A stretch of 33,464 nucleotides of DNA, taken from the IMG/VR virus record IMGVR_UViG_3300047195_000411, positions 1 through 33,464 of that record. One strand, 5' to 3'. Origin of the DNA: a virus. The position numbers were made by a program, and so were the translations under genes. Each line of letters opens with the position of its first letter. The first letter of the stretch is position 1. The notes under the pieces are model-generated. The model worked only from the letters and a program-made list of their open reading frames with translations, did not search any database and was not told the DNA's origin. Positions 1 through 33,464 of the stretch are shown in pieces.

Positions 1-2
1 AT

Positions 3-128
3 CTCAAGAAAAAAGAAGCCAAGAAAGAAGATGGCTCTGAGATGAATGATAAAGAAAAACGGAAAGCTGCTTTAGATAAAGCACGCAAGTACCAAGATCA
101 AAAACGCAAAGACAAAGAAAAGAAGTAG
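3..128 (+). CDS. 3' end of a Lys-rich protein, truncated by window start
   Basis: Only the last 41 codons are inside the window, ending at TAG 126..128. The visible tail is extremely rich in Lys, Glu, Asp and Arg and should be helical and highly charged. It lies 32 bases upstream of the large terminase gene, the usual position for a small terminase subunit or another packaging or DNA-binding protein, but no domain is visible and that role is only positional inference. An internal ATG exists at residue 14 of the visible part, so a short independent peptide cannot be excluded. Confidence 0.5.
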   Translation, partial: LKKKEAKKEDGSEMNDKEKRKAALDKARKYQDQKRKDKEKK

Positions 129-160
129 GATATTATTCAGTAGTAACCTGAATAGCTTCC

Positions 161-1687
161 GTGCCTTCTTATCAGCACCTTGCTTATCGTCGCAATGCGC
201 GTGCGGCGTCTAAGAACTTTAAGGTCAAGGCACCAATCAATCTTCATCTCCTGGAACGTGCCAGGGAAGATTTTGGGTATTTCTGTGAGTATGTAGCAGA
301 TAAACCTCCTGCTCAACACCATCAAAACTGGCATCGTCACTTTGTTACTGACGAAGACAGTAACTGTTTAATTAAAATTGCAGGTCCCAACGTAGACCTA
401 TTAGCCCCCCGTGGCTCAGCAAAAAGCACGGTCCTTGGTCTTTTAACAGCTTGGGCCATTGGCATCCATACAGAAGCTAAGCTTCCGCTACAGGTTCTTT
501 ACTTGTCATATACGGTTGATATTGCTCGTTCCAAGTCAGCAACCATTAAACGAATTATTGAAAGCAAACGATATCAAGAAGTTTTTCCAACAGTACGTCT
601 TCTTAAGAACGTTACTAGTAATGAGTACTGGTCTATTGATCATAAATTTGCTGGTATTGACGTAACCGGTGATGAACAATTTACGCTTTGCGCAGCGGGC
701 CTTAAAGGTTCGGTGACCTCCAAGCGTTCTCATTTGGTGATGATTGATGACGCTATCAAATCAGCTGCTGATATTGCAAATCCTGACATCAGGAAAATGA
801 TGCAGGACAACTGGAACGCCGTTATTGCACCAACGATGTTTGAAGGCGCCCGTGCAATCTGCCTTGGAACACGCTTCAGGCATGATGATATTCACGCAAC
901 AACTTTTAACGAGCAAAATAATTGGACACAGATTGTTCTTTCTGCAATTCAAAACAATCCTAAAACAGGAGATGAAGAATCCTACTGGCCAGAGATGTGG
1001 TCACTAGATTATCTAAAAGAAAAGAAACGACAAGCACCTATTGCTTTTTCGTTTCAATACATGAATCAAATTGTCAGACAAAATGAACTTTCATTGGCGC
1101 CAGAACTTATTGTTAAGGCAGAAATTTCAACGGAGTTTGATGCCTTGGGCATTGGTGTTGACTTGTCTGCAGGCATTAAAGAAAAGAATGACTACACAGT
1201 AATGATTCTTGGTGGTCGCATTGGTGACCGCATCCATATTATTGATTACAGACGGATCAGGGTCATGGGTAACCTAGAAAAACTTGATGCCATGAAAGAG
1301 CTTCTTAATGATTGGTCCATCCTTGGCTGTGATGAAGGCGGTAATTACTTCCCCACTTACTCCACGTGCGATATTTGGTCAGAAGCTGTCCAATACCAAG
1401 CATCTTTGGAAGCTGACTTTAAACGTGTTTGTTTAAATAACGAAGGTCTCTATAACTTGATCTGGCACCCAGTCAAAGGGTTCCGTGCAGACAAGCTGGC
1501 ACGATTCAGGGGAATCATGGGTATGTTTGAAGATCGGAAAATTATCTTTAACCGTTTCAGGAACTTCACAAATCTCTTCGAGGAACTCACGAATTTCGGC
1601 GTAAGTGGTCATGATGACTGTGTAGATGCGTTGGTTTGGTTGGTTACCGGATTAGCAAGAAAGGGGAATCTTCATCTTGATTACTAG
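161..1687 (+). CDS. terL: Terminase large subunit (packaging ATPase-nuclease)
   Basis: This is the motor that pumps DNA into the prohead and cuts the concatemer. The 508-residue length is normal for the family. The N-terminal ATPase shows a Walker A-like PRGSAKST at residues 83-90, a hydrophobic Walker B with acidic end, LVMIDD, at 192-197, and the coupling motif LGTRF at 235-239. The C-terminal RNase H-like nuclease shows GVDLS with D334, an acidic pair at D391/E392 and GHDDCVDAL with D486/D489. The start is GTG at 161: an in-frame TGA at 149..151 leaves no earlier choice, and there is no clear Shine-Dalgarno sequence. It opens the packaging and head cluster and is followed downstream by the portal. 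The function is secure; the subfamily is not assigned. Confidence 0.95.
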   Translation: MPSYQHLAYRRNARAASKNFKVKAPINLHLLERAREDFGYFCEYVADKPPAQHHQNWHRHFVTDEDSNCLIKIAGPNVDLLAPRGSAKSTVLGLLTAWAIGIHTEAKLPLQVLYLSYTVDIARSKSATIKRIIESKRYQEVFPTVRLLKNVTSNEYWSIDHKFAGIDVTGDEQFTLCAAGLKGSVTSKRSHLVMIDDAIKSAADIANPDIRKMMQDNWNAVIAPTMFEGARAICLGTRFRHDDIHATTFNEQNNWTQIVLSAIQNNPKTGDEESYWPEMWSLDYLKEKKRQAPIAFSFQYMNQIVRQNELSLAPELIVKAEISTEFDALGIGVDLSAGIKEKNDYTVMILGGRIGDRIHIIDYRRIRVMGNLEKLDAMKELLNDWSILGCDEGGNYFPTYSTCDIWSEAVQYQASLEADFKRVCLNNEGLYNLIWHPVKGFRADKLARFRGIMGMFEDRKIIFNRFRNFTNLFEELTNFGVSGHDDCVDALVWLVTGLARKGNLHLDY

Positions 1688-1717
1688 GTTTAAAATTAGA
1701 AGAAAGACTGCTTATCT

Positions 1718-2011
1718 GTGGGACCAGAATATTTAACAATTGCAATCACCGCAATTATATCAGCTGTCACAGGAGGTTCCTGGGTGGCAAACAAAATTCT
1801 AAGCCGCACGCACGAACGGCTGCAAACTCTTAATGCATCGTTACGTTCGCAAGAAAATCGAGTGGACTCACTGGAACAACAAATAAATCGAATGCCCTTG
1901 GAGTACGTTTTAAAAGTTGACTTTCTAAGAGAAATTCAAAATATGCACGATAATTTTCAGCAGATCAACAATAAGCTTGATAAGCTTATGGAAAAGCTTT
2001 TGGCCAAATGA
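1718..2011 (+). CDS. Small membrane protein with coiled coil, unknown function
   Basis: A 97-residue protein with GTG start. Residues about 4-24 form one hydrophobic segment (isoleucine/alanine rich, interrupted by TGGSW) that could be a membrane span. Residues about 30-95 are charged, with Leu and Ile at heptad-like spacing, so a long coiled coil is likely. The stop overlaps the next gene start by four bases (ATGA), indicating translational coupling. One span plus a coiled coil fits holin- or spanin-like proteins and also small virion proteins. No motif decides between these, and its location beside the terminase does not help. Recognised as a real gene from overlap, spacing and composition only. 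Confidence 0.72.
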   Translation: MGPEYLTIAITAIISAVTGGSWVANKILSRTHERLQTLNASLRSQENRVDSLEQQINRMPLEYVLKVDFLREIQNMHDNFQQINNKLDKLMEKLLAK

Positions 2012-2193
2012 GTAGCTACATTTTAGAAGTTCAAGAGGACGACAACGGAGATCAATATATAATTCTTCCAGATGAAATAATAGAAGATCTTGGTTGGCAA
2101 GAAGGAGATGTATTGAATTGGGACGTAAAAGGAGAAGGGATTATTTTGACTAAAGTTAATGATCCAGCTGGGTATGTGGTATTAGAGGAGTAA
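2008..2193 (+). CDS. AbrB/MazE-like swapped-hairpin DNA-binding protein
   Basis: A 61-residue protein whose pattern (QYIILPDEIIEDLGWQEGD, then LNWDVKGEGIILTKV) is the signature of the SpoVT/AbrB/MazE fold: a short strand with IxLPxEIxxxLGWxxGD, then a second hairpin. Proteins of this family dimerise by swapping hairpins and usually bind DNA as transition-state regulators or antitoxins. No toxin gene is adjacent: neighbours are a small membrane protein and a Gly/Pro-rich protein in the packaging block. That suggests a phage transcription regulator or a DNA-packaging accessory (inference). ATG overlaps the preceding stop as ATGA. Fold moderately sure; role unknown. Confidence 0.75.
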   Translation: MSSYILEVQEDDNGDQYIILPDEIIEDLGWQEGDVLNWDVKGEGIILTKVNDPAGYVVLEE

Positions 2194-2218
2194 AATAAAC
2201 ACATAAGAGAAAATAAAA

Positions 2219-2593
2219 ATGGCTGGTTTTTACGGCGGGTACTTAGGCAATGCAGGAGCAATGAATCCTGGTGGCGCTGCTCCTCAAGGTTTTGGTTTAC
2301 CTCAACCAGGCTCTATGGTAGCCGGTAGTCCCAGCTTCAATATCAACCAATCCGCTGGGCCGTTAGGTCAGCGTCCAGGGGAACAACTTAAGCGTTTATA
2401 CGAAGGTGGTACACAACAAAACCAACAACTCAATGATGAGTTACGCCGCCGTGGAATCATGCCAGGCAGCGGGCCACAATTACCATTAGCACAAAGCGCC
2501 CCAGGGATGAATCCCATGGGTAATGCAGGTTTTTACGCAGGTCCACAATATGGACAAATGCCTACAGGTTTCACAAATAAAACCGTATCCTGA
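2219..2593 (+). CDS. Gly/Pro/Gln-rich hypothetical protein
   Basis: A 124-residue protein dominated by Gly, Pro, Gln, Asn and Met with no predicted core except a short charged helix near residues 55-80 (RPGEQLKRLYEGG and ELRRRG). It resembles flexible linker or head-assembly accessory proteins of phages in composition but I recognise no family. A purine-rich stretch about 10 bases upstream of ATG serves as a weak ribosome site. Its stop overlaps the start of the next small gene (TGATG), which supports it being translated as part of the operon. Confidence 0.62.
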   Translation: MAGFYGGYLGNAGAMNPGGAAPQGFGLPQPGSMVAGSPSFNINQSAGPLGQRPGEQLKRLYEGGTQQNQQLNDELRRRGIMPGSGPQLPLAQSAPGMNPMGNAGFYAGPQYGQMPTGFTNKTVS

Positions 2594-2739
2594 TGAAAAC
2601 AAAAAAGCTAATTAAAAAAGCATTTAAAAAGCCGGAGCTTTTTAGTTCTGGTGAATTGATGTATTTTAATCTTTGGCTTTCTCAAAAGAAAAAAAAGAAA
2701 TCTGCTAAGATCAGTAAAGGTAAAAGGGAAAATAGTTAA
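2593..2739 (+). CDS. 48-residue Lys-rich peptide between two coupled genes
   Basis: A short gene whose ATG at 2593 overlaps the TGA of the previous gene and whose TAA at 2737..2739 overlaps the ATG of the portal gene (TAATG). Such double coupling is strong evidence for translation. The product has a basic amphipathic N-terminus, a central ELMYFNLWLSQ segment and a run of six basic residues (KKKKKS). It would bind nucleic acid or acidic surfaces, but no family is recognised. Translation of this gene may control portal synthesis by re-initiation. Confidence 0.68.
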   Translation: MKTKKLIKKAFKKPELFSSGELMYFNLWLSQKKKKKSAKISKGKRENS

Positions 2740-5096
2740 TGTCTGTCGATGCTAAGTCCCGGCTAAAAGATATTGTTGACTCTTATCTTGAAAAAGATGG
2801 GGGGTCTGCAATTGACACAGGGATCGTGGCATCCCACCTGGCACAGATGCGACTGTTTGGCATCCGTCAAGGTGTTGAGTTTTTTCCAGCGCAAGATAAT
2901 TTTGGAAATCAACGGAAAGACTTTATTGATCGTGTAATCAAATACAACCAACTTGATACACGCCTTGATTCCATCTGGGACTATTTCCTTTGCGATGGTC
3001 AAGGCTTGTTTTACATTCGTCCCACCAAAAACAACTATCGTCTTTATTATTTCCGTAAGCACGAGTATCGTACTTTCTACAATATTGACGGTGAGTTAGA
3101 TGAAGTTGTAATCATTTACAGCTATAAAGTCCGTCAAGGCATGGGCTTTCAGCAAGATATTGGAACCAGTGGTTTATCTGGTCCAGCAACAATGGGTGGT
3201 CAAGGTGTCAAACGTTATATCAGACTTTCAATTAAACGTAAAACAATTGAGGAAACTCACTCAGAAGGTGAGATTTCATTTGATACAAACTATCAGGCAG
3301 TACCAGGAAAAACCAAAACTTTTAAAAACACACTAGGTTTCATTCCTTGTGTTGAAATCTTTAATAATCCCAAAGGTTTTTCTACTGAAGGTGTTGGTGA
3401 ATTTGATGCATTAGCCAATCATATTTGCACGCATGATGAAATGGTTCGGACCATGCGTAAGAACGTTCAGTTCTTTGGTAATCCAACTCTGCTTTCGTCA
3501 CGCCCCAAGACTGACCTAATGGAATCAGGTAGTGATTCTGTTGTGCAACGTCCGTCTATTGCGGCCAACTCTGGATTTGGCAGCATGGGTTCATTAAGTC
3601 GTTCTACTTTTAAACAAGATCCAATTAGTCGCGGTGTTGACGGACAGATTCGTGTACCACGCGTCATCGCAAACCTGGAACCAAACGACCGAGTTGGTTA
3701 CATTGTTCCAGATGCAATTACTGGAGATCAAAATAGTTTTGCTCGCCAGTATCGGGAAGAAATCAGAACAGCGCTTGGCGGTGTTGATGAACTTTCAATT
3801 TCAGCTGGCGTAACCGCAACAGAGTACAAATCATTATTTGGTCGCGTATCAGCAACATCAAAGAAAAAAGCAAACGCAATTTATACCTACGGTATCTCCA
3901 GGTGTTTAGAACTGATTATTTATCAGGAAGAACGTTTGTTCCGTGAAACGTTAGCCGCAGCAGCAGGACTTGAAAAGCCCTTGGAACTACCTGAAACAGC
4001 AGGTCCACAAGATGTTGCTATGTACGAAGATGCAATGGCTGCATTTGAGGATCGTGTCAAACAATTGATGATGGCGTGTCTTAAGACCCAACAAATTCCG
4101 CCCGGTGTTTTAGGCCTTATCCCTGACGGTGACGTTACAATGTTGTGGCGTTGGTTGGGTCCTGTTTATGAGGACTCTACTCAAGACGTGCTAAACAACT
4201 CAATTGTTGTAAGAAACTTACAAGAATTAGGTGTTGATAGCATTGAAGCACTGAAATACCTCTTCCCGTCTAAGACGGATGAAGAAAGGGCCGGGATGCT
4301 ATCAGGCTTCCCATTCAGGATGGTGGGTGAACTACAGAATGCATATTCTCAGTTTGCTCGCCTTGTGGGGGGAATGATGCAGACCCCTCACCCGCAATCA
4401 CCGGATTTACCGATGGCTGCGGATCCGAGATTGGATTTAACTCCATATCTGTATCGCACTTTAGAAGCTCTACAAAAGGAGATGAGTTATGCAGGACGCT
4501 ACCGTCCAATCGATCCCACAGACGAGCCAAGCACCAGTGGCAGTGGCACCGAGCAGCTACGTGGTGGCAGCACCGCAAGCAGCCCCGGTCAACTACCAGG
4601 CAGCGCCCCAGGCTTATCAAGTGGGTACGAGTTACCCCCAAGCGGTACCTCAGGCAGCCCCCAGCTACCAATCAGCCCCTACTCAGTACGCCCCCCAATC
4701 CCAACCGGCGGTGGACTCGGCGGGGAATCCCTGGGAATCGGCGTTCAACAAGGTGGTGAACCTGCTGAGCGCACCAGTCCAATCCCCGTTCCAGGGTCAA
4801 CAGTCAGCTCCGACGACAGCGTATACCCCGGCCAACTACGGGTACAGCAACCCAGCTACGCAACAATCGGGTCAGCAGACCTCGCATCCCAGCCAGGCAT
4901 ACTCGCCCAGCTCTTCCCAAACCTCTTCGACTCCCTCCTTGGAGCAGCTCGCGGACCTGGTGGGAATGAGCCAGGAAAGCCGTCAGGTGATGGACGCGTT
5001 CGGGATCGAAGCTCCGGCAGTCCTGAACAACTACGCCCTGGAACTGGAAGGAATGCTGGACAGCGCCGTCCAGTGGGGAAACCGGGCCGCAAGTAA
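2739..5096 (+). CDS. Portal protein with a long overprinted C-terminal tail
   Basis: The portal forms the dodecameric gate through which DNA enters and leaves the head. Evidence: place between terminase and capsid genes, size of the globular part (about 583 residues, in the family range) and an alpha/beta N-terminal region with aromatic-rich strands (DYFLCDGQGLFYIRP and LYYFRKHEYRTFY), followed by helical stretches such as TRTMRK-like and ATSKKKANAIYTYGISRCLE that fit the stem and clip. From about residue 584 the sequence changes to Ser/Gly/Pro/Gln-rich and ends in an Arg/Lys-rich tail. That last 200-residue part lies in a different frame over the start of the next gene. No stop exists before 5094..5096, so the tail should be made unless there is a sequence error. 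Confidence 0.85.
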   Translation: MSVDAKSRLKDIVDSYLEKDGGSAIDTGIVASHLAQMRLFGIRQGVEFFPAQDNFGNQRKDFIDRVIKYNQLDTRLDSIWDYFLCDGQGLFYIRPTKNNYRLYYFRKHEYRTFYNIDGELDEVVIIYSYKVRQGMGFQQDIGTSGLSGPATMGGQGVKRYIRLSIKRKTIEETHSEGEISFDTNYQAVPGKTKTFKNTLGFIPCVEIFNNPKGFSTEGVGEFDALANHICTHDEMVRTMRKNVQFFGNPTLLSSRPKTDLMESGSDSVVQRPSIAANSGFGSMGSLSRSTFKQDPISRGVDGQIRVPRVIANLEPNDRVGYIVPDAITGDQNSFARQYREEIRTALGGVDELSISAGVTATEYKSLFGRVSATSKKKANAIYTYGISRCLELIIYQEERLFRETLAAAAGLEKPLELPETAGPQDVAMYEDAMAAFEDRVKQLMMACLKTQQIPPGVLGLIPDGDVTMLWRWLGPVYEDSTQDVLNNSIVVRNLQELGVDSIEALKYLFPSKTDEERAGMLSGFPFRMVGELQNAYSQFARLVGGMMQTPHPQSPDLPMAADPRLDLTPYLYRTLEALQKEMSYAGRYRPIDPTDEPSTSGSGTEQLRGGSTASSPGQLPGSAPGLSSGYELPPSGTSGSPQLPISPYSVRPPIPTGGGLGGESLGIGVQQGGEPAERTSPIPVPGSTVSSDDSVYPGQLRVQQPSYATIGSADLASQPGILAQLFPNLFDSLLGAARGPGGNEPGKPSGDGRVRDRSSGSPEQLRPGTGRNAGQRRPVGKPGRK
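4476..4483 (+). promoter_or_regulatory. Ribosome binding site inside the portal gene
   Basis: AAGGAGAT, a near-complete anti-16S match, lies 5 bases upstream of ATG 4489 inside the portal reading frame. It is one of the best ribosome sites in the window and is the main reason to accept an internal start for the overlapping scaffold-like gene. Confidence 0.8.
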
Positions 5097-5457
5097 CATC
5101 GAAGGTTACGCCAACTTTGCTGTTAACGAGCACCAGGAGAACCTGGCCTACAACGAAATTCTCACCAACCCCGATGTTCTCAGTGATTACACGCTGAAGT
5201 TCTTCGGTCCTGAAGGTCCGTACCCCGTGTACGAAAACGAAGCTCAGCTTGAGACTCGTGGTTATCCCACCGAGCAAATGCAAGCACCTGTCATGGGTCA
5301 GTTCCCTGCACCTCCTGCAGCTGCTGCTCCACAGATGCCCGAGAACTTCTGGGGCGGTTTCAACGAAACGATGGCACGTGATCCCCAGAATGCTTGGCGC
5401 ATGCTGAATCAAGCTCAGCCTGGCACCGTTGCAAACAAACTGTTTGTGATGGAGTAA
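4489..5457 (+). CDS. Probable scaffolding / head-assembly protein
   Basis: A 322-residue protein located between portal and capsid genes, the usual site of scaffolding proteins. Residues 1-145 are low complexity (Pro, Ala, Gln, Ser, Tyr); residues about 150-235 are helical and acidic (LEQLADLVGMSQESRQ, then ALELEGMLDSAVQWGNRA); the end again has Pro/Ala/Met-rich linkers and a helix with NAWRMLNQAQPGT. This helical core with disordered arms fits a scaffold, whose members share little sequence. It starts inside the portal gene with a strong ribosome site and overlaps it by 608 bases in the +1-type alternative frame; codons here look typical, with many G/C third positions. Role is positional inference. 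Confidence 0.72.
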   Translation: MQDATVQSIPQTSQAPVAVAPSSYVVAAPQAAPVNYQAAPQAYQVGTSYPQAVPQAAPSYQSAPTQYAPQSQPAVDSAGNPWESAFNKVVNLLSAPVQSPFQGQQSAPTTAYTPANYGYSNPATQQSGQQTSHPSQAYSPSSSQTSSTPSLEQLADLVGMSQESRQVMDAFGIEAPAVLNNYALELEGMLDSAVQWGNRAASNIEGYANFAVNEHQENLAYNEILTNPDVLSDYTLKFFGPEGPYPVYENEAQLETRGYPTEQMQAPVMGQFPAPPAAAAPQMPENFWGGFNETMARDPQNAWRMLNQAQPGTVANKLFVME

Positions 5458-5461
5458 GGAC

Positions 5462-6052
5462 ATGGCACGTGTTAAGCTTGCCTCCCTTGGTCAAACACGT
5501 CCCTTGCTTGCGTATGGAGTTCCCGCTGCTGCCGGTCTGGCAGTCGGCGGGGCTCTTGCTGCTCAAGGTGAAGATCCCGGTTCTGCCGCATTAGGTGGAA
5601 TTGCCGGTGCTCTTGGTGCCCGTGGTGCTTTAGGCGCTGCTCGTATGGCTGGTAAATATGCACCAGCCATTGCTGAAAAGATGCAAGGTGCGATTGCCCC
5701 AGCTGGTAAAGCTGTGCGGTCCGCTATGGAAGCCGCCCCTGAAGGTGGCCAACGTGCTGCAGCCCTTGGTGGAATGCGTAATGTTCTTGCAGGTGCTTAT
5801 CGCTCTGCCGGAAATGTTTCGCCCGGCCTTGTTCAAAAAACAGCTGCTGCCGCTGCTGTTCCTACTGCTGCAGCCCTTGCCGGTTTAGGTGGTGTTGCCG
5901 CTGGTGCTATTCCTGGTGCTTTAGGTATGCCTGGGTTTCAACAACAACAACAAGCTATGCAAATGCAAGAAGCAGTTGTAGATCCTGAATCGTATGGTTC
6001 AAGTAACTCCGCAGGCGCTCGTTACAAAACGCCAACCTTGCAGTACCTGTAA
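5462..6052 (+). CDS. Ala/Gly-rich hydrophobic virion-type protein
   Basis: A 196-residue protein starting 4 bases after the previous stop, with a GGAGTAAGG ribosome site. Alternating Ala/Gly/Leu-rich hydrophobic stretches (around residues 20-35, 40-62 and 130-158) and a Q-run from a CAA repeat near residue 160 are seen. The composition resembles small phage internal or ejected proteins that insert in membranes, or a head-associated minor protein. Position just before the capsid gene supports a virion role. No family recognised. Confidence 0.72.
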   Translation: MARVKLASLGQTRPLLAYGVPAAAGLAVGGALAAQGEDPGSAALGGIAGALGARGALGAARMAGKYAPAIAEKMQGAIAPAGKAVRSAMEAAPEGGQRAAALGGMRNVLAGAYRSAGNVSPGLVQKTAAAAAVPTAAALAGLGGVAAGAIPGALGMPGFQQQQQAMQMQEAVVDPESYGSSNSAGARYKTPTLQYL

Positions 6053-6157
6053 ACAAAAATTACGGACTGCTAAAATTTGTGTTAGATAAGACATATTGAT
6101 GTCTGAATCTTTCACCCGATAAAAAAAACTTCCTGAGACTCTGGAGGATAAACCAAA

Positions 6158-7318
6158 GTGTTTATTGATAACGATTTTCCAAAAATCCTAGGGGCCGAAC
6201 TCTATCGTCCCCACCCTGCATACATTGCTGAGATGGCAGTGGAGCCCGTGGTTGTCCACGACTTCACTCGTCAGCCTGGTCAAACCGTGCAGCTCGACCG
6301 CTATAAGTTCTGGGGAACCCCTGGTACCAAGGACAGCCGCGAGCGTATTTCTGATCAGACCATTGGTAGCGCCAACAGCCGTAACATCACCAAGGAGAAA
6401 GTCCTTGTGGTGCTTAAGGAATACACCGGTCCTGCAGACCCCGGCGATCCGACTCAGCCTTCGACTTTCAAGATTGCTCGCGAAACCCTGATCACTGCTC
6501 AGCGCATGCTGCTTGACAGCGGCAACCTGAACATGTTCCACCAGTCCATCGGTAGCCTCACGCTGCTGGATGACTATCGCCGGTGGCGTGACCGCGTCTT
6601 CATTGACGAACTTGCTAAAGCAGAAGCCAATGGTGTTGCTTCTACAACCCAAGGCGGTTACTACTTCCCTGGTGGTAAGGTCAAAGCCGCTAACGGTTCT
6701 ATTTCTTACACCAGCACTGAGTACACCGCTGATCTTCAGCAGTTTTCTGTTCGCACCGACCTTTTGACTGTTGTCAAGGACCTTCGCAAGCGTAACGTTC
6801 CCACTTACGCTGATGGTCTGTATCGTTGTATTTGCGATCCCACCTTCATGATGCACCTGCGTCGTGATCCTGACTTCCGTGAGATTGCTCGTTACGCTGG
6901 TAACCCTGGCCAAGGCATGTACATGGGTAACCCCATGATGCCTAATAACTCCAGCTTCTACATGGGTCCTCAAGCTGGTCAAGGTTATTTCCTTGCTGGC
7001 GAACCTGTTATGCCTACTGGCGTTCAGTTTGAAGGTGTGAAGTTCTTCGAATCGACCAACTTCCCCAACCGCACTATTAGCGCTACTTTTAACGCTAGCA
7101 CCTACGCTAACCAAGAAATTGCACAAGGTTATTTCTTTGGTCCTCAGGCAATCGGTGTTGGTATCGGTGGCCCTAACGCCCAGGTGCTCATCAACAATAA
7201 CGATGACTTCAGCCGCTTTATCATCTTGATTTGGCAGCTGTACGCAGGTTTTGAAATCTTGAACAAAGATTTTGTCACCACTGCATTTAGTTTCGTTTCT
7301 GATGACGGCGCTATTTGA
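6158..7318 (+). CDS. Major capsid protein (N4-gp56-like)
   Basis: The 386-residue protein has the size and position of a major capsid protein. Features that resemble the N4 gp56-type capsid family: an N-terminal segment leading to a strand-rich region with GQTVQLDRYKFWG, a central helix-rich part (ARETLITAQRMLLDSG), and the segment YADGLYRCICDPTFMMHLRR followed by a late GVQFEGVKFFESTNFP strand that resembles the P-domain. GTG start at 6158 has a strong GGAGG site at 6143..6147, and the gene follows a 105-base spacer, the second-largest non-coding gap in the window, which suits a strongly expressed gene. Capsid role is quite sure; exact family less so. Confidence 0.85.
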   Translation: MFIDNDFPKILGAELYRPHPAYIAEMAVEPVVVHDFTRQPGQTVQLDRYKFWGTPGTKDSRERISDQTIGSANSRNITKEKVLVVLKEYTGPADPGDPTQPSTFKIARETLITAQRMLLDSGNLNMFHQSIGSLTLLDDYRRWRDRVFIDELAKAEANGVASTTQGGYYFPGGKVKAANGSISYTSTEYTADLQQFSVRTDLLTVVKDLRKRNVPTYADGLYRCICDPTFMMHLRRDPDFREIARYAGNPGQGMYMGNPMMPNNSSFYMGPQAGQGYFLAGEPVMPTGVQFEGVKFFESTNFPNRTISATFNASTYANQEIAQGYFFGPQAIGVGIGGPNAQVLINNNDDFSRFIILIWQLYAGFEILNKDFVTTAFSFVSDDGAI

Positions 7319-7346
7319 TAATCAACAATAACTTTAGGAAAGATAA

Positions 7347-8159
7347 ATGACTTACCTGTCTTCTAAAAAGATTTATCCCGGTAACTGGGTAAATGCTTTA
7401 AACGGTTGGTACAAAAACATTGACGCTAACCCTGTCGATGGTACCGCCGACGCGACTAAAGGCGGCCCCACTTGCGTGCTGGCCATCCCCGGCTATCGTT
7501 ATTTCCAGCAACGTGGTTATGTCCCCGTTACCAACACTTCTGGTGCTGGTGTAGTTGCTTCTGCTTCGCTTATCGTTCCTTCGCCTTATCGCCAAGACGA
7601 TACTCGTACCGATATCACCGGCATGGTGATCTCTGGTAACACCACTAACACTGCTTATGTGTATCGCACCGCTATCTCCGTGGCTTCTGGCTGGGGTGAT
7701 GATCGTGTTGCTTCCGGTGTTTATGCCGCTACGGGTAACGTGATCTCCGTGGGCCGCGACAACGCTGGTAGCCCTGTTGCTGCCTCTGGTGTTGCAGAAG
7801 GTGTGTTCCAGGCAAACTTGGCTTCTACCACAGCTGGCATCCAAGCCGGTGAAATTTTCTTTGCTGGCGGCACCGCTGCCTATAGCACGGATCCTTTCAT
7901 CACCACTACTGGTGCTGCTGGTACGGTTCCTGGCCCTGGTACCGCATACTACCCTGTGCAGGCTTCTACCACCGTTAAGGTGTACTCGAAGGCAACCGCA
8001 AACTCCACTTCTACCACCAACGGTTTCTACATCTCCAGTGGCGACTCTGCTGCTGGCCGTACCGGTTACCTGGTTGTTGAAGTGTGCTATGTCCAACCCG
8101 ACGTTGCTCCTGGTTACGAAGATATCGATGCGTATCTTAATAACCGCACCGTCAGCTGA
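7347..8159 (+). CDS. Thr/Ser/Gly-rich virion protein, possibly decoration
   Basis: A 270-residue protein directly after the capsid gene, with AGGAAAG at 7336..7342 as ribosome site. After a short conserved-looking N-terminus (NWVNALNGWYKN) it is beta-rich with many Thr, Ser, Gly, Ala and Val and few charged residues. This fits a capsid decoration, cement or fibre-like subunit. Codon choice resembles that of the capsid gene (many C-ending codons), suggesting high expression. Function inferred from position and composition. Confidence 0.68.
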   Translation: MTYLSSKKIYPGNWVNALNGWYKNIDANPVDGTADATKGGPTCVLAIPGYRYFQQRGYVPVTNTSGAGVVASASLIVPSPYRQDDTRTDITGMVISGNTTNTAYVYRTAISVASGWGDDRVASGVYAATGNVISVGRDNAGSPVAASGVAEGVFQANLASTTAGIQAGEIFFAGGTAAYSTDPFITTTGAAGTVPGPGTAYYPVQASTTVKVYSKATANSTSTTNGFYISSGDSAAGRTGYLVVEVCYVQPDVAPGYEDIDAYLNNRTVS

Positions 8160-8200
8160 TTAAGCTAAACTGGGACCAGTGAATTATTTCCTGGTTCCAA

Positions 8201-8611
8201 ATGCTTTATCAACACAGAAAAACCGGTGCTCGGGTCAAGGTTATTAGTGAGTTTGACAACGGCGATTGGCTCATGGTTGAAGACCAAGACGGTCGCCTTT
8301 TTACCGCTTACAAAACCGAATTGACTCCTGATGAAGCTGCTACTAAAAAGGTAACAACTTTACAGGTTAAAGATAAAGCAGCCAAAGAGGAAGTCCGAGC
8401 ATTCCCTCCGGAAACACGTTTGAATGTTAATTCCGCTACCCCACAGATGATCGCTGATCATATCAAAGGTATCGGTCTTAAAACTGCCCGGGAAATCAAA
8501 GACCTTCAAATGTCCTTATCGGGTGAAAGGTTTAATAACCTGGAGCAACTCAAACAAATCAAACGGGTTGATTGGGATTCTGTCTTAGCTGCTGACCTAA
8601 TTCGTGTCTAA
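8201..8611 (+). CDS. Protein with C-terminal helix-hairpin-helix (ComEA-like)
   Basis: A 136-residue protein. The N-terminal half forms a small beta domain (LYQHRKTGARVKVISEFDN then DWLMVEDQDGRLFTAYKTEL), reminiscent of an SH3-like barrel. The C-terminal half carries LNVNSATPQMIADHIKGIG and LKTAREIKDLQ, which matches the helix-hairpin-helix repeat of ComEA-type DNA-binding proteins (NVNxAxxxxLxxxxGIGxxxAxxI), with a second hairpin ending in LKQIKRVDWDSVL. These domains bind DNA backbone without sequence preference. In a head operon this suggests a neck or DNA-contact protein (inference). The gene is the last before a strong terminator. Confidence 0.75.
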   Translation: MLYQHRKTGARVKVISEFDNGDWLMVEDQDGRLFTAYKTELTPDEAATKKVTTLQVKDKAAKEEVRAFPPETRLNVNSATPQMIADHIKGIGLKTAREIKDLQMSLSGERFNNLEQLKQIKRVDWDSVLAADLIRV

Positions 8612-8629
8612 TACTCATCTCCTTTAGCT

Positions 8630-8653
8630 CCCCCGGGTAACCGGGGGTTTTTT
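8630..8653 (+). terminator. Intrinsic terminator closing the head block
   Basis: A perfect 7-base stem, CCCCCGG with CCGGGGG, around a GTAA loop, followed by six T. It starts 18 bases after the stop of the helix-hairpin-helix gene. This is a textbook rho-independent terminator, and the only clear one I see on the plus strand of the window. Confidence 0.93.
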
Positions 8654-8683
8654 CGTTTTAAAATAAAAAAAAGGTTGTTGATA

Positions 8684-9436
8684 ATGGCAGGCGGTTCTGC
8701 AATTTACTTGGGGAAAACGGGTGCAACCGGTGGTGTTACTGGAGCACACGGTCATTTCGAAGTAATTAAAGATGGCAAACGTTATGGATTGTCTCAGGCT
8801 CGCGCTGACCTTGGGCAAAAAATTCAATTTCGTTTACCAAACGAACAAGCTTGGCAACAGATGTACAGCCCTGCAGCAGGGGGTCAGTTCCGTTTAAATC
8901 CTGCTGTTGGATTGACAGAAGGCATTGGAATGCGAGCTGTGCATCCTGTAACTGGAGCAAAGAATGTTGCGCATCGCGGCGAGGACTATAACTTTCCAGA
9001 AGGTACGGACTTGCGTTTTATGGGTGGTGGAAGTGTTGCAGGATTGGCTAATGTAGGCCGTGCTGGAAACATATCAACATTACATACTGGTCCCTATAAA
9101 TTAGATGTGTTTCACATGAGCAAACTCCCTGGAGCAACATCGGCCCCAGAGTCGACAGCTCTACCAGCAGCGCCTACACTCCCTGGTGAAACACCAACAA
9201 CAAATGACACGCGCACCAAGGACATCCTTGAAGCGTTCATGTATGGAACACAATATCAACAACCACAAAAAGAAAAAACACTAGAAGAAACTTTAAAAAG
9301 TGAGTTAATTGCAGGTGCATTAAGCAATGCATTAACACCTAAAAAATCTTTTCTTTCATCTTTTGTTGGCCAACAACCTTATCTAATGGGACAAGCCGCA
9401 TCAACCTCAGACTATCTTTCTGGATATCCAGTTTGA
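8684..9436 (+). CDS. M23-type peptidase with permuted motif order
   Basis: A virion-associated peptidoglycan peptidase candidate of 250 residues. All zinc and catalytic signatures of M23 (LytM-type) enzymes are visible, but in rotated order. Near the N-terminus lies GKTGATGGVTGAHGHFEV with HxH at H22/H24, normally the last motif. Later come GMRAVHPVTG, HRGED (H97 and D101, the HxxxD metal motif), PEGTD, H134 and the FHMS motif with H144. After about residue 150 there is a Pro/Ala/Thr linker and a C-terminal helical tail. ATG 8684 has AAGG 9 bases upstream and is preferred over TTG codons at 8675 and 8678. Neighbouring virion genes and a SleB-like gene suggest a role in entry. Family assignment is by motif only. 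Confidence 0.78.
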   Translation: MAGGSAIYLGKTGATGGVTGAHGHFEVIKDGKRYGLSQARADLGQKIQFRLPNEQAWQQMYSPAAGGQFRLNPAVGLTEGIGMRAVHPVTGAKNVAHRGEDYNFPEGTDLRFMGGGSVAGLANVGRAGNISTLHTGPYKLDVFHMSKLPGATSAPESTALPAAPTLPGETPTTNDTRTKDILEAFMYGTQYQQPQKEKTLEETLKSELIAGALSNALTPKKSFLSSFVGQQPYLMGQAASTSDYLSGYPV

Positions 9437-9474
9437 TTCTTTCCTTTATAATGAATAGACAGGAGAAATAAGAA

Positions 9475-9936
9475 GTGAATTTATCTGACTTCGATAAAAG
9501 TAGGGTCAGGTACCATCTAGGGTACTTCACTGTTTCCGTGCCTGCTGGTGACTATGCCAGGCTCGAAGAAGCAATGAATACCGTTCCAGATTCTTATTTT
9601 TACGATAAAATTGTTATTCAAATTGGTCGTTGTGATACGGCTGAAAAGAAAACCGAAGTTGCAACTTCTCCTTCAACTCGGTTAGAAAGTATTGCTGGTG
9701 ACGTTGATCGTACTATCAGGTCAAGTAATGCCAAGGAAGCATTAAAAGTTTGGGATGAGATTTATCTATACGAAACCAATCGTTTATCCGGTATTCTTTA
9801 CGTTCCTAATTACAAAGATCCTTTCCAAGCGCGTTATCGCTACGAGCGTTCGGGTGCAGAATTCATTCAAGCTTTACCTGGCCCAGCAGATACTGCAGTT
9901 GGTTCACGTATCTATTTAAGAGGAGTGTGTAGATAA
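9475..9936 (+). CDS. Virion protein of unknown function (connector-like position)
   Basis: A 153-residue mixed alpha/beta protein with GTG start and a clear AGGAG site about 10 bases upstream. The N-terminal part (RVRYHLGYFTVSVPAGDYARLE) and the C-terminal part (ARYRYERSGAEFIQALPGP) surround a charged helical middle with VWDEIYLYETNRL. The stop and the next start overlap as TAATG. Size and place between head genes and entry proteins suit a head-tail connector or neck protein, but no motif proves it. A TATAAT hexamer lies at 9447..9452. Confidence 0.65.
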   Translation: MNLSDFDKSRVRYHLGYFTVSVPAGDYARLEEAMNTVPDSYFYDKIVIQIGRCDTAEKKTEVATSPSTRLESIAGDVDRTIRSSNAKEALKVWDEIYLYETNRLSGILYVPNYKDPFQARYRYERSGAEFIQALPGPADTAVGSRIYLRGVCR

Positions 9937-10862
9937 TGCCAAGTTTTAATATTGGACAAGTTGGTGGATTGCTTCGTAATCTTGGGGGTCAAGCTTCAAG
10001 ATTAATTGATAAAGATATCTATGGGGCGTGGCAAAGATCTGGTATTCCTTTAAGGCGTCTTGCTGAATCAAGAGCCGGAATTAAGCCTCTTAGCAGACTA
10101 GACGAGGCAAAAGCTTTTGCCAATACACGAACAATGCAAGGTGTAACTGGTGCAGCTGGTTTAGCAGCACTTGGTTCTTTTACTGGGAATATTGAAAATG
10201 CATTAAATCAAGCCGGTCCGGCAGTTGATCGTTTTGTTAGCAACGTTGTTCCAAACAATATTGAAAACTGGGCAGGACGTACTGCACGGGAAATGGAGAA
10301 GGGCGGTTTAATGGGTATGATTGATGGTCTTATTACCATGCCATTTGCAGCAGCACAGACGTACGGTCAAACAGGTGGGTACAATACGCCGCAACGTCCT
10401 CTTGGTACGTTATCTAAACTTGGCGGGAAAGAGGTTGCGTGGCGAGGACCCGACCTTGGGTGGCAAAGAACTTATTCAGAAGGTGCTAGCCCACCTTCTC
10501 CTGCCCCTGGTCCTTTACTGGACCTCTCTAGTGGGCGGCAAGCCGGACAAGTGGGATCCAGTGTGATCTCCAATGGGGCCGGTGTTCCCGCACAACGTTC
10601 TAATGTTATTAACCGCGCACTCTCTCAAGAAGTACTTAATGCTGCTCAGCAGTTCAATGCTCCTACAAACATTCCTCTTTCTTCCTACTATGAGGGCCAA
10701 CAGCAACTGGGTAGGAGTATGATGCAAAACGGGACTTTGGTGAGTCAGCTCCAGGAATTGGGTGGTGCGCCTGGTATGACACCGGAAAACTTAAAGAGTT
10801 GGGCAGAGAAGAACCCAGCACTTGCCTACAGAGAAATACAAAAACTGAAGGGAAGGTTGTAG
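9936..10862 (+). CDS. Virion/internal protein, unknown
   Basis: A 308-residue protein translationally coupled to the gene before it (TAATG). It has an N-terminal segment rich in Gly, Leu and Arg, a hydrophobic Ala/Gly-rich stretch at about residues 67-84 (VTGAAGLAALGSF), a disordered Pro/Ser/Gly middle and a charged helical C-terminus ending with a short basic peptide. This pattern is common in phage internal or ejected proteins. No family recognised. It lies between two cell-wall hydrolase-like genes, which supports a role in the infection apparatus. Confidence 0.65.
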   Translation: MPSFNIGQVGGLLRNLGGQASRLIDKDIYGAWQRSGIPLRRLAESRAGIKPLSRLDEAKAFANTRTMQGVTGAAGLAALGSFTGNIENALNQAGPAVDRFVSNVVPNNIENWAGRTAREMEKGGLMGMIDGLITMPFAAAQTYGQTGGYNTPQRPLGTLSKLGGKEVAWRGPDLGWQRTYSEGASPPSPAPGPLLDLSSGRQAGQVGSSVISNGAGVPAQRSNVINRALSQEVLNAAQQFNAPTNIPLSSYYEGQQQLGRSMMQNGTLVSQLQELGGAPGMTPENLKSWAEKNPALAYREIQKLKGRL

Positions 10863-10867
10863 TAAAA

Positions 10868-11548
10868 ATGGCACCTAAAACTGTACAAGAACTTTTTGGT
10901 TTAAAACCAGAAGAAGTCAACGCTTTAACCGTTCTTTCCGGATTGGAAGGATATCGTGGAGGTCGCGGAGAAGACGTAGCAGCTGTTGCTTCTAATGCGC
11001 TTGCCCGTCGTCTACATGGTGGTTGGGGCGGACGTGACATTCGTAACATTGCAACTGCCCCTGGGCAATATGAAGCAATTTACGGACGTAACATCAACAT
11101 GAATCAGCTTGCTGATCCAGCGTATGGTGCAAAAGTTTTAGGTAGTCAAGAAGAATTTGATCGCTTGCGGAACATTGTTAACGATCCAACCATGGTTGGA
11201 CAACAGTTTCAACGTTCTAAGGGAGCCATGTCCTTCCGGGGTGTTGCTGGCTACGGCAATAAAAAACCAGGAGACTATGCGCCCATTCCAGGAAAAAGTA
11301 ATTTTTACTTTGATTCAGATCCTAATGTTCTGAAGAAAGGTACAAATATTTTTGGAGCAGCAACGATTGCACAACAACCTGCTGTGATGCCGCCTTCCCC
11401 GACATCCGCACCACCCCCAGTTAACGCTCTTCTTTCCAAACTAGGACTTGCCTCCCCTGGAACGGAGGGGAAGAAAAACTTTGCACAAGAATTTGCGCTT
11501 AGTTTTATTCGGCCTTTACTTCCTAATCTTTTTGGAACTATACCGTAA
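10868..11548 (+). CDS. SleB-like cell-wall hydrolase
   Basis: A 226-residue protein whose first 160 residues look like the SleB / hydrolase-2 fold, which cleaves the glycan of peptidoglycan as a lytic transglycosylase. The markers are LSGLEGYRG with candidate catalytic E27, followed by GEDVAAVASNALARRL (N43, R47), an APGQYEAIYG segment and the late FRGVAGYGNK, then GKSNFYF. The rest is a Pro-rich linker with a helical tail (FALSFIRPLLPN), probably a virion anchor. ATG 10868 is chosen over an upstream in-frame start at 10799, which would lie inside the preceding gene; GGAAGG lies about 11 bases upstream. Together with the M23-like protein it likely digests the wall at entry. Confidence 0.75.
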   Translation: MAPKTVQELFGLKPEEVNALTVLSGLEGYRGGRGEDVAAVASNALARRLHGGWGGRDIRNIATAPGQYEAIYGRNINMNQLADPAYGAKVLGSQEEFDRLRNIVNDPTMVGQQFQRSKGAMSFRGVAGYGNKKPGDYAPIPGKSNFYFDSDPNVLKKGTNIFGAATIAQQPAVMPPSPTSAPPPVNALLSKLGLASPGTEGKKNFAQEFALSFIRPLLPNLFGTIP

Positions 11549-11817
11549 TGGCGCGTTTTGCTGACTACTTAGATACTGGATATCTCCCTGGGGAAATCCG
11601 CCAATCCACTTATGGTGCAGCGGCATTAAATCCCATGGCTATCACCAAGTATGAAGCCAATAAAAAATGGAAGTTCCAACCGGAGACTAAAACCGGTGGA
11701 GCTTCTTTTCAAGACTTTTTAAATTGGCAAAATAATCCGGATGCAGCTATGTCTTCAAAGATAAAACTGCCTCCAACATTTTTAGCCTTCAATCAAATGG
11801 CTAACGGTTATAATTAA
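11548..11817 (+). CDS. Small virion-cluster protein, unknown
   Basis: An 89-residue protein whose ATG overlaps the previous stop (TAATG). It contains short aromatic motifs (RFADYLDTGYLPGEIRQ and FQDFLNWQNNP) and is mostly polar. The coupling suggests it is made with the SleB-like protein and may be a partner or structural accessory. No family recognised. Confidence 0.65.
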   Translation: MARFADYLDTGYLPGEIRQSTYGAAALNPMAITKYEANKKWKFQPETKTGGASFQDFLNWQNNPDAAMSSKIKLPPTFLAFNQMANGYN

Positions 11818-11838
11818 CAAAAAGCTGAAGTAAGAAGC

Positions 11839-12618
11839 GTGTCCTCAACTAGCTCAAATAAGCAACCCGTTTTTACTGATCGTCCTTTATTCGATTCAGT
11901 TCGGGTGACGACGCAGACCGTTGGTAGTGCAGCAACCAATACTTTGTTTGTGCAAGGTGGTCAGGCACCATCCATTTTGGTTGACATGGACGCGGCACTA
12001 AGCGAAGACAATAACTCTGGTGGTGTTGTTGATTCTATTACCATCGTTCGTAACGACTTTTACCGTGGTGCTGATTACATCTTAGATACCTCAACTTCTG
12101 GTAATGCTACCTCTTTGGTAAGTGGTCAAATTGTTTCTGTCACCAACACGGGAGGAATGAACACAGGCACTGCTAGTGGCGTTGGTTACTACACATATAC
12201 AGGAGCAACCACTACTACCGGCAAGTTGGGTGCATTTAATTATTCAGGCGGTACTACAACCGGTTTTCTTTTCCAAGGTGTTGCATACGGCTATCAACAA
12301 CCCGCAACCTTTGTGTTTTATCAAACACGTAATACGACCACGCCTATCCCTGCTTCTGGTGACTACCGTATTCTGTTTGCAAAAACCGTTCCAGCAAACA
12401 GTGGTGTGATCGATTGTTCAGACGTTATGCCCCAACTGGCATACCCAATGCCTTCTGCAGGAAATACAAATGGACTTGGAACAACATCCCCCCTGCGCAA
12501 TAAAGGTATTTACTTGGAACGAGGCGACCGTATTTACGTTGGCGTTTTTCCTGATGGCCCCAACTCTTCCGGTTACATCCCTGGCGTGCAAGTGATTGCA
12601 CAGGGTGGATTCTTCTAA
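11839..12618 (+). CDS. Beta-rich structural protein (tail or fibre-type)
   Basis: A 259-residue protein with GTG start, preceded by a purine-rich ribosome site. It is rich in Thr, Gly, Ser, Tyr and Val with frequent aromatic strands (VGYYTYTGATT, then GFLFQGVAYGYQQ), typical of extended beta structures in tail or fibre proteins. The C-terminus has LERGDRIYVGVFPDG, a strand-turn pattern often seen in receptor-binding or capsid-surface domains. No family recognised. It sits three bases ahead of a large structural gene. Confidence 0.65.
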   Translation: MSSTSSNKQPVFTDRPLFDSVRVTTQTVGSAATNTLFVQGGQAPSILVDMDAALSEDNNSGGVVDSITIVRNDFYRGADYILDTSTSGNATSLVSGQIVSVTNTGGMNTGTASGVGYYTYTGATTTTGKLGAFNYSGGTTTGFLFQGVAYGYQQPATFVFYQTRNTTTPIPASGDYRILFAKTVPANSGVIDCSDVMPQLAYPMPSAGNTNGLGTTSPLRNKGIYLERGDRIYVGVFPDGPNSSGYIPGVQVIAQGGFF

Positions 12619-12621
12619 AGA

Positions 12622-14259
12622 ATGGCTAGCAAACAAGGAAATACTTTTGGAACTTTTGGGGCAACCAAAAGTCCAGATCCTTTCCGTGTGCCAGTAATTA
12701 GAACAGAGTTTTCCAAAGGAGGAGTACCTGGATCAATTAGCGTAATTGATCGGGAATCTTCTTGGACGCGGTGGCGTAGAGGCTACGAAATGGCCTGTGC
12801 TTCGTTACATGATAATGACTATGCTTATGATTTTTCATATAGAGTACCGTTCCCTGAAGGCTTTTTACCCGCTGGTACGGAATACCCAGACATACAAGGT
12901 TCTTTCAAAGGATATCCGACTAGCAACAAAGAGTTTGGTATCCACTGGGGCGGAGTAAAAAAATTTGGAAGTGTTCGATTTGATCAACTACAGGATCAAT
13001 TCCTTTTGGTAAATCAATACTGGTTTGATGCACAAATTCAAGACTATGAAAATGTTGGTCAATGGTTAGATGAAGAAGCAAAAGTCGAGTTTATTGATGC
13101 GTACATTGAATCAATTACTGAAGATGCTAATTATTGGTATGTAAAATTAAACGGCCCCTGGAGTGTATCTAATAAATTACCAGCTCCTTTGTATATAAAT
13201 TTAGGTGGTGGAATTGAAGGTCTAAAAGCATTGAATGGAGAGGTTATAGAAGATCGCATAATTACAAAAGATGGCATCATAATTGACCGTGATTCAATTG
13301 ATCCCAACACACAAAAACGCTACGGGTATGTTCAAGCGGTTTTAGTTGATACAGATGAAGACACAGGAATTTTAACTTTACGAAAGAATGGTTCAGTTGA
13401 AGCCACGCCAGATCGCGTTCTTGTAACACCTGCAACACGCCCACCAGACATTGGTCGTTATTTTATTACCGGCACCAGGTACTGTTGTACATGCCAAGAT
13501 TTTAATCGCCGTGATTACAGCTACATGATTAATCTTGGCAATACAAACAAAAGGGCTTTTCCGCGCACTAGTGTTGCAAGTATTAAGCCTGGTCGTTATG
13601 AACTTTTAAAAAGTTTAGGCATTGTTGATAATGCTTCAATGACGGATGCAGATATTAACCGCATCCTCGAAATCATTGCGCCTTCACAAGACTTTCAAGT
13701 CCCTGGGACAATTACAACGGAAACATCTATTAATAGGCAAGCAACACGTGACAACCCAGGTGTCTACCGAGAGTTTGGCTCCTTGTATCTAAGAACCAGT
13801 GAAAACCCTGCATTGCAAGGATCCAAGGCGGAAGGCATGCCTAGCTATGCAGATTATACGGCTACTGGTAATTCAATTCAATCCTTAACTGATATATGGA
13901 CTCCGGTTTTAGATGAGATGCGATACTGTAAACATATTTACGCTATGCGTTTTCACGAAGGCGTGTTGCCGCCTGAGCCATCAGATTTTCCAGTGGAGAT
14001 TGAAAGCATGGCAGCGTGGGAACAAAAGCTAGTTGCTCAAAACGATAAAGAGCAAAGGGAAACTACAGCAGCTATCGTGCGACGTGCTTTGTGTTTAATG
14101 GATGTCCCACCATACAATTGTCAAACTCAAGCCATGCAACCCATGCTTCAACGATTGTTCAATATTCCGTTAACCTATATAAAAATTGAGGGGTTTACCA
14201 TGTACGATAAAAATGGTTTACCGTATGTCCCAGCTAACGGAGAAAAGCCTGGTACTTGA
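12622..14259 (+). CDS. Large structural protein with SWIM-like Cys/His motifs
   Basis: A 545-residue protein in the virion cluster, with many Tyr, Trp and Phe strands in the first 250 residues. Its C-terminal half holds CCTCQDFNRRDY near residues 287-298 and CKHIYAMRF near residues 437-445, a CxC ... CxH set that resembles a SWIM zinc finger with an unusually long insertion of about 150 residues. The helical end includes two further Cys (RRALCLMDV and NCQTQ). I have the impression that uncultured marine phages carry similar proteins, but cannot verify this. Probable tail or neck component that may bind zinc. Function not assigned. Confidence 0.68.
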   Translation: MASKQGNTFGTFGATKSPDPFRVPVIRTEFSKGGVPGSISVIDRESSWTRWRRGYEMACASLHDNDYAYDFSYRVPFPEGFLPAGTEYPDIQGSFKGYPTSNKEFGIHWGGVKKFGSVRFDQLQDQFLLVNQYWFDAQIQDYENVGQWLDEEAKVEFIDAYIESITEDANYWYVKLNGPWSVSNKLPAPLYINLGGGIEGLKALNGEVIEDRIITKDGIIIDRDSIDPNTQKRYGYVQAVLVDTDEDTGILTLRKNGSVEATPDRVLVTPATRPPDIGRYFITGTRYCCTCQDFNRRDYSYMINLGNTNKRAFPRTSVASIKPGRYELLKSLGIVDNASMTDADINRILEIIAPSQDFQVPGTITTETSINRQATRDNPGVYREFGSLYLRTSENPALQGSKAEGMPSYADYTATGNSIQSLTDIWTPVLDEMRYCKHIYAMRFHEGVLPPEPSDFPVEIESMAAWEQKLVAQNDKEQRETTAAIVRRALCLMDVPPYNCQTQAMQPMLQRLFNIPLTYIKIEGFTMYDKNGLPYVPANGEKPGT

Positions 14260-14303
14260 ACTTTTTGTTTTAAAATACAGTAAGCATAAGCACTTGAAAA
14301 TAA

Positions 14304-19217
<4,914 letters not shown>

Positions 19218-19235
19218 CACTTACGTTTACCTAAC

Positions 19236-19688
19236 ATGGCTGCAAACACTTCCCCAATTTGGACATTAACTCCGAACGTCGGAGCTGTAGACATTACAAC
19301 TACTACAGCAAACGTCAATACCATTGCTCCTGGCACAATTGGCACAAACTGCTTTTTAGCATTTTCTGCTGGTGTTGATGGGTCGTATCTTCAAAAAATG
19401 CGTTTTACTTTTGTTTCGACTACTAGCGTCATTTCTTCGGTTGCAACTACGCTGCAGGTATATCTGTCCACAGTTAACACGGGTGCTACAAGTGCCGCCA
19501 ACACTGACTTGATTGTACAAGTGCAGGCAGCAGCGCAAACTGTTTCGGCAGTTACAACTGCACCGTATGTAATTGAGATTCCGCTAAACTTTGCAATTCC
19601 TACCGGTAGGTATATGCTTGTGACCCAATCGGTTGCTCAAACTACTAACTCCAACTGGAATGCTTTTGTATTTGGAGGCAACTACTGA
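19236..19688 (+). CDS. Putative small virion/fibre accessory protein
   Basis: A 150-residue protein between the giant fibre and the glycine-rich adhesin. It has many Thr, Val and Ala, a beta-sandwich-like hydrophobic alternation (MRFTFVSTTSVISSVATTL, and YVIEIPLNFAIPTGRYMLV) and few charges. Likely a small beta domain carried on the adsorption apparatus. The stop overlaps the next ATG by one base (TGATG), implying coupled synthesis with the adhesin-like protein. No family recognised. Confidence 0.65.
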   Translation: MAANTSPIWTLTPNVGAVDITTTTANVNTIAPGTIGTNCFLAFSAGVDGSYLQKMRFTFVSTTSVISSVATTLQVYLSTVNTGATSAANTDLIVQVQAAAQTVSAVTTAPYVIEIPLNFAIPTGRYMLVTQSVAQTTNSNWNAFVFGGNY

Positions 19689-20629
19689 TGCTTAACGTAT
19701 TTGACATTCCAAAACCTCAAAGTGGTTTTGTAAGTATTTTCCCCGGTTTTGCAAACGCCAACACTCAGTGGCTACCTTGGGAAAAACCTAGTCAAATAAC
19801 CATGATCCGCATGGTTTGCATTGGCGGCGGCGGTGGCGGTGGTAATGGTTTTCCAAGTGCGACCACAACTGCACGAGGCGGTGGTGGCGGTGGCGGAAGT
19901 AGTGGCATTTCAATAGTAGAAGTTTCGGCTTCTTTATTACCAGATATCCTGTACGTCTCAGCAGGTATTGGCGGTAGTGGTGGCGCGTCTTCCACTACGG
20001 TTGGTACACTAGGCACCAACGGTATTGGCTCTTACGTTTCAATCGCTCAATCCACTGGAGCTGTGTATACAATCTGTTTTGCTAACCCTGGAGCAGCAGG
20101 TACAACCGCAGCTTCGGCGACGGTTGTCGGAAGTGCTGGTGCCGCTGGTGGTGTTGCAGCAAATACTACCGCTTTTATAAGTGCCCTGGGAACCAGCTTT
20201 TTTCTTGCTGGTCAAGCTGGTGCTGCTGGCGGCGCAGTTGCCAACGGTGCAGGTGGCGCAATCACATACCCTACAACTGGATTACTGTTGTCTGGTGGCG
20301 CAGGAGGAGGCGGTGGTTCTACAGGCACCGGAGGTAATATCACAGCCCCTGCTTCTCAAGCAGCTGTCTTAAACCTTTTTGCAACTTTGAACGGTGGCGC
20401 AGCTGGTGCAACTGCAGGTATTGGCTCCCCTGGCGTCGAGCTTCGGACTCCTTTGCTTGCATGCGGTGGTTCAGGAGGCGGTTGTAACACCGGTAACGCA
20501 CTTGGTGGTTATGGTGGCGACGGCGGCTTTGGTTCTGGCGGCGGCGGCGGTGGAGCGGGCGGTACTACAGGTGGTTCAGGTGCTGGCGGTAATGGTGGCC
20601 CTGGGTTAGTTTTGATCTATTCTTGGTAG
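19688..20629 (+). CDS. Glycine-rich tail-tip adhesin-like protein
   Basis: A 313-residue protein with long Gly runs (GGGGGGG near residues 47-53 and 65-71, and again at the end) alternating with Ala/Thr/Ser loops. The pattern of several Gly-rich strands with variable loops between is like the polyglycine-II packing of phage adhesins such as the gp38 type. The final residues GGPGLVLIYSW match the common ending of such Gly-rich domains. An N-terminal segment (FDIPKPQSGFVSIFPGF) with aromatic strands may attach to the fibre. ATG follows directly after the upstream stop. Likely receptor-binding tip; assignment from composition and position. Confidence 0.72.
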   Translation: MLNVFDIPKPQSGFVSIFPGFANANTQWLPWEKPSQITMIRMVCIGGGGGGGNGFPSATTTARGGGGGGGSSGISIVEVSASLLPDILYVSAGIGGSGGASSTTVGTLGTNGIGSYVSIAQSTGAVYTICFANPGAAGTTAASATVVGSAGAAGGVAANTTAFISALGTSFFLAGQAGAAGGAVANGAGGAITYPTTGLLLSGGAGGGGGSTGTGGNITAPASQAAVLNLFATLNGGAAGATAGIGSPGVELRTPLLACGGSGGGCNTGNALGGYGGDGGFGSGGGGGGAGGTTGGSGAGGNGGPGLVLIYSW

Positions 20630-20653
20630 ACACTGTTAAAACTTTCGTCAACC

Positions 20654-22273
20654 ATGACAAAACCTTGTTTGCATCTGATTGGCATTTTCCACACCCAAGC
20701 AACAAGTGAATACTCACATTGTGCATTCACAGGGAAAGCAATGCGCTTTCCCAAGATGATGCAGGCATATGGTTATGACGTTATTGAATACAGCAACGAA
20801 GGTAGCGAGGCGGGCGCAACCGAACACGTACCCATTCTGAGTAAACAAGAATTTCAAAAACTTTATGGAGATCGGAAGAAAACCGATTTTCATGGTGATG
20901 ATGCAACGGTTGGCAGCGAAGGACACCAACTATTTGAAGAACGTTTAATTGTTGAGTTACGTAAACGCTTGCAGAAAGAAGATATTATCTGCCATCCGTT
21001 TGGTCATGCGCATCAAATATTGATGGACAAGTTTCCGTCCCACCATCATGTTGAAACCGGCATTGGTTATCCCACGTTGATGCCCAATAGCTTTCGTATT
21101 TTTGAAAGCTATGCCTGGATGCATTACCACCAGGGGGAAGAGAAACGTCAAGGCCGTAACTATGAGTGGGTTGTGCCTAACTACTTTGACCTAGACGAGT
21201 GGGAACCATCTTACGAACCAGGGAAATATCTTGCTTTCTTAGGTCGTATCTGTTCCGTCAAAGGAATGGACACGATTAAAGAAATTGCCAACTACAGCCC
21301 TTGGCCAATAGTTCTTCATGGTCAAGGTGATCCAACCCCTTGGGAACATCCAAACATTGAATACCGTGGACCTATTACAGGCAAAGCACGTTCTGAATTT
21401 TTACGCAATGCACGGGCAGCGTTGATGCCAACAAACTTCACTGAGCCTTTCGCTGGCAGTGGCGTTGAAGCCATGTTGTGTGGCACACCGTTAATTGCTG
21501 TTGACTATGGAGCATTTACTGAAACTATCCTCGATGGCGTAACAGGTTTTCGCTGCCATACCCTGCAAGACTGGATTGATGCCATCGATAACGCAGGAGA
21601 CCTTTCTCGACAGATGGTGGCAAATGTTGCTAGGTCCAGGTACAGCCTAGAAGCCTGCGGTAAAAAATACGACAAAATATTTCAAGACATTAACAACCTT
21701 AACAGAAAAGGTTGGTATCAGCTCCGCGAATCAACAGAGATTAACTACACATATCTTCATAATGAGGAGTTGCCTTTTGCCAGGCGTTTAACAAGCTGGA
21801 TCAAAGACAATTTAAATCCCCAACAAGTTTTAGATCTTGGTTGTGGTCCAGGTACATACGTCGAGTGTTTCCGTGACCAGGGAGTCAATGCCTTTGGTTA
21901 TGATACTGATGTTCGTGTTGAAGGCAAAGATTATCTCGTTTGTAAAAGTTTGTTTGATGTAGAGGAAACAGGCGATGTAGTCCTTTGCATGGAAGTAGCG
22001 GAACACATCGAGTCTTCCAATAATTTGAAAATTGTTGAAGCAATGACAAAAACCCTGGAGCCAGAAGGACTTTTAATATGGACAGCCGCCAAACCAGGCC
22101 AAGGTGGGGTTGGTCACATTAACTGCCAAACCAAAGATTACTGGGAAGATCTATTTGCGACGCAACCATTACAACGCTGCCTAGACGTTGAAGAACAGTT
22201 AGCGGATGCCATGAAAGCTGGTTACCACATGGGCTGGTTTGTACAAAACCTATTGGTTTACAAACGTAATTAA
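20654..22273 (+). CDS. Glycosyltransferase (GT4-like) fused to SAM methyltransferase
   Basis: A 539-residue two-domain enzyme. Residues about 1-350 resemble a GT-B glycosyltransferase of family 4: KYLAFLGRICSVKGMD at 191-206 (sugar-nucleotide site) and EPFAGSGVEAMLCGTPLIA at 264-282 with the EX7E pair E264/E272. Residues about 385-539 form a class I methyltransferase with motif I VLDLGCGPGT (392-401), GYDTD after the next strand, and CMEVAEH as motif IV. Such enzymes modify glycans, either on the virion (fibres are adjacent) or on the host surface. It follows the adhesin cluster and precedes a minus-strand terminator. Fusion is certain from the single frame; acceptor substrate is unknown. Confidence 0.83.
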   Translation: MTKPCLHLIGIFHTQATSEYSHCAFTGKAMRFPKMMQAYGYDVIEYSNEGSEAGATEHVPILSKQEFQKLYGDRKKTDFHGDDATVGSEGHQLFEERLIVELRKRLQKEDIICHPFGHAHQILMDKFPSHHHVETGIGYPTLMPNSFRIFESYAWMHYHQGEEKRQGRNYEWVVPNYFDLDEWEPSYEPGKYLAFLGRICSVKGMDTIKEIANYSPWPIVLHGQGDPTPWEHPNIEYRGPITGKARSEFLRNARAALMPTNFTEPFAGSGVEAMLCGTPLIAVDYGAFTETILDGVTGFRCHTLQDWIDAIDNAGDLSRQMVANVARSRYSLEACGKKYDKIFQDINNLNRKGWYQLRESTEINYTYLHNEELPFARRLTSWIKDNLNPQQVLDLGCGPGTYVECFRDQGVNAFGYDTDVRVEGKDYLVCKSLFDVEETGDVVLCMEVAEHIESSNNLKIVEAMTKTLEPEGLLIWTAAKPGQGGVGHINCQTKDYWEDLFATQPLQRCLDVEEQLADAMKAGYHMGWFVQNLLVYKRN

Positions 22274-22277
22274 CCAT

Positions 22278-22304
22278 AAAAAAACAGCTCCAATTATGGA
22301 GCTG
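22278..22304 (-). terminator. Intrinsic terminator of the minus-strand HTH gene
   Basis: A perfect 7-base stem (CAGCTCC with GGAGCTG) around a 6-base loop. On the minus strand the stem is followed by seven T, because the plus strand has an A-run at 22278..22284. It lies 20 bases after the stop of the minus-strand gene and 4 bases from the end of the glycosyltransferase gene. On the plus strand the trailing T-tract is broken, so it would terminate mainly in the minus direction. Confidence 0.88.
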
Positions 22305-22324
22305 CCTTAAGTTTTGTTTCGGAA

Positions 22325-22534
22325 TCAAACGACAGCTGCCATTTTGTTCAGGTGCTTCCGAACTTTCTCAACGTTCCAACGATAACTGTCACGTGAGTAG
22401 GTGCCAGGGAAGGCAGCGAAATGGGGACCGAGTTTTAGGGTACCATCATCGCGGTACCTAAAGAGAGTCTTGCGATCAATACCAAGGAGTTCTTCTGCTT
22501 GGTGAATGGAAACCCATTCGCGTTGCTTGGTCAT
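22325..22534 (-). CDS. Small helix-turn-helix protein (excisionase/MerR-like)
   Basis: A 69-residue protein from the ATG at 22534. WVSIHQAEELLGIDRKTLFR followed by YRDDGTLKLGPHFAAF is a classic helix-turn-helix with a wing, as in excisionase and MerR-type DNA-binding domains. The rest (SYRWNVEKVRKHLNKM) is a basic helix. The first in-frame ATG is at 22567, giving 80 residues, but the consensus promoter at 22563..22590 would start transcription downstream of it, so the internal ATG is preferred. It is a solitary minus-strand gene amid plus-strand virion genes, with own promoter and terminator. Probable regulator of itself and the divergent gene. Confidence 0.8.
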   Translation of the reverse strand: MTKQREWVSIHQAEELLGIDRKTLFRYRDDGTLKLGPHFAAFPGTYSRDSYRWNVEKVRKHLNKMAAVV

Positions 22535-22562
22535 GACTTGAATAAAAGCCGTGTGCGCACCT

Positions 22563-22590
22563 ACCATATCAGCTTTACTACTGTTGTCAA
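22563..22590 (-). promoter_or_regulatory. Sigma-70-type promoter for the HTH gene
   Basis: On the minus strand, a perfect TTGACA (22590..22585) is followed after 16 bases by TATGGT (22568..22563), a four-of-six -10 box. Predicted transcription start near 22556, giving about a 22-base leader before ATG 22534. Confidence 0.65.
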
Positions 22591-22613
22591 GGGCTTTTAC
22601 TTTTCTTTATCTT

Positions 22614-22634
22614 TACATTTAAGTTGAAAATGTA
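22614..22634. promoter_or_regulatory. Candidate operator, 7-base inverted repeat
   Basis: TACATTT and AAATGTA surround a 7-base spacer. The repeat covers the -35 box of the plus-strand promoter and lies 24 bases upstream of the -35 box of the minus-strand promoter. The adjacent gene encodes a helix-turn-helix protein, so binding by that protein is a reasonable guess. Confidence 0.5.
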
Positions 22635-22651
22635 TGAGGTCAAATTAAAAT
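22624..22651 (+). promoter_or_regulatory. Sigma-70-type promoter for the HNH gene
   Basis: TTGAAA at 22624..22629 and TAAAAT at 22646..22651 with a 16-base spacer; each box matches five of six consensus bases. The predicted start near 22658 leaves only about 14 bases before ATG 22672. Confidence 0.58.
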
Positions 22652-22671
22652 AAAGTAACTGCAAATTGAGC

Positions 22672-23034
22672 ATGTTCAGCTGCGAACACGAACCCCTCGC
22701 ATTGCTACTTGAACTGACTCCTAAACTTGCAAAGAAACGATTTAGACAAGCTATCTACGATTCCTGGGACTGTAAGTGTGGGTACTGTGGAGACGAGGCG
22801 ACAAGTCTTGACCATATTATCCCCCGATTTAAATCAGGTTCTAGTAATCGAAATAATTTGATGCCAGCTTGCCGACGTTGCAATACATCTAAAGCAAGCG
22901 AGCAGATGGAGACCTGGTACAAAAAACAAGAATTTTTTAATCAGGCTAAGATGGATAGAATTAAAGCTTGGATGACATACGAGGCGGTCGACCTCTTTGT
23001 GTACCAGGTAGATACGTTGCAATTGGCGGTTTAA
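22672..23034 (+). CDS. HNH endonuclease
   Basis: A 120-residue HNH nuclease. CGYC (C36/C39) and CRRC (C67/C70) form the structural zinc site; DHIIPR at 47-52 holds the catalytic D-H pair, and N62 plus N71 complete the HNH motif. Short free-standing HNH genes of this type in phages are homing endonucleases or packaging-associated nicking enzymes. ATG 22672 is chosen over a TTG two codons upstream because of the promoter spacing. It has its own promoter, and the stop is only one base before the next ATG, so the downstream 920-residue gene may be read from the same message. Confidence 0.88.
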   Translation: MFSCEHEPLALLLELTPKLAKKRFRQAIYDSWDCKCGYCGDEATSLDHIIPRFKSGSSNRNNLMPACRRCNTSKASEQMETWYKKQEFFNQAKMDRIKAWMTYEAVDLFVYQVDTLQLAV

Positions 23035-23035
23035 G

Positions 23036-25798
23036 ATGGGACTTTTTTATGATCCACCTTCAAAGAAGTGGCAAGTAACATATGAAAAAACGGATTATGC
23101 AACAAATAATCCTACTAACTTAGTAACGGATGCACCCACAAATTTACAAACAAATTACCCTACAAATTTAACCAGACAAGAATCTGCACAAAGACTAGTT
23201 AGCAAACCTGTGCAGGTATACAAATCAACATATAATGCGTGTAATACAAGAGACTCAAAAGGAAATTGCCAAGGTGGATATACGTATGGTTTTGTAACAG
23301 AGTATCAAAACGTCTGGGAAACGTACTGGAAAACAGTTAATGATATTGCGAGTAATCAAATTAATGATCAAAAAAATCAAACCAACGCAGCTTTAAATGC
23401 GCAAAATGCAAACGCAAATAAAATTAATGCAGCAACAAATGCAGATAATACAAAAACAAATGCAAGTAATCTTGTATTAAATACTGCAAATACAAATAAA
23501 AACAAAGCGTACGACACAACTGTTTCAACAGCGTCTAGTACACTTGGCGGTGATTATGCTGCTCAACGACAAGCATTAAGAAATATTGCATTAGACCCTG
23601 GTATTACGGACGAACTTAAACAAAACCTAGAAACAAATTTTAAAAATTTTTACCGCACAGAAAAACTTCAAACTTGGGACGCAAACCTAGGAGCTAAACC
23701 TGCGTATGGAGATTTTGATCCAACTTATTACAAGACTCAAAATCCCACAGTTGCTGAACAGTGGAAAAGTGCTGTAGCAAATGATGATATTGACGTAACC
23801 GAACGGTATGGAGAGAATAATTTTTATTTGCAAAACTATACAACACAAGGAAAACCTGCAGGGTTGCGTGGTAATGCGTCGGAAGTAACAAAAGCTTCCA
23901 ATGCATACTTGGAGAAACCACCAACAGATGCGGATTTACAAGCAGTTAGAGATTTACAACTTGGCGTAGATACTGCAACACAGTCTCAACGTTTACTTAA
24001 CATCCCTGAAATTGCACAACAATGGGATGCAGCTAAAAAAGGCGATCCGTATTGGGATAAATTAGCTAAAGAGAAGTATTTAGATGTTTCTAAACCAGAT
24101 GAGTTTGCTGCTTTGTTCCGTTTGTCAAATCGTCCGGAAGACAAACAAGTAAGTATCAACTACAACATCAATGCTGGATATGGAGTTACCCAGCTTGAAG
24201 ACGCATTAAACCAAGCAGTTGGTGAAAAAGCAATTGTAGACGTTAAAAAATTTGGTGCGCTTGCTCAAAATGTATTAAAAGATTCAATTGCAGAAATGCA
24301 AAAAGCCAAAGTAAAAGAACAGACTTTAAGTTTGATGCGGGGTTTTAGCGGCTTTAGTGAAATCATGGATATCAATAAAACACTTACCAATTCAATCCTT
24401 GGTGATAGTGGAGTTGGTGGCGTTTTATCTTTTACTTCTGCTGGTAAAGCAGAAGAATCTTTAAACAAAAGTCTACAAAATATTACAGGAGTTCAGAATA
24501 ATACAGCCTATAACTGGCAGCAATGGTTTGATAAATCATTAAAAGAAAAATACAACAAAGACGTAGAGCTTGGTTATACGACAGATCAGGCTACTGAACA
24601 AGTAAAAATTGATGGTGAATTTGCACGCAACTTTATTGATAAATATTTAATACCACGTTTTAATACGTCCAAATCTATGGACGAATTTGTTGAATACTTA
24701 GATGTTAGACAGGAAGAGCAAAACCCTTTTCAGACACAAGATATGCTTAACGCTGCTACACTCACTGCAAACTTACGTGCCAAGTCTTATTTAGATCAAA
24801 TAAAAGCTACATCTGCACGTAGTTTTGATCCTACTTTTTACTTTAATCCCACTGGGGATAAAGCAAGAGAAGCTGCGTATACTGACCAAGCATCAACTGT
24901 TGCCGCTGATTGGGAAGCGGCTAAACAGGGCGATGCTTATTGGCAACAACAAGCTTATCGTTTTGGTGTAGACATTAATGATAAAGCAGCATTTGCACGT
25001 ATGCATTTTGAAGTTAAGGGCCAGGGGAAAGGCTATGATGCAGCAGACGATATCCTCAACGCAGGAAAAGTTCAAGATCAAATTTATAACAACATTCTTC
25101 CAGCATTGAAAGATGAGGCTTTAAAACAAGGTACTGTCTTTGGTTTATTTGTAACACCTGAAGAATTTGCCGATGACATGTTACGTGGTTTAGATCCAAA
25201 TGATAAAAGTACCTGGAATGAAGTTTTGCAACGGTATGGTCTAACAGATTTCAAGGGTACTGTAGAAGAACTAAAACAATACATTTCTGAAACATTACGC
25301 ACAGGATCTGCGCAAGACATCAGAGAACAAATTAAATATTTAAACGACAAAAGACAAAAACCAACGCAACAAGTTTTGGGACTTACTTACATTGAACGAC
25401 CTGAAGATTTTAAAAATACACAAGCTACGGCACAAACAGAGTTGTATAAAACTTTCCAATCTGCTGGTTTCCAAGGAACAGAAGATGAGTTTTACAATAA
25501 TTTTTTCCCTGATGTAGATAGGTCTGAGCAAGCAGTTCTTACCAAAGCAGGTTCCAATACAGCACTTAAAACAAGCGGTTTAGATTTTACAGATCCTTTT
25601 GCCTCCCTTGGTACAATTGAAAGTTTCTTTGCTGATGAAAATGCAGCAGAAACAAGCAAAGACAAAAGTTCAGATACAAGTACAACCGATACTTCAAATT
25701 TCTTTAGCTTAGGATCAGATGAGGAAAATACCAATTACAAGTCCACAACAGGACAAAAAATCTTGGGTGAATTTACCTCCATGTTTAAGGGGCTCTAA
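23036..25798 (+). CDS. 920-residue virion protein, Asn-rich with internal repeats
   Basis: The largest protein outside the fibres. Near the N-terminus is a PTNL-type repeat (NNPTNLV, APTNLQ, YPTNLT), then an Asn/Ala/Thr-rich helical stretch near residues 105-165 (NAQNANANKINAATNADN). Three copies of a motif of the form [VI]AxxWxxAxxxDxYW occur near residues 239, 326 and 622, two of them clearly similar (IAQQWDAAKKGDPYW and VAADWEAAKQGDAYW). The C-terminal 200 residues are charged with a Ser/Thr-rich end. Size, solubility and repeat layout fit an internal ejection protein. No tape-measure features or enzyme motif. Function unknown. Confidence 0.75.
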   Translation: MGLFYDPPSKKWQVTYEKTDYATNNPTNLVTDAPTNLQTNYPTNLTRQESAQRLVSKPVQVYKSTYNACNTRDSKGNCQGGYTYGFVTEYQNVWETYWKTVNDIASNQINDQKNQTNAALNAQNANANKINAATNADNTKTNASNLVLNTANTNKNKAYDTTVSTASSTLGGDYAAQRQALRNIALDPGITDELKQNLETNFKNFYRTEKLQTWDANLGAKPAYGDFDPTYYKTQNPTVAEQWKSAVANDDIDVTERYGENNFYLQNYTTQGKPAGLRGNASEVTKASNAYLEKPPTDADLQAVRDLQLGVDTATQSQRLLNIPEIAQQWDAAKKGDPYWDKLAKEKYLDVSKPDEFAALFRLSNRPEDKQVSINYNINAGYGVTQLEDALNQAVGEKAIVDVKKFGALAQNVLKDSIAEMQKAKVKEQTLSLMRGFSGFSEIMDINKTLTNSILGDSGVGGVLSFTSAGKAEESLNKSLQNITGVQNNTAYNWQQWFDKSLKEKYNKDVELGYTTDQATEQVKIDGEFARNFIDKYLIPRFNTSKSMDEFVEYLDVRQEEQNPFQTQDMLNAATLTANLRAKSYLDQIKATSARSFDPTFYFNPTGDKAREAAYTDQASTVAADWEAAKQGDAYWQQQAYRFGVDINDKAAFARMHFEVKGQGKGYDAADDILNAGKVQDQIYNNILPALKDEALKQGTVFGLFVTPEEFADDMLRGLDPNDKSTWNEVLQRYGLTDFKGTVEELKQYISETLRTGSAQDIREQIKYLNDKRQKPTQQVLGLTYIERPEDFKNTQATAQTELYKTFQSAGFQGTEDEFYNNFFPDVDRSEQAVLTKAGSNTALKTSGLDFTDPFASLGTIESFFADENAAETSKDKSSDTSTTDTSNFFSLGSDEENTNYKSTTGQKILGEFTSMFKGL

Positions 25799-26085
25799 TG
25801 TCAGACAAAGCAAGAAAAGCTGTAAGTGCGTCTCATCGGTACCAGAAAGACAAGATGGAGTGCAATAAACCACAGCGTGCCCCTGCCGGTGACACGCACA
25901 AGTGGGTTGTTAAAAGTTGTTACGACGGTGAAGAAAAAATTGTCAGATATGGTCGCCGTGGTTACGAGGACTATACGCAACATCACGACAAGGATCGCCG
26001 TACAAACTTTAGAGCACGCATGGGATGTGACAAGGCTATGGACAAGAACACGCCTAGATACTGGGCTTGCTCACGGCTCTGGTGA
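25798..26085 (+). CDS. Small basic protein of the FRARxxC / RYWxC type
   Basis: A 95-residue basic protein coupled to the previous gene by TAATG. The C-terminal half has KIVRYGRRGYEDY, then RTNFRARMGCDKAMDKNT and RYWACSRLW. This matches, from memory, a small family in cyanophages and large viruses with a KxxxFGD...FRARHNC...ARYWSCK pattern (DUF5754-like), of unknown function. The Cys residues may bind zinc or form disulfides. Family assignment moderately sure. Confidence 0.7.
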   Translation: MSDKARKAVSASHRYQKDKMECNKPQRAPAGDTHKWVVKSCYDGEEKIVRYGRRGYEDYTQHHDKDRRTNFRARMGCDKAMDKNTPRYWACSRLW

Positions 26086-26122
26086 TCTATGGTAAGGTAA
26101 TTACGTAGTTCATCCAAAACTC

Positions 26123-26245
26123 ATGGCAAAAGCAAAAGCAACCTCAACAATTAAACTAGAACCAAAGCCCAAAAAAACGCGGCAAGGACGGTCAAAAAGC
26201 ACTAAACTGAAGCCAGGCCAAAAAAAATATCGTGGTCAAGGCTAA
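26123..26245 (+). CDS. 40-residue basic peptide ending KYRGQG
   Basis: A short gene with ATG at 26123. The product is Lys/Thr/Ser-rich and contains RQGRSKSTKLKPGQKKYRGQG-type residues at its end. Small cyanophage peptides with an RQG...TK...KYRGQG pattern are familiar to me, so this is probably real despite its size. It overlaps the next gene's GTG by 14 bases. Function unknown; the charge suggests nucleic-acid binding. Confidence 0.6.
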   Translation: MAKAKATSTIKLEPKPKKTRQGRSKSTKLKPGQKKYRGQG

Positions 26246-26837
26246 ACAATTTTACAAATCGGCACATGATTTAACCGGTCAAATTTATAACCGGTTGACA
26301 GTACTTGGTTATAGCCCAAGTGTGAAACATCAGCTTTCTCGCTGGGTTGTTTTATGTACATGTGGAAAGAAAACCACTACATATGGCATGTCCCTTTTAA
26401 GTGGGGGAACCCAAAGTTGCGGTTGTCTACAAAAAGAAAAAGCAACTAAACACGGAAACACATACCATCCTTTTTATAAAATTTGGACCGCCATAAATTA
26501 CCGTTGTACCAATGTTAATTGTAAAGATTATGTAAACTATGGGGCCCGAGGTATAAAAAATTTGTTCGATTCTTTTGAGCAGTTTTGTGATTGTATGGGA
26601 GAACGGCCAGTAGGGCACACTGTCGAGCGTTTAGATGTCAACGGTCACTATGAACCAAAAAATTGCGTCTGGATTGCAAACAATAAACAAGTTTTAAACA
26701 GAAGGTGCAGCATATCAATTCAAACTAAAGAAAAAATTCAAGAGTTATCAAAAACAATTACAAATAAAACGGTTATTGCTAGGCTTACAGGGGTAAGCAG
26801 GACGAGCATCGATAGGGTGCTTAAAAATTGTGTATGA
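26232..26837 (+). CDS. HNH/AP2-like homing endonuclease-type protein
   Basis: A 201-residue protein with GTG start. The N-terminus (LTGQIYNRLTVLGY, then CTCGKK and SCGCLQKEK) is the Cys-rich DNA-binding module often found in phage AP2/HNH endonucleases. The middle has KDYVNYGARGI, FEQFCDCMGERPVG and TVERLDVNGHYEPKNCVW, the HNH-like core commonly seen in selfish phage nucleases. The C-terminal 35 residues (VIARLTGVSRTSIDRVLKN) form a helix-turn-helix for DNA recognition. Location between phage genes, with a start inside the upstream small gene, is typical for an invading homing endonuclease. Activity not proven. Confidence 0.78.
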   Translation: MVKAKQFYKSAHDLTGQIYNRLTVLGYSPSVKHQLSRWVVLCTCGKKTTTYGMSLLSGGTQSCGCLQKEKATKHGNTYHPFYKIWTAINYRCTNVNCKDYVNYGARGIKNLFDSFEQFCDCMGERPVGHTVERLDVNGHYEPKNCVWIANNKQVLNRRCSISIQTKEKIQELSKTITNKTVIARLTGVSRTSIDRVLKNCV

Positions 26838-26838
26838 T

Positions 26839-26862
26839 TGGTGATAACTATTGTTATCACCA
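26839..26862. promoter_or_regulatory. Perfect 10-base inverted repeat at the lysozyme start
   Basis: TGGTGATAAC and GTTATCACCA form perfect 10-base arms around a TATT loop. The repeat fills the gap between the endonuclease stop and the lysozyme ATG and includes the A of ATG 26862. As RNA it would hide the start; as DNA it could be an operator. There is no T-tract, so it is not an intrinsic terminator, and no Shine-Dalgarno sequence is visible beside it. Confidence 0.8.
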
Positions 26863-27527
26863 TGGCAGATTTTTCGCATGCCATTAATCTCATTCGTAAA
26901 TACGAAGGGTTTAATGAAAAAGCTTATGCCAATCCTGTAACTGGCGGAGAACCTTACACGCTTGGATACGGCACACAATTTTATCCAGACGGTGCGCCAG
27001 TAAAGAAAGGACAGTATTGCAGTAAAGAAAAAGCACTGGAGTATTTATTTCATGAAATCAATGTCATTGATGGTCAGCTTTCCAAGTTGAACATTGGTTT
27101 AGATGACTGCATGCGCCAGGCGTTGATTTCATTTATTCATTCGGTAGGTTGGGAAGCATTCCTTTACAGTCGTGTGATCGACTGTATTGAACATGAAGAT
27201 TTAGCCGCAGTAACAGAGGAAATTGTTCGCTGGATTTTTGATGAAGACCATCGAGCTATTGGTAGCCTCTTGGATCGTAGACGAGAAGAAGTAAATTTAT
27301 TCCTCCAGGAAGTAGATGCCACCCCTGCTTTTCTTACTGATATTTTGCTTGCTGCCTTTCGGAATTACACAGCAGCACCCAAGCAGGTACAGGCAATTAG
27401 GCAACTGGAAGAACGAATCAGTCCGTATGTGTTGTCCGAATTTGCCAACGCTTTTCGCACTGATGATGCCGATTGGGTCGATTATCCTTCCGATGAGCTA
27501 GATTCTTTATTTAACAGCTGGTCTTAG
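26862..27527 (+). CDS. Phage lysozyme, GH24 (T4-like), with altered catalytic Asp
   Basis: A 221-residue GH24 endolysin candidate that would cut the MurNAc-GlcNAc bond at lysis. KYEGF gives catalytic E15 and PYTLGYGT gives T33 with the typical GYGT turn. The residue at E+9, normally Asp (PDP in relatives), is Asn here: ANP with N24. The rest follows the family: DGAPVKKG, SKEKALEYL, and the late FIHSVGWEAF, then LLDRRREEVNLFL. An extra 70-residue C-terminal part with LEERISPYVL may target the enzyme. ATG 26862 directly follows a perfect inverted repeat; a TTG at 26838 is also in frame. No signal peptide is visible, so release would need a holin. Confidence 0.85.
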   Translation: MADFSHAINLIRKYEGFNEKAYANPVTGGEPYTLGYGTQFYPDGAPVKKGQYCSKEKALEYLFHEINVIDGQLSKLNIGLDDCMRQALISFIHSVGWEAFLYSRVIDCIEHEDLAAVTEEIVRWIFDEDHRAIGSLLDRRREEVNLFLQEVDATPAFLTDILLAAFRNYTAAPKQVQAIRQLEERISPYVLSEFANAFRTDDADWVDYPSDELDSLFNSWS

Positions 27528-27545
27528 AATACTCTCATTGAAGCC

Positions 27546-27848
27546 ATGAATACAGGGATGGAACGCTCATCTGAACCCAGGGAGTTTGAACTGCCTTTAG
27601 AACTTCAATTTGCCATGCGCAAAGCAGAGCTTCAGGCAGCGGAGATGACCTGGGACCAGCTATATGCTGCGCTTTTAAACCTCTATCACCAGCGTCTGAT
27701 GGAGTGGCATGCAGTCAAGGATATCCTGGAGAATGAAAACATCAAGCTTGACTTTGATGTACCCACTGATTTAGAACTAGCAGAACTCGCCGCCGCATGC
27801 ATATACGACGACGAAGAAGATGATGACGAAGAAGGTGTTCCCTTTTAG
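27546..27848 (+). CDS. nblA: NblA-like phycobilisome degradation protein
   Basis: A 100-residue protein whose residues 14-62 align by eye with NblA: FELPLELQFAMRKAELQ, then EMTWDQLYAALLNLYHQ. NblA has the pattern L-E-x-Q-F-x-x-R, Q-x-x-x-M-x-x-x-Q, and L-x-x-L-Y-x-Q, all present here (E19, Q21, F22, R25, Q30, M34, Q38, L43, L46, Y47, Q49). NblA links phycobilisomes to the ClpC protease and triggers pigment breakdown. This copy is longer than the usual 60 residues and has an added acidic C-terminal tail (DDEEDDDEE). Phage nblA genes have been reported for Microcystis phage and for uncultured marine cyanophages. It follows the lysozyme gene and converges with a minus-strand gene. Could be another helical protein. 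Confidence 0.58.
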   Translation: MNTGMERSSEPREFELPLELQFAMRKAELQAAEMTWDQLYAALLNLYHQRLMEWHAVKDILENENIKLDFDVPTDLELAELAAACIYDDEEDDDEEGVPF

Positions 27849-28354
27849 CTTTCATCAAGATCTATCAAACGGTCTAAGTACCAAAGTGCTTTCTTCAGTG
27901 ATTCTGTCCCGCCTTTATGGCGCTCACGCCACACATACTTGGCGATATTTCCCTTTAGATATCCGCGATATTCTTCAAAAGTTAACTGCGCTTCAATGGC
28001 TTCAATGCATTCAATTACGCCGTCGGCATAATGAGGCGGATGATTGACTAGATCAGGCTGCAACTCAGGACGGGAAGGTTTGGTTGCCCATGGAACTGGA
28101 CAAACCCCATCTTTACAACCGTTGTCTTCTACCGGCTCAAACCACGGCGCTTCCTTGACAGCAGTTGTTCCTGCTCCAAGGTGTCCGCCGAGGGCAAAGA
28201 AATCATCAATGTCTTTGGCTTTGGTGACGCTCCCGGATACTGCTCCAGTGCTTCCTCCATTGACGGGATGTAACCGGTCATCCCCGGCCTCTGTCCCTCC
28301 AACGCTGGATTCCCCTCCAACCCGAGATTCGTCCGCTCCATTCCCTGCTCGCAT
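27845..28354 (-). CDS. DUF3310-type protein (SaV-like) with an overlapped N-terminus
   Basis: From residue about 103, VNHPPHYADGVIECIEAIE, GYLKGNIAKYVWRERHKGG and ALWYLDRLIDL match the DUF3310 family of phage proteins, which form small oligomeric helical folds of unclear role in nucleotide metabolism. The first 43 residues (Gly/Ser-rich) look unlike coding sequence and lie over the body of the 28129..28500 gene, while residues from KAKDIDDFFALGG look real. So the true product may start later or arise by a -1 shift from the overlapping gene. The stop overlaps the NblA-like gene's stop by four bases in convergent fashion. Confidence 0.75.
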   Translation of the reverse strand: MRAGNGADESRVGGESSVGGTEAGDDRLHPVNGGSTGAVSGSVTKAKDIDDFFALGGHLGAGTTAVKEAPWFEPVEDNGCKDGVCPVPWATKPSRPELQPDLVNHPPHYADGVIECIEAIEAQLTFEEYRGYLKGNIAKYVWRERHKGGTESLKKALWYLDRLIDLDES

Positions 28355-28500
28355 GCTGCTAAGCCCCTGTTGTACATGTCATACAAGGGTACATCATTTT
28401 CCTCGTTATCGAGAGGTGCACCAAACATATCTTCGTCAAGGCAGCGGCACTTGACTTCGTCTTGAACGAAACTATCTAGGAATCCTGCAGCGCCGTGCAT
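28129..28500 (-). CDS. Acidic hypothetical, overlapping the DUF3310 gene
   Basis: A 123-residue frame from ATG 28500 (an in-frame TTG at 28527 would add nine residues). Residues 1-83 look natural: acidic, with CRCLDEDMFG, then VPLYDMYNRGL and YIPSMEEALEQYPG. After about residue 90 the frame turns basic and odd (RKRRGLSR) while the neighbouring frame begins to look real. Probably the N-terminal part of one protein with the DUF3310 domain, or a separate gene with a long overlap. No family recognised. The start lies 40 bases from a divergent plus-strand start. Confidence 0.6.
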   Translation of the reverse strand: MHGAAGFLDSFVQDEVKCRCLDEDMFGAPLDNEENDVPLYDMYNRGLAACEQGMERTNLGLEGNPALEGQRPGMTGYIPSMEEALEQYPGASPKPKTLMISLPSADTLEQEQLLSRKRRGLSR

Positions 28501-28540
28501 AGCTATATACGACTTAAATTTTCTCAATTACAATATTATC

Positions 28541-28978
28541 ATGGCAAGATTTTACGACCCTCGTCAAGGCAAAGAAGACGAACCGTTTGATACACGGATC
28601 GGTAATAAGGGGCGTCTTCAATACGACCCAAGGCACGACTCTGGTACCTCTGGAGCTGAATCATCTGACTTGCATCCTGAGCAAGCGTATGATACAGATC
28701 TTCGCCGCGTAGAGCCTGATGAAAGGCAAGCGGTTGAATCATTAAACAATAAACAAGATCAAATTGCTAAATATTTTGCGGCCGCCAGGAGTGCTGGTAA
28801 GTTTCGTCAAAAAGCTGCAATTGATGAGCCGACCATTCGTGGCAAGACCCCCAGGACAGAAGCTAATGTTGCTGGTACTGCCATGCCAAGCATGGGTGAC
28901 AGGATTGGTAAAGGGGGTAGCACAAACTATTCTGATGGCCCGCAACGCTCTTCTGGAAGCTTCAGGGGATTCTTTTAA
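28541..28978 (+). CDS. Hydrophilic hypothetical protein
   Basis: A 145-residue, strongly charged protein (FYDPRQGKEDEPFDTRIGNK, and RRVEPDERQAVESLNNKQDQ) with Gly/Ser/Thr-rich C-terminal end. It is a single plus-strand gene inside a minus-strand cluster, divergent from the DUF3310-associated gene and convergent with the next minus-strand gene, sharing stop-codon bases with it. The promoter must overlap the neighbour. No family recognised, possibly disordered. Confidence 0.6.
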   Translation: MARFYDPRQGKEDEPFDTRIGNKGRLQYDPRHDSGTSGAESSDLHPEQAYDTDLRRVEPDERQAVESLNNKQDQIAKYFAAARSAGKFRQKAAIDEPTIRGKTPRTEANVAGTAMPSMGDRIGKGGSTNYSDGPQRSSGSFRGFF

Positions 28979-29172
28979 CGGTGACGGGTGTTATAAGCTT
29001 CAAGTTCTAAAGAATCTTGAAGTTGCTCAAACATATCAGAGAGCATGTTAAGTACCCACTGAACATCATCACTGCGGTATCGAGATAACTTTTTAGAGAT
29101 CTCTTCATTCTCCTGGAAGATCACTGAACGAGTCAGGACTTCCAGGATGTCAAGCTTTTTATCTACATTCAT
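28975..29172 (-). CDS. Small acidic helical protein
   Basis: A 65-residue protein that is helical throughout, with leucines spaced for a coiled coil (KLDILEVLTRSVIF, then VLNMLSDMFEQLQDSLELE). On the minus strand GTAGGA lies about 13 bases before the ATG. It is the last gene of a minus-strand run that includes dCTP deaminase, and may be a regulatory or partner protein. No family recognised. Confidence 0.65.
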   Translation of the reverse strand: MNVDKKLDILEVLTRSVIFQENEEISKKLSRYRSDDVQWVLNMLSDMFEQLQDSLELEAYNTRHR

Positions 29173-29194
29173 TTGTCCGTTTTTCCTACATTAA

Positions 29195-29782
29195 TTAAAC
29201 TTGAGAGAAGACAATTTCTTTCTCTTGGTTTTGGTATTTACCTTTTCGGTCCTGGTAGGTAATCTCGCAGGGGTTACCGCGATAAAACAACAGTTGTGTA
29301 ATACCTTCATCAGCATAGATCCGATTAAACAAACCAGTACAATTACTGATTTCTAAAGTGAGGTAACCCTCCCACCCAGATTCTGCTGGGGTGATGTTAA
29401 CCAAGATCCCCGACCGGGCATATGTAGATTTACCGACTGCAACAACAGTTACATCACGAGGAAGTTTAAGGCGTTCCTGGGCAACACCTAAGCAATAGCC
29501 ATAAGGAGGCAGCATAAAATACTGGCCCTTCTCATCTTCTAATAATTCAGATTCGCAAAGAATTTCAGGATTGAATTCTTTTGGATCACATTCACCAGCT
29601 TGAATGCGACCAAAGATAAGACATTGTTTAGGTGATAGGCGAATGTCATAGCCATAGGAACTGAGTCCATAACTCAAGATCCGTTGATCACCTCGTTGGC
29701 TAACAAGATGATCTTTAAATGGAGCAATCATCTCCTTGTTCTGAGCCAAGTACTTGATTTCCCAGTCGGCCAGTATGCTCAT
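29195..29782 (-). CDS. dcd: dCTP deaminase
   Basis: A 195-residue dCTP deaminase (dCTP to dUTP), supplying dTTP precursors for phage DNA synthesis. Typical signatures: SSYGYDIRLSP at 41-51, LPPYGYCLGV at 91-100, GKSTYARSGI at 117-126 with S119 and R123 matching the conserved catalytic serine and arginine, and GWEGYLTLEISN at 136-147 with E144, the general base. The ending YQDRKGKYQNQEKEI is the family's C-terminal lid. Full length, no defects. It lies in a minus-strand operon next to a methyltransferase-like gene. Very sure of family; the mono- versus bifunctional (dUTPase) form cannot be told by eye. Confidence 0.95.
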   Translation of the reverse strand: MSILADWEIKYLAQNKEMIAPFKDHLVSQRGDQRILSYGLSSYGYDIRLSPKQCLIFGRIQAGECDPKEFNPEILCESELLEDEKGQYFMLPPYGYCLGVAQERLKLPRDVTVVAVGKSTYARSGILVNITPAESGWEGYLTLEISNCTGLFNRIYADEGITQLLFYRGNPCEITYQDRKGKYQNQEKEIVFSQV

Positions 29783-29815
29783 TGCGGCGTTGAAACGTCT
29801 TTCAGTCTACAAAAC

Positions 29816-30403
29816 CTAGCAGAGAATCCGGCCCTTTTCCTCGTAAATATCAATAAATTTTTGCACGGAATTACCTGCGTCATCCATGGGTGGCAAGTAA
29901 ACCAAGAACGAAGTACAGGTCTTGTGCCTGTCAATACCATTACTCGTATTTTTAACCAACGTTGGTGCGGTTTTCAAGATACAGACAGGAAAGTCGAATA
30001 ATTTTTGTTCATACCGAATCATGTCCGGGCAGTTGGTAAAGTACAAACCTTGTTCAACTTCACGGTTAAACCAGGATCGATACAGTTTTCTAAACCAAAC
30101 AGCATGAGAAGATACCAAGGTGGGAGACGAAGCCCGGGTCATCTTCCACCTATCGTTTTTTTTATCACGAAAATACGCTCCACCTGGAGGAAATAAATAA
30201 ACACGTCCGTACCACTGCTGAGCATTTAATCCGTCATCTTGCGGAGTAAAAAACTTTTCTGCTTCGACATACTCATTGGCAACCTTGGAACTGGCAACAT
30301 CAAGCTCAATGCCGTTCAACAAAGCATGTGCAGAAGATACCAGATCATAGCTGGTGATTAACTCAAGATCTTCTTTGCGACTGCGAATATCATGAATAGC
30401 CAT
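29816..30403 (-). CDS. Dam-like N6-adenine methyltransferase homologue, degenerate motif
   Basis: A 195-residue protein similar to the phage Dam family (PF05869-type): ELDVASSKVANEY at 33-45, EKFFTPQDDGLNAQQW at 49-64 followed by YGRVYLFPPGG, and a late strand region with YLPP. In active enzymes the last block has [ND]PP[YF], where the target adenine is bound; here it is F-P-P-G (71-74), so first and last residues are replaced. That makes methylation doubtful, or points to a derived function. It lies 2 bases from the next upstream gene's stop in the same operon as dCTP deaminase. Family moderately sure; activity uncertain. Confidence 0.72.
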   Translation of the reverse strand: MAIHDIRSRKEDLELITSYDLVSSAHALLNGIELDVASSKVANEYVEAEKFFTPQDDGLNAQQWYGRVYLFPPGGAYFRDKKNDRWKMTRASSPTLVSSHAVWFRKLYRSWFNREVEQGLYFTNCPDMIRYEQKLFDFPVCILKTAPTLVKNTSNGIDRHKTCTSFLVYLPPMDDAGNSVQKFIDIYEEKGRILC

Positions 30404-30405
30404 GA

Positions 30406-30789
30406 CTACTCAGCCGCCTTGTTGTAGTCTATTTCCAAATAGCGAATACCATCTGCATCATTGATGATATAACCAGCTTTTTCAATCGGATCAATCTTCT
30501 GTGCAGCCTGGAGGATACGACGGAAAGTTTCAGCTAAGTCACCATCATTACTACGTTCACATTCTTCCTGTGCTGAGTGAATTTCTTTTAAGGTCAAAAA
30601 GAACATAGAGCGCTCTTTGTTTTCAGGCTGGAACACCATGACGCCAGGGCCTTCGTGCTCCCACATTTTCAAATATTGTTGACCCATGTCACCAAGAATC
30701 AACTTAATGGTGGTATCAAGCATCTTGGCCTTAGTCTGATCTAGGTCTGGACCAATGACTGAAGCGATTAACTGTTCACGTTTTTTCAT
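30406..30789 (-). CDS. Hypothetical protein in the minus-strand operon
   Basis: A 127-residue alpha/beta protein, starting MKKREQLIASVIGPDLDQ. Features are helices with Asp/Lys, a strand VMVFQPENKERSMFFLTL and a terminal IRYLEIDYNK. The start overlaps the stop of the gene upstream by four bases. No family recognised. The operon contains nucleotide and DNA-modification functions, so an early role in DNA metabolism is plausible. Confidence 0.65.
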   Translation of the reverse strand: MKKREQLIASVIGPDLDQTKAKMLDTTIKLILGDMGQQYLKMWEHEGPGVMVFQPENKERSMFFLTLKEIHSAQEECERSNDGDLAETFRRILQAAQKIDPIEKAGYIINDADGIRYLEIDYNKAAE

Positions 30790-31244
30790 TTTTCCAAAAG
30801 TCCTTGCCGTGCAAGAGATTCGAGGAGCTTGGGAAGGGGCTTATACAGTACGACAAGCTTGCCTAAGTTACCACGCTTTTTAACCAGCTTACCCTTCTCG
30901 TCCCGCACCTTGTCAAATTCACCGGAACGAATCAGGTATTCTGCCACGCACCGCAGCCTTCTCTTCAAGGGCAACTCGGCCAGGGGAAATTTACCGCAGA
31001 TGGTATCCGGTTGCATATCCTTGAATGCAATCCGCAACCGATTTGCCAACGTCATGTTGGAGTTAGCGTCTTCTTCTTCATAATTTTTAAGGTTTTGCAA
31101 GTATCGTTGCAAACACTCATCATCAAAAGAACCACTGGGGGGAAGAAAGTCAACAACTTGAAAGACTAAAGATGCTGGCAAAGCCTCTTCGTAGTTGTCA
31201 ACTGTGACGGAACCAATACAAATTCCTTGGAAACGATACGCCAT
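30786..31244 (-). CDS. Hypothetical protein in the minus-strand operon
   Basis: A 152-residue protein starting MAYRFQGICIGSVTVDNYEE. The N-terminal half is beta-rich (SLVFQVVDFLPPSG), the C-terminal half is basic and helical with PLKRRLRCVAEYLIRSG, resembling a small winged-helix DNA-binding segment, and ends LLESLARQGLLEK. One-base stop/start overlap (TAATG) with the HTH gene above indicates tight coupling. No family recognised; a replication or regulation accessory is possible. Confidence 0.65.
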   Translation of the reverse strand: MAYRFQGICIGSVTVDNYEEALPASLVFQVVDFLPPSGSFDDECLQRYLQNLKNYEEEDANSNMTLANRLRIAFKDMQPDTICGKFPLAELPLKRRLRCVAEYLIRSGEFDKVRDEKGKLVKKRGNLGKLVVLYKPLPKLLESLARQGLLEK

Positions 31245-31657
31245 TATTCTAATTTCCCTTCGGTAGTAGTTTGGTACAGCGGTTTTACCTTATGGAAATC
31301 AGAAGAAACCATGGGTCTGTCCTTAGAAAATGAACGGACCAGATGATTCCAGGGTATACGAATTACGGCGCGTTTGCCAGGATCTGGACAAACGTTAATG
31401 TAATGGACACCTTCACTCCATCCTTTGTCCGCATTTTTGCGACCTGTTGCCATCCAATTGCGGATTGTTTGATCAGATACCCCAAGACGCCTGGCACATT
31501 CTTCAGTTGAAACGTACTCGTCCGCAAACGCCTCTGGATTTAATAGGTCCGTTTCTCCGTTTTGATAACGGCTATGCCACATAGATGCCAAGATATTTCT
31601 GATTCCCTTCAGCTCAAACGCTACATCTTCTAATCCTTTTCGAAGTCCGTATTTCAT
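31244..31657 (-). CDS. Helix-turn-helix regulator (excisionase/MerR-like)
   Basis: A 137-residue protein from ATG 31657. STEECARRLGVSDQTIRNWM is a clear helix-turn-helix, followed by a wing-like segment with GVHYINVCPDPGKRAVIRIP and WNHLVRSF, similar in layout to the small HTH gene at 22325..22534 (both have HTH, then G-x-H-[YF], then a strand and WN). The longer frame from 31747 adds 30 residues but would overlap the divergent membrane gene. It heads the minus-strand operon and may regulate it. The N-terminal 40 residues are a charged helix of unknown role. Confidence 0.75.
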   Translation of the reverse strand: MKYGLRKGLEDVAFELKGIRNILASMWHSRYQNGETDLLNPEAFADEYVSTEECARRLGVSDQTIRNWMATGRKNADKGWSEGVHYINVCPDPGKRAVIRIPWNHLVRSFSKDRPMVSSDFHKVKPLYQTTTEGKLE

Positions 31658-31711
31658 AAGGCAAAAAGTTTTGTTTAATGCTAGTGTGTGGGAAAAGTTT
31701 TTGTAGCCACC

Positions 31712-32011
31712 ATGGAAGAGCAAATTTCTCCTAGTCAAATCCCCCAACAGTCAGTGCCTACCCCTGGGACAATTACCCCAGAACAACTCGAAATGATGAA
31801 GGCCCGTGCAAGGGAAGCAGCCATGCGTACAACACTGGAACAACGCCAACAACAGATGGTTCCACAACAAGTCGTCTATATTCGTCGCAACTTTACAGTT
31901 GCAGAATTAATTCTTGTCGTGTTGCTGTCCTGTGGTCTTGTGACAGCAGTTCAAGTTGGTTGGAATTTTGCAGCCAAGACTCTACCACGCATTGAAATCA
32001 AGGTTAAGTAG
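31712..32011 (+). CDS. Small membrane-anchored protein, unknown
   Basis: A 99-residue protein with Pro/Gln-rich N-terminus, helical middle with Glu/Arg (MMKARAREAAMRTTLEQRQQ) and a C-terminal membrane segment around residues 64-83 (ELILVVLLSCGLVTAVQ), then a short basic end. ATG 31712 is used; a GTG at 31688 would add eight residues and lie closer to the divergent HTH gene. It precedes the second fibre gene. No family recognised; fits a lysis accessory, holin or virion membrane protein. Confidence 0.65.
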   Translation: MEEQISPSQIPQQSVPTPGTITPEQLEMMKARAREAAMRTTLEQRQQQMVPQQVVYIRRNFTVAELILVVLLSCGLVTAVQVGWNFAAKTLPRIEIKVK

Positions 32012-32029
32012 AGATAGGTACGGGCACAC

Positions 32030-32035
32030 TATAAT
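32030..32035 (+). promoter_or_regulatory. Perfect TATAAT box before the second fibre gene
   Basis: TATAAT lies 30 bases upstream of GTG 32066. No -35 match is seen at the right distance, so it may need an activator or a phage factor, or be chance. The same TATAATGNAT decamer occurs at 9447..9456 before another late gene. Confidence 0.3.
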
Positions 32036-32065
32036 GCATCTAAGGGTATTTGCATGTAAAAATAC

Positions 32066-33464
32066 GTGGCCAACAGGCGCATTAGTGACTTACAAGAACT
32101 TGCTGGTATCAGTCTTGCGGAAGCAGATCTGTTTACGGTTGTTCGTGTAGCGGAAGTTGACCCGGCGTTAAAAAATAAAAAACTAACCATTTCTGGAACC
32201 AAGGCGTATTTAAATATTTACTACCTTCCCCGCACAGGGGGCACCATCAGTGGTTCTGTTGTAATTGAAAGCGGCCTTACGGTTTCTGGTGGTATTACAA
32301 CATCCGGTCTGACGGTTACTGGTGCGTCAACTTTTAATTCAGTCATTGTTCAAACCAATGCAACGGTCAGTGGAACCATTAGTGGAAGCACACTTACCGG
32401 TAACACGATTCGTGCCACAACAATTCAAGGCGGAAACATTAGTGGTGGAACAATTAGCGGCGATACCATCAATGCAATCAGTGGTAATTTTTCAACACGC
32501 CTAAGTGGAACCGTTATTACCGGCAACTCAATCTCCGGTACTTCAGGCGTATTTCAAAACTTAAGTGGTGTCACAATCACGGGCACTACCGTCCAAGCGA
32601 CCACGGGTATTTTTGGAACGCTGTCAACACCAGCCCTGGTGGTTAGCGGTAACTTAACCGTTGAAAGCGGCCTGATTGTTTCAGGTAATGCTCAGTTTGC
32701 AACCAATGCAACGGTCACTGGTACTTTATCGGGAGCAACGATTACCGGTAATGCGATACGAGCAACAAATATTACAGGTGTTGCCGGGGTATTCACAACT
32801 AGCGTTTCTGGTGCACTCATTACAGGTGACACGGGACGGTTTGCAAACATCACTGGCGTTTCTGGTACCTTCACTACCAGGGTCAGCGGAGCTACTATTA
32901 CTGGTGATGCAGGTAACTTCGGTACGGTAACAGGAATCTCGGGGACATTTACTCAGATTCTTTCCGGGGCAACAATTACGGGTAATATTGGACAATTCAC
33001 CAACTTGACTGGTGCCACTATTGTCGGCACCACTACGGTTTCTGGTGCAACAATCACTGGTAACACTGGTGTATTTACTAATTTTACTGGTGTCACAATT
33101 GTCGGAACAACCACCGTCTCCGGTGCAACTGTTACAGGTAATGCTGGACAATTTACCAACTTAACCGGCGTAACAATCGTAGGTACCACCACGGTTTCAG
33201 GCGCAACTATTACAGGCAACGCGGGGCGATTTACCGATATCACCGGGGTTAATGTCATTGGCACCACTACGGTTTCTGGTGCAACAGTCACTGGTAATGC
33301 TGGTGTATTTACCAACTTGACAGGCATTGCTGGCACTTTTACCACCAGTGTTTCAGGTGCTACTGTCACAGGTAATATTGTACGAGGAACCTCTGGTGTA
33401 TTCTTGAATCTAAGCGGCACCACAATCAGTGGTGTATCCGGCATTTTTGCTTCGGGTTTGACTA
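32066..33464 (+). CDS. Second repetitive tail fibre, 3' end beyond window
   Basis: An open frame of 466 codons from GTG 32066 with no stop before the window end; a TAA at 32057..32059 fixes the start. Residues 1-55 form a compact N-terminal domain (RRISDLQELAGISLAEADLF then NKKLTISGTKAYLNIYY), a type often used by phages for attaching fibres to the particle. From residue 60 the protein is made of Gly/Thr/Ser/Val-rich repeats such as TVSGATITGN and GVFTNLTG, expected to form a triple-stranded beta-helix or beta-prism. Probable tail fibre or spike; receptor region lies outside the window. Confidence 0.8.
   Translation, partial: MANRRISDLQELAGISLAEADLFTVVRVAEVDPALKNKKLTISGTKAYLNIYYLPRTGGTISGSVVIESGLTVSGGITTSGLTVTGASTFNSVIVQTNATVSGTISGSTLTGNTIRATTIQGGNISGGTISGDTINAISGNFSTRLSGTVITGNSISGTSGVFQNLSGVTITGTTVQATTGIFGTLSTPALVVSGNLTVESGLIVSGNAQFATNATVTGTLSGATITGNAIRATNITGVAGVFTTSVSGALITGDTGRFANITGVSGTFTTRVSGATITGDAGNFGTVTGISGTFTQILSGATITGNIGQFTNLTGATIVGTTTVSGATITGNTGVFTNFTGVTIVGTTTVSGATVTGNAGQFTNLTGVTIVGTTTVSGATITGNAGRFTDITGVNVIGTTTVSGATVTGNAGVFTNLTGIAGTFTTSVSGATVTGNIVRGTSGVFLNLSGTTISGVSGIFASGLT
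32300..33464 (+). repeat. Beta-repeat tract of the second fibre
   Basis: Units of about 22-36 residues with consensus TVSGATITGNxGxFTNLTG and an inserted VTIVGTT in the later copies. In the later part, units are nearly identical at DNA level, for example CACCACTACGGTTTCTGGTG occurs repeatedly. The tract continues past the window. Confidence 0.85.

Follow-up and report, generated by a model that had tools for sequence, protein, structure and literature searches.

How the motifs of the 8684..9436 protein are ordered

Does a peptidase fold occur in nature with its chain ends moved to another place? A single gene of the window analysed here, a virus record of 33,464 bases, raises this question. 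The window comes from a cyanobacterial virus. Its ORF at 8684..9436 encodes a protein with the motifs of an M23 zinc peptidase, arranged in an unusual order; the original prediction gave the ORF, its coordinates and the motif positions correctly.

The M23 active site comprises an H(x)nD motif, an HxH motif and a histidine situated about 30 residues ahead of HxH (PMC9662197). All three are present in the window protein, as H97xxxD101, H22xH24 and H144, the latter corresponding to the histidine ahead of HxH. Along the chain, they appear as TG..H22xH24, R84..HPVTG, H97xxxD101 and H144. The TGATGGVTGAHGHFEV block constitutes the N-terminus and is followed by RAVHPVTG, H97RGED101 and FH144MS; the new C-terminal end of the M23 domain comes right after FHMS. 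Whereas canonical members have the order HxxxD, His, HxH, here HxH comes before HxxxD, and we therefore class the protein as a permuted variant of M23 rather than a standard member. The features of the gene are as follows.

8684..9436, + strand: predicted circularly permuted M23 peptidase with a C-terminal tail, 250 residues; 46 distinct sequences keep the order
8708..8770, + strand: residues 9-29, the GKTGATGGVTGAHGHFEV region of the displaced C-terminal M23 block; the Pfam match pairs M23 positions 69-93 with residues 9-33
8747-8749, + strand: H22, predicted to activate water; invariant in 28 sequences
8753-8755, + strand: H24, predicted Zn ligand; H or D in 28 sequences, Asp in the S-EIV1 subfamily
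8771..8914, + strand: junction, from the residues after HFEV into the first M23 strands, residues 30-77
8915..8959, + strand: TEGIGMRAVHPVTGA block, residues 78-92; R84 invariant, H87 variable
8972..8986, + strand: HRGED, with H97 and D101 as predicted Zn ligands; invariant in 28 relatives, matches HNGTD of ShyA and VC0503
9083..9085, + strand: H134, variable (24 of 28 have Q or R), not required for the active site
9110..9121, + strand: FHMS with H144, predicted second catalytic histidine (equivalent of LytM H260); invariant
9200..9433, + strand: C-terminal tail, about residues 173-250; helices predicted at low confidence, proposed virion anchor
8630..8647, + strand: terminator-like hairpin directly 5' of the ORF, separating it from the previous gene

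The histidines of the protein are six in all: 22, 24, 87, 97, 134 and 144. Across the 250 residues, a canonical HxH is therefore missing beyond H144, as is an HxxxD ahead of H22. With just six histidines, the protein holds no second canonical M23 copy, and none is present in the window either. Truncation of the N-terminus appears unlikely, because the terminator-like hairpin sits just 5' of it; the hairpin is weak evidence by itself, with two such sites found against 1.9 expected in shuffled sequences.

The permuted order is real, as first proposed. It is shared by the window protein, its relatives on viral contigs and phage S-EIV1, and the best M23 scores are obtained by doubling or rotating the chain.

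Profile searches with native, doubled and rotated chains

Against the Pfam M23 profile (cut-off 28.7 bits), the native protein scores 17.8 bits at full length and 19.7 bits as a core, with a match confined to residues 9-33. The doubled core, a comparison suggested by the original prediction, reaches 33.0 bits in a single match that crosses the junction (97-193, profile 3-93): above the cut-off, M23 similarity spans the whole domain. A wrong rotation of the core gives 13.2 bits. The core simply re-ordered at the chosen cut scores 21.7 bits over profile positions 3-93, below the doubled core because the missing VkxG hairpin is lost from the alignment. Two relatives, L017 (30.3 bits) and L020 (33.8 bits), clear the cut-off natively, via two stretches. 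In NCBIfam, the top match of the window protein is the ShyA DD-endopeptidase (E=5e-8).

We scored the rotations of every core with an HMM derived from 19 canonical M23 domains. For the window protein, the score climbs from 26 to 44 bits (43.8) with an optimum at about 52-60, compared with at most 8.2 bits for shuffled sequences at their best rotation. The relative L020 rises from 49 to 77 bits, with an optimum near 52-60 as well. For the tape-measure protein (TMP) domains, the gain is from 58 to 78 bits in Acinetobacter, with the optimum at 44 of 135 residues, and from 54 to 81 bits in Moraxella, with the optimum at 44; for the S-EIV1 protein it is small (42 to 46 bits). Five canonical controls, each left out of the HMM when scored, have their optimum at rotation 0; the canonical control L157 scores equally at rotations 0 and 8.

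Predicted fold

The AlphaFold model of the window protein, computed with 28 sequences, has block pLDDT values of mostly 89-97 over residues 11-150 and a tail of low confidence. The core of L020 was predicted with a mean pLDDT of 89 and a pTM of 0.84.

The M23 fold anticipated for this protein is recovered in VIA-align, where M23 enzymes lead for both models. The window model superposes best on ShyA (Z 5.6, rmsd 2.9, 90 residues, model 41-155 on chain 265-358) and on the zinc peptidase VC0503 (2gu1; Z 5.5, model 42-155 on 200-293), with lectins nearby at Z 5.0-5.2. For the L020 core, ShyA (Z 5.3) and NMB0315 (Z 5.2) precede a following row at 3.6. The similarity extends over 88-90 residues with modest Z of 5.2-5.6, the order-bound alignment missing the HxH strand.

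In sequence alignments with PDB entries, the HxH end of ShyA pairs with residues 9-43 of the window protein, and that of 2gu1 with residues 11-33. The sequence matches with ShyA and VC0503 consist of two stretches each, in reversed order. At the junction, the sequence alignment with ShyA extends to residue 43 and the structural one begins at residue 41. Taken together, the sequence and structure alignments thus show two parts that complement each other in reverse order and are joined with hardly any extra linker.

Searched against the PDB with Foldseek, the full window model has no M23 enzyme among the 50 matches listed. Foldseek follows chain order; the search was therefore repeated with the L020 core, for which ShyA ranks first (prob 0.89) and NMB0315 second (prob 0.35), with non-significant E-values for these two matches (0.11 and 0.28). 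Among viral structures, the best match of the window model is the BFVD entry A0A510E7V3_3 (E 1.6e-4, prob 1.00, 24% identity), which may be another permuted M23.

Predicted active-site residues and their conservation

An alignment of 28 sequences shows 14 invariant positions among the first 160, including H22, R84, H97, D101 and H144. The statement that all metal and catalytic residues are kept holds for these five; it fails for H134, which is a histidine in 4 of the 28 and Q or R in the rest. H134 as a catalytic residue is thereby ruled out. H87 is variable too (H in 10 of 28), and the position of H24 is occupied by H in 10 sequences and by D in 18. The equivalents of H22, R84, H97, D101 and H144, along with four glycines, stay invariant in a more divergent set of 14 sequences that includes S-TIM5 and the tape-measure domains. 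The core dN/dS is mostly 0.04-0.08 when calculated against relatives with unsaturated synonymous sites. Low dN/dS and invariant catalytic residues agree with the earlier judgement that the gene is not decaying.

We take H97, D101, H24 and H22 to be the counterparts of H210, D214, H293 and H291 of LytM. In the latter enzyme, H260 is a catalytic residue (PMC9662197).

Two canonical-order M23 proteins (L068 and L069) carry HLD or HCD in place of HxH. The Asp variant is therefore independent of the permutation.

A putative hydrolase gene in the virion cluster

The genes around the permuted M23, and the more distant lysozyme, are the following.

6158..7318, + strand: major head protein (phrog_1357, E=9e-16; synteny), in the conserved cluster
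8201..8611, + strand: HhH-motif protein on the left side of the hydrolase slot (Pfam HHH_3, E=9e-5, under the cut-off)
9475..9936, + strand: phrog_29158 protein, bordering the hydrolase slot on the right (E=3e-77)
10865..11548, + strand: second hydrolase slot, SleB-like by eye; S-EIV1 has Phage_lysozyme2 here
26838..27527, + strand: GH24 phage lysozyme, likely endolysin (PF00959, E=5e-16)

Nearly all syntenic relatives that are long enough to show it have the head protein, g7347, the HhH protein, the M23 gene and the phrog_29158 gene in colinear arrangement. The two most distant ones (L052 and L057) have the M23 gene at another place in the cluster. This synteny, from the head protein to phrog_29158, bears out the assignment of the gene to a virion cluster; the gene has the position of a virion-associated lysin, inside the structural cluster and apart from the endolysin. 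The window belongs with the S-EIV1-like phages: its head, HhH and phrog_29158 proteins are 87%, 80% and 89% identical, respectively, and colinear.

Both flanks of the slot are well conserved. In most syntenic relatives, the HhH protein is 78-100% identical (44-45% in the two most distant) and the phrog_29158 protein 80-100%. The gene between them is about 32-98% identical, or has a different head on the same tail. That head is an unrecognised domain in L012; in L059, L061 and L062 it shows M15-like motifs. An HMM of this tail weakly matches the S-EIV1 Phage_lysozyme2 protein (E=0.0037).

A second slot (window 10865-11548; L013:10155-10814; L062 at about 4930-5860) holds heads of SleB-like (by eye) and Phage_lysozyme2 types on a common tail. 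That tail, SVSEILAPI.GGAANA....K/RS.ANTLL, resembles the tail of the first slot. The SleB-like nature first ascribed to this neighbour came from reading its motifs and was not confirmed, the window copy having no match in Pfam, NCBIfam or the PDB.

Elsewhere in the window, a 1637-residue protein (14304-19217) has long collagen-like GPTGxTG repeats followed by repeated sequence blocks, and is likely a fibre. At 20654-22273, within a phage structural region, a group 1 glycosyltransferase is fused to a methyltransferase domain.

Distribution of the permuted form

We recovered window-type relatives at 16 loci in two initial viral scans. Two of these loci lack the complete permuted domain: one begins within it (L006) and the other is L012, with its different head. 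With S-EIV1 as the query, 45 further loci were found, mostly of the HxD type. The isolate S-EIV1 itself has the same permuted gene, annotated just as 'peptidase M23 family'.

The re-ordered arrangement also occurs in other virion proteins. All 80 Acinetobacter tape-measure loci examined are permuted (15 distinct domains), as is the domain of Moraxella phage Mcat23. The S-TIM5 virion protein AEZ65701, reached via a structural match and an HMM search, is permuted too; its relatives are found in S-TIM61, S-TIM66 and two contigs. Among 369 gammaproteobacterial genomes, a strong match to the full model is present in the Acinetobacter centre genome alone. Nine of the other matches were inspected and are all canonical; on these matches, the permuted form does not appear to be widespread in Gammaproteobacteria. 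The M23 proteins of marine T4-like cyanophages (S-PM2, ACG-2014f, Sf-CH3) also have the canonical order.

In a tree of re-ordered domains, which is a weak one, the S-EIV1-type and Acinetobacter/Moraxella forms cluster (96/94) and S-TIM5 stands apart. No unpermuted or tandem ancestor was seen. In S-TIM5 AEZ65701 (L187:8129-11122), the stretch INVKEGDKVEIGQIIG / INVKEGDKVEIGQIIGSVQTG upstream of the permuted M23 resembles the one that directly precedes TG.HxH in M23; it may be what is left of a second M23 copy, and of a duplication that gave rise to the permutation. In the Moraxella Mcat23 tail protein (L067), VKRGTSAKAGDKYG comes after the permuted domain and is like the lost canonical VkxGxxVkaGxxIG stretch.

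Comparison with known enzymes

By profile, sequence and fold, the window protein is closest to the M23 DD-endopeptidases ShyA of V. cholerae (6ue4/6u2a), VC0503-type (2gu1), NMB0315 (3slu) and MepM. It shares with them RxHPVTG, HxxxD, the catalytic His and TG.HxH. Unlike them, it has its two parts reversed, no regulatory domain and a C-terminal tail. With LytM and lysostaphin (M23B), the predicted residue set corresponds but the order differs; their glycyl-glycine substrate is not expected for the window protein in cyanobacteria.

S-EIV1 (KJ410740) has the same locus, permutation and kind of tail. Its protein AHV82231 is 36% identical to that of the window and has HLD where the window has HGH; the permutation is absent from the annotation of the record. 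The Acinetobacter (e.g. R3177) and Moraxella Mcat TMP domains are permuted as well and cluster with the S-EIV1 type when re-ordered, but they carry an HLD motif and, unlike the window protein, sit in the middle of a tape-measure protein. The permuted M23 of S-TIM5 AEZ65701 has HLHMEI, but lies in a 997-residue protein annotated as virion structural.

Precedent for a permuted peptidoglycan hydrolase fold exists in the NlpC/P60 (YaeF/LRAT-like) peptidases (PMC6403190; Xu et al. 2011 PLoS One e22013, as cited in PMC12994826). In contrast to M23, these are cysteine peptidases of an unrelated fold.

Alternative readings and proposed mechanism

The domain could conceivably keep the permuted M23 fold without catalysis, as a structural or wall-binding part of the virion, in the manner of the degenerate LytM domains of EnvC and NlpD. 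The Asp that takes the place of the HxH ligand in 18 of 28 relatives is in line with this reading, and so is the canonical Pfam score of the native chain, which falls under the cut-off. We nevertheless consider it improbable: every other catalytic residue is invariant, HxD is known also from the canonical-order L068 and L069, and the same slot holds hydrolase-like heads too. Degenerate LytM domains, for their part, typically lose several ligands.

A domain swap within a virion oligomer, in which the N-terminal HxH hairpin of one subunit would complete the site of the next, with two chains per site, seems less probable still. Virion proteins are often multimeric, and the sequence alone accommodates a two-chain site as readily as a one-chain site. 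However, single-chain AlphaFold gives residues 1-155 as one confident unit, and the pTM of the L020 core argues in the same direction. As for an artefact, be it a gene fusion, a frameshift, a mis-assembly or a chance HxH-like stretch ahead of a truncated M23, its probability is negligible, and nothing speaks for it beyond the reading of this one window. The order recurs on independent contigs, in the isolated S-EIV1, in S-TIM5 and in every Acinetobacter TMP locus; dN/dS is low and there is no HxH downstream. Chance and assembly error are thus ruled out.

The gene very probably encodes a natural circular permutant of an M23 zinc endopeptidase of the LytM/ShyA type, predicted to be fixed in the virion by its tail and to act at entry. 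In such a protein, the normally last HxH strand would come first and lead almost straight into the strands that used to be N-terminal. The domain would now begin and end in the loop that runs from FHMS, the strand of the catalytic His, to the GxxG.TG strand. Once folded, the domain should keep the usual site, with Zn bound by H97, D101 and H24, and water activated by H22 and H144.

The relationship to ShyA and MepM and the gene order point to the substrate and to the location in the virion. Most likely, the protein is a DD-endopeptidase borne by the virion on an exchangeable anchor and used to open the wall of the host at entry. Anchored to the virion probably by its C-terminal tail, it would cut cyanobacterial D-Ala-mDAP cross-links during entry, and the separate GH24 lysozyme would serve release.

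Significance

M23 is among the best-studied peptidoglycan hydrolase folds, and both the fold and its use in virions are already known. A review of the family sets out the canonical site and says nothing of a permuted form (PMC9662197). Our search of the open-access literature turned up no account of a permuted M23 domain.

A broader proposal, for which we see the balance as even, is that of a natural permuted M23 class across virion proteins of unrelated phages, namely S-EIV1-like and S-TIM5 cyanophages and Acinetobacter and Moraxella siphophages. It would have perhaps a single origin and, in the S-EIV1 group, exchangeable C-terminal anchors that take different hydrolase heads.

Order-bound tools underrate the permuted M23: the native Pfam score is under the cut-off and the domain resembles two fragments. 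More such phage lysins are therefore probably unannotated. The permutation is also a natural experiment on which M23 loops tolerate termini, useful for lysin fusions via the new ends. Finally, it points to a site in phage genomes where wall-degrading heads are exchanged on a constant tail.
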